IMG/VR virus record: IMGVR_UViG_3300032086_001156
Span: 1 to 64,000 of that record
Length of the DNA: 64,000 nucleotides
From: a virus
Direction: 5' to 3' (one strand)
This document shows positions 1 through 64,000 of the stretch, in pieces; within the stretch, counting starts at the first letter, position 1; each line of letters begins with the position of its first letter. The notes under the pieces are model-generated. The model had not been told where the DNA came from and did not search any database. It saw nothing but the letters and a program-made list of their open reading frames with translations. A program made the position numbers and the translations under genes.

Positions 1-395
1 AATCCTTTCAGTCCTTGTTGATACATTCCTAGATTCGTTCTTAGGAATTCTATCGGTATATGTTTGGTCACTCGTATGTCGTACTCTGTCGGTGGTTCAA
101 ATATATTGTTGGTGTCTTGGTATTCACTCTCTTGTATCGTGTCCATCCATATGGTGAAGTCTGCATCGATGATACGTCTTGTCTCATAGAGAGGACTGAT
201 GAAGTCCATAATACCGAAGTCATAAAAAGACATTCGATAAGACTGTCTCATACGTCCTTCTTTACTAAAATCCCAATCGTTACACTTCTCTCGAAGAGTG
301 TCGGCATTGTAGTGTGGGACTAGGAAATGATAGGAGAGTTCTCTACTGATGGTCGACTTACCACTGTTAGGTAAACCCATGACCAGTACCTTCAT
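1..395 (-). CDS. Adenylylsulfate (APS) kinase-like P-loop kinase, 3' end cut by window edge
   Basis: 131 residues are visible from an ATG at 395. A Walker A motif (GLPNSGKST) starts at residue 7. It is followed by NADTLRE near residue 30 and NDWDFSKEGRMRQ near 38-50, a combination typical of CysC-type APS kinases, which phosphorylate APS to PAPS. The C-terminal part lies outside the window, so a bifunctional form cannot be excluded. The start overlaps the stop of the upstream small gene (ATGA). A sulfotransferase-like gene lies about 0.9 kb upstream in the same run of genes, which suggests that PAPS made here is used by the phage. Another small nucleotide kinase is the main alternative. Confidence 0.7.
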   Translation of the reverse strand, partial: MKVLVMGLPNSGKSTISRELSYHFLVPHYNADTLREKCNDWDFSKEGRMRQSYRMSFYDFGIMDFISPLYETRRIIDADFTIWMDTIQESEYQDTNNIFEPPTEYDIRVTKHIPIEFLRTNLGMYQQGLKG

Positions 396-532
396 CTGTC
401 TAGTCTTTTTCTTGTCTCTCGTATAATAAAGTCTTCGTATTCACGTTTTGCAGTCTTCTTACCACTCATATATGAGAAGTAAACACATGATGCAATGAAG
501 ACGATGTGTATCAAATATAGTTCAGTTGTCAT
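392..532 (-). CDS. Small membrane protein, 46 aa
   Basis: Short ORF with one hydrophobic segment at about residues 4-20 followed by a charged tail rich in Lys, Arg and Glu. The ATG overlaps the stop of the upstream gene and its TGA overlaps the ATG of the kinase-like gene. This tight coupling is the main support for it being real. I do not recognise a family. Confidence 0.6.
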   Translation of the reverse strand: MTTELYLIHIVFIASCVYFSYMSGKKTAKREYEDFIIRETRKRLDR

Positions 533-729
533 TCAGACTCCTTATGTAGTTTTGTCACGAAATCGATTACCTGTTTCCTTGTATACCATTCACTATTATA
601 TAGTGTTACACTTCCTGTACGGGTGTTGGTGACAATGTATCGGTCATAGATATACTGTGCAATGCAATCAGAAAAGTTCGTCTCCTTCTCTATTTTAAAG
701 TGTCCTAACATACTCTCTAGTATTCTCAT
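529..729 (-). CDS. Hypothetical protein, 66 aa
   Basis: No recognised domain. A soluble, mixed-charge protein with several Tyr residues. It sits in a chain of genes joined by 4-nt ATGA overlaps (stop shared with the next start), so it is probably translated by coupling. The start at 729 overlaps the upstream stop at 726. Confidence 0.6.
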   Translation of the reverse strand: MRILESMLGHFKIEKETNFSDCIAQYIYDRYIVTNTRTGSVTLYNSEWYTRKQVIDFVTKLHKESE

Positions 730-1025
730 AATAATATATTCTCCACAAAGTTACGTAATAAAAACAATAGTCCGACACCGTTAAGAATGATTAGAGCTCT
801 ATCGTTCCATAGTATCGATACCCACAACCATAGTGCAATACCGATGATGGATAGTGACAAGTCGTACATGACGAACTCTTCTACACCTCTCATACTCATG
901 GCAATCATCACAAACACGGATGCAACCCATTTCACGTACCAGTCAAGTGTATACTTAGGAGTTGCACTCTTAAATATACGTTTACTGTTCTCTATCTCTT
1001 CTTTACTAAACTTTATGTCACTCAT
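726..1025 (-). CDS. Small multi-pass membrane protein, 99 aa
   Basis: After a charged N-terminus of about 25 residues come three or four hydrophobic stretches (about 30-45, 52-70 and 76-98) with little else. Function unknown. Overlaps both neighbours by 4 nt. Confidence 0.65.
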   Translation of the reverse strand: MSDIKFSKEEIENSKRIFKSATPKYTLDWYVKWVASVFVMIAMSMRGVEEFVMYDLSLSIIGIALWLWVSILWNDRALIILNGVGLLFLLRNFVENILL

Positions 1026-1285
1026 CGTTTCTTTATCTTGTATTTGTCTTGTGTTGGTATCTTACGTGTTTCTAGTGTCTCTTTGATATAGTCCTTGAAC
1101 ATGTCTGCACCTTTAAACTGTGGTGGTGGATAGAGAGTGTCCTCATTCTGCATGAAAAATAGACACATCATTGCAACATCTCTGAACTCTACTGCAACAC
1201 CATTGAACAGTAGTATCTTATCATCGGGGTGTTTCTTACCTTGCACCCACTGAAATTTGTCCCAATTCTTTATATCGTTACTCAT
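1022..1285 (-). CDS. Hypothetical protein, 87 aa
   Basis: Soluble protein with a basic C-terminus and no recognised domain. I chose the ATG at 1285, which overlaps the upstream TGA (ATGA). A longer reading frame to 1312 would run into the sulfotransferase-like gene. Confidence 0.55.
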   Translation of the reverse strand: MSNDIKNWDKFQWVQGKKHPDDKILLFNGVAVEFRDVAMMCLFFMQNEDTLYPPPQFKGADMFKDYIKETLETRKIPTQDKYKIKKR

Positions 1286-1980
1286 AGTTTTACTGGTTGG
1301 TATCCTAACCATTTGAAGTCTTGGGCAAAGTCATATGATATCATATCATACTCTTCATGTGTGAGTCGATACTTTAGACGATTTGGTGTGACGTTTTGTG
1401 CATCGTCCATGTCAAACTCATAGTGTGCAACACTCAGGAGTTTATCTACTATCTCCTCTAATTTGAAAAATGCACAATTCAACTGTTCTCCATGTTCGAA
1501 ATAACAGAACTTATATTGATGAACACCATACACTGTCTGTAAGAATCTCTTTCTATTGACAGCGTAACCTTTGTCCCATCCTAGTGTCGGGTGTGCTTTA
1601 TGAAGTGCATATAATGATGACACTACTCTCTTATAGGGGTTTCTGACAACACAGAACTTCTGACATCCTTCCACATTTGCAAGAATCTCATTATAAAACT
1701 TTGGTTTGTTGTCCTTATACCATTCAACTGGTTTACCATAACCGAATTTGAGTATCTCTGACTTAGATGCAGCTGCATTGGTCTTCATAAACTCTTGTAT
1801 ACTAACCAACACTGTTTGAGTTGCACAACGTGGTGGTGATAATATCAATAGTTCATCCCATCGATATGAGTTGATTCTACGTGGGTCTTGTCCCCATTCG
1901 AATGCATCAGAATTAAACTGAGGTAACTCAGCTATTCGTGCTTTCTCTTCCTTTGTATAGTTACGTCTTACGTAAAACAT
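1282..1980 (-). CDS. Sulfotransferase-like protein
   Basis: 232 residues. LSPPRCATQT at about residues 47-56 corresponds to the PAPS 5'-phosphosulfate loop. CVVRNPYKRVVSSLYA at about 110-125 is the typical 3'-phosphate-binding segment (RNPYxRxVS). Such enzymes transfer sulfate from PAPS to a hydroxyl or amine acceptor; the acceptor here is unknown. Together with the APS-kinase-like gene at the left edge it could form a small sulfation pathway. A divergent homologue with another substrate is possible. The frame overlaps the nuclease gene upstream by 20 nt. Confidence 0.7.
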   Translation of the reverse strand: MFYVRRNYTKEEKARIAELPQFNSDAFEWGQDPRRINSYRWDELLILSPPRCATQTVLVSIQEFMKTNAAASKSEILKFGYGKPVEWYKDNKPKFYNEILANVEGCQKFCVVRNPYKRVVSSLYALHKAHPTLGWDKGYAVNRKRFLQTVYGVHQYKFCYFEHGEQLNCAFFKLEEIVDKLLSVAHYEFDMDDAQNVTPNRLKYRLTHEEYDMISYDFAQDFKWLGYQPVKL

Positions 1981-2296
1981 CTAAAAATCTCTCTGCATCA
2001 ATTACGACTAATGGTTTCTTACCATTCTTCTTCATGACAACAATAGGTTCATAGTCACCACTGTTCTCACATGCTTGGTTATATGCATCCCAAACATTTA
2101 ATTTTTCTTGATTCTTACATTCTACACTATATGGGAAGATTTGTCTAGACTGTTTTCCTAAAATAATGTCCTCACCTTGAGAACCCATAGGTCTTGATTC
2201 TAAATCTTCGGGGTCTAGGTCGAGATGTTCTACTAGTTTATTTGCAAACCACTGTTGTAGTCTACGACCTTTTGCTTTTGCACTTGATGTTTTCAT
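1961..2296 (-). CDS. PD-(D/E)xK nuclease-like protein (Holliday-junction-resolvase-like)
   Basis: 111 residues. The N-terminus is KAKGRRLQQW. SRPMGSQGEDI at about 35-45 supplies the acidic residue, and VECKNQE near 58-64 gives the ExK part of the PD-(D/E)xK core. Small nucleases of this type are common in T4-like marine phages and may act in recombination or DNA packaging. The exact substrate cannot be read from sequence. Confidence 0.65.
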   Translation of the reverse strand: MKTSSAKAKGRRLQQWFANKLVEHLDLDPEDLESRPMGSQGEDIILGKQSRQIFPYSVECKNQEKLNVWDAYNQACENSGDYEPIVVMKKNGKKPLVVIDAERFLDVLRKT

Positions 2297-2444
2297 AATA
2301 TTTTAAACTGCAATATGCATCACAGAATACCTTTACACTTCCATTTTGTATCGGGGTGTGATACTTTATCTCTTCACGTTTTAGTTGATTGTTACACACG
2401 TAACATCTAATCGTCTCGTGTGTCTCGTCTATTGTCGTCATCAT
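2262..2444 (-). CDS. Small zinc-finger-like protein, 60 aa
   Basis: Contains CYVC and CDAYC, a CxxC...CxxxC pair that could hold one zinc ion. The gene overlaps the end of the upstream oxygenase by 38 nt. Two ATGs, at 2444 and 2441, are both possible. An extension to 2519 would add another CxxC but would overlap far more. Function unknown. Confidence 0.5.
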   Translation of the reverse strand: MMTTIDETHETIRCYVCNNQLKREEIKYHTPIQNGSVKVFCDAYCSLKYYENIKCKSKRS

Positions 2445-3141
2445 GGTAACGTCTCTCGGGATACAAGAAGTACACTTGACTGTATCTCCAGTTGTTCTTA
2501 TAATGTTCGTAATCGTCAATCACTGCACCATGCATTCTGTTACCAGCAAAGATGACTGCACGATTGAATTTGTGTTTCATTTTTCGAACTGTTTTGTGTA
2601 CGTTAGGGTCAAAGTCAAACATGAGGTTTTCATGTTCTTTGTTGTCGGGGAAATTACCCTCATAGATGTCTGTTCCACCATTACCATCTTTGTCCATAAA
2701 CACGATTAGGTTGAGAACTGAATGGTCATCAGGTGTTCTCATATCGTCATCTAAGTGTGGGAAGTGTTGTTCGGTTGGTTTAAAATCCTTGAGAGCTCTA
2801 AAACAGTTGAACTCGAACACTTGGTCGAACTGATAGTTTCCTTTCCAAAAGTGTCGTCTACAAGTGTCTAGGATACTACCGAAATAGTTTTCTGTGTTTT
2901 GTTTCAGACCATATGACCATGAGTGAATCAAACGACAATCATCATAATCAATACCATTTCTTGTGTTATCCTCATCGAGGTATTTCCATCTTGGGTAGTC
3001 TTGTTGTTGCAACCACTCATAGATTGCATCGGGGTCGTCATAGAAGTTGTCTATGGTAATGGTCTTGTTATCTCCGTCCCAGTTTACATCCCACTCGGGT
3101 GCAAATTGAAATAGTGTATCGAAATTAATTGGTTCTTTCAT
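2407..3141 (-). CDS. 2OG-Fe(II) oxygenase-like protein
   Basis: 244 residues from the ATG at 3141. HLDDD (HxD iron ligands, mid-protein), a distal His in RMHGAVID and a following Arg in RYSQVYF match the HxD...H...R facial triad and 2-oxoglutarate site of non-haem dioxygenases. Substrate unknown. The C-terminus is highly charged, rich in Asp and Arg. A frame extension to 3171 (MKRNL) would increase overlap with the upstream gene. Confidence 0.6.
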   Translation of the reverse strand: MKEPINFDTLFQFAPEWDVNWDGDNKTITIDNFYDDPDAIYEWLQQQDYPRWKYLDEDNTRNGIDYDDCRLIHSWSYGLKQNTENYFGSILDTCRRHFWKGNYQFDQVFEFNCFRALKDFKPTEQHFPHLDDDMRTPDDHSVLNLIVFMDKDGNGGTDIYEGNFPDNKEHENLMFDFDPNVHKTVRKMKHKFNRAVIFAGNRMHGAVIDDYEHYKNNWRYSQVYFLYPERRYHDDDNRRDTRDD

Positions 3142-4189
3142 TTTTTCTTTTTTCCTCAAGTTCCTCTTCATGTTCTTGCATCAATTGTTCATATGATTTG
3201 TCTGATTCATTGATTGGTCTTGGATTGTGATGTGCAAGATTAAATGAGAGAGAAATACGTTCATAGTTTTCACTGTATCCTTCCTCTGATTGACCCTCTA
3301 CACCATGATATAACCATGAAGGCCATAATAGGAAATCCATACAATTCGGATGTATATGTAACTCATGTGTAAAACCACTGGTACCCAACCTACATGCTTT
3401 GTTAGTACTCAACTCAGGTGAGTCATATTTGAGTTCAACATTCTTGTATTCTAACTCATTCATCTTCATTGCCATTTGAGCTTGTGGGTTGACAAATTTG
3501 ATAGGCATGTCATTGTTCCCATCTGCCTTGATGTACCATGTTCCACTGATTGTAGAACCATTATGAATATGATAGTTGTGAGAGTTTCTTCCTTGATATC
3601 TATTGACCCATGCAAACAAATGAACGTGTTCATCGTCTGCAATATAATCATCCCATACATGTTCCATATATTCTCTATATGTCTGTTTGATATTCATCTC
3701 GAAGTCTTTGTACCACTGCATCTCATACATCATTGCACGTGCTTTCTTAGAGAAGTATGTGGTGTAACACTCATCTAAACGTGGGTGTGTTTCTTTAACC
3801 ACGTCAGTCAATTTTCTGATATCCCTTATGACATCATCTCTATTGCAAGTGTCAATTACACCCTTAAACATTGGTGTTTCAAATATAGGAAACAATTCAC
3901 CTTTATATGGTCTCTGATTTTCCAACACAGGAACTTCCATAGGGTTATCACCCTGTGCAGCGTGTGGTGGTTTTTTACCCAACACTGGTGGTGGAGTGTA
4001 TGTGTGAATTGGTTTTTCCTCTATACGAGGTGGTGTTTGGATTGGTGCATCTTCAGGTACATCTGCTGGAATCTCATGTTCTACATCCAGTGATTTGATG
4101 AGTGATTCTCTCTCACTTTGGAGTTCTCTATCTGAAGGTGTGACTGTTCTCAATGATGGTCTTTCATCGTTGGGTTTTCTAGATAACAT
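3125..4189 (-). CDS. 2OG-Fe(II) oxygenase with proline-rich N-terminal extension
   Basis: 354 residues. The first 95 or so are proline-rich and probably disordered. The second half has YHIHNGSTISGTWYI, WPSWLYHGV and ERISLSFNLA, the pattern of the putative 2OG-Fe(II) oxygenase family common in marine phages (SG.wY, PswlxH, RxSxxFN). A long charged tail follows. Substrate unknown. It follows the spanin pair directly, sharing a base with the stop of the o-spanin candidate. Confidence 0.7.
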   Translation of the reverse strand: MLSRKPNDERPSLRTVTPSDRELQSERESLIKSLDVEHEIPADVPEDAPIQTPPRIEEKPIHTYTPPPVLGKKPPHAAQGDNPMEVPVLENQRPYKGELFPIFETPMFKGVIDTCNRDDVIRDIRKLTDVVKETHPRLDECYTTYFSKKARAMMYEMQWYKDFEMNIKQTYREYMEHVWDDYIADDEHVHLFAWVNRYQGRNSHNYHIHNGSTISGTWYIKADGNNDMPIKFVNPQAQMAMKMNELEYKNVELKYDSPELSTNKACRLGTSGFTHELHIHPNCMDFLLWPSWLYHGVEGQSEEGYSENYERISLSFNLAHHNPRPINESDKSYEQLMQEHEEELEEKRKNERTN

Positions 4190-4668
4190 TACTTAGTGTC
4201 TTCCTCAAGTTTACGTGTTACGTCTTCATAGTATACAACGACCTCACCAAGTTCTCTGATGTATCGTCTAAGTTCTTGCATGTTTGTTGACATGACTTTA
4301 TAATCACCAATGGACGTTGCAACAAATACTACGTCTCCCTTGTTCTGTTCCTTCATGGTGTCCATGAATCTGTCTAGATAGGTATAACCTTCAGGCCAAT
4401 CAGGATTCTCTCTGTCTTCTTGTAAACAATCCTTTGGTCTCTTCATAGAACCATCATCTTGTAATCTCTTGATACAAGGATTTGCAATCCGTGCTTCAGA
4501 TACCACATACCATTTAGGTGGTGTTAGTTGTAGGGGTCTTGGTAATTCGGGTTGAATAATATCTATCTCTAATGGTTTAGAGACAATCTCTACCTGTTTG
4601 GTTGGTAGTAGTGAACAACTAGTCGTTAGAACTAGTAGACTCAGAATTCCTAAATTCTTTAGTGTCAT
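4189..4668 (-). CDS. Outer-membrane spanin-like lipoprotein (Rz1-type candidate)
   Basis: 159 residues with a hydrophobic signal ending LTTSC, a plausible lipobox with Cys near residue 18. A proline-rich stretch (about residues 40-55) follows. The gene starts inside the 3' end of the coiled-coil inner-membrane protein in another frame, the classic Rz/Rz1 overlapping arrangement. Expected role: fuse outer and inner membranes at lysis. The lipobox is not ideal and the protein is longer than typical Rz1. Confidence 0.6.
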   Translation of the reverse strand: MTLKNLGILSLLVLTTSCSLLPTKQVEIVSKPLEIDIIQPELPRPLQLTPPKWYVVSEARIANPCIKRLQDDGSMKRPKDCLQEDRENPDWPEGYTYLDRFMDTMKEQNKGDVVFVATSIGDYKVMSTNMQELRRYIRELGEVVVYYEDVTRKLEEDTK

Positions 4669-5002
4669 TCTCTATCTCCTTAAATACTTCTGCAGTTCCA
4701 TTATTAAATCGGGTCTCTATCATCCCTGGCTTCACTAATGCAAGTTTATCTAAGTTGTGTTTAGAGAATATCTCTAGATACCTAGCTTTATCTGCTTCGA
4801 TTTCGTTATTTCGTCTTTGTAAGTTACCTAATGCTTTACCCTGTCTTTCGTATGACTCTTGTAGGGCAACCATAGTTTGTTTTTGTTCCTCTACTGCACC
4901 TTCCAACTTGATGTTGTTTGCAGTGAGTGTTTGATTCTCGTTATACAGATACCATGAACCTAATCCTAATACCAGTATAATTGCAATGAAAAATTGATTC
5001 AT
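4619..5002 (-). CDS. Inner-membrane spanin-like protein (Rz-type candidate)
   Basis: 127 residues. One N-terminal membrane segment (residues 4-18) is followed by a long coiled coil (about 25-85) rich in Glu, Gln and Lys. This topology matches i-spanins, which sit in the inner membrane and reach across the periplasm to an outer-membrane lipoprotein partner. The partner gene overlaps its 3' end by 50 nt. A GAGGA ribosome-binding site precedes the ATG. Confidence 0.6.
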   Translation of the reverse strand: MNQFFIAIILVLGLGSWYLYNENQTLTANNIKLEGAVEEQKQTMVALQESYERQGKALGNLQRRNNEIEADKARYLEIFSKHNLDKLALVKPGMIETRFNNGTAEVFKEIENDTKEFRNSESTSSND

Positions 5003-5221
5003 TTATACGTCCTCTATAATATAGTTCAAACCCGATGAAGACCTATATTCTATCGTTTTGTTATTCTCATCTCTAAACTTGAGATGTTTCTCTTTTTGGA
5101 TTAATATCTTCTTGGTTATATAAGTCCTATCATCGTTGTCCCCATATTCTGAGTTAAACGATACCGTCACCTTATATCGGGTTGCAAAAAGACTGACCAA
5201 ATATTTCCATAATCTATCCAT
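5003..5221 (-). CDS. Hypothetical protein, 72 aa
   Basis: Short soluble protein without a recognised domain. The ATG at 5221 has no ribosome-binding site and lies exactly 5 nt after a late-type box (ACTAAATA at 5227-5234), so the predicted transcript starts at the ATG. Confidence 0.6.
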   Translation of the reverse strand: MDRLWKYLVSLFATRYKVTVSFNSEYGDNDDRTYITKKILIQKEKHLKFRDENNKTIEYRSSSGLNYIIEDV

Positions 5222-5226
5222 ATGAG

Positions 5227-5234
5227 TATTTAGT
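5227..5234 (-). promoter_or_regulatory. Late-type promoter box ACTAAATA, leaderless
   Basis: Minus-strand ACTAAATA followed by CTCAT and the ATG of the 72-aa gene. In T4 late promoters transcription begins about 6 nt after the box, which here is the start codon itself. Confidence 0.5.
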
Positions 5235-5745
5235 CGTCTTTTCTAAGTTCTTTTAGTTTCTTGATAGTTCTCTCTGCAGTGGTGTGTAGGATACCAATCC
5301 CACCTGCGTTCTCCCATGCATCAATGTTCTCTAGTCTATCATCGACAAGAACAGAACCCTTGTATGCAAATGCAGCTTTCTGTTTACCACCCATAGTGCA
5401 AGTAACTACTACACAAGGGTCAACATGTTTTCTAATCCACTCGTTCTTGTCATAGACAACGAGTTCTCTGTTAACCTTACCTGCTGCAGTCAATATCTCC
5501 CATGGTACATTACAGTGTTTGACATATGCAATCAAGTCATACATGTCACTGAGAGGTTCTAGTTTTGCAAACAGTCTCTTGTTTGTTAGTTCTTCCTTTC
5601 TTAAGTCGTATTCGTTGTGTCCATGTGCATCATTAGTTAATGCATGACCAATCATCTCGGGTTTTGCAACCCCTCCGAGAAAGTCTGCTAGGACTCCATC
5701 CATATCTAGAAAGATTCTTTTCACGTTTTTCACTTCTTTTTCCAT
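5230..5745 (-). CDS. HAD-type 5'(3')-deoxyribonucleotidase
   Basis: 171 residues from the ATG at 5745. Motif I is LDMDGVLADF (nucleophile and acid/base Asp at about residues 13-15). ILTAA gives the HAD motif II Thr, a Lys lies in GGKQKAA, and VDDRLENI gives motif IV acids. The family removes phosphate from (d)NMPs and would help balance precursor pools next to the ribonucleotide reductase genes. An upstream in-frame ATG at 5781 lies inside the promoter. The chosen ATG follows the -10 hexamer by 6 nt with no ribosome-binding site. Confidence 0.75.
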   Translation of the reverse strand: MEKEVKNVKRIFLDMDGVLADFLGGVAKPEMIGHALTNDAHGHNEYDLRKEELTNKRLFAKLEPLSDMYDLIAYVKHCNVPWEILTAAGKVNRELVVYDKNEWIRKHVDPCVVVTCTMGGKQKAAFAYKGSVLVDDRLENIDAWENAGGIGILHTTAERTIKKLKELRKDD

Positions 5746-5751
5746 ACTGTT

Positions 5752-5781
5752 ATAATAACAAAAAGTACTACCTATTGTCAA
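5752..5781 (-). promoter_or_regulatory. Sigma70-like promoter, leaderless start of the nucleotidase gene
   Basis: Minus-strand TTGACA (5776-5781), 18-nt spacer, TATTAT (5752-5757), then 6 nt to the ATG at 5745. It lies over the 3' end of the upstream oxygenase gene. Confidence 0.75.
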
Positions 5782-6424
5782 GGGGTATTTTGACTTTTTT
5801 ACCTAGATTGTACATGAATATCCATCGTGTTTCATCTGTATCATTTTGATAAGAATGATAGGGTCTTTCTCTGTCAATTCCCATCCAATATCCACAGTTG
5901 ATACCCCATTTGTCTTCTACACCCCCGATACCTCTAGTCTTATCAGGGTTCAACTCACTAAAAAACTTGGTTCCATTACCTTCCTGTGGGTGTAGGTATA
6001 TGATAAGTGTATGCATTTTCGATGGAGTGTCTTGATGTACTCCATATCTACAACGAGGTGGTGTTGTTTGTAGTTCACCAACACAGGTATAAGGTGACTC
6101 ATCTACGTCATAGTCTACCCATCCATTACCCTCTTTGACTATGATACTATCTTCATGGGTGTGGAAATATCGTGTAACGAAGTCTTGAGCTTTTTTTACT
6201 ATAGGGAATTTTTCTGCGTGATATTGACCTAACTTTTCATCACATGGTTTTACTATTACATTTGTAAGGTCAACATCTGAATCATTAACGGTTTTACTTA
6301 AGGGAACACCTTTATAATTTTCGGGTGGTGTATCTGACTTGATGAATTCTAATAGTCCATCCAATATGTCTTGTGGAAAGAAATTTGTTAAACGTATACC
6401 ATATTCAAATCTTTCTTCTGTCAT
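5768..6424 (-). CDS. 2OG-Fe(II) oxygenase-like protein
   Basis: 218 residues. GVHQDTPSK gives the HxD ligands, LIIYLHP and GTKFFSE continue the double-stranded beta-helix, YHSYQND gives the distal His, and RWIFMYNL the 2OG-binding Arg. Target unknown. The start at 6424 overlaps the stop of the IscA-like gene. Confidence 0.65.
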   Translation of the reverse strand: MTEERFEYGIRLTNFFPQDILDGLLEFIKSDTPPENYKGVPLSKTVNDSDVDLTNVIVKPCDEKLGQYHAEKFPIVKKAQDFVTRYFHTHEDSIIVKEGNGWVDYDVDESPYTCVGELQTTPPRCRYGVHQDTPSKMHTLIIYLHPQEGNGTKFFSELNPDKTRGIGGVEDKWGINCGYWMGIDRERPYHSYQNDTDETRWIFMYNLGKKVKIPLDNR

Positions 6425-6789
6425 AGTTCTATAGCAAATATCTTCTTTTCATCCAACTTGACTTTCTCTAGGTCAAATTGTATACTAACACCACAACCAC
6501 ATGATGCCTCTTCTTTTGGGTTAATGAACTTGAACACTTCATTCAGTCCTTCTTTTACATAATCAAGGGTCATACCAGTTAAGTAAGGAACACTTATCTT
6601 GTCTATGACAAACTTAACCTCACTCCACTCTATGACAATATCATCATCAGACTCAGAATCACAAGAATCAAAGACGTACTCGAAACCAGCACAACCTCCA
6701 CCTGTGATACCCAATCTAATGAATTGAAAGGATTCTCTATCCTTCTGTTCAAGAAGTCTCTGATACGCTGCATTGGTGAGCTCTATCAT
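6421..6789 (-). CDS. A-type Fe-S carrier protein (IscA/ErpA/HesB family)
   Basis: 122 residues. The GITGGGCAGFEY segment and a C-terminal SCGCG supply the three conserved Cys of A-type carriers (about residues 33, 97 and 99). These proteins pass iron or Fe-S clusters to targets. With the IscU homologue at 43.9 kb the phage carries two steps of the Isc route. The ATG overlaps the upstream TGA. Confidence 0.85.
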   Translation of the reverse strand: MIELTNAAYQRLLEQKDRESFQFIRLGITGGGCAGFEYVFDSCDSESDDDIVIEWSEVKFVIDKISVPYLTGMTLDYVKEGLNEVFKFINPKEEASCGCGVSIQFDLEKVKLDEKKIFAIEL

Positions 6790-6926
6790 CTCTCCTCTAT
6801 GTCATCTTCATGTAATGTATATCCACAAAATATACAAAACATAGGGTCGTATTCCAAACCTTCCATTTTGTGTTCTATCTTAAATTCTCCATCACACTCA
6901 CTGCATACGATGTCTAATTTATCCAT
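6786..6926 (-). CDS. Small zinc-ribbon protein, 46 aa
   Basis: CSEC near residues 8-11 and CIFC near 31-34 form two CxxC knuckles, a compact zinc ribbon. Acidic C-terminus. The stop overlaps the IscA-like start. Such mini-ribbons are frequent in T4-likes; function unknown. Confidence 0.65.
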   Translation of the reverse strand: MDKLDIVCSECDGEFKIEHKMEGLEYDPMFCIFCGYTLHEDDIEER

Positions 6927-7170
6927 TTGTTTCTATCTCCATGTTAGGCATTAAGGTGGATACAAAATTGTCCCACGATTTAGGTTTACCGTCAATTAAC
7001 ATGACGGGTAGGTCATTTCTATTGTATTTTTTAAGTATGTCTTCTTTAAAATTAAAGTCTTCACCCAAACGATATACTCGGATTTCATGTTCCGATATGT
7101 CTAGTGTCTTTGACAAGTGTTCTGCCCTCATCGACATTGCACTATCATCTACGTAAAGTAATACTTGCAT
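6919..7170 (-). CDS. Glutaredoxin/thioredoxin-fold protein without cysteines
   Basis: 83 residues. The strand-helix-strand start, the LPVMLIDGK segment (cis-Pro position of glutaredoxins) and the place right after NrdB suggest an NrdC-type glutaredoxin. The CxxC that should follow the first strand is replaced by DSAMS, and the whole protein has no Cys, so it cannot act as a dithiol reductant. It could be a binding or scaffold derivative. Confidence 0.5.
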   Translation of the reverse strand: MQVLLYVDDSAMSMRAEHLSKTLDISEHEIRVYRLGEDFNFKEDILKKYNRNDLPVMLIDGKPKSWDNFVSTLMPNMEIETNG

Positions 7171-7379
7171 TAGAATTTAAAAGCTAATAGTAAAAAAATA
7201 CCAAATAAAAATAAGTTTGTAAATAACAATAATAATCCTAAGATGGTGTGATACCACACCCATCTAGTTCTATATGCATTATCAATTGTAAGTTCTGCGG
7301 GGTCAGCATCAGGATTTTGTTCCTTATGTTTCTTTACTATGTCCTCTTCTTTACCCCAAAATATGTCATACCATGTCAT
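7170..7379 (-). CDS. Small membrane protein, 69 aa
   Basis: A charged N-terminal half is followed by one long or two short hydrophobic segments (about residues 40-68). AGGA precedes the ATG. Lies between nrdB and the glutaredoxin-like gene. Function unknown. Confidence 0.6.
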   Translation of the reverse strand: MTWYDIFWGKEEDIVKKHKEQNPDADPAELTIDNAYRTRWVWYHTILGLLLLFTNLFLFGIFLLLAFKF

Positions 7380-7391
7380 ACTATATATTTC

Positions 7392-8492
7392 CTATAATTT
7401 ACCGAAATCTGCAAAGGTGTCATCACTGACATCTTGCTTAATCCCTCCTATCACATAAGACTCAATCTCGGTCTCTTGTGGTGCATTTTGAAGGGACTTA
7501 CTCCTTAACCAGTGTTCAGTCCACGGTAATGGATTATTTGTTGCTGGTACATCATATATAGGTTTAAAACCTATTCCTTTGAGTCGTCTATTTGCAATCC
7601 ATTCAACATAATTACCTAGTAATGGTGCAGATAGACCAATCATACTTCCCTTCTCAAACAAATACTCTGCCCACTCTTTCTCTTGGTCGACAGCATCTTT
7701 GAACATTTGATACACTTCTTGTTCTGTATCCTTTATAACTTTTGACATAATCTTGTCATTTTCGTGTTTTTGCCAGTTCTTGATAATGTGTGTAGATACT
7801 GCAAGGTGTTGTGCTTCATCTCTTGCAATGAATGATATAATCTTTGCACTACCTTCCATGAGTTTGAGTTCACCGAATCCAAATGTACATGCAAATGACA
7901 CATAGAATCTAATACCTTCTAGTATGTTTACTGATATCATTGCAAGATATAATGATTTGTATAACTCATACTCATCTACTTTGAGACCCAGTAGTTTACG
8001 TCTACCGATATCTATGAATTTGTCATATCTTTCTGTAACTGCCTCTGCACGTTTTAAAATAGCAGGTTCGTCTACGATAGTGTCAAACACTTCATTTGGA
8101 TTTGCATATAGATTCTTTACCATGTGAGTGTAAGAACGTGAATGGATAGTTTCCATGAAGTCCCATGTCACCATTGCACCTTCCAACTCAGGAAGTGTTA
8201 CAAATGGTAAGAATGCAATAGCAGGGCCTCTACCCTGTACTGAGTCTAGTAATGTTTGATATCTTAAGTTTGATGTAAAGATATGTTTCTGTGCTTCGTT
8301 CAATGACTGAAAGTCATTTCTGTCTTTTTGTAAAGACACTTCTTCGGGTCTCCAAAAGTAACCCAACTGTGTTTGTGTTAGTTTATCAAATACTGGATAT
8401 TTGAACTCGTCAAATCTTTGAGTGTTCAATGGTTCTCCAAAGAACATAGTGTTCTTTGTAAAGTCTACTTTGTTTCTATTAAATACTGTCAA
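7392..8492 (-). CDS. nrdB: Ribonucleotide reductase class Ia small subunit
   Basis: 366 residues, the usual length for phage NrdB. The diiron helices are visible (WRPEEVSLQKD early, EGAMVTWDFMETIHSRSY in the middle, ARDEAQH later). It provides the tyrosyl-radical subunit that partners NrdA. The reading frame begins with TTG at 8492, preceded at 7 nt by GAGGTG. The first ATG in frame is at codon 16, inside a conserved N-terminus, so TTG is the likely start. It overlaps the upstream oxygenase by 14 nt. Confidence 0.95.
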   Translation of the reverse strand: MTVFNRNKVDFTKNTMFFGEPLNTQRFDEFKYPVFDKLTQTQLGYFWRPEEVSLQKDRNDFQSLNEAQKHIFTSNLRYQTLLDSVQGRGPAIAFLPFVTLPELEGAMVTWDFMETIHSRSYTHMVKNLYANPNEVFDTIVDEPAILKRAEAVTERYDKFIDIGRRKLLGLKVDEYELYKSLYLAMISVNILEGIRFYVSFACTFGFGELKLMEGSAKIISFIARDEAQHLAVSTHIIKNWQKHENDKIMSKVIKDTEQEVYQMFKDAVDQEKEWAEYLFEKGSMIGLSAPLLGNYVEWIANRRLKGIGFKPIYDVPATNNPLPWTEHWLRSKSLQNAPQETEIESYVIGGIKQDVSDDTFADFGKL

Positions 8493-9474
8493 TTTCTTTC
8501 ACCTCTGCTTCTGTATCATATGGTTGGGGTAATCTGTTCTTCACTGTTGTATTTGGAAATGAAATTGGATAGTTGTTTGGTATATGTGCAAACTCGGGAT
8601 GCATTTCAACTTTAGACAAAGCTATCTTTCTATCCTCTGACTTTTGACTATAATCTTCATAAAAATTATCTCTACCATCGTTCTCCACTTCGGGACACAT
8701 TTGATATATGAGACCATTCTCGTTAACCCAATGACAAAATATATGATATGAATAATCACCAACTAATCTATCTCTCCAATGAAATACATTAGGGCCTTGA
8801 TAGACCATCACATCACCAACTTCTAGTGATATAGGTTTTAACCCCTCAATTAGTTTTCTTTTGTTTATTGATAACCCCTGAGTGTTATGCCATACCACAT
8901 CTTCATGTCTCAAACCCATACCTGAGTTCTGCATACCATCTGTTGTATAGTGTTCCATTATATGTTCATCGTTTAATGCATTCACTCTACCATCCACCCA
9001 TATATTCCATGGTTTACCAAAATCAGTTTTAAAGTCCATTGGTGCAGTAAAACTAATCTCACACGCTGGTCTATCAGAGTGTACCTTCATGTATCCATTA
9101 CGATTATACTTACGTGAATATGCATAAGTTCTTACTAAATCAATACCCAACGTTTCCTCAAGTCTAGGAGTTGCCCAGTCTTGGAGTGCAGTTGCCCATG
9201 GTGCGTTGTCCAAAGGTGACTCTGAAGTGTTATGAGTGTCTTTGGGTGAACCCGAACCTGTATCGTATTCTACGTTTTTAGGAATGACTTCATTGATTTT
9301 TTGACTGGTTTCCCACCTCTTCCATGTGGACTTTACCATCTCAATGATTTCTTTTGGAATGAAGTTCCTGAGAACAACATACCCACCTGACATGAATTGT
9401 AGTCCTTCTGCAGTCACGACCATGTCGGGTCGAGGTTTACCCTCCGTTTTATAAGAAATACTATATTTCTTCAT
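8479..9474 (-). CDS. 2OG-Fe(II) oxygenase-like protein
   Basis: 331 residues. VHSDRPACEIS gives the HxD motif, and PISLEVGDVMVYQG then FHWRDRL gives the distal half with His. It sits between nrdA and nrdB and is translationally linked to nrdA (ATGA overlap at 9471-9474). The substrate is unknown. An ATG 9 nt earlier (9483) is an alternative start. Confidence 0.65.
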   Translation of the reverse strand: MKKYSISYKTEGKPRPDMVVTAEGLQFMSGGYVVLRNFIPKEIIEMVKSTWKRWETSQKINEVIPKNVEYDTGSGSPKDTHNTSESPLDNAPWATALQDWATPRLEETLGIDLVRTYAYSRKYNRNGYMKVHSDRPACEISFTAPMDFKTDFGKPWNIWVDGRVNALNDEHIMEHYTTDGMQNSGMGLRHEDVVWHNTQGLSINKRKLIEGLKPISLEVGDVMVYQGPNVFHWRDRLVGDYSYHIFCHWVNENGLIYQMCPEVENDGRDNFYEDYSQKSEDRKIALSKVEMHPEFAHIPNNYPISFPNTTVKNRLPQPYDTEAEVKEIDSI

Positions 9475-11795
9475 ATTGCACATGCCTCACAGTCTTCTTC
9501 ATCACCACCTGCTGTATCAATCATAGGGGGGATATATTCATTCATTGCAGAGTTTTCATCTACAATGTCAACCTCATCAGTTTTACCATCCATAGTGTTC
9601 TGATAATATGAGGTCTTCCATCCATATTTATATGTATTCAGTAGGTCTCTTGCCATTACTGATACTGGAACTTCATTGTTGTCATAGTTTTCGGGATTGT
9701 ATGACCAGTTTCCACTGATGCCTTGGTCAAAGAATTTCTGCATGACTGCAACAACATTTATGTAACCTTCATTAGATTTCATATCCCATAGTAATGTGTA
9801 AAAGTTCTTTAACAGTGTATACTGAGGTACAATCTGTTTAAGAGGGCCTTTCTTACTCTTCTTAACACTCAAGTGGTCTCTAGGTGGTTCTACACCATTC
9901 GTTGCGTTAGAGACGACTGAGGAACTCTCAGAGGGCATCTGTGCAGTTAATGTGGAGTGTCTAAGACCATGTTCTTTGATATCCTTTCTTAGTTTGTCCC
10001 AATCTTTTTTGTATACTGGTTTGACTAATTCATCAACCTCTTTCTTATAGTGGTCGATAGGAAGTAGTCCTTGACTGTACTTTGTTCTATCATAGTATTC
10101 ACATGCACCCTTAACTCTTGCAAGTTCATTAGATGACTTCAAGAGATTGTATTGGAATGACTCTGTCAAATCATGTACAAGTTGCCATGCTTTGGGGTCA
10201 TCGTACTTGACCTTGTTCTTTGCAAGAAAATGTGCAAGACCAATGTATCCTATACCTAATGACCTACGTGCAAGTGTTGACCTCTCTGCAGCTGGTACAG
10301 GATATTCTTGATAGTCAATCAACTCTTCGAGACCTCTGACTGCAAGGTCACATAACTCTTCCATCTCTTCTTCTTTTACTGTACCTACGTTGATTGCACT
10401 TAAAATACACAATGCAATCTCACCCTTACCATCAATGTGTTGGATTGGGTCTGTTGGTAGTGTAATCTCTTGACATAGATTACTCATGTTCACCTTATCA
10501 GTGAATGATGAGTGTGAATTACTATGGTCAATGTTCATGATGTAAATTCTACCTGTCTCTGCACGTTCTTTCAACATACTACCAAACAAGTCTCTTGCAC
10601 TTACTGTGGTTTTAGGGACAGAATAAGCTCTTTCGTACTTCTCGTATAACTCATCAAACCCATCTGTACCAAATGACTCGTACAAGCCAGGGACATCATG
10701 AGGACTAAACAAACTGATGTTCTCATTTTTTAAAAACCTCTCATAAAATAATTTACTTAACTGAATACTGTAGTCTAATTTTCTGACTCTGTTATCTTCA
10801 GTTCCTTTATTGTTCTTCAACACTAAGATGTCTTCTATCTCTTGGTGCCATATCGGGAAGTGTACTGTTGCACTACCACCACGTACACCATTCTGTGTAC
10901 AACATCTTACTGTAGATTCAAATTTCTTTAGGAAAGGTATAACACCTGTGTGTTGAACCTCTCCACCTCTGATTCGTGAACCAATACCTCTGATTCTACC
11001 TGCGTTGATTCCAATACCAGCTCTTTGTGCAACGTATCTACCGATTGCCATATCAGAACTGAAGATTGAATCAAGTGTATCATCTGAGTCTACTAGAACA
11101 CAAGATGCAAACTGTTTCAATGGTGTTCTCACACCTGCCATGATTGGGGTTGGAATACTAATCTTGAACTTAGAGATTGCATTGTAGTATTTACGTACAG
11201 TGTCTAACCTATCACCTAAGTCTCCTCCGTAATTCTTAAATAGAGTCATTGCAATCAACATGTACATGAACTGTGGTGTCTCAAAGATATCATCTGAACT
11301 TCTATCTTGTAATAGGTATTTGTCTACTACTTGTCTTAGACCTGCGTATGTGAAGTTCAAGTCTCTAGAGTGTCTTATCATACCATTGAGTTTCTCTAGT
11401 TCTTCTGATGTATAATGATTGAGTATCTCTTTGTCATATACACCCCTCTCTATGTTCTTGTTTATCATCTCTGATAGTGAAGGATAGATGTCATCGTGTG
11501 ACCACTTAGTACCGAACACTCTCTTCTGAATAGAGAACAGTAATAATCTAGATGCAACTTGTTGATAGTTAGGTGAATCTAATGATATCAAATCGGATGC
11601 AGATTTGATAAGAATGTTCTGAATGTCGTTTGTTGTGATACCATCAAAGAATTGTAAACCACTGTTCATTTCAATCAATGATTCTGATACACCTGTAATG
11701 TTCTTGGTTGCAGCTTCAACCATTTTGTGTATCTTATCTAAATCTATGGGTTTTGACTCACCACTTCTTTTTATTACTTTTAACTGGTCATTCAT
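9471..11795 (-). CDS. nrdA: Ribonucleotide reductase class Ia large subunit
   Basis: 774 residues from the ATG at 11795, which overlaps the upstream stop. An ATP-cone-like region covers about residues 5-90. FASCVLVDS carries one redox Cys, NLCQEITLP the active-site Asn-Cys-Glu, and the C-terminus EDCEACAI the shuttle Cys pair. It reduces ribonucleotides to deoxyribonucleotides with NrdB. All catalytic residues that I can check are present. Confidence 0.95.
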   Translation of the reverse strand: MNDQLKVIKRSGESKPIDLDKIHKMVEAATKNITGVSESLIEMNSGLQFFDGITTNDIQNILIKSASDLISLDSPNYQQVASRLLLFSIQKRVFGTKWSHDDIYPSLSEMINKNIERGVYDKEILNHYTSEELEKLNGMIRHSRDLNFTYAGLRQVVDKYLLQDRSSDDIFETPQFMYMLIAMTLFKNYGGDLGDRLDTVRKYYNAISKFKISIPTPIMAGVRTPLKQFASCVLVDSDDTLDSIFSSDMAIGRYVAQRAGIGINAGRIRGIGSRIRGGEVQHTGVIPFLKKFESTVRCCTQNGVRGGSATVHFPIWHQEIEDILVLKNNKGTEDNRVRKLDYSIQLSKLFYERFLKNENISLFSPHDVPGLYESFGTDGFDELYEKYERAYSVPKTTVSARDLFGSMLKERAETGRIYIMNIDHSNSHSSFTDKVNMSNLCQEITLPTDPIQHIDGKGEIALCILSAINVGTVKEEEMEELCDLAVRGLEELIDYQEYPVPAAERSTLARRSLGIGYIGLAHFLAKNKVKYDDPKAWQLVHDLTESFQYNLLKSSNELARVKGACEYYDRTKYSQGLLPIDHYKKEVDELVKPVYKKDWDKLRKDIKEHGLRHSTLTAQMPSESSSVVSNATNGVEPPRDHLSVKKSKKGPLKQIVPQYTLLKNFYTLLWDMKSNEGYINVVAVMQKFFDQGISGNWSYNPENYDNNEVPVSVMARDLLNTYKYGWKTSYYQNTMDGKTDEVDIVDENSAMNEYIPPMIDTAGGDEEDCEACAI

Positions 11796-12049
11796 TTCCC
11801 ACTCCACTTAGTGTAAAACCATACTGGTGGAATTACAAGTAAACATCCAATGACAATATTTGCTGTCATCCATAGTGGAAAATCAACTAATCCACCTAAT
11901 CCGTCTGATAATGCATTTCCTAACATTGCACCGAATAATGCACCATTGACTCCACTACCACTTAATTTTTTATCTAAATCTATTCCTAATAATGCACATG
12001 CAGCTAGCACCCCATTATCAATAATACCAAATAACATCCCCTCTAACAT
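11792..12049 (-). CDS. Small glycine-rich membrane protein, 85 aa
   Basis: Two or three hydrophobic, Gly/Ala-rich segments (about 5-20, 35-50 and 58-78). An AAGGAG site precedes the ATG. It lies between the primase and nrdA. No family recognised. Confidence 0.6.
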   Translation of the reverse strand: MLEGMLFGIIDNGVLAACALLGIDLDKKLSGSGVNGALFGAMLGNALSDGLGGLVDFPLWMTANIVIGCLLVIPPVWFYTKWSGK

Positions 12050-13053
12050 TTATACTCCTTCAATTTTAATTTTGCCTGTAATCCTGAGTGTGTGTTGTCC
12101 TTTATTGTTTGTATAATTTGGTCAACACTCAATCCACCTCTCACCATATCATTGATGTCTTTTAATCCTTTGACTTGTTTGGTATTCCAAATGCACACAC
12201 TCCACCCATCATCAATAACTGAGTTTATTTTCTTTAGGATTTGTGTATTGCGTGGTTCGTTGTCATATATTAGGATTGCATTCCTTTTCAATTTATTATC
12301 TAGTTTACTAAAATCACTACCACCCACAGCAATACTGTTTGGTAGGAAAAGACTATCTATCGGGCCTTCTGTTACGAAGACTGTCTTTTTTGTATCCACA
12401 TTGTCTATATTGTAGATTAACGGGGTCTCATCATCAAACCTCATGGTGAGGTATCTAAGTTTACTATCGTTTATTGCACGACCAGTGAGTCCTATGAGTT
12501 TACCATCTTTGTAGAATGGTAATACTACTCTAGGGTCTGACCCCAGTACTCTATCCTTGTATTTTGCATGTACCTCTGCAAGTTTTTGACTACTATCGAT
12601 ATAGTATATTTCACTTGATTCGGGTATCATCCTTTCAGATAGATACTTGGAAGATATATCAACCTTCCATGCGTCTTCACATATTTTGTGGACAGTAGTA
12701 TTTAGAAGATTGGTTTGCGGAGTGAACCTGAATTTGTGACTTGGTAACATTTTTGTGGGTCTTTTTTTACCACGTCCTGTTTCCTTCAACCACTCTTTGA
12801 GATACTCTTTGTGTGTCTCTGCAAAATTGTCTTTGATGAAGTTTACACTTGATTTAGATACACCACAATTGTGACATTTGTAGATATACGACTGTTCAAC
12901 CACGAAGTGATAACCTCGTGCTTTGTAGGAATTAGTCTCGGAATCACCACAGTATGGACAAGAATGGTTTAATAGTGTGTCATTCTTCCATTTACTGTTG
13001 GGTAGATAAGCGAGAACCATATTCAAGTATTTTCTCTCTAACCATTGTGTCAT
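12043..13053 (-). CDS. DNA primase, gp61-like
   Basis: 336 residues. The N-terminal zinc site CPYCGD...CHNCG (about residues 33-60) and the Toprim motifs VTEGPIDSLFLPN (about 235) and IYDNEPR (about 270) identify a T4 gp61-type primase. It makes RNA primers with the gp41 helicase also encoded here. The ATG at 13053 lies 9 nt after a TATACT hexamer with no ribosome-binding site, so the leader is about 2 nt. Confidence 0.9.
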   Translation of the reverse strand: MTQWLERKYLNMVLAYLPNSKWKNDTLLNHSCPYCGDSETNSYKARGYHFVVEQSYIYKCHNCGVSKSSVNFIKDNFAETHKEYLKEWLKETGRGKKRPTKMLPSHKFRFTPQTNLLNTTVHKICEDAWKVDISSKYLSERMIPESSEIYYIDSSQKLAEVHAKYKDRVLGSDPRVVLPFYKDGKLIGLTGRAINDSKLRYLTMRFDDETPLIYNIDNVDTKKTVFVTEGPIDSLFLPNSIAVGGSDFSKLDNKLKRNAILIYDNEPRNTQILKKINSVIDDGWSVCIWNTKQVKGLKDINDMVRGGLSVDQIIQTIKDNTHSGLQAKLKLKEYKC

Positions 13054-13062
13054 AATATATTA

Positions 13063-13091
13063 AGTATAACAGATTAACTGTTTTTTGTAAA
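13063..13091 (-). promoter_or_regulatory. Sigma70-like promoter of the primase gene
   Basis: Minus-strand TTTACA (13086-13091), 17-nt spacer, TATACT (13063-13068), then 9 nt to the ATG. The predicted leader is two nucleotides or none. Confidence 0.6.
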
Positions 13092-13901
13092 GTCACTTAT
13101 TCTTTCTTTTGGTACTAATAATGAGGTTTTTCTCTTGATTACGGGTCTTGGGTGTGAACCTGCTGGATTAGCAAGTAATCCTGTTGCAGTGATGAGTAAC
13201 AGTACTGCAAGTGGGTCGAATACAAATATGATTGCATAGATGACCCATCTTACTGCATTGTCTAGATAGTCTTTGGCATTTTCTTCTCCGTATATTACTT
13301 CTGCAACATACTTGATAGGGCCAATCTCTCCTTCTTGTTCTAATTGTAGACGTTGAAGGGGTAGTTTATCTTCATTGAGTTTTACTATATCATCGATTAT
13401 ACGGTCAACATCAACTGCAATTTCTTGTCTTTCGTCTTGTTGTCTTCTATCGATATAGTTTCTATCTTGTGGTCTTGCAGTGTTGATAATATTATCTAAA
13501 CTTGCAACTCTACCTTCTAGTCTTTCCAGTTGTGATTCTCTACTTTCTATTCTCTTGTCTATGATAGACATTTCGAGTGAATATGAATCACCTGTAAGTG
13601 TGGTCTCAATGTTTGCTTTTGAAAGGAACCCAAATATACCCAATGACGTAATCAACATAAGTATCACGACTGCAGTAGTCAAGTAATACTTCATGTAATT
13701 TAATCGTTCCCACTGCAAGTGTAGATAAGCTGCAGTTACCAACTTACCAAACTCTAAAGAACCTGCCATGATTACCACTGACAACCATGCACCACTAAAC
13801 ATAGTTGCAAGTCCCAATACTGAGAACCATGCAGCTATACCTGCGATACCTATTGCAGTACCCAGTGCTAACCAGTTAAGATATTTAAAATTTCCTTGCA
13901 T
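13074..13901 (-). CDS. Four-TM membrane protein with a central coiled coil
   Basis: 275 residues. Three hydrophobic segments in the first 95 residues, a charged coiled-coil region (about 105-195) and one more membrane segment (about 220-243). Similar architectures occur in T4-like cyanophages without known function. The stop lies inside the primase promoter. Confidence 0.65.
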   Translation of the reverse strand: MQGNFKYLNWLALGTAIGIAGIAAWFSVLGLATMFSGAWLSVVIMAGSLEFGKLVTAAYLHLQWERLNYMKYYLTTAVVILMLITSLGIFGFLSKANIETTLTGDSYSLEMSIIDKRIESRESQLERLEGRVASLDNIINTARPQDRNYIDRRQQDERQEIAVDVDRIIDDIVKLNEDKLPLQRLQLEQEGEIGPIKYVAEVIYGEENAKDYLDNAVRWVIYAIIFVFDPLAVLLLITATGLLANPAGSHPRPVIKRKTSLLVPKERISDFTKNS

Positions 13902-14778
13902 ATGATATAATTTCTATTTCTTTTGTGAGACTGTTTTCAAGGACAACCTCTCGTCCTCTATCCAAATCCAATTTCAAAAGTGTATCATCTATTATACCTT
14001 CTGCAACCACTTTTTGCAAGGGGTTTCTTGTCATTAATTTAAAAATTCTGTTATCTACAGAATGTTTCTTACGTCTCACTACAGGTTTGTCTGTCGAAAC
14101 AGCTGCCCCTGTAGAATTGATAGGTGCATCTTCATCAAACACCTCGGGTACCATATGTTTGTATAACCCTTCTGCGAGTGTTATGCCAGCTTTATAATCG
14201 GTTACATAGTGTAACCCTGCGAGAACCCTACCATATGCACATATATCTGCTCCCTTAAGTAACCCTTCCTTATGGTCGGGATACTGACCTCCGTAGTATA
14301 GTGCAACAACATAGGGTTGTACTGTGTGTCCTGATGGGTATGAAGGTGTCTTTGCAGTGTCTGTTACAAATCTATCATACTCATCATTTACCAACTTTGC
14401 AAATTGATATGGACGAATTCTATTGTAGTGCATCTTGTAGTGTCGGATGATAGGAACACATTGTTGTTCAATGTATTCTATTCTGTCATCTTCATACTCA
14501 AGATTATTCTCATCAAGATATTTCTTAATGAAGTGTGATGCATCTTCATCACACAATTTATATTGTTCTTTTTGTTCGTCTGTAACGTTTAGAGCTGCAC
14601 GTTTAGTTTTCTTAAAATCTACTAAACATTCAGGAGAACTGTTCTTAGGTGGTTCGGGTAATTTTATCTCTTTCCAATTGTCATCAAACAATTCAATATT
14701 TTCATATTTGGGTTGTTTAAGATTCTCGGGTTTATCGTATAAAATATCATCCCAATTTTTACTCTCAGTAAACATCAT
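13885..14778 (-). CDS. PAP2-type phosphatase
   Basis: 297 residues. All three PAP2 motifs are visible: K-x6-RP in KMHYNRIRP (about 114-122), PSGH in SYPSGHT (about 147), and R-x5-H-x3-D in GRVLAGLHYVTD (about 183-194). The family includes acid phosphatases, lipid phosphatases and vanadium haloperoxidases. No membrane segments are evident, so a soluble phosphatase is more likely than a lipid enzyme. About 95 residues follow the domain. The gene adjoins structural-type genes. Confidence 0.75.
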   Translation of the reverse strand: MMFTESKNWDDILYDKPENLKQPKYENIELFDDNWKEIKLPEPPKNSSPECLVDFKKTKRAALNVTDEQKEQYKLCDEDASHFIKKYLDENNLEYEDDRIEYIEQQCVPIIRHYKMHYNRIRPYQFAKLVNDEYDRFVTDTAKTPSYPSGHTVQPYVVALYYGGQYPDHKEGLLKGADICAYGRVLAGLHYVTDYKAGITLAEGLYKHMVPEVFDEDAPINSTGAAVSTDKPVVRRKKHSVDNRIFKLMTRNPLQKVVAEGIIDDTLLKLDLDRGREVVLENSLTKEIEIISYARKF

Positions 14779-15382
14779 CTTGAGTTACCAATACTTTGTC
14801 TTCTCCGATGAATCCAACATATACACTTAGTCCGTATATGATTGAATGTTCTGCAACAACTTTTATATCTGTCTTCTCGGGATAGACCTTAAAACTATAA
14901 GAGTCTATATCTTCGTTCTGTTTCAACTGTCTTCTTAACTTGTAAGAACCCATATGTAGTTTACCTACTCCGACCCCTTCTGCGATTGTCTCGGGGGTTA
15001 ATGCCTCTGTTTTCTTGAGGTGTCTATAAAAATCTTCACACAAGATATCTGCTTGTATGTTGTCTAATTCAAAGTGTTCCTTTAACAGTGCAAGTGCAAC
15101 TGCATAGGAAGCTAATTGTGATTTACCGAAAGGAACTTTCTCTATTAGTTTCTTTAGGTTAAACACCAGTCTGTGTAATGGTGTTAACGAATTCTTTTCT
15201 TCACCCGTCTTGGGGTTGTTCTCGATTTTTATCTGTGGATTGTTGGGGTCGGGTAATGTCTTGATTCGGTTTCCACGTTCATCGATGAAACCAAACCTAT
15301 ATGCCTGTGTCTTCTTAAAAGGTGTTACTAACATCTTCAGTATTCTGAAGACTATTAGTGAGTCTATCATTCTATTAGGCAT
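14765..15382 (-). CDS. Conserved hypothetical protein, 205 aa
   Basis: Soluble, mixed alpha/beta composition with no recognised motif. It starts immediately after the stop of the 123-aa gene, and its own stop overlaps the PAP2 start. Probably part of a morphogenesis operon, judging from neighbours only. Confidence 0.6.
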   Translation of the reverse strand: MPNRMIDSLIVFRILKMLVTPFKKTQAYRFGFIDERGNRIKTLPDPNNPQIKIENNPKTGEEKNSLTPLHRLVFNLKKLIEKVPFGKSQLASYAVALALLKEHFELDNIQADILCEDFYRHLKKTEALTPETIAEGVGVGKLHMGSYKLRRQLKQNEDIDSYSFKVYPEKTDIKVVAEHSIIYGLSVYVGFIGEDKVLVTQDDVY

Positions 15383-15754
15383 CTATAGTTCTCTAAGTTT
15401 TTCTACCAAGTTACCATCTACGGGTATCTCAGGTCTCCAGTCTTCTCTAATGTATTGCATATAGAGAAGTAATGTTTTAATTGTTGACCAATATTCTATG
15501 TCCTTTATCTTAAACTCTAACATTCTCATGCAAGGGTCATAACCGAATACATTGAATAAACAAATGAGATGATTTAACATGAGTCTTTCTCTTGACTCAC
15601 CAAATTCATGATAACGATATAACAATCTTTTTAGATACCTGAATCTCCTCAAATCATCTTGAAAGTCGTCTAGACTTTCACACTGAGGGTCATCATAGTG
15701 CTTCATTGCGAAAGCACTGAAATTCTTAACTGTTAGCTTGTCAAATAGACTCAT
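15383..15754 (-). CDS. Hypothetical protein, 123 aa
   Basis: Helical, rich in Leu, Arg and Tyr; no recognised domain. The ATG lies 10 nt after a late-type box and just downstream of a long inverted repeat. Confidence 0.6.
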   Translation of the reverse strand: MSLFDKLTVKNFSAFAMKHYDDPQCESLDDFQDDLRRFRYLKRLLYRYHEFGESRERLMLNHLICLFNVFGYDPCMRMLEFKIKDIEYWSTIKTLLLYMQYIREDWRPEIPVDGNLVEKLREL

Positions 15755-15764
15755 AATGTAAAAT

Positions 15765-15772
15765 TATTTAGT
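15765..15772 (-). promoter_or_regulatory. Late-type promoter box ACTAAATA
   Basis: Minus-strand ACTAAATA, 10 nt before the ATG at 15754. It overlaps the distal arm of the inverted repeat at 15769-15798. Confidence 0.45.
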
Positions 15773-15798
15773 ATAACTCTCAGAAGAGAATTATACTA
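15769..15798 (-). terminator. 13-bp inverted repeat, terminator-like
   Basis: Arms TAGTATAACTCTC and GAGAATTATACTA (one mismatch) around the loop AGAA. It begins in the stop codon of the upstream 145-aa gene and ends inside a late promoter box. No strong U-tract follows, so it may be a weak terminator or a processing signal. Confidence 0.5.
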
Positions 15799-16228
15799 AA
15801 CTACCGTAAACTTTATAAGAACCTGATTCTAGTTGTTCGTATTTGAGTTTAAGATTATAGATAACAGATTCTGACTCAATCTCATCGATTGGAGTGTCCA
15901 CTGTTTTACCGATAATATTACCATATCTTGAAAATGGAATTTCTAATTCACCACTTTCTTGAAGTTCATCACCATCGATACCATCTACTCTAGGGTCATC
16001 TGATACTACTTCTTCTCTATTTAACCCCAACAATGCAAGTTTAGCTTCAATTTGTGCAATTGCAGCTTTTGGATTTAGGAACTCTGACACTGCAGTGTGT
16101 CCTAAGATTGCATTGATTGTTCTTTTTACATCACCGTCTTCTAAATCATGAGGGACTTTATTAGAGGATAATCCTGCTCCGTCAAATCCCTCGATGTTTT
16201 CTGAAATGTATTCTTTAAAATTTTTCAT
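15791..16228 (-). CDS. Probable capsid-targeted protein, 145 aa
   Basis: The N-terminus MKNFKEYISE matches the T4 capsid-targeting sequence (T4 internal proteins begin MKTYQEFIAE, cut after the Glu by the prohead protease). The rest is acidic and lacks a known domain. It lies downstream of a head-decoration-like gene. Expected role: a core or internal head protein. Confidence 0.55.
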   Translation of the reverse strand: MKNFKEYISENIEGFDGAGLSSNKVPHDLEDGDVKRTINAILGHTAVSEFLNPKAAIAQIEAKLALLGLNREEVVSDDPRVDGIDGDELQESGELEIPFSRYGNIIGKTVDTPIDEIESESVIYNLKLKYEQLESGSYKVYGSLV

Positions 16229-16230
16229 AA

Positions 16231-16782
16231 TTAAGCAACTACTGTTATTGTTCCAGCGGCTGTTCCTATTGCACCACTACTAGTGATTGTTGAGTTACCA
16301 CCACCATTTGTGTCAACGATTGTTCCACCATTTAGTGAAACTGCGTTTGCACCGATACTTAACACGTCACCTGCTGATGTAGCTGCATTAGCTGCTGCAA
16401 TCGCAAGACTGAATGTAAGTTCGTTTGATGTTGAACCACTTGCATATGATAATGTGTGGTCTGCATTTGTGTCATTTGTAACCGTCAATTGTGGTGTACC
16501 TGTTACAGTCACATTCTCGTTAAAGATAACTTTAACTGATAGTGTTCCACCTTCTGATTTGTCAAATGCTGTAGTAATCCAATCGATTTCTGTAATATCT
16601 GCTTGACCAATTCCAACTGATAAGTTAGACCCAGTTGCAACTAGAATCTCTTCTAAGTTTCTAGAACCTACAGTCTTCTTAAGAACCCAACCTTCTGGCT
16701 TAGCGATAGTGTTTTTCTTGTCTGCGTCTGAAAGATATTTTGGTTTACTTTCGTCTGCGTCTGATACTCCCCATAATGCCAT
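16231..16782 (-). CDS. Virion surface protein with SwmB/Ig-like domain
   Basis: 183 residues. The N-terminal MALWGVSDADESKPKYL segment resembles the conserved start of T4-like marine structural proteins. Residues about 70-180 are Thr/Ser/Gly-rich beta repeats (VIFNENVTVTG, LTFSLAIAA, NGGTIVDTNG) like SwmB-type domains of secreted bacterial proteins. A head or tail decoration role is inferred. AGGAG precedes the ATG. Confidence 0.6.
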   Translation of the reverse strand: MALWGVSDADESKPKYLSDADKKNTIAKPEGWVLKKTVGSRNLEEILVATGSNLSVGIGQADITEIDWITTAFDKSEGGTLSVKVIFNENVTVTGTPQLTVTNDTNADHTLSYASGSTSNELTFSLAIAAANAATSAGDVLSIGANAVSLNGGTIVDTNGGGNSTITSSGAIGTAAGTITVVA

Positions 16783-16792
16783 TTTTATTCTC

Positions 16793-17389
16793 CTAATTTG
16801 CTTTGGATACTCTCAATATAGCGTTAAATGCTTTATTGAATGATTTTGTATCCTTTTGTAATAATTGTAAGTATTTAGTACGAACAGGTGCTCTAACTTT
16901 CATTAAAGTGTCATGAACTGCAACTGCGTCACTATTCTTCACTTTAGTCTTTTTCATATCATCTGTTCTTACTTCACCGTCCTTAGTTCCGTCTTTAAAC
17001 TTTCTAAGTTGCATCAACATTGATGCATCGGGTCTATTTTGAACTCCTTTTGCCTTCGATTGAAGTGCATCTAGAGCTCGTTGGTAGACTTCATCCTCTT
17101 CTGCTTCGGCATACTTACCCTTTGCCATTGTAGATATTTTAAGGAGTCTACTTTTTAAATCTTTTTCGTTCTTTGACTGGGAAACTGCACGTGCAATCTT
17201 TTTGTTTCCAGCATCAGACATCATACCGAAGTCTGAGATTATTTCCATAATCTGTCTGACTTCTGCCATGTCTTTCTTGACATAACCAAGTTTCTTCAAT
17301 TTCTCTTTGAAGATTTTAAGACGTGCATCAGTAGTAATTAACTTTTCTACTTCTTGCACTGTCATGTCTTTTTTATCTTTTTTGGACAT
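16793..17389 (-). CDS. Lysine-rich hypothetical protein, 198 aa
   Basis: Very Lys-rich, mostly helical, no known domain. Belongs to the run of basic proteins at 16.8-23.3 kb that I interpret as capsid-associated. Confidence 0.55.
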   Translation of the reverse strand: MSKKDKKDMTVQEVEKLITTDARLKIFKEKLKKLGYVKKDMAEVRQIMEIISDFGMMSDAGNKKIARAVSQSKNEKDLKSRLLKISTMAKGKYAEAEEDEVYQRALDALQSKAKGVQNRPDASMLMQLRKFKDGTKDGEVRTDDMKKTKVKNSDAVAVHDTLMKVRAPVRTKYLQLLQKDTKSFNKAFNAILRVSKAN

Positions 17390-18325
17390 TTATTTCTCGT
17401 CAAAGTGTTTGATTGAAGAAGGGTCACCATATGATGATTTACCCCTTGCAATCGAATCAAAATCTCTTAAATTCTTTTTAGTACCTGAAAGTGTTACAAT
17501 AGTATCTTTACCTTGTTTCTTCATTGATACTTTTAAACCCATTCTAGATGCTTGTTTCATCTTAGTTTCTTCGGGTTTCTGCATGTCTCTAACTCTGTAG
17601 ACAATCTCTGCTTCCATAAGAGATTCTTCATGCATTTTTTTGTATGTATCCATGACTGATTCTTTTTGCATCAACTTTTTAGTTTGAAGTGTACCAATCA
17701 TCGTAAGAACTGTATCTCTTGCATCAAGAACTTTCTTATAAGCTGCATTGTGTTTTGTATCTTTAAGTTCTTTGTCACCCATAGTTGCAATCTTCTGATA
17801 ATCTTTTAACACTTTCTGCATGTCTTTAGATACCTTTTTCATTGCATTGATTTCTTTGTCACTGACTTCGTTTAGAAGAAGACTTTCTAGTAGTTCTACA
17901 TCCTTTTCGAAATCAATATCTTCTTTAACTGGATTCTTCTTTCTGATGTCTAAACATGCTCTCCATAACTCTTCTCTAGTCATAGTATCACTAAGACCTG
18001 AGTTCTTAGCGTGCATTAAACCGTATTTGAACAGTTCTTTGTATATACCTTCTGCATCTAACTTTGAACCTGCGAGTTCTCTTAACTTTCGATTCATTGT
18101 TGCATTTTGTTGTGCAGAGATTCTCTTAGAATCATTAATGAATGCAAAGTAGTAATCACCATCATAGATGGGATAACTTAGAGATAACCATTCGTTTTTT
18201 AATGCAGAATTGTTGAAGTAATGGTCATCTTTGTCGTTAGCTAGAATCCACTCTTGTTCTTTTGCATCAATACCAATCTTCTTTGCAAAGACATTTAGAG
18301 GCATTTTCTTTGACATTTTTGCCAT
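17390..18325 (-). CDS. Lysine-rich hypothetical protein, 311 aa
   Basis: Helical, Lys- and Met-rich. The last 80 residues (from about MDTYKKMHE) look like a separate small module ending with a basic alpha/beta segment. It starts just after the stop... and its own stop abuts the next ATG. Function unknown. Confidence 0.55.
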   Translation of the reverse strand: MAKMSKKMPLNVFAKKIGIDAKEQEWILANDKDDHYFNNSALKNEWLSLSYPIYDGDYYFAFINDSKRISAQQNATMNRKLRELAGSKLDAEGIYKELFKYGLMHAKNSGLSDTMTREELWRACLDIRKKNPVKEDIDFEKDVELLESLLLNEVSDKEINAMKKVSKDMQKVLKDYQKIATMGDKELKDTKHNAAYKKVLDARDTVLTMIGTLQTKKLMQKESVMDTYKKMHEESLMEAEIVYRVRDMQKPEETKMKQASRMGLKVSMKKQGKDTIVTLSGTKKNLRDFDSIARGKSSYGDPSSIKHFDEK

Positions 18326-18328
18326 GAT

Positions 18329-19075
18329 TTACCTCGGTAATCCTTTAGGTGCTTTTGCTTTTCTCATCTTAGACATGATTCTTCTTTCCATGTTCTCTTC
18401 GATAGGTGCATACTTAACACCATTTTCCCACATTTCTTTGTAGGCATCTAAGATGTTCTTATGTTCAGACATGTTTTCTTTTTCTCTAGTCTGTTTGTCT
18501 TTTAACTTTTCCATGTCTTGAACATGTTTAAGGTTTAGTTTTGCTTTATCTTCTGCATCACCTTGATTTAAAAGTTTTGCACCTTTTTTTCTATCGTGAT
18601 AAGTGAACTGGTAATTCTTACCATTCTTATCATCTTTAACAATGTAACCTTTTGGAGTCATCTTAATGACTTTACCCATGTACTTAGCACCGTCACCACG
18701 GTAATAATCAATCTCTGTTCCTACTTTGATTGAGTTCTTAGTCTCTGCACCCATACCATGTTTTGCAAGAACTCTGTAGTTCTCACCTAGATTAACTGAT
18801 TCGTTTGCATATTGTAATGCATTTTGGACTTCTTTTGCTTTAAGGATTTTTGAACCATAATGTCTTGCAATTTCTTTACGAGCAATAGTATCTGCACCAC
18901 CTAAGTCGAGTGCAACTGATACTGCTTTCTTTAATTCAGGGTCTTTAACAGGATTTCTACGGAAATAAGTAGAGATTTCTCTACCTGTTAGTTTCTGTTT
19001 TCCATAAGGGCCGAGGGGGTTGACCTTCCCGTCTTTATCTAAGATTTTTTTTGCTTCGTGAAATAGATTAACCAT
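18329..19075 (-). CDS. Lysine-rich hypothetical protein, 248 aa
   Basis: The central region (about 120-165) reads like a small SH3-like beta segment (DYYRGDGAKYMGKVIKM). The flanks are helical and very basic. No family assigned. One-base overlap with the upstream gene. Confidence 0.55.
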   Translation of the reverse strand: MVNLFHEAKKILDKDGKVNPLGPYGKQKLTGREISTYFRRNPVKDPELKKAVSVALDLGGADTIARKEIARHYGSKILKAKEVQNALQYANESVNLGENYRVLAKHGMGAETKNSIKVGTEIDYYRGDGAKYMGKVIKMTPKGYIVKDDKNGKNYQFTYHDRKKGAKLLNQGDAEDKAKLNLKHVQDMEKLKDKQTREKENMSEHKNILDAYKEMWENGVKYAPIEENMERRIMSKMRKAKAPKGLPR

Positions 19076-19398
19076 TAGTCGTTCTCTTTAAGTTTCTCTT
19101 TTGACTTTAATTCTTTTTCGTACTCCTCTACCTCTGAGCAAGTGTACTTCTTACCAGCAACTACGAATTCTTTATCTCCGTTTTCTCTTGCAGCTGATAG
19201 TGCTTTAGTGAATGCATTACCTTTTTCATTCATTGCTTTACCGATAGCTTCTCTTCTTTTGATTAGATACTTATCAGTGTCGTCTTTGTCACCATCGTTA
19301 TCAACATCACCGTCTTCTCTTCCTACAGGGTCAAGTTTCTTACCCTCTATGATATTACGTGATGCTTCAATCAATGATTTTGTTAATTCATCAATCAT
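19075..19398 (-). CDS. Small protein with EF-hand-like acidic loop, 107 aa
   Basis: DVDNDGDKDDTDKYL at about residues 32-46 has the DxDxDG spacing of a calcium-binding loop. I recall very similar loops in structural-region proteins of marine T4-likes. The rest is charged and helical. Confidence 0.6.
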   Translation of the reverse strand: MIDELTKSLIEASRNIIEGKKLDPVGREDGDVDNDGDKDDTDKYLIKRREAIGKAMNEKGNAFTKALSAARENGDKEFVVAGKKYTCSEVEEYEKELKSKEKLKEND

Positions 19399-19975
19399 TA
19401 GTTTTCCCCTCGAAGTACTTGAACATTTTTCTCTTTCCTTCTTTCGTTAAATGTAATTGTTTTGCAAGTCTACCCAACATGTTTCTTTCTGTGAGTTTCT
19501 CTATGGTTTTTTCGGGTGTTTCGGTTTCTTCGGGTAGAGGTTTTACACCTTGGTCTTTGAACATTTTCATCAATGCATTGTTTGTTGCAAGTTTGATATT
19601 TTTATCTTTTCCTAATGCCTTTACAGTTTTCATAAATCCTTGTGGATTTTGTTTCTGCATTGCCTGAATGACCTTTACACCAGTCATGTTTAACATTTTT
19701 GCAACACCATAACCTGCGTCTTTATCACCCTTAAGATTGAATAACTTATCAATCATTCCAGCTGCAGATGCTTCTAAAATCACATCTTCTTCTAGATTGA
19801 TTTCTATGTCTTCTATTTCAGGAAGTGTATCATCTTCAAATCCAGTGTTTAATTCACTCTCTATCTCTTCATTCAAGATTTCGTCAGCAGTTTTTTCTAC
19901 ACTACCTTCTTTGAGAGCCATGTGTCCACGAACTTGTTCTAGTTTTTCTTTCCAGTTTTCTGATTTATAACTCAT
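19391..19975 (-). CDS. Hypothetical protein, 194 aa
   Basis: An acidic N-terminal half (Glu-rich about 25-65) and a basic C-terminal half. No domain recognised. The ATG lies 8 nt after a CATAAATA late box, so it has almost no leader. Confidence 0.55.
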   Translation of the reverse strand: MSYKSENWKEKLEQVRGHMALKEGSVEKTADEILNEEIESELNTGFEDDTLPEIEDIEINLEEDVILEASAAGMIDKLFNLKGDKDAGYGVAKMLNMTGVKVIQAMQKQNPQGFMKTVKALGKDKNIKLATNNALMKMFKDQGVKPLPEETETPEKTIEKLTERNMLGRLAKQLHLTKEGKRKMFKYFEGKTND

Positions 19976-19983
19976 AGTACTAT

Positions 19984-19991
19984 TATTTATG
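19984..19991 (-). promoter_or_regulatory. Late-type promoter box CATAAATA
   Basis: Eight nt upstream of the ATG at 19975. Predicted leader about 3 nt. Would drive the block down to 15.8 kb. Confidence 0.5.
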
Positions 19992-19996
19992 TTTTT

Positions 19997-20356
19997 TTAA
20001 AACTTACCTCGTGGTATAATTGTACCGTCCTTTGGTGAACCGTCTTTATTATACTTTGATGGAGGATACCTGTCTAAGTTTTCGATTCTCAGTATCAAGT
20101 CTCCAGTTCCTTTTATTATTCTGTGATAAACACCCCTAGTAATTTCAAACTTCTCTCCGACCTCTAATTCAAATGGTAACATTTCATCGAATTGAAACAT
20201 CCATCCTACTGACTTAATCACTGTCACAAGTCTTGTTTCCTTGTCCCTGTGCCAAATCAAATCTTCGGGATTTACGTCATCTCTAAACCTACGTATTTTG
20301 TAGATTTGCTCTGTGCCGTACTTCCGTCTATTAGTGTCTTCGAAAGGTAAAGTCAT
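19997..20356 (-). CDS. Cupin-like small protein, 119 aa
   Basis: The beta-rich segment WMFQFDEMLPFELEVGEKF, then GVYHRIIKG and LILRIENL, fits a single-domain cupin. The N-terminus (RRKYGTEQIYKIRRFRDD) is strongly basic. Conserved in T4-like marine phages as far as I recall. Function unknown. Confidence 0.5.
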   Translation of the reverse strand: MTLPFEDTNRRKYGTEQIYKIRRFRDDVNPEDLIWHRDKETRLVTVIKSVGWMFQFDEMLPFELEVGEKFEITRGVYHRIIKGTGDLILRIENLDRYPPSKYNKDGSPKDGTIIPRGKF

Positions 20357-20718
20357 TACAGTTCGATTCTATCACCCTCTTCGATTTTCTTTTCAGACCA
20401 TCTATCTGCCCATGATTGACAATAAAATTCTGTCTCATCAGGCATAGGGTTTGTTGCAACCAACTCACCATTTTCTACTAAATCGATTTCATAACCGTTT
20501 AGTGGATTCCCATCAACAACATAGATACATGCATGTCTACGATTAGTATTACTACTGTAGATATGTAACAATCTGTCGTTGGTCTCATCTCTAAGATGAG
20601 CTTCAAACTCAAATGAGTGGTCTTCAACCTCCAATGTTTCGGGGTCGTACTCCACAGTTACGTGTTTTTGTGGTTTCACGTCTTCAACCACTTTCTTCTT
20701 TTTTAATGATATAGCCAT
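20356..20718 (-). CDS. Hypothetical protein, 120 aa
   Basis: Shares a loose pattern with the next gene upstream: a beta-rich middle, then an A-x3-W-x2 helix near the C-terminus. No known domain. One-base overlaps on both sides. Confidence 0.55.
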   Translation of the reverse strand: MAISLKKKKVVEDVKPQKHVTVEYDPETLEVEDHSFEFEAHLRDETNDRLLHIYSSNTNRRHACIYVVDGNPLNGYEIDLVENGELVATNPMPDETEFYCQSWADRWSEKKIEEGDRIEL

Positions 20719-20942
20719 TATACTAATTCCTCTTCCTTCAAATCAATTGTGTTAATAAAGTCCTGACACCAATTTTCTGCAACGTCTTCTGCGTATGATT
20801 CACTATGGTTGTGAACCTTCCGTGTTGCAACTTGTGTGTCATTGATATATAGGTCTACTTCGAAACCTTGTTTTGTTAAGTAAACGTTTGCACTTTTACT
20901 TTCGTGTTTATAGTTGTGAAAAAGTTGTCTCACATTATCCAT
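20718..20942 (-). CDS. Hypothetical protein, 74 aa
   Basis: Small beta-then-helix protein. The C-terminal AEDVAENWCQDF helix resembles AQSWADRW-type ends of its neighbour, so the two may be distant paralogues. Confidence 0.5.
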   Translation of the reverse strand: MDNVRQLFHNYKHESKSANVYLTKQGFEVDLYINDTQVATRKVHNHSESYAEDVAENWCQDFINTIDLKEEELV

Positions 20943-20956
20943 AATATACTCCTATC

Positions 20957-21556
20957 TTACCAAAAAAATGAACCACCACCCGATAGTCCTAACTGTTTTG
21001 CATAACGTGGTAGTCTGCAACTCCAATAGGCAGCTGATGTTTTATCTGTTTGGGATGAACAGTTATGTCTTGCCGCAAATGACTTTCTTGCTTCAGGGTC
21101 ATCTAACTTAACTGATAAGTTTGCCCCTCCGTCTTTTGCACCAAAACTAACTTTTTTTACATTACCCGAAGAAGGGTCTTTAACATAAACATAGAACTTC
21201 TTAGCTCCACCTCTCTTAGGTTTGTTTAGTTCTTTCTCCTTCTCATCCTTTTCTTCGTAAGTTAATCCTTTTAGATTTAACTTCTCAAAGATTGAAGGTT
21301 CTTCCTCTTCCATAGGACAATCCAATGGTACAAGTTCTCCTTCGAAAATATCAAATTGACCAATGTCTGTTTCAATAGTCATCTTGTCAACTTCTGTTAA
21401 TCTGTATCTGTCTTCTGCAACCAATCTCTTTACTTCTTTGATTACTTCAAAGTACATGGTAGACCCCAATCTATATGGATTGTCTAAGAAGTTGATGTTT
21501 TTTTCTTGTAACTGTTCAATTACTAAGTCAACACCTTGTTCTCTCAATGTCTTCAT
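20957..21556 (-). CDS. Conserved T4-like structural-region protein, 199 aa
   Basis: The C-terminal half has KKFYVYVKDPSSGNVKKVSF and later AARHNC, AYWSCRLPRYAKQLGL and GGGSFFW. I recall this C-terminal module from many T4-like marine phages; it has no known activity. The N-terminal 100 residues are acidic and helical. Start by ATGA overlap. Confidence 0.6.
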   Translation of the reverse strand: MKTLREQGVDLVIEQLQEKNINFLDNPYRLGSTMYFEVIKEVKRLVAEDRYRLTEVDKMTIETDIGQFDIFEGELVPLDCPMEEEEPSIFEKLNLKGLTYEEKDEKEKELNKPKRGGAKKFYVYVKDPSSGNVKKVSFGAKDGGANLSVKLDDPEARKSFAARHNCSSQTDKTSAAYWSCRLPRYAKQLGLSGGGSFFW

Positions 21557-22149
21557 GCCAAGTCCTTATCGTGGTTTAAATTACCTTTTTTCTTCTTGAC
21601 TATAAATGCATTCACACGTGCATGACCCCACTGTTCAGGTGTTGTCCCTGGCCTATGTCCTGTCTTCCATGCAGCGACTCCACGTTTATACACTTTCTTA
21701 AGTGTACCTACACTTATACCACTTTTCTTTGACTTGTCTTCGAATGAATCTTCTTCTAGAGGTTTTTCACCTTTCTCTTTCTTAGAGATTGCAATTGCAG
21801 CTTGTTGAGCAGGTGATTGTGCCTCTTCGATATCTTCTCTTGCAACCAGTTTCCAACCTTGTTTCTTCATCTTGTCAGCTTCTTTACCATCGACCTTACG
21901 GGTAAATGAACCCTTCTTCATGGTATAGACTTCTGCACCTTCATTGACTGATTCGTTGTATGGAAAACCTTTCAAAGGATTATCAAACTTTTGACCGAAG
22001 TGTAACTTTGCTTTTACATCATCATTCTTCTTCTTTGCTTCTTCTAGGTATCTCTCTACCATTTGCCCTGGCGTATCTTCTTGATATGCCTTTAGTGTTT
22101 CAGGTGTCCCGATTTCGTGGACTCCGTTATCATGTTTGTTACCACTCAT
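21553..22149 (-). CDS. Conserved hypothetical protein with a C-terminal HRPGTTPEQWG module
   Basis: The C-terminus (KSGISVGTLKKVYKRG, HRPGTTPEQWGHARVNAF) is a short conserved module seen in marine T4-likes. AIAISKKEKG in the middle is another recurrent segment. AGGAG precedes the ATG. Role unknown, probably virion-associated. Confidence 0.6.
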   Translation of the reverse strand: MSGNKHDNGVHEIGTPETLKAYQEDTPGQMVERYLEEAKKKNDDVKAKLHFGQKFDNPLKGFPYNESVNEGAEVYTMKKGSFTRKVDGKEADKMKKQGWKLVAREDIEEAQSPAQQAAIAISKKEKGEKPLEEDSFEDKSKKSGISVGTLKKVYKRGVAAWKTGHRPGTTPEQWGHARVNAFIVKKKKGNLNHDKDLA

Positions 22150-22158
22150 TTTTTTCTC

Positions 22159-22473
22159 CTATGAATCCATATCTATTGTGCCGTCATACGAACCCTTTTT
22201 AACTTGTTCTTCATAGTTAATAAGACCTGTGTATGCATCGTTCATTTTGTCCCAAACTTTCGAGACTGTATCTACTACCATAGGATACTGTAAGTCTGCA
22301 TGTAGTTTGTCTGCTTGTTCTAAGACCTTTTTGATTTTTGCAATTTGTTTGAGTTCTTTATTTCTATCAAACTCTTTACCATCATACTTACTCTTTCTTT
22401 GATATGAACCATTGAATCCTAATTTCTCATCAAGTTGATGCATATTTCTATACGTTTCTATTAGTTTTTTCAT
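22159..22473 (-). CDS. Lysine-rich hypothetical protein, 104 aa
   Basis: Short helical basic protein; no domain. Four-base overlap with the upstream gene. Confidence 0.5.
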   Translation of the reverse strand: MKKLIETYRNMHQLDEKLGFNGSYQRKSKYDGKEFDRNKELKQIAKIKKVLEQADKLHADLQYPMVVDTVSKVWDKMNDAYTGLINYEEQVKKGSYDGTIDMDS

Positions 22474-23345
22474 TTCTTTTTCCCCTTTGCATCATAATCT
22501 TTGATAGATTTTCTTGCTATTTTCATCATTGCCTTTTGATGTGCTTTCTGTTGAGACTTAGTTCTATCTCTGAGTTTATCTGCATATCTTTCACCTAAGT
22601 CTTCACCCATAACAAGTGATGATAATTGATTGATTATAACTGATATCTGAGTAGCGTTCATTGTTGATAACACTTCCAGTTGTTTTTTAGTTAGACCTTT
22701 AATCTTTGATAGTTTCTGTTTAAGTTGATTTGCATTTATTTCATTGACTTCAGGAACACAATTAGGAACCATCTTGTCCCCTTTCTTTTTCATACCTTTT
22801 TGAGTGTATCCGTCCCAACACTCTTCTTCTACTGGTTCTCCGTCATTGATAAACCCATAACTTGATTTAAGGTATAAGTCACTCTTTGGTCTTTTGTGTG
22901 ACATTGATACACTTGCACCTATCATTCTTGCAAGTTTATTCATTAACACTACACCCTTTTCTCTACTTGATTTCATCTCTTTACCAATATGTGTTTTGAT
23001 AAGTTTGGTAAGTGAATCAATAATGAAACCAGTCTGTCCTACTAGTTTTCCTTCTTCTAAATCTGTGTACTGTTCTTCACCAAACATTTTCTTATATTGT
23101 TTAGTGTACTGTGACGGTTTAGTGTCTGCAGTTGCATCGCCAGGTGCTTTCTTATATGCACTTGGGTCATTGTCATCTTTCTTAGCACCCTTTGCGAAAT
23201 GAGCTGCACGTTTCTCTTTTGTCTTCTTAGACATCTTATCACCGTCTGCATCTGCAGCGTAATACCTTTTTGGTTGAGTTCCTTTCTTGTCCTCAACGTC
23301 TTTGTCTTGTACAGTCTTTATTTTTTCTCGGATTAAGTTTAACAT
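22470..23345 (-). CDS. Lysine-rich hypothetical protein, 291 aa
   Basis: The start at 23345 follows an AATAAATA late box by exactly 5 nt; the in-frame extension to 23390 would read into the upstream gene. The middle carries ECWDGYTQKGMKKKG...VPNCVPE, a Cys-flanked loop that I recall in other marine T4-like internal proteins. Highly charged and probably capsid-associated. Confidence 0.55.
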   Translation of the reverse strand: MLNLIREKIKTVQDKDVEDKKGTQPKRYYAADADGDKMSKKTKEKRAAHFAKGAKKDDNDPSAYKKAPGDATADTKPSQYTKQYKKMFGEEQYTDLEEGKLVGQTGFIIDSLTKLIKTHIGKEMKSSREKGVVLMNKLARMIGASVSMSHKRPKSDLYLKSSYGFINDGEPVEEECWDGYTQKGMKKKGDKMVPNCVPEVNEINANQLKQKLSKIKGLTKKQLEVLSTMNATQISVIINQLSSLVMGEDLGERYADKLRDRTKSQQKAHQKAMMKIARKSIKDYDAKGKKK

Positions 23346-23350
23346 AATAC

Positions 23351-23358
23351 TATTTATT
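23351..23358 (-). promoter_or_regulatory. Late-type promoter box AATAAATA, leaderless
   Basis: Box, then GTATT, then the ATG at 23345. It lies over the stop of the adenylyltransferase-kinase gene. Confidence 0.5.
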
Positions 23359-24664
23359 GTTTTTTCTTTGTGAGTTCTGACTGTTTCCACTCTTGTGCTT
23401 TAGAGTTTGTAGGGAACTTAGATGTCCATGTCATCATCTTACCGAACAGTTTGTTTGCCTTAGTGTCTAGTGTTGCAAGGTCATCATCATTGACTACTTC
23501 AATGAAGTCTCTTCCAAACATCTGTTTAAATCCTTTTGCATTCTTCTCTGCATTATTCCAATCATTTACGACTATCTCGTCTCTGAGTTTTCTTGGTCTC
23601 ATCTGATTTCTTTTGAGTGCATTTTTAAGTGATGTTTTTACATAGACCATTTTGTATTCATATCCTGCTTGGTCTAGTAAATCTTTATAATCTTGAATCT
23701 TAGATTTCTTTGCAGCTGTAGTGTCAAATATCATACCTAATCTTCCGTTGATATATGCACCCATTTGTTTACCTGTAATCTTCTTTGCTTTTGCTCTGAT
23801 AGGTGCATAGTCATCATCAGATGCTTTTCTTAAATCCAATGACATACCTGCTTTCTTCAGACCATTCTCAAATGCTCTATCAGTGTTTACTAGTTTTAAT
23901 CCTAGTGATGGTAGTGCAAGTTTATCAACTACAGTTGACTTACCTGACCCTGGCCCACCCATTAAGAACACTGCCTTAAAGATACCTTGGTCATACACTC
24001 CTTCTGTTAACACTCCCTCTTTTAACATATCGTTAATCATATAATGAGGAAAATCTGTGACCTCTTTGATACCCATTCCCTTTCGAACTGCATCATATAA
24101 TTTCTTTGCAATTCTTTTACCTGTTGATGGAACACCATCTTTAAATGAATCAAAGTCACCTTTCTCTGCAAACATTCTCATCTTACTTGCAGACATTCCA
24201 CTGACATCATCTGAATCGGGGTCTCTTTCCCCTGCTGATACAACTGCAATATCATCAAACTTATAGAAACCGTGTCTACCTTTTACACTATTGTATTTTG
24301 TGATTATGTTTTTAAATTCTGCAATCCTATCTGACCCCACAATCATGACGATGTTTCTGTATCCTTTGTCATAAAGGAATACTAGGATTTGGAATATTTG
24401 TCTTACGTCTTCGTTTACTACGTTTACTTTTCTACCAAAGAATGCTTTCAAGAACTTGACCTTGTCTTTATGAGTCAATGGATTCTTTACTTTATCACTA
24501 GAGTGTGATGAGAAGAGGATGGGGTCTCCTCCTACTGACTTTGACACTTTGACCATTCGGTCTACAAGTTTTTCGTGTCCATTTGTAGGTGGGTTGAAAC
24601 GACCAAAAGTGAACACTGCTGGATTACTTTTTGCCTCTGATAAAAATTTGGTAAACGTTTTCAT
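23354..24664 (-). CDS. Nucleotidyltransferase-kinase (NadR-like), with capsid-targeting N-terminus
   Basis: 436 residues. The N-terminus MKTFTKFLSEA matches a T4 capsid-targeting signal. The first domain has FGRFNPPTNGHEKLV (the HxGH-class motif written NGH, about 20-34) and SASKMR near 165, as in NMN or cytidylyl transferases. The second domain starts at about 232 with Walker A GGPGSGKST. The layout resembles NadR, an NMN adenylyltransferase fused to a nucleoside kinase, but the substrate is not certain. It lies inside the internal-protein block. Confidence 0.65.
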   Translation of the reverse strand: MKTFTKFLSEAKSNPAVFTFGRFNPPTNGHEKLVDRMVKVSKSVGGDPILFSSHSSDKVKNPLTHKDKVKFLKAFFGRKVNVVNEDVRQIFQILVFLYDKGYRNIVMIVGSDRIAEFKNIITKYNSVKGRHGFYKFDDIAVVSAGERDPDSDDVSGMSASKMRMFAEKGDFDSFKDGVPSTGKRIAKKLYDAVRKGMGIKEVTDFPHYMINDMLKEGVLTEGVYDQGIFKAVFLMGGPGSGKSTVVDKLALPSLGLKLVNTDRAFENGLKKAGMSLDLRKASDDDYAPIRAKAKKITGKQMGAYINGRLGMIFDTTAAKKSKIQDYKDLLDQAGYEYKMVYVKTSLKNALKRNQMRPRKLRDEIVVNDWNNAEKNAKGFKQMFGRDFIEVVNDDDLATLDTKANKLFGKMMTWTSKFPTNSKAQEWKQSELTKKKQ

Positions 24665-25869
24665 TATTTGTCCCAGTTCTTTGCAACTGTAAAGTTATTT
24701 AGTGAGAATTCCATACGGTCTACTAACTTGACAGCTTTACCATCTCTATCGATTGCAACGTATCCTTCGGGGTTTACAACCTTATAACCTGTATCAGTTT
24801 TTACAAAAGTACCGATACTCTTTACTCTATTAAGTGCAACAATTATCGATTGTTTTGCATCCATCAAACCTTTTTGGAATGCAGTAAGACCATCAATCAT
24901 TCTCTTAAGTGATTTAAGTTCTCTCAATAATTGGTCTCTGATTTCAATCTTTGCTTGTTTGGTTTTCTCTTGTTTGTATGTTTTGATTTTTGCATTCCAC
25001 TTGTCTTCTACGTGTTTAAGATATCCAAGTGTAGTAGGATTGTACTTACCTGTACGAATCATTGCATTGCAGTATGTCTTATATGATGCACCTGCCATAC
25101 CTTTATTCATAAATTCTTGTTGAACTTTATTGAACTTGGTCAAGTCTTTTCTTTTTATCTTGTGGAAGTTCTTACCTGTTTCTGTGAGGTGTTTGGAAAG
25201 TTCAAGTGTTTCTTTTGCAGTCATTGATGACTTACCACTTTCATCTTTATATGATGCATCATCAATCCATACATCTCTGTTTGAACCTAATGAATTCGTG
25301 GATGCACCGAATGATGCAGATAAGTCTTCTATAGTGTCACCACTGTAAGTAGTGTGAAACACAATACCATACTTTGCATCTGCAATAGTTTTTCCTAATT
25401 CAGATGCTTTATCTACTGCATATAAAATAGTGTTTGGTTGGAATGTGATACAGTCTGTACCATCAATGTTCTTATCTTTCTTGTCACTCTCTGTGAACAT
25501 CAAGTCACCTTGCATGACATTAGTCCACGTTAGTTTAGATAGATGTTTGTATGATTCAATGAACTTAGTTTCTAAATCTCCACTGAGTTCATCTGCATTT
25601 TTGATTGCTTGTTCGGATGTGTAGTATTTAGGTTCCTTGTTGAAGAGTGATTTCTTTGCAACAAAGAATTGATTTGTTTCGGGGTGTAATCCACAAAATA
25701 TAGCAGGAGCTCCATCCCACTTTACTGTCATGTTAACTCCCTTCTTGGAGTTTCCCTTCATCATGTCACGAAGACCACGAAGGAAGTTTATAGCTGCTCT
25801 TCCTCCATCAATCCCTTGATTGATAATCTCGTCTTCTAAATGCTCTAAATGTAGGTTCTTAACTGCCAT
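24664..25869 (-). CDS. Conserved phage protein with ligase-type nucleotidyltransferase motif
   Basis: 401 residues. VKWDGAPAIF near residue 50 reads as KxDG motif I of ATP-dependent ligases and capping enzymes. MQGDLMFT near 119 could be motif III/IIIa and KYGIVFHTTYSG near 165 motif IV. The remainder is helical and basic. Proteins of this type in T4-like marine phages are annotated as unknown. Ligase-fold assignment is my inference. One-base overlap with the downstream gene. Confidence 0.5.
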   Translation of the reverse strand: MAVKNLHLEHLEDEIINQGIDGGRAAINFLRGLRDMMKGNSKKGVNMTVKWDGAPAIFCGLHPETNQFFVAKKSLFNKEPKYYTSEQAIKNADELSGDLETKFIESYKHLSKLTWTNVMQGDLMFTESDKKDKNIDGTDCITFQPNTILYAVDKASELGKTIADAKYGIVFHTTYSGDTIEDLSASFGASTNSLGSNRDVWIDDASYKDESGKSSMTAKETLELSKHLTETGKNFHKIKRKDLTKFNKVQQEFMNKGMAGASYKTYCNAMIRTGKYNPTTLGYLKHVEDKWNAKIKTYKQEKTKQAKIEIRDQLLRELKSLKRMIDGLTAFQKGLMDAKQSIIVALNRVKSIGTFVKTDTGYKVVNPEGYVAIDRDGKAVKLVDRMEFSLNNFTVAKNWDK

Positions 25870-25896
25870 AATAGTAAACTTTACCTGTTTGTCTAC

Positions 25897-25904
25897 TATT
25901 TATG
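25897..25904 (-). promoter_or_regulatory. Late-type promoter box CATAAATA
   Basis: 27 nt before the ATG at 25869, giving a leader of about 22 nt with an AGGTAA site. The box overlaps the stop of the 58-aa gene. Confidence 0.5.
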
Positions 25905-26076
25905 TTTTTATGAGTGGTCGAGACGACAGTTTGTCGTCTAATTCTTGAATTTGTTTTTGATATAAAGAAACCATTCCATCATCCCCGATAGCTTTAGCTT
26001 CTTTTAATTTTCGTTTTAACCCAATCTTCTTGTTGATTGTTGTTATCACCTCATTAATGTGTTTCTTCTTATCCAT
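25900..26076 (-). CDS. Small basic coiled-coil protein, 58 aa
   Basis: Starts one base after the stop of the lipoprotein gene. Helical, Lys-rich, with a heptad-like pattern. No family. Confidence 0.55.
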   Translation of the reverse strand: MDKKKHINEVITTINKKIGLKRKLKEAKAIGDDGMVSLYQKQIQELDDKLSSRPLIKT

Positions 26077-26077
26077 A

Positions 26078-27574
26078 TCACTGCATGTAATTCAAACAGT
26101 TTAAGTATCCATCGTATCCTTCAGTAGATTCTGTATTCTCACCATTCACCCAAACATCACACACCTCATAACTAAAAGTAAAGTTGTAAGAGTATATGGT
26201 ATCACCATTTACTTTTGTAATGTTAACACTATCACCTGTACCTAGGGATGGAAGTATTAAACTCTCAAAATTATTCATTCCTCTATTCAATGAGGATAAT
26301 TCCTCATGTACATCGACTACATCTTCTTTGACGTATGAGTTGACTGTGTTGTATGGGGATTTGAAGTAGGTTGTTAAATTTTCACCTGTGCAATCTTGTA
26401 ATTCAAGACGCACTAAATCATCATGCATCTTTTCATTCCTCATCCAATCTGAACAAGTCCCATAGTCACCATCATAGTCTTTTAAATTAAAAGTCCATGT
26501 ATTACTATTTATAAGATTAACATCAGTATTTTGTATAACTGTATAAGAATAATTCTCTTCATTCGTTACAGCTAAGTTGTTAAGTTCGGTCAATGTTATG
26601 GGTAAAGAATCTATCGTGTCATTAACATAGTTTATCGTGACATTCCATACTTTCTGATATCTAGATTCCCAGTCACCATCGTTTACTGGTTCTGAAGTCA
26701 TTTCTAATTGAACTCCTATGTCTGTTATAGGGTTGGTTGATAGAAGTGTTGCTATACTATTAGTTTCAATGATAAACTGGAATTTAGTATAATCACTTCC
26801 TTCATATGCATCTTTAACTTTATATATGTCTACTAACACATCAGTCAATCTTTCTGCAATTTGTTGTTTGTCTGACTCACCTGTTGCAATGTAGTCAACG
26901 TAAAAATCTTGTAGGGATAATCCTGTACCCGTGTATAACTCAGTCTCAAATACACCTACATTTCTCCTAATGTTTGTTCTGACAGTTTGACCTTCAGAAG
27001 TACATCCTTGATAAGGTGTAAGTTGTGAGTTTTCGGATGCAATTAGATTACCTAGTATGGTAGTAAAGGGTGTGATGAATTGAGCTTCGTATGCAGTTGC
27101 ACCTTTAGGTATCATATAAAGGGTATAGGATTCAGTTACGTATCCTCTATCACTATCGTATGCACCTACAGGAACATTTGCAACCTTAATTGTCTCTTCA
27201 ATACAATCCAACATTGCACGTGTGTTAACTCCAAAGTTGGAATTGAAATAGTCATTAGCTTGTTGTGCATCGTATGGTAAATCATAGAAGTCTGCAAGGT
27301 CATATTGGTCGAAAGACCAATCACCATCACTTCCTGTTGTTGTGTAGGGTTCTCCTTCGTCTAATACACCATTCGAATTGAAATCAAAAATGACGGTTGC
27401 ACCATCAATGTATCCATCGATTACTTTACCCGACATTCCTCCCTGAGGAAGACTGGTATTAGTTGGGGGTGTTGGAGGAGTAACACTATTTGTATCAAGA
27501 GATAAGGAGGCTGCACCTCCACCACCACATGCAGATAAAAATAATGTTAGGTATAGTGTTGTTAGTTTTTTCAT
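26078..27574 (-). CDS. Large secreted lipoprotein, 498 aa
   Basis: A signal peptide ends LSACGGGG (lipobox LSAC, Cys at 16), then a Thr/Pro/Ser-rich linker. VIFDFNSNGVLDEGEP at about 60-75 is a dockerin-like calcium loop (DxNxNGxxDxGE), followed by about 400 residues without known domain and with few paired Cys. The composition resembles bacterial surface lipoproteins. It has its own strong sigma70-like promoter and a leaderless ATG, unlike the neighbouring late block. Possible role: change the host surface early, for example superinfection exclusion. That role is inference. Confidence 0.65.
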   Translation of the reverse strand: MKKLTTLYLTLFLSACGGGGAASLSLDTNSVTPPTPPTNTSLPQGGMSGKVIDGYIDGATVIFDFNSNGVLDEGEPYTTTGSDGDWSFDQYDLADFYDLPYDAQQANDYFNSNFGVNTRAMLDCIEETIKVANVPVGAYDSDRGYVTESYTLYMIPKGATAYEAQFITPFTTILGNLIASENSQLTPYQGCTSEGQTVRTNIRRNVGVFETELYTGTGLSLQDFYVDYIATGESDKQQIAERLTDVLVDIYKVKDAYEGSDYTKFQFIIETNSIATLLSTNPITDIGVQLEMTSEPVNDGDWESRYQKVWNVTINYVNDTIDSLPITLTELNNLAVTNEENYSYTVIQNTDVNLINSNTWTFNLKDYDGDYGTCSDWMRNEKMHDDLVRLELQDCTGENLTTYFKSPYNTVNSYVKEDVVDVHEELSSLNRGMNNFESLILPSLGTGDSVNITKVNGDTIYSYNFTFSYEVCDVWVNGENTESTEGYDGYLNCLNYMQ

Positions 27575-27580
27575 AATATA

Positions 27581-27610
27581 AGTATACCACAAATTGACAT
27601 CCACCGTCAA
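27581..27610 (-). promoter_or_regulatory. Sigma70-like promoter of the lipoprotein gene, leaderless
   Basis: Minus-strand TTGACG (27605-27610), 18-nt spacer, TATACT (27581-27586), 6 nt, ATG at 27574. Confidence 0.75.
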
Positions 27611-27623
27611 CCCGTTTTTAAAA

Positions 27624-27700
27624 TGGCACCCCCGAGAGGACTTGAACCTCTAACCTACGGCTTAGAAGGCCGTTGCTCTATCCAGTTGAGCTACAGGGGC
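27624..27700 (-). tRNA. tRNA-Arg(UCU)
   Basis: 77 nt with encoded CCA. The anticodon arm ACGGC-CTTCTAA-GCCGT gives UCU. The T arm AGAGG-TTCAAGT-CCTCT is perfect, and the acceptor stem closes with two G-U pairs. It decodes AGA/AGG, codons common in this AT-rich genome. Confidence 0.93.
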
Positions 27701-27706
27701 AAAGAA

Positions 27707-27874
27707 TTACTCTTTTACCACTCTCTTGCTTTTGTAGACTCTCTTTTTACTTTCGTCTACATTAGGTGTGGACTTGTCGTCTGCGACAAATCTACCTTTT
27801 TCATCTCTGTTTCGAACCCATTCGAATCCTAAAAAATTGAGAGATGACTCTTTGAATTTTTTCCAAAATCCCAT
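27707..27874 (-). CDS. Small basic protein, 55 aa
   Basis: Starts MGFWKKFKES with AGGAG upstream and ends just before tRNA-Arg. Similar short proteins starting with MGFW are, as I recall, common near gp41 in T4-like marine phages. Function unknown. Confidence 0.6.
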   Translation of the reverse strand: MGFWKKFKESSLNFLGFEWVRNRDEKGRFVADDKSTPNVDESKKRVYKSKRVVKE

Positions 27875-27883
27875 TGTATTCTC

Positions 27884-29260
27884 CTACATTTTGAAATCAG
27901 AAAACTTCTGACCTCTATCAAACACTGGAGTATCATCATTGTTTTCTGAATCATATAACTCCTCCTGTGCTTCCTGTTCGACATCATAGAGTTTCATTCT
28001 ACTTCTGTCTACACCAATAACGAACCTCTTAAATATAGTTGGGTCGTTATATCTGTTCTTTAATTGTTTAACTACGAGTTGGTCTAAGTCTTCCAGTTCA
28101 TCGGATGTAATCAGTGCAAACATTAAGTCTGCAGTTGCTGGTAATCCAAAACTTTCTGAAGTGTCTTCGAGACCAATATCTGTTGAACCATAACCACTAC
28201 GAGTTGTTTGTGTTGCACTCATGATTGGTATATCAAACTCTACTGCAAGTCCTCTAAGTTCCTCTGCAATACTCTTAACCAATGTGTAAGAGTTTGCACC
28301 TGCTCCTGGCTTGATTCTATACGATGCACAAATATTTAGATAGTCAATATAAATTACATCGGGTTGAAAATCTTTCTTCAGATTCAATTCTTGTAATAAG
28401 TGTCTAAAGTGTCCTACGTGTGCAGATGCAGTTGGGTATTCTTTGACAATCAATTTACCATGTGTCTTCTCTTTTAGTCTATCAACTTTCTTTGTAAATA
28501 TCTTCTTAGAGATGTCGGGTAGGTCTTTGATTGGGATGTTAAGAACATTTGCATCGATTCTTTCTGCAATCTTTTCTTCACTCATTTCCATAGTGAGATA
28601 CAAAACATTCTTACCTGCTACAAGATTTGCACTTGCACAATGACACATAAACAATGACTTACCAACACCAGTTCCTGCCAAACAAATATTCAATGTCTTG
28701 TTTGGTAAACCACCTTTGGTAATCTTGTTAAAGTATTCCAAATCGAATGGTAGTTTCTCTTCTTCTCTAGTGTAGAAGTCATGTCGGTCTTCTGCATCTT
28801 CCAACTGGTCGTGACCAATATGAGAATCAAAAGACACGGAAAGTGCTTCCTTAAGTAACTCGGGTATCTCACCTGTTGAACGTTTTGAGTTTTTGTCAAT
28901 TACTTCGATGGAATCCATAACTGCAATATAGATTGCCCTATCCTTACACCACTGTTCGGTCTCATCGACTAACCAGTCATGAGGTGTAGGGTCTACATCA
29001 TCCCGAATGTTTTTTACCAACTGTGTTGATAACTTGAGAATGTTCTCGTTTATCTTTGAATCACTCTCAAGATTGATAAGGAGTGCTTCGGGTGTTGGTG
29101 GAATATTATAATTGTCAAAATACTTTTGAATATGTTTATACACATTACGTTCATCATCTTCTGAGAAATACTCTTCTTTTACAAAAGGAATCACCTTCCG
29201 TGTGAAAGTCTCACTCTGTATCAGATTCTTCAGTATTGTCTGTTCTAGGCGTGTTTCCAT
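27884..29260 (-). CDS. Replicative DNA helicase, gp41-like (DnaB family)
   Basis: 458 residues. Walker A is AGTGVGKS (about 183-190). VIYIDYLNI gives the Walker B region and SATQTTRSG the arginine-finger-type motif downstream. It unwinds DNA at the fork and recruits the gp61 primase. The start METRLE at 29260 overlaps UvsX by 50 nt; an earlier in-frame start at 29281 cannot be excluded. Confidence 0.93.
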
Positions 29261-30263
29261 ATTTAAAGTAACTCTGTGCAACCTGTTCGAGTTCGTTCAT
29301 CACATCTTCTGTGAAATACTTCTCGGGGTTATTGTTAATAGTTTTACCGAATTCAGTTTTACCATTTGGTAATTTGACTCGTGTAGATGATTTCTCAAAT
29401 ACACCACTTGATAGTGCCATATCTAAGAGTCCATAGTATCTGTCTAGACCTGTTTCATAATTGAGTCTGACATCAACCATTCTATTTTCTACAGTCAATC
29501 TTGACTTTGCATTCTTACAATGAATGATATTACCGATAACTTCTGTTCCTTCTTTTTCTTTCTTCTTAGATAGATAGATGATAGATGAAGCTGCATACTT
29601 CAATCCACTACCACCACCCATCTCTTTCTGAGGGAACATAGAACCAATAACATCATACGTGTGGTTGGTCACTATCATAGGAACTTTTGCACGTCCTAAC
29701 TTAAGTGTCAACACTCTGAATGCACCTTTGACAATCTGAGCTCTAGTCATATCTCTAGTCTCTTTACCATCTGAAGTGTCTTCGATTTCTTTGGTTGTAG
29801 ATAACATACCAAGTGAATCGAGAACAAACATCATTTTAGGTCTATCGTCTTCGGGTGTCTCAAGATAGTTATCTAACATCTTGATAGATTGTGTTCTGAA
29901 TTCTTGCACTGTTACAACTGGAACAATTACAATTCTGTTTGAATCGATTCCTCTTTCTTCAATCATATCTTTAGTGATTGCAGATTCGGATTCGAAATAG
30001 ATTACTGCAGCGTCGGGGTTATCATCCAAGAACTGTTTAACCATTCCTAATGCGAAATAGGTTTTACCAGTTGCAGATTCACCTGCTATTGCAGTAATTT
30101 TGTTTGAGGGAAGTCCACCTTTTAGTGAACCACTTAGAAGTGCATTGAAAATATATGAACCAGTGTCGATAAAATTATCGACATCACCTGCTGCTACACC
30201 ATCTGATACAACAGATGCATATTCATTTCCACTGCTCTTTATTATTTGTTTTAGAAAGTCCAT
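29211..30263 (-). CDS. uvsX: RecA-like recombinase UvsX
   Basis: 350 residues. Walker A is GESATGKT (about 62-69), Walker [10 protein letters not shown] (about 145), and the MGGGSGLKY loop lies in the L2 area. It catalyses strand exchange for recombination-dependent replication. AAGGAG precedes two adjacent ATGs; I chose 30263 for better spacing. A sigma70-like promoter lies about 160 nt upstream. Confidence 0.93.
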
Positions 30264-30417
30264 CATTCACTCCTTCATTTTTAATTGTATTAGTACATTT
30301 CACATGTTCTTCCATCATAGACTTAATCTGTGATATCTGTACTTCCATATAGAATAACCATGCAATGATTACTCCTATAGAGATTATATAAACACAATCT
30401 AAAATACTAATTTCCAT
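30223..30417 (-). CDS. Small membrane protein, 64 aa
   Basis: One N-terminal membrane helix (about 5-25) and a short coiled-coil tail. The ATG lies only 3 nt after the best -10 hexamer, so if that promoter is used the ATG would fall upstream of the first base; a second, overlapping TATTAT would place it at 6 nt. Real but poorly supported. Confidence 0.45.
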
Positions 30418-30420
30418 ACT

Positions 30421-30450
30421 ATTATAATATACCTATTGGTCTTCCGTCAA
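30421..30450 (-). promoter_or_regulatory. Sigma70-like promoter upstream of uvsX
   Basis: Minus-strand TTGACG (30445-30450), 18-nt spacer, TATAAT (30421-30426). It probably serves uvsX and gp41. Confidence 0.65.
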
Positions 30451-30464
30451 GAGGTTTTTTAAAA

Positions 30465-30908
30465 TTAATCAAGAACAACTACACCCTCTTGTATGAGTCG
30501 TTCTCTGTTTGCCAAGTGTTGTTGTTCCACTAGGTCTTTGTTCTCACCTGTATATTTAACTGCATGTCCATCAACAATCATTTGTTCGTTGACATTCATC
30601 TCTGTTTCGTATACAGGATGTCCTTCATCAAAGTGTGCAATTATCTCACCAAGGATTCGTCCAAACTTACCCTTGTCATGAGAGATTAATGATAACCTAT
30701 CTGCACTCTCTAATAAACCTTTTAAATGTTTCTTCGAAGCTTTACCAAACTTCTTTTCTACTAAATCTCTAGTTCTACTTTCGGGTGTATCGATGCCCAA
30801 AAATCTAACTCTTTGTTTTTTTAATACTGTAGAGAATCCTAAATCGATATCTACGTCAATGGTATCACCGTCAACCACTTTTACTACTGTTACATTATAC
30901 TGATACAT
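30465..30908 (-). CDS. Staphylococcal-nuclease-like (thermonuclease) protein
   Basis: 147 residues. KVVDGDTIDVDIDLG and RVRFLGIDTPE match the SNase domain, including the catalytic Arg and Asp region. RTRDLVEKKFG follows. No signal peptide is seen, so it would act inside the cell, perhaps on host DNA or RNA. AAAGGA precedes the ATG. Confidence 0.85.
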   Translation of the reverse strand: MYQYNVTVVKVVDGDTIDVDIDLGFSTVLKKQRVRFLGIDTPESRTRDLVEKKFGKASKKHLKGLLESADRLSLISHDKGKFGRILGEIIAHFDEGHPVYETEMNVNEQMIVDGHAVKYTGENKDLVEQQHLANRERLIQEGVVVLD

Positions 30909-31288
30909 TATCCTTTTGCTACTCCACTTTTATCAATCTTAACTTTTGGTTTTCTCTTTGCAGCTTCACTCTTCTTAACTTGAGGTATTAATTTCCTTGC
31001 AATCTTAGCTATAGCTGCTTTCTTCTTCTCTAACTTTTGTTCTATATCTTTCTTCTGTCCGATTGAGAAAGTATTATAGTCTTTGTCTTTTATCATCTTC
31101 TTGATGAGAATCATTCTTGCACGTTTACGTGCTTTTCTTTCTAGAGACTTAGGGTCGAAGTTTGCTTTCTTCATTGCCTTTTTTCTTTTCAACATTATCT
31201 TTGCTTTGTTTTTACGAAAAGCTTGACGTTTCTTCATACGTGTTGCGTACGAATCAACCTCTGTAATGTACTCTAAAAAAGACTTCAT
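30908..31288 (-). CDS. Highly basic capsid-targeted internal protein, 126 aa
   Basis: The N-terminus MKSFLEYITE fits the capsid-targeting pattern, with cleavage expected after Glu10. The mature part is almost entirely Lys/Arg/Ala-rich, as for DNA-binding proteins packed with phage DNA (compare T4 internal proteins). It has a late box CATAAATA exactly 5 nt before the ATG, in keeping with late expression even though it lies among early genes. Confidence 0.65.
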   Translation of the reverse strand: MKSFLEYITEVDSYATRMKKRQAFRKNKAKIMLKRKKAMKKANFDPKSLERKARKRARMILIKKMIKDKDYNTFSIGQKKDIEQKLEKKKAAIAKIARKLIPQVKKSEAAKRKPKVKIDKSGVAKG

Positions 31289-31293
31289 AGTCT

Positions 31294-31301
31294 TATTTAT
31301 G
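31294..31301 (-). promoter_or_regulatory. Late-type promoter box CATAAATA, leaderless
   Basis: Box, AGACT, then ATG at 31288. Lies between the DNA polymerase stop and the internal-protein gene. Confidence 0.6.
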
Positions 31302-33807
31302 TAAAGAAACTATCCAGTGATGCAACGGGTTCTGTATTCCATCCCATCAAATGAATAACTACTCGTAACGGTTCAAGAAATGCTTTGTTGAATTGCATAT
31401 CATAATCTGTAAACTTGTGTAAATCAAACTCCTTCGGTAGTTCTCCTACGAATCCAATTACATTCTCATTGATTGGGTTTGGAAGTGTAAGATAACAGAA
31501 GTGTATCTTCTCACCTTCTTTGATAGTTTCATACTTACCTTTGAGATTCTTCTCCTCTAACAAGTGATTGAATAGAAGTGAACCTCTGACATGAATCGGT
31601 GTTGACTTACGATACACTGTATTGTCTCCAGTGTACTGTTTGAGATTTCTTACACCTCTAGGGAATGCAACCACTTCGGGTGGTAACGTTTTAAACTCGT
31701 CCCTTGCATTCTCTACGAAGTCCCACAGTTCTTGTTCTGTTCCTGTCATTGCAACCTTGAAACCTTCTTCTAGTTTTGTTCTGACCCACTGTGGAGTTGA
31801 AGACTTTGCAGTTTCGATACCCATCATTTTGAGTTTAGGTTCTGCAAGTCTGACACCTTCGTTGTCATATACATTTAGAATGTATCTTTTCTTTGCAGTC
31901 CATACACCTCTGTCTGCAATTACCTCTCTACCCATCTCCATTTTTTGTTGATAGGAATTCATGTACTCTGCAAGTTCTTCGTATCCCTCATCAATGATTG
32001 GTTTAATCTTTGTGTTTGCAACTGTATCGATAAACGATATAATTTTTTGCTTGTCTGTTTCTTCGGGAAACACTGTTTGCACTAGGTCGTCAAGGGTGAT
32101 GTAAACAGAGTCTGTGTCGATTGCAATAACTCTGTCTTTGTCATCACCAAGAATCCCTTGTAAGTAATTGTTGATTTGTTTTTCTGCCCACTGAATAGAT
32201 AACTGTCCACTGGTCGTAATACCTTCTGCCATCGGTACACTGAAGAATGCAAACCATCTGTTTGCTAATGCACCATAAGCTGAGTTAAGTGCAATCTTTC
32301 TGACTTGTTGATTATTGTATGCACGTTTGATAAGTGTATCAAGTTCCTTCAGTCGTCTGACATCTTTAGTCTTCTCTTTCTCCTTCTGATACTCAATCAT
32401 TTTCTTCTTCCACATCTTACGTTCATCGTAAAATGTTTCCATGAGTTCGGGAAGGAATCCTTGTTTCTCTCTACTGAACATTGCACCATTTGCTGCCATC
32501 GATAGATTCTGTTTCTTGAGATAAGACAAGTCACATTCTTTGTTTAATAGTTTCTTTACACTTGCATCACCGAATGAACCTTTTTGCATAGTCTCGGGTG
32601 ATATGTTGTATTGCATAATCAAATGTGGATATAGACTGTTCAAGTCAAATGACACTACCCAATCGTGTTTACCCACGTGTGGTTCTTTTACGTATGCACC
32701 GATAATCTGTTTTGATTTATCTTCACCTTGTATCTTCTTAGGAGGCATCTGAATACCACGTTCCTTAAGGAAGTTGTAGATGATTGTCTCCCAATACTTC
32801 ACCATACCAAAGGTATCATTGAAGTTACACTTTGCAGTGTAAGCTTGTGACATGATGAGTTCCATGAGACCTAGTTTGTCTTCCAGTTCTTCAACAAGAA
32901 CAACGTCACGAATATTGTATTCTAGAAACTTCTCATAGTTCTTTTGATACAACATGTGAAGTGAACCATACTCTGAGTAATCTAGTTTCTGTTTACCAAG
33001 TTCTACCTTTGCAATGTGGTCAAGTTTGTATGACTCTTGATTGACGAAAGTATTCTTCTTGTACAGTTCTAGATAGTCAATGATATTAATACCATGAAGT
33101 GTGTAGTTTACATTCTTCTGATATCCATAGGTTGTGAACTCACGTGTTTCTGATGAACCCCAAGGTGATAGTTTCTTGTGTTCGTTCTCACCTAGTATTC
33201 TATCGATACGATTACAAAGGTAAGTGATATCAAAACTATCTACGTTCCAACCTGTGACGATGTCTAGGTTTAGTTCTCTCCACACTTTGATGAACTTCAT
33301 CAAGAGGTCTGCCTCTGAACCACATGGAATGTAAATTACATTATCTTGGTCGTGGTTCCACTCACCATATCCTAGAACAATAGTGTCCTTACCAAATGGT
33401 TTGATTGATATTGCATTGACCTTCTCCATTGCAATGAGTGGGTCGGGGAATCCGTTCTCACACTCACACTCGATATCAAGTGTTGCAATTTTGATTTGAC
33501 TTGGTTCGTATTTGATTTCACCTTGAAACCTATCTGATATCCAGTTGTACATCCACTTGTCGTAACCATGTACTTCGAATCCTGAGATACCATGATATTT
33601 CTCTTTGAACTTTCTTGCACCTGACATTGAGTCTAGGTTTACGGGTTCAAGATATCTCCCGTCAATCGTTCTGTGGGATGTGGGTGTTTTAGATAACACA
33701 TAAAGATTAGGTCTATAGTTAATAGACATCTTCTTAGGTTTACCTTTTTGATATCCTCTGACAAGGAGTTTGTTCCCGAAACGGGTGACGTTAGTGTAGA
33801 AATCCAT
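31297..33807 (-). CDS. DNA polymerase, gp43-like (family B)
   Basis: 836 residues. Exonuclease motifs: ATLDIECE, GWNVDSFD and YNIRDVVLVEE. Polymerase motifs: FDLNSLYPHLIM (A), KIALNSAYG (B) and IDTDSVY (C). All catalytic acids are present, so both proofreading and synthesis are expected. The ATG lies 6 nt after a TATAAT hexamer with no ribosome-binding site. Confidence 0.97.
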   Translation of the reverse strand: MDFYTNVTRFGNKLLVRGYQKGKPKKMSINYRPNLYVLSKTPTSHRTIDGRYLEPVNLDSMSGARKFKEKYHGISGFEVHGYDKWMYNWISDRFQGEIKYEPSQIKIATLDIECECENGFPDPLIAMEKVNAISIKPFGKDTIVLGYGEWNHDQDNVIYIPCGSEADLLMKFIKVWRELNLDIVTGWNVDSFDITYLCNRIDRILGENEHKKLSPWGSSETREFTTYGYQKNVNYTLHGINIIDYLELYKKNTFVNQESYKLDHIAKVELGKQKLDYSEYGSLHMLYQKNYEKFLEYNIRDVVLVEELEDKLGLMELIMSQAYTAKCNFNDTFGMVKYWETIIYNFLKERGIQMPPKKIQGEDKSKQIIGAYVKEPHVGKHDWVVSFDLNSLYPHLIMQYNISPETMQKGSFGDASVKKLLNKECDLSYLKKQNLSMAANGAMFSREKQGFLPELMETFYDERKMWKKKMIEYQKEKEKTKDVRRLKELDTLIKRAYNNQQVRKIALNSAYGALANRWFAFFSVPMAEGITTSGQLSIQWAEKQINNYLQGILGDDKDRVIAIDTDSVYITLDDLVQTVFPEETDKQKIISFIDTVANTKIKPIIDEGYEELAEYMNSYQQKMEMGREVIADRGVWTAKKRYILNVYDNEGVRLAEPKLKMMGIETAKSSTPQWVRTKLEEGFKVAMTGTEQELWDFVENARDEFKTLPPEVVAFPRGVRNLKQYTGDNTVYRKSTPIHVRGSLLFNHLLEEKNLKGKYETIKEGEKIHFCYLTLPNPINENVIGFVGELPKEFDLHKFTDYDMQFNKAFLEPLRVVIHLMGWNTEPVASLDSFFT

Positions 33808-33813
33808 AATGTA

Positions 33814-33842
33814 ATTATACCACAGTGAGTGGTTCGAGTCTA
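33814..33842 (-). promoter_or_regulatory. Sigma70-like promoter of the DNA polymerase gene, leaderless
   Basis: Minus-strand TATAAT (33814-33819) with a weaker TAGACT (33837-33842) at 17-nt spacing. 6 nt to the ATG at 33807. Confidence 0.6.
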
Positions 33843-34055
33843 GTTGTTTTCAGTTCTTTCTATTAAATCTTCAATCACTTCTAGTATGTCAACATACTCT
33901 GCAACTTTTTTAATCTCTTCTGATATTGTTTCTGATAGGTCGGCATGCTCACCAAGACCCATAGGGTTGTTAAGTAGATTCTCAACGTTGGCTTCATGTC
34001 TTCTCATGTTACCCAATGCCCATAGTTTTTGTGCTTCTAATAGTTTATCTCTCAT
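33840..34055 (-). CDS. Hypothetical protein, 71 aa
   Basis: Helical, acidic, no domain. Similar short proteins occur near gp43 in marine T4-likes, as I recall. Starts by ATGA overlap with the upstream gene. Confidence 0.55.
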   Translation of the reverse strand: MRDKLLEAQKLWALGNMRRHEANVENLLNNPMGLGEHADLSETISEEIKKVAEYVDILEVIEDLIERTENN

Positions 34056-34333
34056 GACTGTATCCGTGCTAGAGAGTTAAGATAGTTTCTCTCTAGGTTA
34101 TAACGTGGTTTGAATATTGCAACCACTGTTTTCTTCTTCAATTTAAATTCGTACTTCTCTGCATATGGACACCATACACCTAGATTGACATCAAGTCTTG
34201 ACTTCTCTTCATCGTATTCTTGTATCAAGACTTTAGGTTCGTATAGATGGTATACACCCCATCCTTCTTTGACGTGTGATATAAGTGTTTCACCTGTGTC
34301 TAGTCTCAGACACTTAACATCAGTCTTAAACAT
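34052..34333 (-). CDS. Hypothetical protein, 93 aa
   Basis: Beta-rich, with a possible SH3-like barrel (LRLDTGETLISHVKE). No function assigned. Overlaps the lysozyme gene end by 8 nt. Confidence 0.55.
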   Translation of the reverse strand: MFKTDVKCLRLDTGETLISHVKEGWGVYHLYEPKVLIQEYDEEKSRLDVNLGVWCPYAEKYEFKLKKKTVVAIFKPRYNLERNYLNSLARIQS

Positions 34334-34781
34334 TTCTTACCATTTCTTGTAGTTCGACTGAGCGTCTTCCTACTTGTTTGAACCATCGACTGTCTTCCAT
34401 TTCGACTGCAACTTTTTCCCAGTCGTTTGCAATGACACCTTTCCACATGTTATTGAACTTACCAAATCTAGTTCCACCTAGATTGAAAGTCATATTGACA
34501 AGAACGTGTTGAATATCTTCGGGTAGACTGTAGAAGTCTTCTCCACCTTTTGACTCAAACACATGAATTGTTTCTTCTACGTGTTTTTCAAAATCGAGTT
34601 CGTATACTTCGTCTACTCTTTCTTGTGATACAGGTGTACCAACTGGTTGTCCGAATTCGGGGTCGTCATCCTTGACGAGATGACCTACTCCATATGTTAG
34701 ATATCCTAAAGAGTCTTCATAAATTTCGAGGACTTCACCCTCATGTCTCTTTATCTGTTCCTTCAATACTTCTTTGTTCAT
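34326..34781 (-). CDS. T4-type lysozyme (glycoside hydrolase 24)
   Basis: 151 residues. The catalytic triad has the T4 spacing: Glu14 in RHEG, Asp23 in YEDSLGY and Thr29 in LTYGVGH (T4: 11, 20, 26). No signal sequence, so it needs a holin to reach the murein. It is expected to act with the spanin pair at 4.2-5.0 kb. Confidence 0.88.
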   Translation of the reverse strand: MNKEVLKEQIKRHEGEVLEIYEDSLGYLTYGVGHLVKDDDPEFGQPVGTPVSQERVDEVYELDFEKHVEETIHVFESKGGEDFYSLPEDIQHVLVNMTFNLGGTRFGKFNNMWKGVIANDWEKVAVEMEDSRWFKQVGRRSVELQEMVRNV

Positions 34782-35079
34782 TCTCTGTGTCCTTTTTAAT
34801 TTGTGTTTGGATGAGTTCTACTAGGATATCACCCATGATATTATTTAGGTCTTCGTTTTGTTCAAGTGTCTCTAATTCCCACTTTTCATCGTCCCACTTT
34901 CTAATGGTTCTTTGGAAGTTTAGTTCGGGTTTACCGTCTACAAACTCAACCTTTCCATATTGATATATGATACCTTCAAACTCACCTTGCATGATTTCTA
35001 TACCAGCTTCTTTCTCGTGTGGATTCTCTACTACTCTGTAGAAACCTCCATCAAATAGTGGACTATCCGAAAAACTCAT
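34741..35079 (-). CDS. Hypothetical protein, 112 aa
   Basis: The beta-rich N-terminal two thirds (GGFYRVVENP, GIIYQYGKVEF) are followed by an acidic tail. Overlaps the lysozyme start by 41 nt. Function unknown. Confidence 0.55.
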   Translation of the reverse strand: MSFSDSPLFDGGFYRVVENPHEKEAGIEIMQGEFEGIIYQYGKVEFVDGKPELNFQRTIRKWDDEKWELETLEQNEDLNNIMGDILVELIQTQIKKDTENEQRSIEGTDKET

Positions 35080-36349
35080 TTAAATTTCCTCCAAATTGTG
35101 TTGGTAGTTTATCTTGTGTCCCTTGATACCCCAACCAATCTGTAAACATATTCCAATCTTTAATTTGTTTTAGACCTCTGTCATCTACACCTGATGGATT
35201 GTTTGAAAGTGTATCAACTCTATCCATGAAGTGTTCAACCACTTGCATCTGATTGAAGAAGGGTAACAGTTTTGCACCGTCTTCTCCTTCGGGACTGTTA
35301 TACAGTCTTTCTCTTTCAGTGTTCTTACTAGACCACTTTGTTGACTCCTCGATAAGTGTATCAAAGGAGTTGATTCCGAATGTTAGGAATGCATCCTTAT
35401 TCTTATTGTAGATATCTCCAATAGACGGAATCAACTGTTCGTTATAAATCTGTTCTCTGTTGTAGTTTCTTGATGGTGAATCAATATCAATGTTCACCCA
35501 GTCTTGTGTTCTGTATCTAGAGAAGAACCAAGAGTTTGCTTGTGTAGATGAATCATATGATAGATTCTCTACGAATGAAAAGTATTCGGGTGATACAAAG
35601 AATGCAGTCATCATCTCATGTGACCCTACACCTAACAAGTGTATATTCTTTTTAAGTTCAATAGGTATCTGAAACTCTGACACTGCATAACACATCTCCA
35701 TCCTGTTTACGAATCCAGTACCTGAACATGCAGATGATAATGATATCGATGCACATCTTTTTAGTTCTTCATCTGTTAAACCATTGACGATAGTTTCGAT
35801 GTACTGTCTATATGAATCTACATCTTGTCCTTGCACAATCAGTGACACTTGAGTAGGTGACTCCATTGCATCAAACACTTGAATCTGTCTCTTGACATTT
35901 GCAAGTGTAGAGTTTGCTTTATCTTGTATCAGTTCTTTTGCAAATCTTCTACCTGCTGTAGAAGTCTTCATTGACCAACCTGTATTGGAACCATCAAACT
36001 CTGTAGGGATGTCATCAAAAATCATTGCAACATCGGAATACTGAGCTTGGTGTCTGTATATCTTATCTTTGATTTCATCAGTAAGTCCTTTCTTTGTCCT
36101 TGACAATTGTAGACCACCACTGTCTGCAAAAAGATTAAACCATGAAGGCATCAAGTCATGAATACATTCTCCGTGTTTTGGTTCACAGTGTGAGTTGAAC
36201 AACATGGATATATTCTGATTTTTGTACTTATCATCCATGTATGATATCTTATCGTTGAATACAGAAACGTAAGGTTGAAGTGAACTTGGTTTATAATACA
36301 AGTCACCTGTACCCATAGTCATTCCTGATATCACATATTCAAAATTCAT
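35063..36349 (-). CDS. DpdA-like DNA-guanine transglycosylase (TGT family)
   Basis: 428 residues. LFADSGGLQLS near residue 73 is the TGT signature (DSGGxQ) and VAMIFDDIP near 108 fits the family core. LLGVGSHEM is similar to the TGT substrate loop. The four preQ0 biosynthesis genes next to it (folE, queC, queE, queD) strongly suggest that it exchanges guanine in phage DNA for a 7-deazaguanine. No zinc cluster is obvious at the C-terminus. Confidence 0.75.
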   Translation of the reverse strand: MNFEYVISGMTMGTGDLYYKPSSLQPYVSVFNDKISYMDDKYKNQNISMLFNSHCEPKHGECIHDLMPSWFNLFADSGGLQLSRTKKGLTDEIKDKIYRHQAQYSDVAMIFDDIPTEFDGSNTGWSMKTSTAGRRFAKELIQDKANSTLANVKRQIQVFDAMESPTQVSLIVQGQDVDSYRQYIETIVNGLTDEELKRCASISLSSACSGTGFVNRMEMCYAVSEFQIPIELKKNIHLLGVGSHEMMTAFFVSPEYFSFVENLSYDSSTQANSWFFSRYRTQDWVNIDIDSPSRNYNREQIYNEQLIPSIGDIYNKNKDAFLTFGINSFDTLIEESTKWSSKNTERERLYNSPEGEDGAKLLPFFNQMQVVEHFMDRVDTLSNNPSGVDDRGLKQIKDWNMFTDWLGYQGTQDKLPTQFGGNLNEFFG

Positions 36350-36588
36350 CTAGTATAAAACTTCCATAATCCATACACACTAATAATAAACCAAAAGAAT
36401 TCAATCACTAGACTTGCAAGGTTAGGTGTGTAAACTAAACTCACAGTCACAAGTATTGCAACCATCATGTTATTAAAACTGTACCAAAAACCCTTAGGGT
36501 CGATACGGTCTAACTGTAGAAGTGCATAGGTTACTATCAGTAATCCCACTCCTACGAATCCAATCATGTCGGGTAATGTTATTGACAT
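36346..36588 (-). CDS. Small membrane protein inside the 7-deazaguanine operon, 80 aa
   Basis: Three hydrophobic segments; the sequence around FVGVGLLIVTYALLQ resembles a small bacterial inner-membrane family (CBU_0592-like), which I note with caution. It overlaps both folE and the transglycosylase gene, so it is co-translated with them. Confidence 0.6.
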   Translation of the reverse strand: MSITLPDMIGFVGVGLLIVTYALLQLDRIDPKGFWYSFNNMMVAILVTVSLVYTPNLASLVIEFFWFIISVYGLWKFYTR

Positions 36589-37262
36589 CTTTTACCCCAA
36601 ACGATTTGCATGAACTCTGTTCTTGTTTTGTCATCATCAAAGAATGCACCACCTAATCTAGATGTGATTGTTGATGACCCTGTATCTTCTACACCTCTAC
36701 TCTTTACACAGTAGTGTTGTGCATCAACTACGACTGCAACATCTTCTGTATCAAGAATGTATGATAATGCATGATAAATTTGTTCTGTTAGTCTCTCTTG
36801 TATTTGTGGTCTCTTAGAAAAGTATTCTACGATACGATTCATCTTACTAAGACCTAAGACTTTTTGTTTTGGTATGTAAGCTACTGTTGCAACACCATCG
36901 ATTACTACGAAGTGATGTTCACAGTTTGACTGAACACTTATGTTTGTTTCCACAATCATGTTCTCATACTTCATCTTGTTGTCAACTGCAGTACACTTAG
37001 GGAAAGCTTCGTAGTCTAATCCCCAAAAGACTTCATTAACATACATCTTTGCAACTCTTTTTGGTGTGTCCATTAGACTATCATCGGATAAGTCTAGACC
37101 AAGAGTCTCCATGATTTGTTTCATGCATCTTTCTATGTTTTCTATTTTGTCGGTACGACTTAGACCAGTATGAACTACTGGTGTTTCTACACCTACTTTC
37201 TGTAGATGGTTGTGAATTTCTAAACCCAATGCTGGGTCTGTTTTGGTTTTATTATATGCCAT
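36579..37262 (-). CDS. folE: GTP cyclohydrolase I
   Basis: 227 residues. SNCEHHFVVIDG (about 114-125) and QHYCVKSRGVED (about 183-194) hold the zinc Cys/His ligands. It makes dihydroneopterin triphosphate, the first intermediate of preQ0 synthesis and of folate. The ribosome-binding site is AAGGAAGG. The transcript probably starts at the late box at 37324-37331 and carries a 5'-terminal stem-loop. Confidence 0.93.
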   Translation of the reverse strand: MAYNKTKTDPALGLEIHNHLQKVGVETPVVHTGLSRTDKIENIERCMKQIMETLGLDLSDDSLMDTPKRVAKMYVNEVFWGLDYEAFPKCTAVDNKMKYENMIVETNISVQSNCEHHFVVIDGVATVAYIPKQKVLGLSKMNRIVEYFSKRPQIQERLTEQIYHALSYILDTEDVAVVVDAQHYCVKSRGVEDTGSSTITSRLGGAFFDDDKTRTEFMQIVWGKRCQ

Positions 37263-37301
37263 TTGATTACCTTCCTTACTCGGTTATGTTTTTTGATATG
37301 T

Positions 37302-37319
37302 TGTTACCTTTGTGTAACA
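37302..37319 (-). other. 5'-terminal stem-loop in the folE leader
   Basis: Inverted repeat TGTTAC-N6-GTAACA placed at the predicted first bases of the transcript from the late box. It may protect the 5' end. Confidence 0.45.
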
Positions 37320-37323
37320 CATA

Positions 37324-37331
37324 TATTTATA
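37324..37331 (-). promoter_or_regulatory. Late promoter box TATAAATA upstream of folE
   Basis: Exact T4 late consensus on the minus strand, overlapping the queC stop codon. Leader of about 55 nt to folE. Confidence 0.55.
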
Positions 37332-38085
37332 TCTTCCAATCTCCGTAACAGACTAGTGCTTTCTGAATGTCACTGTCTTCTTTACCACGATATGTACCAT
37401 TATATACTGACTCTTTAATTTCGTCAAGCCATTTTGCTTTAGTTGGGTCATTTTCCCAATAGTCATCTTCAAAAAAGATATCGTTGTTTACCAATGATAC
37501 CCATTTCCTAAAACATGCTTTACACTGTCCACAGTGTTTAAGTTTACCTTCGTAACATGAATAGGATTGAAACAGTTGTCTCTCTGCAAAATCTCTACCC
37601 TTAACCTGAATAAACTCTCTGACTAATTCTGTTTTTGTTTTGTTCTTGTATGGTGATTCGATTATAAATTTTCTTTCCTCAGTCCAGTGTTGTTCTTGCC
37701 ACATGTGATTAAGTAAGTCCATCATTCTTAGATAGAACACATCATCTTTATCATATGACCTGTCTCCACTGACTGAACCCATCATGATATGTTCACCATA
37801 GTATGATGCAATCAACACTAAGTGTGCATTTCTATTTGGAACTATTGCATCATCTCTTTCGAATTGTCCTAAGTTTAATACATCATCAAGGAATATCATT
37901 CTCTCATCTAAACCACTCATAGTCATTCTTTCTCTATGGTCGTAATTAGATTTCATACTGATGTTCAATAGGACATCGGGTTGTAAGAGATGGTCAATGA
38001 TTATTGAATCTTGTCCACCACTGTAGAGAAGAACACTCTTACCTCTGACTTTCTCTCTATTGTTTGTTATCATATTTACACTCAT
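37327..38085 (-). CDS. queC: 7-cyano-7-deazaguanine (preQ0) synthase
   Basis: 252 residues. The PP-loop LLYSGGQDS (about 19-27) and the zinc site CYEGKLKHCGQCKAC identify QueC, which turns 7-carboxy-7-deazaguanine into preQ0 with ATP and ammonia. Start by ATGA overlap with queE. Confidence 0.93.
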   Translation of the reverse strand: MSVNMITNNREKVRGKSVLLYSGGQDSIIIDHLLQPDVLLNISMKSNYDHRERMTMSGLDERMIFLDDVLNLGQFERDDAIVPNRNAHLVLIASYYGEHIMMGSVSGDRSYDKDDVFYLRMMDLLNHMWQEQHWTEERKFIIESPYKNKTKTELVREFIQVKGRDFAERQLFQSYSCYEGKLKHCGQCKACFRKWVSLVNNDIFFEDDYWENDPTKAKWLDEIKESVYNGTYRGKEDSDIQKALVCYGDWKI

Positions 38086-38915
38086 GTTCCGATTTGGTTA
38101 CCCCATATATAACAATGAACTCTTGCAGATACATTGTATCCTCTGTCCATTGTTTGTTCTGCAATCATAGCTGCATTCTCTTGTTGTGTTTCTTCTAATG
38201 CACCTACAGGCATAATCCATATAGGATATCCAACACCAACATCACGGAAGGATTGGATTGCATTTTCAATCTCTTCCCATGATTCATCTGTTCCATTACA
38301 TACAAACTTGAGTTGTCCTTGTTGTGATAACTCCCAGTATTGTTTTACGATTTCGGGTTTGACTGCATCCTTCTCTCCACTAGTGTTGAAGATTTTAGGA
38401 CTGATGGAAAAGAAAAATTCTTTACGAGGATAATGATTGATGTATGTTTCTAGTTCTTCACGGATAATTTGTGTTCCGTTTGTTTCGAATGTGATGTAGT
38501 TCTGTTTTGGAATTCTGTTGAGTATTTTTACTACGTTCTTTTGTGCAGCTCTAAGTAATGGTTCTCCACCAGTGAATGCAAGATGCCAGTTGTCCTTCAA
38601 CATGTCATCTAGTTTGTCTGCAACTTCTTCGGGTGTCTCGTTGTGTTGTAGATGTGCAAACTTCTTTGACCAAGAATATGATGAGTCACAACCGTATTTA
38701 AATACAGGTAACTCTTCTACTTGAGTAATATCTGTTAGGTCTATCTTCTCGAAAGGTAGTTCGTATGTGGATGGGTCTGTTGGGTCTTTTTGTCCGAAAC
38801 CGTTGCACTCAAGATTACATCCAAAGAATCTCAACCATGCAGTTGGAACTCCAGTGTAATGTCCTTCACCTTGAATACTTTTAAAAATTTCCGAATATAG
38901 CACTGTTTGCTCCAT
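38082..38915 (-). CDS. queE: 7-carboxy-7-deazaguanine synthase (radical SAM)
   Basis: 277 residues from the ATG at 38915 (the frame also opens at a TTG at 38921). QGEGHYTGVPTAWLRFFGC and FTGGEPLL are typical of QueE. The cluster Cys are C33, C37 and C76: the normal CX3CX2C is interrupted by 38 residues between the second and third Cys. Overlaps queD by 35 nt. The fold otherwise looks complete. Confidence 0.85.
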   Translation of the reverse strand: MEQTVLYSEIFKSIQGEGHYTGVPTAWLRFFGCNLECNGFGQKDPTDPSTYELPFEKIDLTDITQVEELPVFKYGCDSSYSWSKKFAHLQHNETPEEVADKLDDMLKDNWHLAFTGGEPLLRAAQKNVVKILNRIPKQNYITFETNGTQIIREELETYINHYPRKEFFFSISPKIFNTSGEKDAVKPEIVKQYWELSQQGQLKFVCNGTDESWEEIENAIQSFRDVGVGYPIWIMPVGALEETQQENAAMIAEQTMDRGYNVSARVHCYIWGNQIGT

Positions 38916-39315
38916 GTTCAAAACACTCTACCGAGTGTACTCTTACTCTATCATCATTGTACTCACGTACACAGTAATCGTAAACATATTTAGCAAACAT
39001 TTCACATCCGACACTTTCCATCATCACCAATCTGATTAAACCATCATGGGATAACTTTCTAAAGGTATAGATATGAGGGTCGTCTTCTGCGACTGCAGTT
39101 GTGTGGTCAAATGTATCCTCTAGAAAGTTTTTGAGTTTAGAGAAATCTCCAAAATCAATAACCCAGTTTCTAGAGTCTAGTGTGTCTGCTTCGAAAGTGA
39201 TTTTAAATCCAAGAGAATACCCGTGAATTAAATTACAGTGACTGTCTGCTTTCCATTGTCTGAATGCACAGGATAGTCCTCTGTCGTTTCCGTAAGTTTT
39301 GATTACTCGATACAT
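38881..39315 (-). CDS. queD: 6-carboxy-tetrahydropterin synthase
   Basis: 144 residues. ADSHCNLIHGYSLGF carries the Cys and zinc His residues, VIDFGDFSKLK and FDHTTAV the conserved core, and VECFEHGANSA the C-terminal Glu/His. It is the second enzyme of preQ0 synthesis. First gene of the operon; the ATG lies 6 nt after TATAAT with no ribosome-binding site. Confidence 0.88.
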   Translation of the reverse strand: MYRVIKTYGNDRGLSCAFRQWKADSHCNLIHGYSLGFKITFEADTLDSRNWVIDFGDFSKLKNFLEDTFDHTTAVAEDDPHIYTFRKLSHDGLIRLVMMESVGCEMFAKYVYDYCVREYNDDRVRVHSVECFEHGANSAIFGNF

Positions 39316-39321
39316 AGATTC

Positions 39322-39351
39322 ATTATATAATATACTAGACCTTGCTGTCTA
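39322..39351 (-). promoter_or_regulatory. Sigma70-like promoter of the queD-E-C operon, leaderless
   Basis: Minus-strand TAGACA (39346-39351), 18-nt spacer, TATAAT (39322-39327), 6 nt, ATG at 39315. The -35 region lies in an inverted repeat CTAGAC-N6-GTCTAG (39335-39352), which could bind a regulator. Confidence 0.7.
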
Positions 39352-39361
39352 GATGTTTTTC

Positions 39362-39394
39362 AATAAAAATTGGGGGTTGGTAAGAGAACCCCCG
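39362..39394 (-). terminator. Rho-independent terminator after the 77-aa gene
   Basis: Minus-strand GGGGGTT-N8-AACCCCC followed by AATTTTTATT. It ends the peroxiredoxin transcript just before the queD promoter. Confidence 0.9.
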
Positions 39395-39408
39395 AAAACT
39401 CTTTTAGA

Positions 39409-39642
39409 TTAAGATTGAACAGGTGCTTCTGCTTCTGTTAGAACTTCAGCTTCACTGTCTGCTGGTGCATCTTCTTTACCTTCATTACTCTCTACATCTG
39501 TAAAGAATTCTGAAACAAAGTTTACTGCGTCGTCCAACATACCGTGTACTGATAGATGATTAGGAGTTGCCTCTTTATCATCATGTTCAATAACAACTGC
39601 ATAACCATTTGCTGCTCTCTCAATTGTTGCTCTAAATGCCAT
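39409..39642 (-). CDS. Small acidic protein, 77 aa
   Basis: A basic-to-neutral first half of beta-helix type and a strongly acidic Glu/Ala tail. Co-transcribed with the peroxiredoxin gene and followed by the terminator. No family. Confidence 0.6.
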   Translation of the reverse strand: MAFRATIERAANGYAVVIEHDDKEATPNHLSVHGMLDDAVNFVSEFFTDVESNEGKEDAPADSEAEVLTEAEAPVQS

Positions 39643-39647
39643 TTTTT

Positions 39648-40157
39648 CTACTCCAAGTTTGAAAGGATGTTTTCAGGGTTAGTAACCTTGTATGGGTCAT
39701 CACCAGCATCTTGTGAGATACCTGGCTCTTCATACCATTGAGTGATTAGACCGTCTTCAACGACAGCTGCACATCTCCATGCACGTTTACCAAATCCTAA
39801 GTTTAATTTATCAACCAAAATACCAAGTTTGTTTGCAAAGGCACCATTACCATCTGCAATCATCTTGACCTTTGTTATATTTAGGTCGTTTGCCCATGCG
39901 TTCATAACAAATCCATCATTTACTGAAAAACAATAAATGTTGTCAACACCCTTACCTTGGAATTCTTCAAATAACTCCTCATAACGAGGAAGTTGTCTAG
40001 TTGAACACGTTGGTGTAAATGCGCCTGGCAAAGTAAAGAATACGTTTTTACCTGTCTCAAACATTTTCTGTGTATTGATAACATCAAAGTTATCATCCAC
40101 TCTCTGTGTGAGATGAGTCTTAGGTATTCTAGTTTCTCCTGCTGTAACAAAACTCAT
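39648..40157 (-). CDS. Peroxiredoxin (Prx5-like)
   Basis: 169 residues. LPGAFTPTCSTRQLP carries the peroxidatic Cys (about residue 51), and the surrounding Thr and Arg fit the family. It reduces peroxides and may protect Fe-S and reductase enzymes during infection. GGAG precedes the ATG. Confidence 0.9.
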   Translation of the reverse strand: MSFVTAGETRIPKTHLTQRVDDNFDVINTQKMFETGKNVFFTLPGAFTPTCSTRQLPRYEELFEEFQGKGVDNIYCFSVNDGFVMNAWANDLNITKVKMIADGNGAFANKLGILVDKLNLGFGKRAWRCAAVVEDGLITQWYEEPGISQDAGDDPYKVTNPENILSNLE

Positions 40158-40191
40158 AATAAGTCTCCATAATATAGATTAATATACACAT

Positions 40192-40220
40192 AGTATACTA
40201 CCATGTGGATATTTAGTCAA
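40192..40220 (-). promoter_or_regulatory. Sigma70-like promoter of the peroxiredoxin gene
   Basis: Minus-strand TTGACT (40215-40220), 17-nt spacer, TATACT (40192-40197). A late-type ACTAAATA overlaps its -35 element (40210-40217). This gene has a leader with GGAG, unlike the leaderless genes. Confidence 0.65.
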
Positions 40221-40229
40221 TAGGTTTTT

Positions 40230-40643
40230 CTATTTAATTTTAATGATTTGAGGTTTATCTTCTTCAGGAATTTCTCTATCAAGTGTAATCACTAGTAAAC
40301 CATTATTTACTTTTGCAGTCTTGATAACAATGTGTTCTGCAAGAGTGAATTTTCTAATGAAGTTTCTTTCTGAGATTCCCTTATGGATAAAGTCGACACC
40401 ATCTACTCTAGGAGATGAATCACCCGTGATAGTTAAAACTCTATCTTTGAACTCAATTGTTATCTCGTCTTTAGAAAAACCAGCAACAGCAAGTTCGATA
40501 AAGAATGAATCTTCATCTACTTTGATTAAGTTATAAGGTGGGTAATTATCTGATTGAGTTGAAACTCTATCGAGGTCTTCGAAGAGTCTATCAAATCCGA
40601 TGGTTAGTGGTCTGAAGCGACCGAATGCGTCTATACTTGTCAT
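40230..40643 (-). CDS. Small heat-shock protein (Hsp20/IbpA family)
   Basis: 137 residues. The alpha-crystallin domain spans about 38-130: PPYNLIKVDED, FFIELAVAGFSKDE and RVLTITGD, then GLLVITLDREIP with an I-x-I-type end. A holdase chaperone common in T4-like marine phages. AAGGAG precedes the ATG, and the leader is about 150 nt and structured. Confidence 0.92.
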   Translation of the reverse strand: MTSIDAFGRFRPLTIGFDRLFEDLDRVSTQSDNYPPYNLIKVDEDSFFIELAVAGFSKDEITIEFKDRVLTITGDSSPRVDGVDFIHKGISERNFIRKFTLAEHIVIKTAKVNNGLLVITLDREIPEEDKPQIIKIK

Positions 40644-40679
40644 AATTTTCTCCTTTTTAAAAGCAAGTTAATTTATATT

Positions 40680-40789
40680 CCTAACCCCTACTGGGCATTA
40701 GGTGTAGAGAACCGAGCTCTTTTGAAGACTTGGGGTCACTTGATGTCGGCGTTGCCCAATCCAAGTTCCAAATCCGAGCTCTTTTGAAG
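40680..40789 (-). ncRNA. Structured 5' leader of the hsp20 gene
   Basis: The leader holds a 16-nt direct repeat (40712-40727 and 40774-40789, read CTTCAAAAGAGCTCGG on the minus strand). Flanks GAGAAC and GTTCTC can close a domain around both copies, with an inner ACTTGG/CCAAGT stem. A second hairpin, CCTAA...TTAGG, covers 40680-40702. It could be an RNA thermometer or other cis-regulator; no known family is recognised. Confidence 0.5.
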
Positions 40790-40801
40790 TTCTCGTACTA
40801 T

Positions 40802-40831
40802 ATTATATATGGTCTTTTATAAAAAAATCAA
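40802..40831 (-). promoter_or_regulatory. Sigma70-like promoter of the hsp20 leader
   Basis: Minus-strand TTGATT (40826-40831), 18-nt spacer, TATAAT (40802-40807). The first base is near 40795. The -35 lies in the U-tract of the upstream terminator. Confidence 0.65.
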
Positions 40832-40852
40832 GAGGTTTTTTGAAAAAAACCT
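40820..40852 (-). terminator. Terminator after the 36-aa gene
   Basis: Minus-strand AGGTTTTT/AAAAACCT hairpin followed within a few bases by seven T. It overlaps the stop codon of the 36-aa gene. Confidence 0.65.
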
Positions 40853-40961
40853 AATAAATTTCTCTGATTACATTCTGTAATCTACCACATTTCATAAGTT
40901 CGTGTAGTTTGTTGGCCTGTCTCTTTATGTATGAGGCAGACAATGATGCAAATTTACGCAT
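40851..40961 (-). CDS. Very small basic protein, 36 aa
   Basis: ATG with AGGAG at good spacing; basic helical peptide ending Tyr and TAG inside the terminator. The ribosome-binding site and terminator support a real gene. No family. Confidence 0.55.
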   Translation of the reverse strand: MRKFASLSASYIKRQANKLHELMKCGRLQNVIREIY

Positions 40962-41048
40962 TGTTATCTCCTATTGATGTCTGAAACTATCTGACAACTG
41001 GACTTCGATTTCTCTACTTACTCTTCGTGTCGTAATTGTTTCCGTTAT

Positions 41049-41066
41049 GTGACAGTTGTGTGTCAC
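41049..41066. promoter_or_regulatory. Perfect inverted repeat, possible operator or leader hairpin
   Basis: GTGACA-N6-TGTCAC, 6 bp downstream of a late-type box (41072-41079) in the leader of the 36-aa gene. It could be a protein-binding site or a 5' stem-loop. Confidence 0.4.
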
Positions 41067-41071
41067 AATAG

Positions 41072-41079
41072 TATTTAGA
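41072..41079 (-). promoter_or_regulatory. Late-type promoter box TCTAAATA
   Basis: Minus-strand box with the CTAAATA core, 110 nt before the 36-aa gene and overlapping the stop of the 62-aa gene. The 41049-41066 repeat would be near the start of its transcript. The 113-nt leader holds no other gene. Confidence 0.4.
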
Positions 41080-41263
41080 CATTCTGAATACTTTGAAGTT
41101 CACTGATTTTTCTATAAGCTTTATACTTCTGTGATTCTAACTCTCTGACTTCTCGTTTCAACAATTCAACAACGTTGTTTAGTTCTCGTATTGTTTTCTC
41201 TTGGTCAATGAGTTTTCTTCTCAGTTGTTCTTCAAATGTATTTTCGTGATTAGGATTCTGCAT
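41075..41263 (-). CDS. Small coiled-coil protein, 62 aa
   Basis: Nearly the whole protein is a charged coiled coil. I start at the ATG at 41263; the frame extends to a TTG at 41290, which would overlap the upstream gene by 41 nt. Function unknown. Confidence 0.5.
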   Translation of the reverse strand: MQNPNHENTFEEQLRRKLIDQEKTIRELNNVVELLKREVRELESQKYKAYRKISELQSIQNV

Positions 41264-41471
41264 CTGCAAAGACAATTTTTGATTTTCCAATTTTGTTTCT
41301 TCTCACTATCTCATTCTTTACCTTCTGACGAAGTTTAGGAACTACAGGTTTGTTATATGCATCCATGAGTTCTTTATTACTTTTAGTTTTCATGTACTCA
41401 TGAACAATTGATTTCTTTTTGGTTTGACGGTCAATCTGTACCGTTGTTTTACCGAATTTCACTGGTGGCAT
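41250..41471 (-). CDS. Small basic protein, 73 aa
   Basis: The MPPVKFGKT start and VHEYMKTKSNKEL core resemble a short protein conserved in T4-like marine phages, as I recall. GGAG precedes the ATG. Function unknown. Confidence 0.6.
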   Translation of the reverse strand: MPPVKFGKTTVQIDRQTKKKSIVHEYMKTKSNKELMDAYNKPVVPKLRQKVKNEIVRRNKIGKSKIVFADAES

Positions 41472-41500
41472 AATTTACTCCATAATTTTTATTATTGTAT

Positions 41501-41508
41501 TATTTAGT
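41501..41508 (-). promoter_or_regulatory. Late-type promoter box ACTAAATA
   Basis: About 29 nt before the ATG at 41471. This gene has a leader with GGAG. Confidence 0.45.
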
Positions 41509-41509
41509 G

Positions 41510-41791
41510 TTACCTTTTGTCACACCTTTTAGATGCACTATCAATAACTTCTAGATTATGATACACTACGTATGCAGTTGCCATCATTGGGAACACAAGG
41601 TCTACGTTTCTAAGAACATCTTCTTTTTCTAAGAACCATACGGGTGATAAGAATATTGTCTTGTGTATTAGTAATCTATCTATACGTGGTATCTTAGGAA
41701 GTAATGGATTTGCCTCATACACACAATCGTAATCCAATCCTCTTTGTGTTGTCCAAATGTCTGCAAGGTGCAATGTATAAAACATTGCCAT
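41510..41791 (-). CDS. Small membrane protein, 93 aa
   Basis: Starts at the ATG at 41791, just after the cyclase stop. It has two hydrophobic segments near residues 48-60 and 68-80, and LHLADIWTTQRGL at the N-terminus. The same frame runs on to 42112 inside the cyclase gene with a false signal-like start, which I reject. Function unknown. Confidence 0.55.
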   Translation of the reverse strand: MAMFYTLHLADIWTTQRGLDYDCVYEANPLLPKIPRIDRLLIHKTIFLSPVWFLEKEDVLRNVDLVFPMMATAYVVYHNLEVIDSASKRCDKR

Positions 41792-41798
41792 CGTTGTT

Positions 41799-43661
41799 TT
41801 AGATGGTGGTTCCCTTAGATTCCATTGGAGTGAAGATACGTACTTTCTCTGATTTTCCCTTAACGAGAATTCTGTCGACTTCAGAAAATGCTCTTGATGA
41901 ACACTGTCTATAAGTGTCTTCCGATAACAACACGTCCACCCCATCATAATTTCTTGTTTGTCCCTCGAGTCTAGCTCCAAGGTTGACGGCATCTCCAATG
42001 ACGGAATAGTCAAATCTAAGTTCTGACCCCATGTTTCCGACAATACAGGTTCCTGTGGAAATGCCGATGCCGACATTAATAGGAGGAAGATTGAGAGGAG
42101 ATAATTCTTCATTGAGTTTTTTGGTTGCTTCTAATATTTCTAGTGATGACTTAACTGCTAATTCAGCATGGTCGGGACAATCCAGTGGTGCATTCCAAAA
42201 ACTCATAATACAATCACCCATGTATTTGTCTATAGTACCCTTATTATTTAGGATTATCTTCGTCTGCATATCAAGAAACTTATTGACTAATTCAACTAAT
42301 CCTTCGGGGTCATCATTGTTCTTGTAGTGTTCACTGATTGGAGTGAATCCACAGATGTCCATGAACATGAATGTCATCTCTTTTCTCTCTCCACCTAACT
42401 TCAATTTCGATGGGTCTTCTGCAAGTTGGTCAACCATATCGGGTGATAAATACTTTTGGAACTGCTTCTTAATTTGTTCTTTGAGTTGATAAGTTGTATA
42501 GTATTTGTTGAAAGATGCATGTCCAAAAACTATCAAGGAGGCTACCGATGAAAAAAAGGTATCGAAAAGAACGTAACTTGAAGTCCATAACCAATATCCC
42601 CCATACCCCTGAAGACCTACTATTCCTAAAGAGACTAGAGCCGCAAGAGTTGTGGGAACATTGTAGACCACTAGAAGAGTCACTAGAAGGACTGACACCA
42701 AAAGAACAATTTCTAAGAATTCAAGATAGTAGGATTGTTGTATTTGAACTCCTGTCAAAACGGTTTGAAGGAGAGAGGCTTGAACTTCGTGGGGATACAT
42801 TACACCCACTGGGGTTGAAACTGGATTATTCAAACCCTCTGCAGTCAGACCATAGATTAGAATCTTATTCTGAATATCTGAATTAGGTAAATCTGCAAAA
42901 GAGATTGAAGGGAAATGATTCCAATATGATATCATTACATCTGCAGTGGATGTTGTCTCAATAGGTTTCTCTCTACCCATTCTAATCCACTCTATACCTG
43001 TCTCGGGTGTAACCCTAGTTTGGTAGTTGGGTTGGTCATAAAATGCTCTGAGAGTCTCTAAAACTACACTCGGATACACTACGTCATTTGCAGTAACTAA
43101 GAGTGGTGCAGAACGTACCGTACCGTCAAAATTGGGCGTCCCTGAGACTGATGGAGTTGCAACCGTAACCCCGACCCCATATGTGTTATTCATCAGCGTA
43201 TCGACAGGATTTAAAATTCCATCGTAATTCCATGCATGAAGTGTAATATCTCCACCACCAAATACACTTGTTCTAACATATGGTGCAGAACCTGTATCCT
43301 TTTGTGTCGTGGGTGCAGCTCCTAAAATTGATAAACGATTTACTAATCCATCTGCAAATACTTCATCACCACCAAACCTGTCGGGTTCTGAAAAAATAAT
43401 TGAAAAAACATGAGTGTTAGTGTGATGAGTGTCCCATAGTGTATCACCATAAACATCTCTAGGGAATGGATACTGTCCGTACTTGTCTATAGATTTCTCA
43501 TCTATATTGACTAGAACAATATCGTCTACGTGTATTTCTTCGTGTTGTTGATGTAGAAAATCAAACCATGACCACTGTATATTCTCTACGATATAGGGAT
43601 TCCATATTTTAACACCGACTAATAATCCTATCGTTATTAAGACGGTTTTCCAACTATACAT
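41799..43661 (-). CDS. CHASE2-domain membrane adenylate cyclase (class III)
   Basis: 620 residues. An N-terminal membrane anchor, then an extracytoplasmic CHASE2 sensor (about 30-300, with LVNIDEKSIDKYG and PFPRD), three membrane segments (about 310-390), and a cytoplasmic cyclase domain (about 430-610). FMFMDICGFT and YMGDCIMSFW give the two metal-binding Asp, the Lys in IDKYMGD and the Asp in FDYSVIGDA are the adenine-selecting pair, and NLGARLEG gives the catalytic Asn and Arg. All catalytic residues are present, so it should make cAMP in response to an outside signal. It lies downstream of FecR and curlin genes, a neighbourhood usual in bacteria but not in phages. Confidence 0.88.
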   Translation of the reverse strand: MYSWKTVLITIGLLVGVKIWNPYIVENIQWSWFDFLHQQHEEIHVDDIVLVNIDEKSIDKYGQYPFPRDVYGDTLWDTHHTNTHVFSIIFSEPDRFGGDEVFADGLVNRLSILGAAPTTQKDTGSAPYVRTSVFGGGDITLHAWNYDGILNPVDTLMNNTYGVGVTVATPSVSGTPNFDGTVRSAPLLVTANDVVYPSVVLETLRAFYDQPNYQTRVTPETGIEWIRMGREKPIETTSTADVMISYWNHFPSISFADLPNSDIQNKILIYGLTAEGLNNPVSTPVGVMYPHEVQASLLQTVLTGVQIQQSYYLEFLEIVLLVSVLLVTLLVVYNVPTTLAALVSLGIVGLQGYGGYWLWTSSYVLFDTFFSSVASLIVFGHASFNKYYTTYQLKEQIKKQFQKYLSPDMVDQLAEDPSKLKLGGERKEMTFMFMDICGFTPISEHYKNNDDPEGLVELVNKFLDMQTKIILNNKGTIDKYMGDCIMSFWNAPLDCPDHAELAVKSSLEILEATKKLNEELSPLNLPPINVGIGISTGTCIVGNMGSELRFDYSVIGDAVNLGARLEGQTRNYDGVDVLLSEDTYRQCSSRAFSEVDRILVKGKSEKVRIFTPMESKGTTI

Positions 43662-43909
43662 TATGAGAATTTTTTCTGAATCTTTTTAAACATGTAGTAA
43701 ATAGAGAGACCATAGAGTGCAAGAACAGTCATAGTAAAACCTATGTAAACTAGTTCTATTGGTGTAAGGAAGAGAACCTGCCATACAAAATCAGATGCAG
43801 CTTCTACATCACCCATTTCCATCGATGCAAGTTCATCATCCCACTCTCCATCTTCTCCATGTAGAGGTTGTGGACAATTCTGTATCTCTTGCATATGTGA
43901 ACCACTCAT
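43661..43909 (-). CDS. Small single-pass membrane protein, 82 aa
   Basis: Acidic N-terminal half (about 1-40), one or two hydrophobic segments (about 42-72) and a basic end, so an N-out topology is likely. Translationally linked to iscU and the cyclase by overlaps. A holin or cyclase partner is possible, without direct evidence. Confidence 0.6.
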   Translation of the reverse strand: MSGSHMQEIQNCPQPLHGEDGEWDDELASMEMGDVEAASDFVWQVLFLTPIELVYIGFTMTVLALYGLSIYYMFKKIQKKFS

Positions 43910-44355
43910 TCTATAAAGTCTTCTCTTGAGAGAGGTGGGTTATTGTGTCCTATCTTAGAACTCTTCTTGTCTTCGTAATTAATCATTGCTTTTCTTATTG
44001 CATCTTCAGCTAAGACACTACAGTGTAATTTGATTGGTGGTAAGTCTAATGCATCTGCAATATCTTTATCTTTGATAAGTTTTGCTTCTTCAACAGTCTT
44101 ACCCATCATCATATCTACGAACATAGATGAACTTGCAATTGCACTTCCACAACCATATGTTTTGAATTTTACATCGATGATTCTTTCATCGTCATCTAGT
44201 AATAGTTGAAGTTGCATAACATCACCACATGCTGGAGCTCCTGCGAGTCCTGTTGCAACTTTGGGGTCGTTTTGGTCTAGTCTACCAACTGAATGTTTCT
44301 TGGGATTTGCTAGAACTGCTTCGAATCTTTTTACTACTTCTTCTGAATATGCCAT
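43906..44355 (-). CDS. iscU: Fe-S scaffold protein IscU
   Basis: 149 residues. PACGD, YGCGSA and LHCSVLAE supply the three scaffold Cys plus the Asp. The usual LPPxK motif is present (LPPIK). It assembles [2Fe-2S] clusters. No iscS is in the window, so it must use the host desulfurase. The ATG lies exactly 5 nt after a TCTAAATA late box. A short extra tail follows the domain. Confidence 0.92.
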   Translation of the reverse strand: MAYSEEVVKRFEAVLANPKKHSVGRLDQNDPKVATGLAGAPACGDVMQLQLLLDDDERIIDVKFKTYGCGSAIASSSMFVDMMMGKTVEEAKLIKDKDIADALDLPPIKLHCSVLAEDAIRKAMINYEDKKSSKIGHNNPPLSREDFIE

Positions 44356-44360
44356 ACATC

Positions 44361-44368
44361 TATTTAGA
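44361..44368 (-). promoter_or_regulatory. Late-type promoter box TCTAAATA, leaderless iscU
   Basis: Box, GATGT, ATG at 44355. No ribosome-binding site. Confidence 0.5.
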
Positions 44369-44424
44369 CATACACATCAACATATTTTCCAACGTACATA
44401 AGAGGATAACCGTATCTTCTATAT

Positions 44425-45123
44425 CTATTCCTGTGTAACTGATACACTACACCCTCCGACTGTAACACAAGTTTGAGATAACGTATAAGATTGTGCTGTA
44501 GTACCTTGTTGTAAAAGATTAAGTGTAGTTGGGTCACTTCCTGATAATGTAATGTTTGCTGTGTGTGTTGCCCAAGCTCCTTTCTGTCGTAGTGTGATAT
44601 CATTACCATCACTATTTGTTGTTAGGTTAATTGTCTTTGCACCATCGTGTTGTTGTCTTACCCAAATGTCATTACTATCACTCATAATAAGACTTGTGAA
44701 TGTGTGACCACTGGTGCTTCCTTGATTTGTTTGATGTCCTTGTAAATGATTATAGTCTCCGTGTACGTCTAATCTTGTATAGTGTCCACCACCTTCGACA
44801 CCGTCATATGAATATGATTCAGATGTTGCACCTGCCCATGCAACACCCTGGCCCCAACGTATGATGTTGTCTTGACCATCTAAGTGCCAAAGTTCTATTT
44901 TGTTTTCTGTACCTGAATGGTTTTCTTGAATGAGTGTAAGTTCACCACTTGGTAAATTGGTATAACAGGATGTAGTGTTATAACACTGTATAGTGTTTGC
45001 ATATCCTATTTGAGTAATATTAATTTCGATATCATTTCCTGTAATACTTGGAATGACTATCTCGTTATCTTCGGCTATAGTAATCATGGGGATGATTAAC
45101 ATCCCCACAAATACCGTTTTCAT
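44425..45123 (-). CDS. Curlin-repeat protein (CsgA/CsgB-like), copy 1
   Basis: 232 residues, with a Sec signal peptide (about 1-18). The mature part has curlin-type repeats: NITQIGYANT, NKIELWHLDGQDN, NDIWVRQQHDG, NDITLRQKG and LNLLQQGT. These are degenerate forms of the QxGxxN amyloid repeat, about 20-25 residues apart. Four Cys are unusual for curlins. Probably exported by the CsgG/CsgF pair encoded upstream. An ATG at 45141 is a second possible start. Confidence 0.7.
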   Translation of the reverse strand: MKTVFVGMLIIPMITIAEDNEIVIPSITGNDIEINITQIGYANTIQCYNTTSCYTNLPSGELTLIQENHSGTENKIELWHLDGQDNIIRWGQGVAWAGATSESYSYDGVEGGGHYTRLDVHGDYNHLQGHQTNQGSTSGHTFTSLIMSDSNDIWVRQQHDGAKTINLTTNSDGNDITLRQKGAWATHTANITLSGSDPTTLNLLQQGTTAQSYTLSQTCVTVGGCSVSVTQE

Positions 45124-45128
45124 TTTAG

Positions 45129-45269
45129 TTAAAATATCCATTGTAATAATAATACCAAGACGACACCTTTACCAAATGCTAACCACAACATGTGATAGTC
45201 ATCTAATCTTAATCCTTTTTGAAAATTCATCAAAGATTTTTCGTGCCATTCTTTTGCCTTATTTAACAT
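45129..45269 (-). CDS. Small membrane-anchored protein, 46 aa
   Basis: A charged N-terminus and one C-terminal membrane segment (about 28-46). AGGAG precedes the ATG. It sits between FecR and curlin copy 1, possibly a helper for this cassette. Confidence 0.55.
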   Translation of the reverse strand: MLNKAKEWHEKSLMNFQKGLRLDDYHMLWLAFGKGVVLVLLLQWIF

Positions 45270-45280
45270 ATATTCTCCTA

Positions 45281-45288
45281 TATTTAGT
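45281..45288 (-). promoter_or_regulatory. Late-type promoter box ACTAAATA
   Basis: 12 nt before the ATG at 45269; GGAG lies in the short leader. An internal late start for the second half of the cassette. Confidence 0.4.
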
Positions 45289-46435
45289 TAGACTGGTTGA
45301 TTATAATTTGGATACCCTGACTACCGTCACCGAACCCGATAGTACCTTGATATCCTTCAACGTAAGTCTCAACGTAACCGTTTCCACCTTGTGCAATGAT
45401 TATTTCAATCACTCCGTTTACGTTTCTATAGAGATATAAATCTCCGTCTTGAACAAAAACATTATATTGTGAATCTTTATTAAATCCTAGTGTAGCACCT
45501 TGTATTTTAAAATCACCACCAGTGCTACCTTGTGTTTGTGTGTCTCCAAGTTTAATTGTAGTCCTTTCTAATTCTTCGACTACATCTAGTAAGTCTGTTA
45601 AGAAATCAACATCTAACATGTCGATATCTAGTTCACTGAACTCATCTAATTCATTAACCGATAACCCTGCGTCACCTTCTAATTCATTAAACTCTAAAAA
45701 ATCTATATCTAATAAACCTTGGTCTTGTTCCAAGTCTGCCAATGCTTCTTCTTCGACAACTTGTTGCACTTCCTCAGGGGGATTTACAATGAACATATTG
45801 TCGATTAATGCAGTGGTAATATTATTTATAACCACACTTCTAGTTGGAGGTGTCTCAACTGTTGCAACCATTGTTGCTTCGAAAGCTTTATTGAGTGTTA
45901 TTGTCCCACCTTCGTTAGATACATCTATCTCTCCTGAAGGTGTTATACCATCTTCATCGGGTAAAAGTATAACAAGTGTTCTACCCAATTCATCGATTGT
46001 TGTTGAAAAATTTGTGCCTCGAATCGCAATCTGTGCTGTAGGTGTAGATACATTTATATTTGATTTACGTATTCTACTTCCAGTTCCTGATGCAAATCGA
46101 GCTGTACCCTGAACCATACTGATTGACATTTTTGATAACGATGGGTCGGGGTCATAGTATGCTTCATCGATATACACTATGGAGTGTTCAGTAAGTGCAA
46201 GTTCTTCTTCGTCTAAGAACTCTATCAACATCCTACCATTTCCAGTACGTGCTTCATCGTACAGGACTACATCGTATCCTTCTTCTATTTCTTGTGGATT
46301 GTCTTCGCGTAGGAGTGTTGCAACACCCGTCAATTCTTTTACGTCACCAATGGGATTACTAAGAGCAATCCCACTGAATAACAATAAATTAAGAATCGTT
46401 AGCTGAATCTTTTTGATTGATTTGAATGATTGCAT
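45284..46435 (-). CDS. Secreted FecR-domain protein
   Basis: 383 residues. Signal peptide about 1-25. A FecR domain (about 28-180) has GVATLLRE, the hallmark TPTAQIAIRGTNFS, and SMVQGTARF. The second half is acidic and Gly-rich (about 235-300), with a beta-rich end including GNGYVETYVEGYQGT. In bacteria such periplasmic FecR proteins often lie next to CHASE2 cyclases. Overlaps the curlin copy 2 gene by 47 nt. Confidence 0.78.
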   Translation of the reverse strand: MQSFKSIKKIQLTILNLLLFSGIALSNPIGDVKELTGVATLLREDNPQEIEEGYDVVLYDEARTGNGRMLIEFLDEEELALTEHSIVYIDEAYYDPDPSLSKMSISMVQGTARFASGTGSRIRKSNINVSTPTAQIAIRGTNFSTTIDELGRTLVILLPDEDGITPSGEIDVSNEGGTITLNKAFEATMVATVETPPTRSVVINNITTALIDNMFIVNPPEEVQQVVEEEALADLEQDQGLLDIDFLEFNELEGDAGLSVNELDEFSELDIDMLDVDFLTDLLDVVEELERTTIKLGDTQTQGSTGGDFKIQGATLGFNKDSQYNVFVQDGDLYLYRNVNGVIEIIIAQGGNGYVETYVEGYQGTIGFGDGSQGIQIIINQSN

Positions 46436-47129
46436 TTTCACTTGTAACATCTAGTGTTATAATACTAGTAGGTGATACACACCCAGTTGCACCACTCGGA
46501 CATGTTCCAGTTAACTGGTTTATGTCTATGTCTGCACTGTCACCAGTCAAATCGACTGTTAATGAAGAGTCACTAGCATCATTTTGCAAAGTGTTAATGT
46601 TGTTACTGTCACCAGTAATTTCCCAATTCCATGTTAAGTTATCTGCTTCCCAATCAATATCAAATACGTTTGAACTACCTATTAATATTAAGTCTGCATT
46701 TAATGATTCTGCACTCGATACACTACCTTGGTCTAAATCAAAAGTATTACTACCACCTGTTACATCAAAGTTTATGTTCGAAGAATCTGCACTACCTATG
46801 TCACCGATTTTCCAGTCTACTACGTTAGAGTCACCTGTAAAGTCTAACTTGTAATATGAACTGTCTGCAGTAACAGGCCCGAATAGGACGTTATTGTTAC
46901 CGTTAAAATCTAAATCAAACTCTAAAGTTGCACCAGTAATTGCCATTGCAGCAGATACACTACCTGAAGAACCATTGTCTCCACCGATTTTGTTACCAAA
47001 ACCGATTTGGTCAATATAAAGTTTCAATGTATCACCAGTTTGTGTGATTTTAATTTCGTTATCATCAGTGGCTTGTGCGAAAACAAATGCTGTCGACATT
47101 AATAATATTAAACTAATTAGTTTATTCAT
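46389..47129 (-). CDS. Curlin-repeat protein, copy 2
   Basis: 246 residues. Signal peptide about 1-18, ending FAQA. Repeats include IKITQTGD, YIDQIGFGNKIGG (a QxGxGN curlin core), then many NSNxxDxx Asp/Asn/Ser-rich repeats and DININQLTG, IIQINQKD. The middle repeats lack Gln/Gly, so this may be a hybrid of curlin and a beta-solenoid. AAGAGGTAA precedes the ATG. Confidence 0.7.
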   Translation of the reverse strand: MNKLISLILLMSTAFVFAQATDDNEIKITQTGDTLKLYIDQIGFGNKIGGDNGSSGSVSAAMAITGATLEFDLDFNGNNNVLFGPVTADSSYYKLDFTGDSNVVDWKIGDIGSADSSNINFDVTGGSNTFDLDQGSVSSAESLNADLILIGSSNVFDIDWEADNLTWNWEITGDSNNINTLQNDASDSSLTVDLTGDSADIDINQLTGTCPSGATGCVSPTSIITLDVTSENAIIQINQKDSANDS

Positions 47130-48138
47130 TTTCGTTTACCTCTTTTGTAGGATGTTTATCGTTTGTTCCATCATTTTGATGGGGGTGACGATGACCATCC
47201 TCTATTACCCAAAAACCTCTATCGTGTCCTTGGTATATTAATTCCAACACTGCAGCTTCAATAGCTGTTCGTGTCGCGTATGTCACTGATTCATTATTTC
47301 CCACGCCGTCCTCATATTCAACAAGTTGTGTTCCCTGTTCGATGAATCGAAAGATGTCACCTGAAGAACCGTAAGATAAAACACTCTTACGTGTTTGGAC
47401 GTTTAATAATACTTCACCTGTAAGAACAGATACTGCTCTCATACTTACTGTTACAACATCTTTACGATACTGTTTTGCATATCCTATGCCAAGTGTTCTT
47501 GCGCCACGACCACCTGTCAAAAGATTTGTATCATAACCAATGACACCACCTTCAATTATTATTCCTGCGAATAATAAGGGTTGTACACCCTTTGCTGTAG
47601 TGTCTGTTGCCTTTGCATAATCTTGTCTTGCAGAACGAATGATTTGTCTCTCTCTTACGAGATTGTCTATACCATTTCTTTCTACAACACGAAACCATGT
47701 TCCACCACCTGCTGTCTTGAATGCATCTATAACCATTTCAGTTGCACCCTGTGTGACTGCAGTTGAGAAGTCGGCAATACCTTCTCTTGCTTTTCTTTGA
47801 CCAGTCTTGTCTAAAAAATTATATACTGCAATGACTGGTTGTTCTTTTGCTGGTGGAAGTTCTAAAAGTTCTATGTACGATGGTAGTCTTACTACTTCAG
47901 GATTATCGACACAAATATATTTTCGTGCAATCCTTTTTTTATACTCATTATGACCTTGTTTGACTACAGTCAACAAATCGTCATTGACATCACCATCATT
48001 ATCAAAATCTTCATCCCAACCTTGTGCATACTTACCAGCTATGTCATTACAATCTTGGGGGTTATCACTCCATTGAGGAAATGATGCGCACCCCGTCATT
48101 ATACTGACACCTAGTAATAGATGCAAATATCGTACCAT
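47122..48138 (-). CDS. csgG: Curli secretion channel CsgG
   Basis: 338 residues, longer than E. coli CsgG (277) by an N-terminal insert of about 50 residues and a longer C-terminus. Lipobox MTGC (Cys about 17). The core reads AVYNFLDKTGQ, FSTAVTQGATEM, WFRVVERNGIDNLVRERQI, GGVIGYDTN, GGRGARTLGIG and LSYGSSGDIFRFIE, all aligning with E. coli CsgG. It should form the nonameric outer-membrane pore that exports curlins. The start is the ATG directly after the csgF stop. Confidence 0.93.
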   Translation of the reverse strand: MVRYLHLLLGVSIMTGCASFPQWSDNPQDCNDIAGKYAQGWDEDFDNDGDVNDDLLTVVKQGHNEYKKRIARKYICVDNPEVVRLPSYIELLELPPAKEQPVIAVYNFLDKTGQRKAREGIADFSTAVTQGATEMVIDAFKTAGGGTWFRVVERNGIDNLVRERQIIRSARQDYAKATDTTAKGVQPLLFAGIIIEGGVIGYDTNLLTGGRGARTLGIGYAKQYRKDVVTVSMRAVSVLTGEVLLNVQTRKSVLSYGSSGDIFRFIEQGTQLVEYEDGVGNNESVTYATRTAIEAAVLELIYQGHDRGFWVIEDGHRHPHQNDGTNDKHPTKEVNENE

Positions 48139-48139
48139 T

Positions 48140-48619
48140 TTAACCACCATCAGGGTCTTGACCAAAGTTACCTGTTCCTACTGGAATGGTAACTACTGTT
48201 TCTGAACCGTCCTCTGCCACTATAGTTAATTGTATAAATTCTGTACCTGATTCATCTACAATGACTTCCCATGTGATAGTGTTTCCTTCAAGTACGAATG
48301 ACCCAAATCCTGCTGGGTTGTCGTTAGAAAACATAGACTCTACTAATTGTTTTGCAAACTGTGAGTAGATTCTTGATTCTAAGTTTCTGATAAATTTTGC
48401 AAGCGTTGAGTTCTCTGCTTCTCTTTCTGCAGCTTTACGTGCTGACTCCAAAGCATCCTCTATTGCTTTCTTCCGTGAATGCTCTTGGTTCTCAATTGTG
48501 AGATAATGAGCTCCAGTACCTACCCCACTGAAACTGGGGTTCTTGAATTTTTGTACTATATCTGAACTTGCACCTGTACTGAATGCAAGAAGTCCACTAA
48601 TTAGAAATAGTTTTTTCAT
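48140..48619 (-). CDS. csgF: Curli assembly factor CsgF
   Basis: 159 residues. Signal peptide about 1-18. FKNPSFSGVG then HYLTIENQEH match the conserved N-terminus of mature CsgF, which inserts in the CsgG pore and nucleates fibres. AAAAGG precedes the ATG. Confidence 0.88.
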   Translation of the reverse strand: MKKLFLISGLLAFSTGASSDIVQKFKNPSFSGVGTGAHYLTIENQEHSRKKAIEDALESARKAAEREAENSTLAKFIRNLESRIYSQFAKQLVESMFSNDNPAGFGSFVLEGNTITWEVIVDESGTEFIQLTIVAEDGSETVVTIPVGTGNFGQDPDGG

Positions 48620-48884
48620 TGGTTTTACCTTTTCCCTTTTTCTTTTCATTTTCTTTATACTCTAATACTACATCAACTTTTGTTTTCAGTCTTATAAGGT
48701 CTTGGTCTAACATCCTTGTTTGGTCGATTACACGAATCAATGCCATATGCATTTCTTCAATTTCGGGTTCTATGTGTTCACCAATGAACCACCACACATA
48801 ATATATAAAGTAACCTAACCCAACTGCCATGACAATCGGAAAACCATACTGTGATATAAGTTCGACTATGTTTAATTCTTCCAC
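48597..48884 (-). CDS. Membrane protein with FPI-type helix, copy 2, GTG start
   Basis: 95 residues. ELISQYGFPIVMAVGLGYFIYY is mirrored by ELISELGFPIAGG in the next gene upstream, so the two are paralogues. One membrane helix is followed by a coiled coil and a Lys-rich end. The start is GTG at 48884 with AGGAG 6 nt before. Holin-like size, but no direct support. Confidence 0.55.
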   Translation of the reverse strand: MEELNIVELISQYGFPIVMAVGLGYFIYYVWWFIGEHIEPEIEEMHMALIRVIDQTRMLDQDLIRLKTKVDVVLEYKENEKKKGKGKTNEKTISN

Positions 48885-49180
48885 TAGTCTCTCCTTACAT
48901 CTAGTTTCCCATCTTCTATGAAGTTCTCTGCACGTGCAACCCTTTCAATATCGGGTCTCAGTTGAAGAGCTGATGAGACTAACATGTCTATCTTTGTCAT
49001 CTCGTTGGACATCGTTCTTGCACGATTCTCTAGAGATTTACAAAACATTGTTAGTGTTTTTATTTGGTCTACGATTCCTTGTAGAATCTGTTTGATGATA
49101 ACGAATATGAACACTCCCATAACAATTCCACCTGCTATAGGAAATCCCAATTCACTTATCAATTCAAACATAAAGTCCAT
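48884..49180 (-). CDS. Membrane protein with FPI-type helix, copy 1
   Basis: 98 residues. The N-terminal FELISELGFPI begins a membrane helix (about 10-35), then a coiled coil. The ATG at 49180 has no ribosome-binding site and lies exactly 5 nt after TATAAATA. First gene of the curli late unit; the frame to 49252 would run through the promoter. Confidence 0.6.
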   Translation of the reverse strand: MDFMFELISELGFPIAGGIVMGVFIFVIIKQILQGIVDQIKTLTMFCKSLENRARTMSNEMTKIDMLVSSALQLRPDIERVARAENFIEDGKLDVRRD

Positions 49181-49185
49181 ACTGT

Positions 49186-49193
49186 TATTTATA
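49186..49193 (-). promoter_or_regulatory. Late promoter box TATAAATA at the head of the curli unit, leaderless
   Basis: Exact T4 late consensus, ACAGT, then ATG at 49180. It follows the terminator at 49216-49243, so it begins a new transcript. Confidence 0.65.
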
Positions 49194-49215
49194 ATAATAT
49201 CCGTTTCTTCAAAGT

Positions 49216-49243
49216 AAAAAAAAAGGGACTCATAATGAGTCCC
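49216..49243 (-). terminator. Rho-independent terminator
   Basis: Minus-strand GGGACTCA-TTA-TGAGTCCC followed by TTTTTTTTT after the 91-aa gene. It separates the replication block from the curli unit. Confidence 0.92.
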
Positions 49244-49263
49244 TTTATTCAAGTGTGTTCTTC

Positions 49264-49539
49264 TTATTTTGCTGAAGAAATAGTTCTGATAATGTCAGCT
49301 TTAGTTTTAGACTTGACAACTTTAATGTTGTTTTTGTCTGCAAACTCTACCAACTGTTGCTTAGTCATTGTTTTCAACTCTGCAACTTGTGGTACCACTT
49401 TCTTTGGTGCAACTTTCCTTTTTACAGGTGAAGGTGCAGAAACTGGTGCTACACTAGAACTGGAATCACTTTTATTTAAAGATTCGTATATTGCGTATCC
49501 TAAGACACCCAATACTACTGCTCCGATTAAATATTCCAT
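49264..49539 (-). CDS. Membrane-anchored protein with SAP/LEM-like end, 91 aa
   Basis: One N-terminal membrane helix (about 3-20), a Ser/Pro/Lys linker, then MTKQQLVEFADKNNI...KADIIRTI, a SAP-like helix-turn-helix used for nucleic-acid binding. It may tether DNA to the membrane; that is inference. Confidence 0.55.
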   Translation of the reverse strand: MEYLIGAVVLGVLGYAIYESLNKSDSSSSVAPVSAPSPVKRKVAPKKVVPQVAELKTMTKQQLVEFADKNNIKVVKSKTKADIIRTISSAK

Positions 49540-49564
49540 AATATACTCCTAACGTTAGTTATAT

Positions 49565-49771
49565 TTACTTATCCAATAATGGATTCTTATCTTTAGCTTT
49601 ACCTACGGCAAGTGCTAAAATCTCTAAGTATTTATACACCTTTGCCCATACCTTATCATCGTGTGGGGTTGGTGTTAATGCTACGATTACTGAACATATT
49701 GAGATAACCACTGGGACTATCATCAACAAATTCCATATACCCATAACAAAATCTATTATACCTTGAAACAT
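49565..49771 (-). CDS. Small membrane protein, 68 aa
   Basis: Two hydrophobic stretches (about 5-33) then a charged tail. Function unknown; holin-like size. Confidence 0.55.
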   Translation of the reverse strand: MFQGIIDFVMGIWNLLMIVPVVISICSVIVALTPTPHDDKVWAKVYKYLEILALAVGKAKDKNPLLDK

Positions 49772-49779
49772 ATTTTCTC

Positions 49780-50184
49780 CTATTCTTTAGTGCCAATACT
49801 ATATTTAGATGTAAGTTTCCACTCACTCTTTTGTTTGAACGGGATAATCTTTATCTGAGATATTGGAGTGATAGGTTCTTTAACCTTGTCCTTATCCAAT
49901 ATTGTTAAAAGTTTCCACTGCTCAAGAAGAGTTACAATACTGTTTCTTCTACCGATATCTGTTTCATCGATTGTACTAGGTTTTCCATCTAGTTTAAACA
50001 ACTCTTTGAAGTGTACGATATAATACTTACCTCTTTTGTGTAATATATGACAGCTCTGAAAGAGTTCTTTTTCTCGCCGTGACGCTACACCTATACGGGT
50101 AAGTGTTTCCCGTATCTTTAAAAAATCATCTTTTTCGGGGAAAGTAATCTCGACTAGATTCTGAATGTCTTCAAAACTATCCAT
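49780..50184 (-). CDS. regA: Translational repressor RegA
   Basis: 134 residues. MDSFEDIQNLVEI, KIRETLTRIGVAS, CHILHKRGKYYIVHFKELF and the C-terminal half match T4 RegA, which binds start regions of early mRNAs. It follows gp62 as in T4. Overlaps gp62 by 8 nt. Confidence 0.88.
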   Translation of the reverse strand: MDSFEDIQNLVEITFPEKDDFLKIRETLTRIGVASRREKELFQSCHILHKRGKYYIVHFKELFKLDGKPSTIDETDIGRRNSIVTLLEQWKLLTILDKDKVKEPITPISQIKIIPFKQKSEWKLTSKYSIGTKE

Positions 50185-50584
50185 TATTTGTACCACCTTT
50201 GTTCATTCTTTTCTTCAATTCTTTTATTTGTGAGTCAGTCAAAAGGTTTACGTATTCTTGTGCTTTTTGGTCATTACACTTATAGTATTCTTTGACTACC
50301 TCTATCTTTTTACTTATGTAGGGTTTACTCCATTTGGAGAACCTCTGTTTTCTACGTAAGGTATTTAGGAAAAAAGAGAACTGTAGACGGTTGTCTAGGT
50401 GGTGTGCAGTGTTCATCTCCTGTGCAAAATAGATTGCATCCCTGTGATACGACAGGGACTTGTTTGCAAGAAACGGTTGGTACTGTTTTTCGGATACATC
50501 ATCTACTATCAAATCTTGTTTGGTAGATGATACTGCTTTTACAAAATCAAATGGATTGGTCTTCAAGGGATTCTCCTCTATCAT
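50177..50584 (-). CDS. Clamp-loader small subunit, gp62-like
   Basis: 135 residues with NPFDFVKAVSSTK near the start and a helical, basic end, in the T4 order gp45, gp44, gp62, RegA. It binds gp44 to load the gp45 clamp. Identified mainly by position and length. Confidence 0.75.
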   Translation of the reverse strand: MIEENPLKTNPFDFVKAVSSTKQDLIVDDVSEKQYQPFLANKSLSYHRDAIYFAQEMNTAHHLDNRLQFSFFLNTLRRKQRFSKWSKPYISKKIEVVKEYYKCNDQKAQEYVNLLTDSQIKELKKRMNKGGTNNG

Positions 50585-50849
50585 GTAGTAATCTTTCTAC
50601 ATGGTAAATCAAATCATCTCCGACTCTTCCCTTGACCATAGTAATTTTTTTACCCTTTACATGTCTAACAATTCTACCGTCCATGTATTGGATGTCGATA
50701 ACACTCTTACCACCTTCGGTGTCTTCGGGTCTATCGTCATACCACATGGAGTTCAAACTGTGTGCATGAATATATTCAACTGTATTTTTTAATTCTTCAG
50801 CTGCAAGTAATTGTCTTTGCCTTCTTACTTTATAGTCAAACTCTCCCAT
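50547..50849 (-). CDS. Hypothetical protein between gp44 and gp62, 100 aa
   Basis: An N-terminal basic helix, then beta strands (DIQYMDGRIVRHVKGKK). Inserted between the two clamp-loader genes and overlapping gp62. Function unknown. Confidence 0.6.
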   Translation of the reverse strand: MGEFDYKVRRQRQLLAAEELKNTVEYIHAHSLNSMWYDDRPEDTEGGKSVIDIQYMDGRIVRHVKGKKITMVKGRVGDDLIYHVERLLHDRGESLEDQSI

Positions 50850-50851
50850 AG

Positions 50852-51796
50852 TTACTCCTTAAATTTACACTCAGTCATGAGTTCTGTCATACATGCAACA
50901 AAGTTAATCTCTGCATCTGCTGAGAAAGCATTCTTGTATTGATAGTCTGCAATTACTAACACTGCTGATGGTATTGATTCGGGTACTAATCGTTTCTCAA
51001 GTGCATCAAACACTTTACGGAATAACACTGAGAAGTCTTGATTTGAATTCTGTCCTACCCACTTTCTCATATCACCCCATCTCTTTTCTTTGAGACATGA
51101 TACTAGTGGTGTTAATTTTTCATCTGCAAGTGTAGACAATACTCCACTGTCAATTACACCTGCGACACTATATCTTTGTAGTTCATTCAACACTCTTCGG
51201 AAATCGGGGAAGAACTTGAATATCAATTCTGCAATTACTGGTGGTTCGAATTTAATTTGTTCGTCACCTAGTATATTCTCCACACGTTTCATGAACTGTG
51301 ATGCAAGGTTTGGTTTATCATCGTTTGTAATCTTGAAATCGATGTTGACACATCTAGAGTGTAGAGGTGCAATGATTCGGTTTTTGTAATTACAAGTGAA
51401 GATGAATCTACAGTTGTTAGAAAATTCTTCGATAAAGTTTCGAAGAGCGGGTTGAACAGAATCTGCATTGATGTAGTCTGCTTCGTCCAGTATTACTACC
51501 TTTGGGGAATTAGATAAAGATACTGTTGATGCAAAGTTCTTGATTTTAACTCGTAATGTTTCGATAAGTCTTCCCTCATCTGAACCATTTATAACGATAA
51601 AATCTGCACCTAGTTCATTACATAAAGCTTTTGCAACTGTTGTCTTACCAACTCCTGCTGTTCCACTCAATAAGAGATTAGGTATCTCATTCTGTCCAAC
51701 GAACTCTTGGAAACTTTTCTTGATTGGTTCGGGTAAAATACAATCTTCAATTGTCTGAGGTCTGTATTTTTCAACCCATAAAAATTCTTGTTTCAT
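50852..51796 (-). CDS. Clamp-loader ATPase, gp44-like
   Basis: 314 residues. Walker A SGTAGVGKTT (about 44-53), Walker B VVILDEADYI, sensor FIFTCNY and the arginine finger in PLHSRC. AAA+ clamp loader that opens gp45. A 132-nt leader precedes it. Confidence 0.95.
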   Translation of the reverse strand: MKQEFLWVEKYRPQTIEDCILPEPIKKSFQEFVGQNEIPNLLLSGTAGVGKTTVAKALCNELGADFIVINGSDEGRLIETLRVKIKNFASTVSLSNSPKVVILDEADYINADSVQPALRNFIEEFSNNCRFIFTCNYKNRIIAPLHSRCVNIDFKITNDDKPNLASQFMKRVENILGDEQIKFEPPVIAELIFKFFPDFRRVLNELQRYSVAGVIDSGVLSTLADEKLTPLVSCLKEKRWGDMRKWVGQNSNQDFSVLFRKVFDALEKRLVPESIPSAVLVIADYQYKNAFSADAEINFVACMTELMTECKFKE

Positions 51797-51920
51797 AATA
51801 GATGTAAACTCCCCTCCGAATTTACTGTGTCACTCACCCTAGAGGTTTGATGAGATAGAGCGACTCCCGTGTGTATTACAGAGACTGGCATAACACTCAC
51901 ACTTATTCTCTTCCTTAAAC
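51797..51920 (-). other. Long leader of the gp44 gene
   Basis: No ORF. It follows a TATAAATA box at 51921-51928 that overlaps the gp45 stop codon. A purine-rich GGAGGGGAG lies about 12 nt before the ATG, a plausible RegA operator region. No clear strong hairpin. Confidence 0.45.
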
Positions 51921-51928
51921 TATTTATA
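51921..51928 (-). promoter_or_regulatory. Late promoter box TATAAATA between gp45 and gp44
   Basis: Exact late consensus on the minus strand, immediately after the clamp gene. Confidence 0.5.
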
Positions 51929-52594
51929 TTAAATGTCATATTTTGAATCAGGTTCTAATGCAATAAAGTATTCAAGGTCAATATCTTTGTTACTAAAGTG
52001 TGATACACCTTTAGATGATACTGCTACATCATAGTTACCTTGTAAAACTTTTAGGTTTTCAATTTTGAAATACATTTCAAATTTCTTACCATTGCCTTGA
52101 CCCACGATTCTAGAGAATGCATTCGATGTTGTATTCTTCTTGTCTCTCACTGTAAGTGTAAGATTAGTTCCATCAGATTCTAGAATCAAATCTGTTACAC
52201 CTAATACACTTGCAGCTTTCTGTAAGTCTGATAATAAGTCTGCAGTGATACTGAAATTAATTTCAGTCTCAGGCATGGTCACCATCTTGTCGGGTGTAAT
52301 AACCATCCCGTCACTTGCATAGAAATAAGACATGGATGAGTCTGAATCAGACACACTCAAATTTGTCTCATTGAATTCATAGTCGGGGTCTTCCAACAAG
52401 GAAGTTGCACCCAAGAATTCTTGTAGGTTATAGATAGAAAACCCTTGTGGGAACTCTTCACTTACCGATGCTCTTGCAAGAACATTCTTCATTGCAGAGA
52501 TTGTTTTAATCTCATTACCTTCTGTTACTTTGATACCACTATTAATGGTGGCAAAGTTTTTGAGTATATCTTTGGTTTGATTAGATAACTTCAT
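51929..52594 (-). CDS. Sliding clamp, gp45-like
   Basis: 221 residues, close to the length of T4 gp45 (228). LSNQTKDILKNFATINSG at the N-terminus, SVSEEFPQGFSIYNLQEFLG-like core and an acidic surface fit the DNA polymerase processivity factor. It also drives late transcription in T4. Position beside gp44 and gp62 supports the call. Confidence 0.88.
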   Translation of the reverse strand: MKLSNQTKDILKNFATINSGIKVTEGNEIKTISAMKNVLARASVSEEFPQGFSIYNLQEFLGATSLLEDPDYEFNETNLSVSDSDSSMSYFYASDGMVITPDKMVTMPETEINFSITADLLSDLQKAASVLGVTDLILESDGTNLTLTVRDKKNTTSNAFSRIVGQGNGKKFEMYFKIENLKVLQGNYDVAVSSKGVSHFSNKDIDLEYFIALEPDSKYDI

Positions 52595-52901
52595 TTTTCA
52601 CTTTCTCCATATTATTTTCACGGTCATGCACATGCAACATAAACAAAGCATAGTGCATAACCTTTAAGATATCTGCTCTGTTTTTTCCGTTTTTCTTACC
52701 GTATCTTTGTGCATACTTAAGTATGTTCCCGATACAAAAACCTTCACCATGACCACTGTCAATTATAAACTCAGTAGACTGATATTTGTTTAGACTGTAG
52801 TGTTGGTCGTATGTCTTGTCAATATAATGAGAGAACTCCTTCAAGAGTTCTCCCTCATTATACTTGTATTCTATGTCTGTTATTTTCATAGGTACTGACA
52901 T
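52581..52901 (-). CDS. DUF3310-like protein, 106 aa
   Basis: YDQHYSLNKYQSTEFI...GHGEGFCIGNILKYAQRYG...DILKVMHYAL fits the DUF3310 pattern found in many phages, sometimes linked to nucleotide kinases. Start at the ATG at 52901; GAGGAG lies 13 nt before. Confidence 0.6.
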   Translation of the reverse strand: MSVPMKITDIEYKYNEGELLKEFSHYIDKTYDQHYSLNKYQSTEFIIDSGHGEGFCIGNILKYAQRYGKKNGKNRADILKVMHYALFMLHVHDRENNMEKVKNEVI

Positions 52902-52908
52902 TGTACTA

Positions 52909-54144
52909 TTAAAGCTCCTCTGAGTCAATAGGGTTTTCATAATCCCCATCATTTAAACTGACACCTTCGTCAACCTTAGTGTAGAGGTCGAGGAAACTAC
53001 TTCTAGTTTCTTCATCAAACCTTGAGATACATAGTTCGATTGACTTCATTCTGTCACCAAACATTTTCCATGCATTGACAATGTGAACCAACCTTCTTGT
53101 AGTAATGACATCATCGATTGCACCTTCATAGAAAGTCTTTCTGATAACTGATGCCCAGTCAACAAGTTTCTCAACGAACTCTTTATCAACTTCGTGACCA
53201 CCGAGTTCCATTTCTTTCTCAACGATTTTTCTTTCAGTAACCAATGGTGGATATTCTTGTTGCATAGTAATTGCAAACCTTTCCAACATTGCTTCATTCA
53301 TCAACTGTGTCCCGATGAATTTACCATCGTCTGACCCTTGACCTTTAGTGTTTGCAGTTGCAAGTATTGTGAAACCTTCTTTAGGTTGGACATACTCACC
53401 AGTCTTCTTGACAAGGTATCCTTTACCTTCTAGAACAGACTGTAGACACATCAACTTGTTAGAACCCAAGTCAACTTCATCAAGAAGAAGGACTGCTCCT
53501 TTTCTCATTGCTTTGAGGACAGGGCCTTCTCTAAACATTAAGTCCCCACCTTTGAGAGTGTGTCCACCCATCAAATCATCCTCATCAGTCTCGATGGTGA
53601 CGTTGACTCTGTAACACTCTCTCTTCAGTTGAGCACAAACTTGTTCAATCATCAAAGTCTTCCCGTTACCACTAAGACCAGTGACAAAGACAGGGAAGAA
53701 GATTTTAGACTTGATGATGTTCTTGACATCTTTGAAATGTCCAAAAGGAACATAGTTGCTCATCTTCTCGGGGATAACTTTTACACTGTCTTCAATGATA
53801 TTCATTGAAGCTGCTTCAGTTGCAACTGCAACTGGGGAATTGAAACCCACATTGGTCTGACTAGGTTTAGTCATTTTGACTGTGGACACTGGAATAGAAG
53901 TTCCTGTGTAACCACCAACAACTGCTTGTAAATTAAAGACACCATTGTCTTTGAAATTGTATCTTGCAGACTTGACCCAGTAAGGTACATGTCCAAGATT
54001 CTTCAAATCCTCTGCAGTGAAAGAGGTTTGGTTGGGATATGTCCCAGTAAGGGTTGCTAAGAACTCCTTCCTATCGGGGGTGAAATGAAACATCTTCCCA
54101 TTGATGTCAATCGACTCATTTCTATCGTAACTTCTTTTATCCAT
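52909..54144 (-). CDS. MoxR/CobS-like AAA+ ATPase
   Basis: 411 residues. Walker A TGLSGNGKTLM (about 158-168), Walker B VLLLDEVDLG, sensor ILATANTKGQG. Marine T4-likes carry this gene as cobS, but with a VWA-domain partner upstream it is more likely a MoxR-type chaperone pair than a cobalamin enzyme. ATG at 54144 with AAAGGAG; leader about 29 nt. Confidence 0.85.
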   Translation of the reverse strand: MDKRSYDRNESIDINGKMFHFTPDRKEFLATLTGTYPNQTSFTAEDLKNLGHVPYWVKSARYNFKDNGVFNLQAVVGGYTGTSIPVSTVKMTKPSQTNVGFNSPVAVATEAASMNIIEDSVKVIPEKMSNYVPFGHFKDVKNIIKSKIFFPVFVTGLSGNGKTLMIEQVCAQLKRECYRVNVTIETDEDDLMGGHTLKGGDLMFREGPVLKAMRKGAVLLLDEVDLGSNKLMCLQSVLEGKGYLVKKTGEYVQPKEGFTILATANTKGQGSDDGKFIGTQLMNEAMLERFAITMQQEYPPLVTERKIVEKEMELGGHEVDKEFVEKLVDWASVIRKTFYEGAIDDVITTRRLVHIVNAWKMFGDRMKSIELCISRFDEETRSSFLDLYTKVDEGVSLNDGDYENPIDSEEL

Positions 54145-54179
54145 AATATAGTCTCCTTTGGTTTTTCTCATCAGTTATT

Positions 54180-54209
54180 AGTATACAAAAAAGTGTGACC
54201 CATTGTCAA
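54180..54209 (-). promoter_or_regulatory. Sigma70-like promoter of the CobS-like gene
   Basis: Minus-strand TTGACA (54204-54209), 18-nt spacer, TATACT (54180-54185). A leader with ribosome-binding site follows, so this copy is not leaderless. Confidence 0.8.
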
Positions 54210-54211
54210 CC

Positions 54212-54442
54212 CTATTTTACAGGTTTCATCAATCTTTCTAGTTTATCTTCTTTGAACTTTCCAGTGTTCACCCAAATCCTGAATGCAAAACATTCGATAG
54301 CTTTGGTTGCACAGTCATTTACTTTTTTACACTTGAATTTCTCACAGGGAGATGGCCCCACGTTTTGAATTGCATCTGCAAAACTACTCGTGGGTGTTGA
54401 AGTGTAATACACTGGTGTTAAATCTATTGTGTTAATTCTCAT
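54212..54442 (-). CDS. Small Cys-rich protein, 76 aa
   Basis: Cys at C-x4-C-x5-C-x5/6-C spacing (about residues 33-50, PCEKFKCKKVNDCATKAIEC) could bind a metal. It lies between the VWA and ATPase genes. Function unknown. Confidence 0.55.
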   Translation of the reverse strand: MRINTIDLTPVYYTSTPTSSFADAIQNVGPSPCEKFKCKKVNDCATKAIECFAFRIWVNTGKFKEDKLERLMKPVK

Positions 54443-56781
54443 GCTATCTCCTGTATAAATTGATTCATTAAGTATCTAGAAGTCGACTTGTTCATTTGAT
54501 TTCTCTTGAATGCAGTTGTCAATTTTGCTCTTGACTCACCGACTAATTCATCTGAGAGTTCATCATCCCCAGCAACTTCTAAAACTTTTGATTGTGCAAC
54601 GAACAGTTTACCATATCCGTGACATGGGATAACCGAACCTTGCTTCTTGATTTCTTTCCACTCTCTATCACTTTGTGAGTATGAGAAGTAACCATCACTA
54701 ATGCAACCTTTAAGGTTGTTGTATTCTTGTTTCTTACCTAGTATGAAGTAACCGTTGACGTTGACACTTGTCTCTGATTTCATCCACTCGATTAGGTTAC
54801 AAGTTCTCATGAAACCATTGTCACTACAATCATACTTGTAGGTTTTCTTTGAAACTTTATCAGTGATGTATCTGTCATTTCCATATCTTCCACCTTCACC
54901 CCAGTCGAAGTGGTCATACTGGTGAGAGTAACCGTCTGTAATGAATGTTGCATTCATCAGGTCGACACCCCATGCTTTTTGTAACTTAGGAAGTGTATAC
55001 CTTGCCCATACAATACTTGCATCAAGAGGTGTTCCACCTAGTCCAAGTCTTCTTGGAGTCCACCAGTCTAAGTTTTTTAGACCCAAGTCACTTCCGTATT
55101 GGTCATAGTTTTCGAAACCATCGTGGTCAATCTCAAACCAATCAACAAGTTCATTATATTTTTTCTGAGTCAACCATCCATATGCATCACCAGCTTTCTT
55201 TGCATTGAAAATTGCTCCGAAAACTTTACCTGCTTTGAGGAATTGTGATTTGGACATGTCACTTGAGAACCATTCTAGAAGTCTGATTGCATCAGTTCTA
55301 TATGCATACTCATTTGGTTCTACATTATCATCACCGTAAACATCAGAGAATGATAAAATCTTGAATGGGATGTTAACTTTTTTACAGAACATCATTAGAA
55401 TGAATGCTTGTTCTAGTAAGTCACATAGTGTATCTGCAATTGAACCACTGTGGTCAATGAAGACAACAAGACCGTGATTCTTACCTTGTGGTAAGTAAGT
55501 CATTCTCTTGAAGATGTCTTCTGAAATTTGATACTTGGAAAGTTTTGTTAGGTCAATCCTTCCAGTCTTAGAAGACATTGCTCTCTTAGAAAGATATGCA
55601 GACTTCTTCATCTCAAATTCTTTTGCCATGTGATTGACAATCTTTTTGTTCTTTGCTTCTAACTTTTTGAAAGAATGATTTGCAAAATTCCAGTAAGAGT
55701 CAGCTTCTGTTTTGTCTTCTTTGTTCTTTAGATTTTCTTTTAATGAATACTCAATAATCTCTTCCATTTCATCAACAGTGACGACTGCATTCTTTAGGAA
55801 GTACTGTAATTTTTCATCAGTCTTGACATCCATGTTTGCATAGATTCTTTCCTTAACTCTCCAATCATCGTTATCAACTTGGAAGTTTTGTTCGTTGTTG
55901 TGTGCATTTCTTTCAGTGATAGACTTCCTTGCTTGAGGTTTTGCTTTACCACCCTCAGTACCACCGTCTGCATCCTCAAATAGAGGTGTCTGTTGTTCGT
56001 TACCCATGTCTGATACATCGGGTAGGGTATCTTCTGAAGTCTCTTCAGTGGACTCTCCGTTCCCTGTAGAGGGGTTATCTGACTCACTCTCTTCTTCTAC
56101 TTCATCACCGTCTCCACCAGTACTTGACCCAGTGTTTTCGTATTCTCCATCTTCATCTTCTTCGAAATCAAAATCAGTTAAGTCTGTAACAGAAACGACT
56201 TCTTCTTCATCACCCTTCTCATTTTCTGCTGACCAGTCGTATAATTCTTGTGCAATCTCTACAACCTCTTCAAAGGTTTTTGCATTGAAAGACCTGTCAT
56301 AAAAATCCTGTTCTATCTCATTAAGTGTAACACCTGAAGTGACACCTACTTTAGAGTAGAGATTGATTCTATCGATTGCAGATAGGTCTTCTAAATTCTT
56401 ACCTGAAATACCAAAGAAATCTCTCTTCATCAACTCATCGTATGCTTTGAAGAATGACTTTCTTAAGCCAGGGAATTTGTTCTTAATCATCTTCTCAATT
56501 CTGATATCCTCAATCACATTGAGATAGTCCTTAAGAACTCTGTTGTCAATAAGTGTAGAGTGTAAACCCTCATATGGAGTGTGTAGTGCATGAGACACTT
56601 CGTGACCCATGAACAAGTCATACAACTCTGCAGACATATCCTCTTTGAATATTGGACAAGTAAGTACCCTGTTCTTAACATCGAATGATGCAGTAGATAC
56701 TTTCTTATGTTGGATTGATAGATTCTCTGATGCCATTAGTTTTGCAAGAGAGTCTTTTTGGTTTCTTAGTAAATTTGTCAT
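54439..56781 (-). CDS. CobT-like VWA-domain protein
   Basis: 780 residues. VFIDHSGSIADTL carries the MIDAS DxSxS of a VWA domain (about 452-465), with the C-terminal third completing it. The acidic Glu/Asp/Ser-rich middle (about 205-290) is typical of CobT-type proteins that work with CobS/MoxR ATPases. Near residues 60-70 GHEVSHALH resembles a HExxH-type metal site. The ATG at 56781 has no ribosome-binding site and lies 6 nt after TATACT. Confidence 0.75.
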   Translation of the reverse strand: MTNLLRNQKDSLAKLMASENLSIQHKKVSTASFDVKNRVLTCPIFKEDMSAELYDLFMGHEVSHALHTPYEGLHSTLIDNRVLKDYLNVIEDIRIEKMIKNKFPGLRKSFFKAYDELMKRDFFGISGKNLEDLSAIDRINLYSKVGVTSGVTLNEIEQDFYDRSFNAKTFEEVVEIAQELYDWSAENEKGDEEEVVSVTDLTDFDFEEDEDGEYENTGSSTGGDGDEVEEESESDNPSTGNGESTEETSEDTLPDVSDMGNEQQTPLFEDADGGTEGGKAKPQARKSITERNAHNNEQNFQVDNDDWRVKERIYANMDVKTDEKLQYFLKNAVVTVDEMEEIIEYSLKENLKNKEDKTEADSYWNFANHSFKKLEAKNKKIVNHMAKEFEMKKSAYLSKRAMSSKTGRIDLTKLSKYQISEDIFKRMTYLPQGKNHGLVVFIDHSGSIADTLCDLLEQAFILMMFCKKVNIPFKILSFSDVYGDDNVEPNEYAYRTDAIRLLEWFSSDMSKSQFLKAGKVFGAIFNAKKAGDAYGWLTQKKYNELVDWFEIDHDGFENYDQYGSDLGLKNLDWWTPRRLGLGGTPLDASIVWARYTLPKLQKAWGVDLMNATFITDGYSHQYDHFDWGEGGRYGNDRYITDKVSKKTYKYDCSDNGFMRTCNLIEWMKSETSVNVNGYFILGKKQEYNNLKGCISDGYFSYSQSDREWKEIKKQGSVIPCHGYGKLFVAQSKVLEVAGDDELSDELVGESRAKLTTAFKRNQMNKSTSRYLMNQFIQEIA

Positions 56782-56787
56782 GTTTAT

Positions 56788-56817
56788 AGTATACAAAAAA
56801 GTGAGACCCATTGTCAA
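56788..56817 (-). promoter_or_regulatory. Sigma70-like promoter of the VWA gene, leaderless
   Basis: Minus-strand TTGACA (56812-56817), 18-nt spacer, TATACT (56788-56793), 6 nt, ATG. The spacer sequence is nearly identical to those at 54.2 and 57.5 kb. Confidence 0.85.
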
Positions 56818-56996
56818 CTTTTGATTTGTATAAATTTCCTCCTTGATTTAGAGAACTGTTTCATTGGGGACTTGAAGATGATTTCTTCTTTAGTTCCAGT
56901 CTTAATGTAACCTACAAGTTCAGTCTTCTCATTTACTATGTAAGTGTGATTAGGGATATCAGTATCCCATTCTGTAATCTCTTTAAGATACTTCAT
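56814..56996 (-). CDS. Hypothetical protein, 60 aa
   Basis: Starts by TAATG overlap with the previous gene. Small beta-rich protein with a basic end. Function unknown. Confidence 0.5.
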   Translation of the reverse strand: MKYLKEITEWDTDIPNHTYIVNEKTELVGYIKTGTKEEIIFKSPMKQFSKSRRKFIQIKS

Positions 56997-57307
56997 TAAG
57001 CTACCTCTGACATTAACATAGTGTATGGTTCGTAACACCCACTGACACCAATTGCAGAGTTATCACAACCTCTTCCGTCCATCCATATCTCCAACTCAAT
57101 GTTTGCAAATGAATTAACTGGAAGGAATATTTTGTCAAAAGTAGTATCCATATTAGTCTCATAGATATCTTTATAGTTAGTCCTACTAATAGGTTTAACT
57201 ACTAAGTGGTCATTGTTAACCTCGTAAACAATTGCAGTATACTCGACACCGTGAATTTTGAACTTACAGGTGTCAAGACCAACCTCTATATAATTATCAA
57301 ATAACAT
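56996..57307 (-). CDS. Hypothetical protein, 103 aa
   Basis: Beta-rich, no recognised domain; Cys pair near the end. I chose the ATG at 57307 because GGAGG lies 10 nt before it; the ATG at 57316 is too close to that site. Confidence 0.5.
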   Translation of the reverse strand: MLFDNYIEVGLDTCKFKIHGVEYTAIVYEVNNDHLVVKPISRTNYKDIYETNMDTTFDKIFLPVNSFANIELEIWMDGRGCDNSAIGVSGCYEPYTMLMSEVA

Positions 57308-57507
57308 TATTGACATGCCTCCTCGAATCTTAACTCGACTAATGCATTGACAAACCCCTTGACTCCACCATTAGGACTAGGTACTTTGGCAATTCCAAAT
57401 TCTTTTTCTATAGCGAAGATGACATCCCAAACGTCACCCTTATTGACTAACTCAAGAACATCCTCAAGGATGTTTTCTTTGATTACTTCATTCACTTCAC
57501 AACTCAT
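57307..57507 (-). CDS. Hypothetical protein, 66 aa
   Basis: Helical, acidic. AGGAG precedes the ATG. First gene after the promoter at 57536-57565. Confidence 0.55.
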   Translation of the reverse strand: MSCEVNEVIKENILEDVLELVNKGDVWDVIFAIEKEFGIAKVPSPNGGVKGFVNALVELRFEEACQ

Positions 57508-57535
57508 ATTTTCTCCTTTTCTTTATTACTCTTAT

Positions 57536-57565
57536 AGTATACAAAAAAGTGAGACCCATTGTCAA
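57536..57565 (-). promoter_or_regulatory. Sigma70-like promoter of the 66-aa gene
   Basis: Minus-strand TTGACA (57560-57565), 18-nt spacer, TATACT (57536-57541). Spacer as in the 56.8 kb copy. A short leader with AGGAG follows. Confidence 0.8.
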
Positions 57566-57865
57566 GTTTTAGTTGTGTCTGAGACTGTTCAATGTCTAGG
57601 GTATTGCACCCTATTCTTTACACCGTGTCCTTCTAGTCAGGCCTTACCTGAATTTTATCAAGGTGGGTAGGTAACCACCATAAGAAGAGTCGTTTACCGT
57701 GAAATCCCCGAACCGACACTGTTCTTTCATCCACTTCTCTGTTCGTTCCTAGTCCATACCTCACAGTCATATATCACGTCTTAATTGATTTTAAAACAGT
57801 ATGGGGAACTTCTCTATACGCACCAACCTCTCACAACCAACTAATGTGCGTCTCGTTCTTCCGAT
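57566..57865 (-). ncRNA. Candidate structured non-coding RNA, about 300 nt
   Basis: No credible ORF. It begins after a consensus sigma70 promoter and ends near the next promoter. Hairpins: GGTGG/CCACC (57662-57679), TCAGG/CCTGA (57637-57651), TAGGGT/ACCCTA (57597-57613), plus ACGCAC/GTGCGT near the 5' end. The loop TTACCT of the first can pair with AGGTAA in the second, giving alternative folds. It does not look like tmRNA, 6S, RNase P or the known phage riboswitches that I can recall. Confidence 0.5.
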
Positions 57866-57871
57866 TTATTA

Positions 57872-57901
57872 ATTATATATAAAAAGTGGGGTTATTGTCA
57901 A
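57872..57901 (-). promoter_or_regulatory. Consensus sigma70 promoter for the candidate RNA
   Basis: Minus-strand TTGACA (57896-57901), 18-nt spacer, TATAAT (57872-57877). Both hexamers are perfect. Confidence 0.85.
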
Positions 57902-58335
57902 GTACCTGAGACCCAAAAAGTTTCATACACCCAATCTTCTTTTCGGTATGCTTCTCGTTCCCATGGGGTTCTAGAGTATGGAACACCGTTATAATCTTTG
58001 GTCTTCCATTTAAAGTTTGTAGGACTGAGTTGTCCTAACAGGAATTGTTTTGCATGTATCAACTCATGTGCAAGATTTAACATAATATAGTCTAGGTCAA
58101 ATGTCTCATCACCTGACCCTCTTGCAAGTTCTATATCAATATGATTTTTATTTCCACTACAGAAACCATAACACTCATTGTCTAATCTGTTGTGAATGTA
58201 GATATCCACATTGACTACCCTTCTCATTCGAGGACAATAATGATGTATTACATTCTTAATGTATTTCTCAATACGAGATTTTTGTGCAATTCTGCCGTGA
58301 AAATCAATCAATATGTTCTTCTTAAAGTCATGCAT
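57898..58335 (-). CDS. SprT-like zinc metallopeptidase
   Basis: 145 residues. LAHELIHAKQF near residue 91 is the HExxH zinc site, and a third ligand is likely in TPWEREAYR. Resembles short SprT-like proteins. Its cellular target is unknown. ATG 7 nt after TATTAT, no ribosome-binding site. Confidence 0.75.
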   Translation of the reverse strand: MHDFKKNILIDFHGRIAQKSRIEKYIKNVIHHYCPRMRRVVNVDIYIHNRLDNECYGFCSGNKNHIDIELARGSGDETFDLDYIMLNLAHELIHAKQFLLGQLSPTNFKWKTKDYNGVPYSRTPWEREAYRKEDWVYETFWVSGT

Positions 58336-58342
58336 AAGGTGT

Positions 58343-58372
58343 ATAATAACAAAAAGTGAGACCTATAGTCAA
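58343..58372 (-). promoter_or_regulatory. Sigma70-like promoter of the metallopeptidase gene, leaderless
   Basis: Minus-strand TTGACT (58367-58372), 18-nt spacer, TATTAT (58343-58348), 7 nt, ATG. Confidence 0.75.
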
Positions 58373-58380
58373 CACAAAAA

Positions 58381-58470
58381 TGGCGGAAGATGAAGGATTC
58401 GAACCTTCGATACCCGTAAAGGTATGCCAGTTTTCAAGACTGGTGCATTCAACCACTCTGCCAATCTTCC
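58381..58470 (-). tRNA. tRNA-Ser(UGA)
   Basis: 90 nt with long variable arm and encoded CCA. The anticodon arm CCAGT-CTTGAAA-ACTGG gives UGA. Acceptor GGAAGAT pairs with ATCTTCC. Confidence 0.95.
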
Positions 58471-58473
58471 ACG

Positions 58474-58549
58474 TGGTGGAGCTGAGAGGGTTCGAACCTC
58501 CGACCCCCTGCTTGCAAAGCAGGTGCTCTCCCAACTGAGCTACAGCCCC
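58474..58549 (-). tRNA. tRNA-Ala(UGC)
   Basis: 76 nt with encoded CCA. The anticodon arm CCTGC-TTTGCAA-GCAGG gives UGC. The first base is shared with the stop codon of the upstream oxygenase gene. Confidence 0.95.
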
Positions 58550-59139
58550 TATCTTATTCTATTAAATGACCCGTACTCAATATCATTTTGGACTACATCC
58601 ATTGGTTGGTCGGGTCTCATGTCCATAGGGTTGGACGTAAACCACATAGGTATTGTGTACCTATCTGCTTTATAAACTTTCTTTACACCATGTTCGAATT
58701 TTAATCCTTCGAAGATTACCATCTCTCCTGCTACAGGTGTGTATACAAATTCTTCTTCGATACCTTCTTGTTTTGGAAACCACAATTCACCCCCACCATA
58801 GTTATCATTTAGATAACATATTGCAGCCCATTCTGTTTGTGGAAATATTGGTGGTGCATTAGGGTCGTCTGAACTTAAATCTGAATAGGTATCGATGTGG
58901 GTTGGTTGGTCACTCCCTAATGGGAATCTCATAATCTCTGTTTGTTCAGGATACATTACTGTAGTTGTATGTTTTGCAATCTCATTGAGTGCAAGTGTTT
59001 CTACATACCTTAGAGCATCACGAACCATGTGTGTTCTGATATTACATAAATCTATCTTACGATTATTGTAATGTTCTGCAGTGTCGTAATTACTTAGTAG
59101 ATTCGGATGAGTCTTGTGGAAGTGTATTATGTTCTTCAT
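58549..59139 (-). CDS. 2OG-Fe(II) oxygenase (prolyl-hydroxylase-like)
   Basis: 196 residues from the ATG at 59139. THIDTYS gives HxD, GGGELWFP and GEMVIFEG are typical of P4H-like enzymes, LKFEHGV gives the distal His, and RYTIPMWF the Arg. Overlaps peptide deformylase by 50 nt. Substrate unknown. Confidence 0.78.
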   Translation of the reverse strand: MKNIIHFHKTHPNLLSNYDTAEHYNNRKIDLCNIRTHMVRDALRYVETLALNEIAKHTTTVMYPEQTEIMRFPLGSDQPTHIDTYSDLSSDDPNAPPIFPQTEWAAICYLNDNYGGGELWFPKQEGIEEEFVYTPVAGEMVIFEGLKFEHGVKKVYKADRYTIPMWFTSNPMDMRPDQPMDVVQNDIEYGSFNRIR

Positions 59140-59731
59140 CTGCGTGTACGTCAACACGTTCTTCTTCTTGATGAACCTTAGCTTCCTCTGCTCTCCTTCT
59201 GATTTCTTCAACAATTTTAAGTCTGGCTTCATATTCTAATCTCTTTTTTCTTTCTTTAGGACGAGCTTTCAATGCACGTTCTAATTTCAATCTTGATGCA
59301 CGTTGGAGAAATACGATTCCATTTAAGTGGTCTATCTCATGTTGTATACATCTCGATGCAAGTCCCTGTAGTTGTTCACTTTGTGTTTCACCATTCACAT
59401 CTTGATATTCTACTTCGACTATTTTTGGTCTTTTGATAGAGACAAAGATGTCGGGAAAAGATAAACATCCCTCTTTCTCTAACTCTGTTTCTTGTGACAC
59501 TGCTTTCAACTCAGGATTAAAGAATACCTTTGCTCCTTCTGTTGTCATCATGACACAACACTTCACGGGTAATCCCACTTGATTTGCAGACAATCCTATA
59601 CCGTTATACTGTTCACATAACTCAATCAGTTTATCTGATATTTCTTTTGGGTCATGAGACGGATTGTCAAAATCAAATTGTGGTGGTGGGGTTCGTAAAA
59701 CTTTACTAGCTTCTTCTACTAATTCATACAT
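59090..59731 (-). CDS. def: Peptide deformylase with C-terminal extension
   Basis: 213 residues. GIGLSANQVG, EGCLSFP and QHEIDHLNG are the three metal-site motifs. It removes the formyl group from new proteins. A Glu/Arg-rich tail of about 70 residues is longer than in usual phage forms. Confidence 0.93.
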   Translation of the reverse strand: MYELVEEASKVLRTPPPQFDFDNPSHDPKEISDKLIELCEQYNGIGLSANQVGLPVKCCVMMTTEGAKVFFNPELKAVSQETELEKEGCLSFPDIFVSIKRPKIVEVEYQDVNGETQSEQLQGLASRCIQHEIDHLNGIVFLQRASRLKLERALKARPKERKKRLEYEARLKIVEEIRRRAEEAKVHQEEERVDVHADEEHNTLPQDSSESTK

Positions 59732-59737
59732 AATATA

Positions 59738-61213
59738 TTATAGGAGTGGGTATTTTCCACCTCCATTTATTTTCACTGTTTTAATATCCAATCCGAAGAA
59801 ATTCATTAATCCTCGAATTGCCATCTTCCCAAGTTTCTTGATGTAGTTGAATGCCATCTTGACTCTCTTCATGATTGCTTCCCATACTTTCATCACCTTA
59901 TTTACAATTTGGGTTGATACATTTTTGACTTTGTTTGCAAGTTTTGAAAAGATTGCAAACTCGTCTAGTTGTTGTAGTTCTTCTGTTAGGAAGATACCAC
60001 TATTATTTATCTCTTCATTTATAATCTGTTTGAATGACTTAGTTTCTTCATTCAATCTTGCAAGGTCTTTCTTAGTCATCTTAGAAGTCCTCAATGCAAG
60101 ATATGGTCTAGAACCACTTGTTGATTTAAATGAAACATAAAACTTGTTTCCTTTTGCAAGAACCATCCCTGCTTTTTCAGGAGTGTCAAGTGTAAGTGTA
60201 TCCGACACCTTACCAGTATCTTTAAACACTACCATAGTGTTTGATGCACCTGCTGGTGCGTCCATAAACTTAATGTTACCTGTTGCAGCTTCGAAACAGA
60301 AATGTGCTTTGAATTTTAAATCAGTGAAGATTTCATCTAACTTATTATTGATATCGTTTGCTTTCAGATGACCATCTTCTAGTTCTGCAATCCTATCTAG
60401 TTCTCTCTGTGTTAGATTCTTTTTACCTTTTAAATCTTCGATACTTCCTACGGTTCCTTTCTCAGAAAGTTTAACCATCTTCTCTTCTAGAGTGTCGATG
60501 ACTGATGCAATTTTAACCTTACCTGCTTTGGTCTGACCAAATGTCATCATAGATGCATTGACTGTTGCAATTGCTTCTTCTTTACCAGCAGACATTAACT
60601 GTGAACCACCAGCTTTCTTTAATGAGATTTTATATTTGTCTTGTAGTAGGTCTGTCTTTGGTGTCTTATTTGTTGCACCATACTTAGTCCAGTGTGTAGA
60701 TGTTGGAAGTGTAGAAGAACCTAACTGACTTAAGTCATTAATTTTAAATCTCTTGATGAACTCTTTACCAATTTTAACTGCAGTATCACCCCAGTCTCCC
60801 CAGTACTTTGAAATTCTATTCCACTCATCTGTCTCTACGAATGACCTTCCACTTTCTTTCTTAACTGCAACTGCAATTAGAGCTTCCCAGTCTTCACCAC
60901 TTGGATTACCACTTGATGTAGAGAACCCGTTTAAGTCTTTACTGATGTCACCAATTTTATCTACACCCCAATTTGATTTGATGTGTTTTCTAACTGCACC
61001 AATATCTTCGATGTCTTTTGCATCATCAACTGACATTATAGAATTGAGTGCATAATCGTCTTTACCTAGTGGTAACATTTTACCACCATTCTCAAGTTCT
61101 AAGTCACCAGCAAGTGCTTTCTGTTTGAAACTGTTTTTGTTTTTCCTTTTATAGACATCTGAGAAGTCTGCCTTCAAAGGGGTTTCTGTGATGTATTGGT
61201 TAAAACTCTTCAT
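59738..61213 (-). CDS. Large capsid-targeted internal protein, 491 aa
   Basis: The N-terminus MKSFNQYITE is a capsid-targeting signal of T4 type. The rest has no known fold; LTEELQQLDEFAIF and a basic, amphipathic end (about 430-490) may be membrane-active. The ATG lies 5 nt after TATAAATA. It sits between gp46 and deformylase but is late-expressed, like the basic internal protein at 31 kb. Confidence 0.6.
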   Translation of the reverse strand: MKSFNQYITETPLKADFSDVYKRKNKNSFKQKALAGDLELENGGKMLPLGKDDYALNSIMSVDDAKDIEDIGAVRKHIKSNWGVDKIGDISKDLNGFSTSSGNPSGEDWEALIAVAVKKESGRSFVETDEWNRISKYWGDWGDTAVKIGKEFIKRFKINDLSQLGSSTLPTSTHWTKYGATNKTPKTDLLQDKYKISLKKAGGSQLMSAGKEEAIATVNASMMTFGQTKAGKVKIASVIDTLEEKMVKLSEKGTVGSIEDLKGKKNLTQRELDRIAELEDGHLKANDINNKLDEIFTDLKFKAHFCFEAATGNIKFMDAPAGASNTMVVFKDTGKVSDTLTLDTPEKAGMVLAKGNKFYVSFKSTSGSRPYLALRTSKMTKKDLARLNEETKSFKQIINEEINNSGIFLTEELQQLDEFAIFSKLANKVKNVSTQIVNKVMKVWEAIMKRVKMAFNYIKKLGKMAIRGLMNFFGLDIKTVKINGGGKYPLL

Positions 61214-61218
61214 AGTAC

Positions 61219-61226
61219 TATTTATA
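61219..61226 (-). promoter_or_regulatory. Late promoter box TATAAATA, leaderless
   Basis: Box, GTACT, ATG at 61213. Lies between gp46 and the internal-protein gene. Confidence 0.65.
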
Positions 61227-62942
61227 CTATTCTGCGATACGACTGAAGTTTTTATGTTTCTCAAATCTTAATACATTCTCAAACTTATCATAGAGTGCAT
61301 CACCTTTATGTGATATGATAAATGCATTTGTTTTCTCTGTAAGTGTAGTAAGAAGTTTTAAGAATTCATCTGTACCGTTGACATCAAGTGAACTATCGAA
61401 CACTTCGTCAAGTACAAGAAGGTTAGTGTTTACACTGTTCTTCATTCTTGCAATACCTCTCCAAGTGAATAGGAGTGCAAGGTCGATTCTCATTTTCTCC
61501 CCTTGTGAGAAGTTATCGTATTTGAATTCATCTCTATGTCTTGACTTGATAGTCTCTTCGAAACTTTCGTCTATTTCAAAACCGACATAGAATTCCATCT
61601 GTGCAAGGTACTTGTTAATCAGTTTATTCATGATAGGAATATACTGTTTGATAATCTTTTCTTTTACACCTTGGTCTTTTAGAAGTAGACCAGCTATGTC
61701 GAAGTAGTGTCCTTGTTCGACAAGTGTTTTCTTTTTACCATTTAGGATTTCTAGTTTGTCTTCACTATCTGATATCTTTGTTTCTGTATCAGATGATGCA
61801 CTGACTTCACCTTTCAGTAATTCAATTTCTTTCTGTATCTTCGTGATGTATTTTTGATTAGATACCACTTCTGTTTGAGTGACTCCAATCTCTTTTTGGA
61901 TTTGTTCTATGTCATCTTGGACTGTCCTAATCTCTTCGAGTCGTTCTCTCGTTTCTCGGATAGTCTTTTCGAGTGATACCACTGCGTCCTTGACCTCTGA
62001 AGCTTTTGCTGATTTTTCTTCAATATGTTTCTTCTTGTGTTCTTCATCTAACCCCTGTTTACATGTTGGACAATTATCATGGTCTTCATAGAATTTTACT
62101 TCTTGAAGTGCTTTCTTTCTTGCAGATTCTAGTTGTCTTGTAACTTCTTCTGCTTGTTTAAGTCTGTCTTTCTGAGGGTCTAGGTCACTGATTGTTTTTC
62201 TTAAATCAGAAACCTCATCGTTCTTAGACCCAATCTTCTCCATTAAGTCTTCGATATTATCTTGAGTTTCTTTTACTGTACTCTCATATCTAGTGATTTT
62301 AGATTCTCGATTTACTCTGAGTGCTTCAAGTTGTTCGTTCAACCCGTGTATTCTTTCTTCTAGAATCTTTACCTCATAGTCTGTGTCTCTTAGTTCTACT
62401 ACATGGTTTGATACTTTCTTTCTAAGGATGTCTCTCATCGTACTAAAGATTGAAATGTCAAGTAAGTCCTCAACCAGTTTACGTCTGTCCCTAGCTTTAA
62501 GTTGCATGAAAGGTGTGAAGTTTGCAGAACCTAGAATTGCAACCTGTGTAAAAGACCTGTAACTCATCTTTAAGATGTTCTTCTCTAACATCTCTTGATA
62601 GTCTCTTTGGTTTGCCTCTTGGTTGATGAGTGTCCCATTCAGATACAATTCAAATCGATTTGGTTTTGCACCCCTCACTACCTTGTACTTCTTTCTACCA
62701 ACTGAGAATTCTACCTCTACAAGTAGTTCTCTCTGATTGATAGAGTTTATAAGTAAATCTTTCTTTAGATTTCTGAACCCTTTACCATAGAGTCCAAAAC
62801 ATAAAGCATCTAATAGGGTGGATTTACCAGCACCATTCTCACCAATAACCAATGTGGTTTGGTATGTGTCTAAATTAATTTCAGTAAACTTGTTACCTGA
62901 GGATAGTAGATTCTTATATCTTACCTGTTCAAATTTTATCAT
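61227..62942 (-). CDS. Recombination endonuclease subunit, gp46-like (Rad50/SbcC)
   Basis: 571 residues. Walker A GENGAGKST (about 34-42), long coiled coil with the zinc hook CPTC (about 288-291), the signature SQGEKMRIDLALL and Walker B LLVLDEVFDSSLD. It works with gp47 to resect DNA ends. Start overlaps the gp47 stop. Confidence 0.94.
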   Translation of the reverse strand: MIKFEQVRYKNLLSSGNKFTEINLDTYQTTLVIGENGAGKSTLLDALCFGLYGKGFRNLKKDLLINSINQRELLVEVEFSVGRKKYKVVRGAKPNRFELYLNGTLINQEANQRDYQEMLEKNILKMSYRSFTQVAILGSANFTPFMQLKARDRRKLVEDLLDISIFSTMRDILRKKVSNHVVELRDTDYEVKILEERIHGLNEQLEALRVNRESKITRYESTVKETQDNIEDLMEKIGSKNDEVSDLRKTISDLDPQKDRLKQAEEVTRQLESARKKALQEVKFYEDHDNCPTCKQGLDEEHKKKHIEEKSAKASEVKDAVVSLEKTIRETRERLEEIRTVQDDIEQIQKEIGVTQTEVVSNQKYITKIQKEIELLKGEVSASSDTETKISDSEDKLEILNGKKKTLVEQGHYFDIAGLLLKDQGVKEKIIKQYIPIMNKLINKYLAQMEFYVGFEIDESFEETIKSRHRDEFKYDNFSQGEKMRIDLALLFTWRGIARMKNSVNTNLLVLDEVFDSSLDVNGTDEFLKLLTTLTEKTNAFIISHKGDALYDKFENVLRFEKHKNFSRIAE

Positions 62943-64000
62943 AGATAGTTGTGTTCATCCAAAGCTTCATTATATAAGGTTTTCATTAAATCGTTTAGAG
63001 GTCTCTTCTTGCCTTGAATGTCCATACTATCAACATACTTGTTTAGTATTGTAAGAGTGTCCTCTACGTTCTCGATTTCATCATCATCCAGTAAATCGAT
63101 ATTCTTGTGGTCATCGACTACTGATAAATGTAATGGGTCTTGTTTGTGTACCTCATCTAAGAATACATCGAACCAATACGGGTTGTCTTTATTGACAACA
63201 ATAATTTTCACAAACTTTTCTTTTAGTTGTGAATAGTCTTTATCTTTGATGGTATCAAATGTTTCATTTGTGTCATCATAGAAAACTTTTTCAAACATTG
63301 TAAGTGGATTCAATACAGGTGTCAACTCTTGGGTCTCTGTATCAAACACATGGAAGTATTTGTTATCACCATAGTCTGACCAAGTGAACTGCATTTGTGA
63401 CCCTAAGTATTTGATGTTTTGCACTTCTGATTTTTGATGGAAGTGACCACTCAATACTTTCTCAAATCTTTTTAAGTGTACATGGTCAAACCCATGAGTA
63501 CATGCAACGCCAGGCATCATCAATGCACCTTCAATTTCGAAGTGACCCATACACCATGTTGCAGTACAATTCTGTAAGTAATCAATTGTGTCTGCAAAAT
63601 TTTCAGGGTTAATCCACGGAACTAATGAAATCTCAAACCCATCGTACTCTTTAGTAGTGGGTTCACTGATAATGTTTACGTTGTTCTCTTGAAACAATAA
63701 CAACTCGGGTGCATTGACATCATTAGTGTTCTTATAATACGTGTCATGATTACCTAGAATCAAGTCCATAGTAATACCACGTTCTATCATAGGTTCAAGG
63801 AAGTGTTCTTTGTTTGCTTTTAGACTTGCAAAGTTTACATACTTACGTCTATCAAAGTAATCACCCAAGTGAATAATGTGATTGATGTTGTTTTCTTCTA
63901 GATATGGGAAGAATATTTCTTCATAGAAACGTCCTTGATAATCGGACATTGCAACCATATCTCCACGAACACCAGCATGGGTGTCATTCAATAGAGCTAT
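62939..64000 (-). CDS. Recombination endonuclease subunit, gp47-like (Mre11/SbcD), 5' end cut by window edge
   Basis: About 353 residues are visible. NDTHAG, HLGDYFDRR, LGNHDTY and later CMGHFEIEG and SGHFHQKS are the metallophosphoesterase motifs of Mre11-type nucleases. The reading frame continues to the window edge without a stop, so the start is outside. Partner of gp46. Confidence 0.92.
   Translation of the reverse strand: MALLNDTHAGVRGDMVAMSDYQGRFYEEIFFPYLEENNINHIIHLGDYFDRRKYVNFASLKANKEHFLEPMIERGITMDLILGNHDTYYKNTNDVNAPELLLFQENNVNIISEPTTKEYDGFEISLVPWINPENFADTIDYLQNCTATWCMGHFEIEGALMMPGVACTHGFDHVHLKRFEKVLSGHFHQKSEVQNIKYLGSQMQFTWSDYGDNKYFHVFDTETQELTPVLNPLTMFEKVFYDDTNETFDTIKDKDYSQLKEKFVKIIVVNKDNPYWFDVFLDEVHKQDPLHLSVVDDHKNIDLLDDDEIENVEDTLTILNKYVDSMDIQGKKRPLNDLMKTLYNEALDEHNYL

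Follow-up and report, generated by a model that had tools for sequence, protein, structure and literature searches.

The APS-kinase-like gene and the sulfotransferase (ST)-like gene at the start of the window (the whole stretch of DNA analyzed, bases 1–64000 of a virus record of 65,092 bases) probably form a phage sulfation module that uses host APS, a reading whose predicted activity, acceptor, and purpose we infer from sequence comparison and structural modeling. APS would come from the host, either from ATP sulfurylase or, in SAR11-type cells, from AprBA acting on sulfite and AMP. The phage kinase would use ATP to phosphorylate the 3'-OH of APS, giving PAPS, and the ST-like enzyme would then sulfate an acceptor with the sulfuryl group of PAPS and release PAP; the most likely acceptors are glycans and other surface or virion components. 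The first-pass annotation had proposed that one gene makes PAPS and the other uses it. This is the best reading because APS-kinase homology with an APS pocket goes together with recurrent ST pairing; the proposal is supported in part, and its ST half depends on motifs and an hhalign match.

Gene layout of the kinase–ST locus

Both genes of this marine T4-like phage were found where the annotation had placed them, close together within a single series of overlapping genes that all point the same way (Table 1). The kinase frame (131 codons) is open at the contig start, and the remainder of the gene lies beyond the edge of the record. The whole gene was read in a near-identical IMG/VR contig (L004; 100% identity over the 131 aa), where its 152-aa product proved to be an APS-kinase homolog and not a member of another family. 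Four small same-strand genes (96, 99, 66, and 46 aa) separate the kinase and the ST-like gene. Successive genes overlap by a few bases throughout the run, down to an ATGA in which the stop of the 46-aa gene overlaps the kinase start, so that the kinase-to-ST set looks like a single transcription unit. The arrangement is syntenic in L004 (ST–kinase gap of 890 bp), and a 135-kb relative (L005) preserves the gene order and orientation of the pair, with identities of 87% for the kinase (148 aa) and 79% for the ST. Co-occurrence in relatives, suggested earlier as a check, was thus observed in both contigs, and the ST–kinase association recurs in independent phages.

Table 1. Features of the kinase–ST gene run and its upstream neighbors in the window.
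Feature	Position	Strand	Remarks
APS-kinase-like P-loop kinase, N-terminal 131 of 152 aa	3..395	-	Complete copy L004:10001-10459; PDB profile and AF2
46-aa small protein, hydrophobic N-terminus	392..532	-	Stop overlaps kinase start (ATGA)
66-aa protein, no function assigned	529..729	-	Kept in L004 and L005
99-aa DUF6552 membrane-like protein	726..1025	-	PF20189, E 2.6e-18
96-aa protein, no function assigned	1022..1312	-	Overlaps ST gene
Sulfotransferase-like protein, 232 aa	1282..1980	-	5'-PSB-like at ~residues 47-56; 3'-PB-like R113...S121
RusA-like/PDDEXK nuclease	1961..2296	-	phrog_244, E 2.6e-22; same gene run, upstream
Two 2OG-Fe(II)-oxygenase-like genes upstream of the pair	2407..4189 (2407-3171, 3125-4189)	-	

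The RusA-like/PDDEXK nuclease is a neighbor outside the proposed pathway. The Pfam matches of the two 2OG-Fe(II)-oxygenase-like genes were PF13640 (E 0.003, sub-threshold) and DUF6445 (1.6e-7); PF13759 (1.2e-14).

Identity of the kinase

A profile built from 24 kinase relatives had solved APS kinases as its best matches (top 2yvu, E 6.7e-13, with many more after it). If two very long chains with many domains (adenylate kinase 9 and an entry for a ciliary protein) are set aside, the next non-APS kinases followed at about 1e-4. The AlphaFold (AF2) model of the full 152-aa kinase (pLDDT 91) had the Arabidopsis APS kinase–APS complex 3uie as its top Foldseek match (E 5.2e-6), and its 17 best structural alignments were all to APS kinases (Z 11.5–12.4). 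Gluconate kinase ranked next at Z 11.4, within 1 Z of the APS kinases, and thus the fold alone cannot decide the substrate of the kinase.

The likeness to APS kinase (CysC; PF01583; M. tuberculosis CysC, P. chrysogenum) comprises the P-loop kinase fold (Z up to 12.4) and the residues of the APS site. The P-loop GxxGxGK[ST] is present as GLPNSGKS. In M. tuberculosis CysC, APS is contacted by Asp480, Arg483, Phe492, Arg497, and Phe576 (PMC4373884). By spacing and profile alignment, D32, R35, F43, and R48 of the phage kinase correspond to Asp480, Arg483, Phe492, and Arg497, and all four were invariant among 21 aligned kinase sequences. The place of Phe576 is taken, by spacing, by another aromatic residue, Y92, which precedes F99 by seven residues, as Phe576 precedes Tyr583; the Tyr583 spacing is that of the FTGIDSPYE motif.

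The phage kinase differs from APS kinase in its length (~150 aa), in the change of LDGDN to YNADT, and above all in the lid. The lid of M. tuberculosis CysC spans residues 552–581 and includes Lys562 (APS ribose) and Arg559 (ATP adenine) (PMC4373884). Alignment against this published range indicated that the phage family lacks most of the lid, ~24 residues that would lie after the DT motif and before the second aromatic residue, and no counterparts of Lys562 or Arg559 were seen in the family alignment; because these are missing, the substrate may have changed. The window and L004 copies also scored below the PF01583 gathering cut-off (16.0 and 15.4 vs. 21.1 bits), which was exceeded by the relatives L051, L057, L058, and L281 (SAR11). 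We conclude that the gene encodes an APS-kinase homolog with a shortened lid, for which the alignments and the model predict APS activity. The kinase family contained at least ~600 confirmed viral stretches; in a tblastn search against 50,697 phage records, the kinase was found in five phages.

The sulfotransferase-like protein

A motif scan of the ST-like protein identified LSPPRCATQT (5'-PSB-like) and RNPYKRVVSSLY (3'-PB-like), and these motifs with their R-x7-S spacing resemble those of Sulfotransfer_2/Sulfotransfer_3 proteins. LSPPRC(A/G)TQT and VVRNPYKRVVSSLY are conserved between the window protein and its 79% ortholog in L005. The window protein had no Pfam, PHROG, NCBIfam, or PDB profile match, and the ortholog matched PF03567 below threshold (E 0.0038). 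In hhalign, the ST was aligned with seven phage STs, several of them recognized by Pfam, at a probability of 94.7% (E 5.7e-8) over 171 columns, in which the two PAPS-binding motifs and the C-terminal 'Df..lGY' were aligned; the window protein ends in 'Df.wlGY' as the phage STs do. It differs from the recognized phage STs in having only ~17% identity to them, in falling below the Pfam thresholds, and in its unusual 'SPPRCATQT' loop. The AF2 model, built from only two sequences, was too poor to use (pLDDT 38), and the PAPS-site residues are seen in the sequence alignment only.

The known relatives of this ST were the 79% ortholog and the near-identical contig only; a scan with the ST alignment retrieved no further relatives, and tblastn against the same 50,697 phage records gave no match. 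The assignment of the window ST, which is based on motifs and a profile–profile match, is weaker than that of the kinase. L005 carries a second ST, recognized by Pfam (PF03567, 1.3e-7), 4 kb downstream of the kinase.

Recurrent pairing of kinase and sulfotransferase genes

ST families were scanned for on ~100 kinase contigs, and the loci were then read individually. Recognized STs (PF13469 and PF03567 matches) overlapped or abutted the kinase in L047/L040, L115, L108, L034/L033, and L055 (two tandem STs), and were one gene away from it in L103 and L113. In L097, an ST-like frame with no Pfam match abuts the kinase. The kinase of L110 is surrounded by an ST, glycosyltransferases, and a carbamoyltransferase, a gene set that suggests glycan decoration. 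Genes for 2OG-oxygenases or aspartyl hydroxylases were present in L108 and L113. In the kinase tree, many forks of which are weak, the ST-paired cases occupy several distinct clades.

On the scanned kinase contigs, 12 of 34 ST places (several of the 34 weak or sub-threshold) were within 1 kb of the kinase, compared with 3.7 expected (p = 5e-5). The corresponding counts were 5 of 25 on non-redundant contigs of at least 20 kb (1.4 expected, p = 0.011) and 4 of 22 on the same set without the window lineage (1.3 expected, p = 0.03). The enrichment was not significant at a gap of 100 bp, in part because distances ran to the profile match and not to the gene end. STs above the cut-off were found on 13/50 kinase contigs and 2/50 control contigs (Fisher p = 0.0038), with densities of 6.6 and 1.3 per Mb, respectively; the controls were contigs found with the NrdA of the window, dominated by T4-like phages and not matched for phage type. 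Many kinase contigs had no nearby ST. The ST–kinase pairing is not a product of chance.

These data bear on the explanation that kinase and ST are unrelated cargo in a variable region, which would suit the four small unrelated genes between the pair and the several oxygenases and the nuclease of the region. It is contradicted by the synteny with the 135-kb relative, by the recurrence of pairs in which STs of different families abut the kinase, and by the enrichment over control contigs, and we consider such a coincidence quite improbable.

Apart from the recognized STs, two tandem ORFs at L061:1408-2905(-) looked Stf0-type-like by eye and lay at a distance of 1–3 kb from an opposite-strand kinase; a single sub-threshold Pfam match was obtained, for one ORF.

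The nucleotidyltransferase partner

A nucleotidyltransferase with the signature GRxQPWHxGH...ISATxIR accompanied the kinase in 36 of 67 viral clusters (fused in 7, overlapping in 24, and adjacent in 5) and in 75 of 80 bacterial kinase loci, with an in-frame fusion in the SAR116 locus L269. Its closest solved relatives were NadM NMN adenylyltransferases (1f9a, E 4.5e-8), and it matched NCBIfam PRK01153 (5.3e-9). The presence of this partner beside many relatives of the kinase leaves room for a substrate other than a sulfur compound.

The main rival to the sulfation module is that the kinase–nucleotidyltransferase unit makes something else, e.g., NAD. The two enzymes would serve another nucleotide pathway (nicotinamide riboside to NMN to NAD, or the activation of another metabolite), the nearness of STs would be secondary, and only the kinase would be left in the window lineage. 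The frequency of the partner in viruses and bacteria, its NMN adenylyltransferase relatives, and the lack of STs next to the SAR11 loci (L286 excepted) are all in its favor. However, it is APS kinases specifically that the kinase resembles, the phosphosulfate arginines and the adenine-stacking positions are kept, and neither the ST enrichment nor direct ST–kinase operons are predicted by this explanation. Kinase and ST are moreover kept without the nucleotidyltransferase in the window, L005, L047, L055, L108, and L115, and the stretch from VPNI to YGRxVGY looks by eye shorter than in NadM. We regard this rival pathway as unlikely.

In a search run without a positive control, the nucleotidyltransferase was not found in G000, G001, or the 135-kb G002. 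The window lineage and L010, both without it, nest in a nucleotidyltransferase-bearing clade of the kinase tree, so that it was probably lost from the window lineage. The tail of the window kinase corresponds to a kinase tail that, in L008 and other relatives, is read out of frame with the nucleotidyltransferase gene it overlaps; the tail is thus inherited, and it is the overlapping gene that disappeared. Another reading of this C-terminus, as an in-frame remnant of the nucleotidyltransferase, was rejected by frame comparison and alignment.

The overlap itself takes several forms. In L008 (10333-10438), L006–L017, L020, and L034, the C-terminus of the kinase and the start of the nucleotidyltransferase share ~100 bp in different frames, and this stretch encodes the HxGH motif and the kinase tail at once. 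The two genes are fused in frame in L057, L058, L113, L121, and L269. In L026–L032, the nucleotidyltransferase is a decayed pseudogene with in-frame stops in the GRFQP motif, and the overlapping kinase is still open.

The order of an APS-kinase-like domain followed by an HxGH nucleotidyltransferase, seen in the fused relatives L057, L058, L107, L113, L121, and L269, recalls PAPS synthetase (PAPSS), in which APS kinase is fused to ATP sulfurylase. In contrast to PAPSS, the partner is NadM-like, comprises ~110–125 aa, and has no ATP-sulfurylase domain, and it is absent from the window lineage. A compact, hitherto unrecognized PAPS synthase can tentatively be proposed, with a rather low probability: the NadM-derived enzyme would make APS and the lid-less APS kinase would convert it to PAPS, with which SAR11, SAR86, and phages would sulfate surfaces. 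SAR11 and SAR86 carry sulfotransferases, and SAR11 at least is without known ATP sulfurylases. If this proposal were true, hundreds of marine phages would use the unit, and viral 'cysC' would be a gene for sulfation and not for sulfur assimilation.

Bacterial counterparts and the source of APS

The kinase family is chromosomal in SAR86, SAR11, SAR116, and other bacteria. Of 50 kinase-bearing bacterial genomes, 45 had Sulfotransfer_3 genes, compared with 2 of 14 controls. The kinase of the SAR11 locus L286 has a Sulfotransfer_3 gene and a gene for an arylsulfotransferase as its flanking neighbors, and a Sulfotransfer_2 gene follows the kinase of the bacterial locus L263; most SAR11 and SAR86 kinase loci had no nearby ST. 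In three SAR11 loci (L281, L294, and L331), the kinase–nucleotidyltransferase pair lies beside genes for an aminomethyltransferase (GCV_T, DmdA-like), an MTHFR-like protein, a Rieske oxygenase, sulfur transport (PF04143), and SBP56 (methanethiol-oxidase family).

The first-pass annotation had asked where APS would come from in SAR11-type hosts. SAR11 has neither sat nor cysDN/HIJ, and its AprBA interconverts sulfite plus AMP and APS (PMC5069961), which makes AprBA a plausible APS source in SAR11-like hosts. In a table of the same paper, most SAR11 strains have cysC and cysQ, and cysC coincides with aprA strain by strain, to the extent that the extracted table is legible; the text of the paper counts cysC as absent, contradicting that table (PMC5069961). 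We infer that the cysC of this table is the SAR11 relative of the phage kinase; cysQ would plausibly be the PAP phosphatase that clears the by-product in SAR11-like hosts. SAR11 itself is at most a candidate host of the window phage: by their core genes, the closest named relatives were cyanophages (49–74% identity) and a single-cell marine virus. The latter, AG-345-E15, is related to the window phage in replication genes, and the kinase and ST were not found in it. The origin of PAPS in SAR11, from AprBA or from the nucleotidyltransferase partner, is a testable question that involves two small proteins.

Sulfation versus sulfate assimilation

Viral cysC genes are known in many viromes and are placed in assimilatory sulfate reduction (PMC10914622, PMC9529941). 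The structure-modeled stretches of virome cysC are similar in size (109–135 residues; PMC9529941), and the phage kinase is very probably the same kind of gene. Following published practice, the kinase would be a cysC auxiliary gene for assimilatory sulfate reduction, helping the host make sulfide and cysteine. However, PAPS_reduct/CysD/CysH (PF01507) and ATP sulfurylase (PF01747) gave no match above the cut-off on 21 kinase contigs, possibly fragments and including contigs of 135 kb and 162 kb, and the single ATP-sulfurylase profile match was sub-threshold and fell on the nucleotidyltransferase itself. Sulfate assimilation is unlikely because these genes were not found; furthermore, SAR11 carries the kinase family but lacks the rest of the pathway (PMC5069961), and the recurrent neighbors of the kinase are STs instead. 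We regard a role in assimilation as the least probable of the explanations considered.

The virome reports differ from the present analysis in that the gene was assigned to assimilatory sulfate reduction without a link to sulfotransferases; the word 'sulfotransferase' is absent from both papers (PMC10914622, PMC9529941). Phage STs are known, and their role was called unclear in a 2023 paper (PMC10580990). No literature linking viral cysC with sulfotransferases was found among open-access papers. The ST–kinase pairing is new here, as are the shortened lid and the connection with the kinase–nucleotidyltransferase unit of SAR11 and SAR86.

The finding that the kinase abuts ST genes in several unrelated phage lineages suggests that viral 'cysC' serves the sulfate decoration of molecules rather than sulfur assimilation. 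Viral cysC has been cited in support of a viral role in driving assimilatory sulfate reduction; the recurrent ST operons, together with the failure to find the other assimilation genes on the 21 kinase contigs, point instead to PAPS for sulfation. This reading would change the interpretation of a common class of viral auxiliary genes. The ST–kinase operons also give phage sulfotransferases a first functional setting.

Other genes of the window

No convincing PADLOC match indicated a defense role of the kinase or the ST. A 620-aa sensor cyclase encoded at 41799-43661(-), with CHASE2 (PF05226, 4e-30) and adenylate/guanylate cyclase (PF00211, 2.5e-18) domains, had a PADLOC match to Pycsar-type cyclases (2.7e-24) and a PHROG of its own (35576). 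A nucleotidyltransferase–kinase fusion at 23354-24664(-), with a cytidyltransferase-like N-terminus and a P-loop kinase (AAA_33/Zeta-toxin-like) C-terminus, is distinct from the APS-kinase-like gene at 3-395(-).
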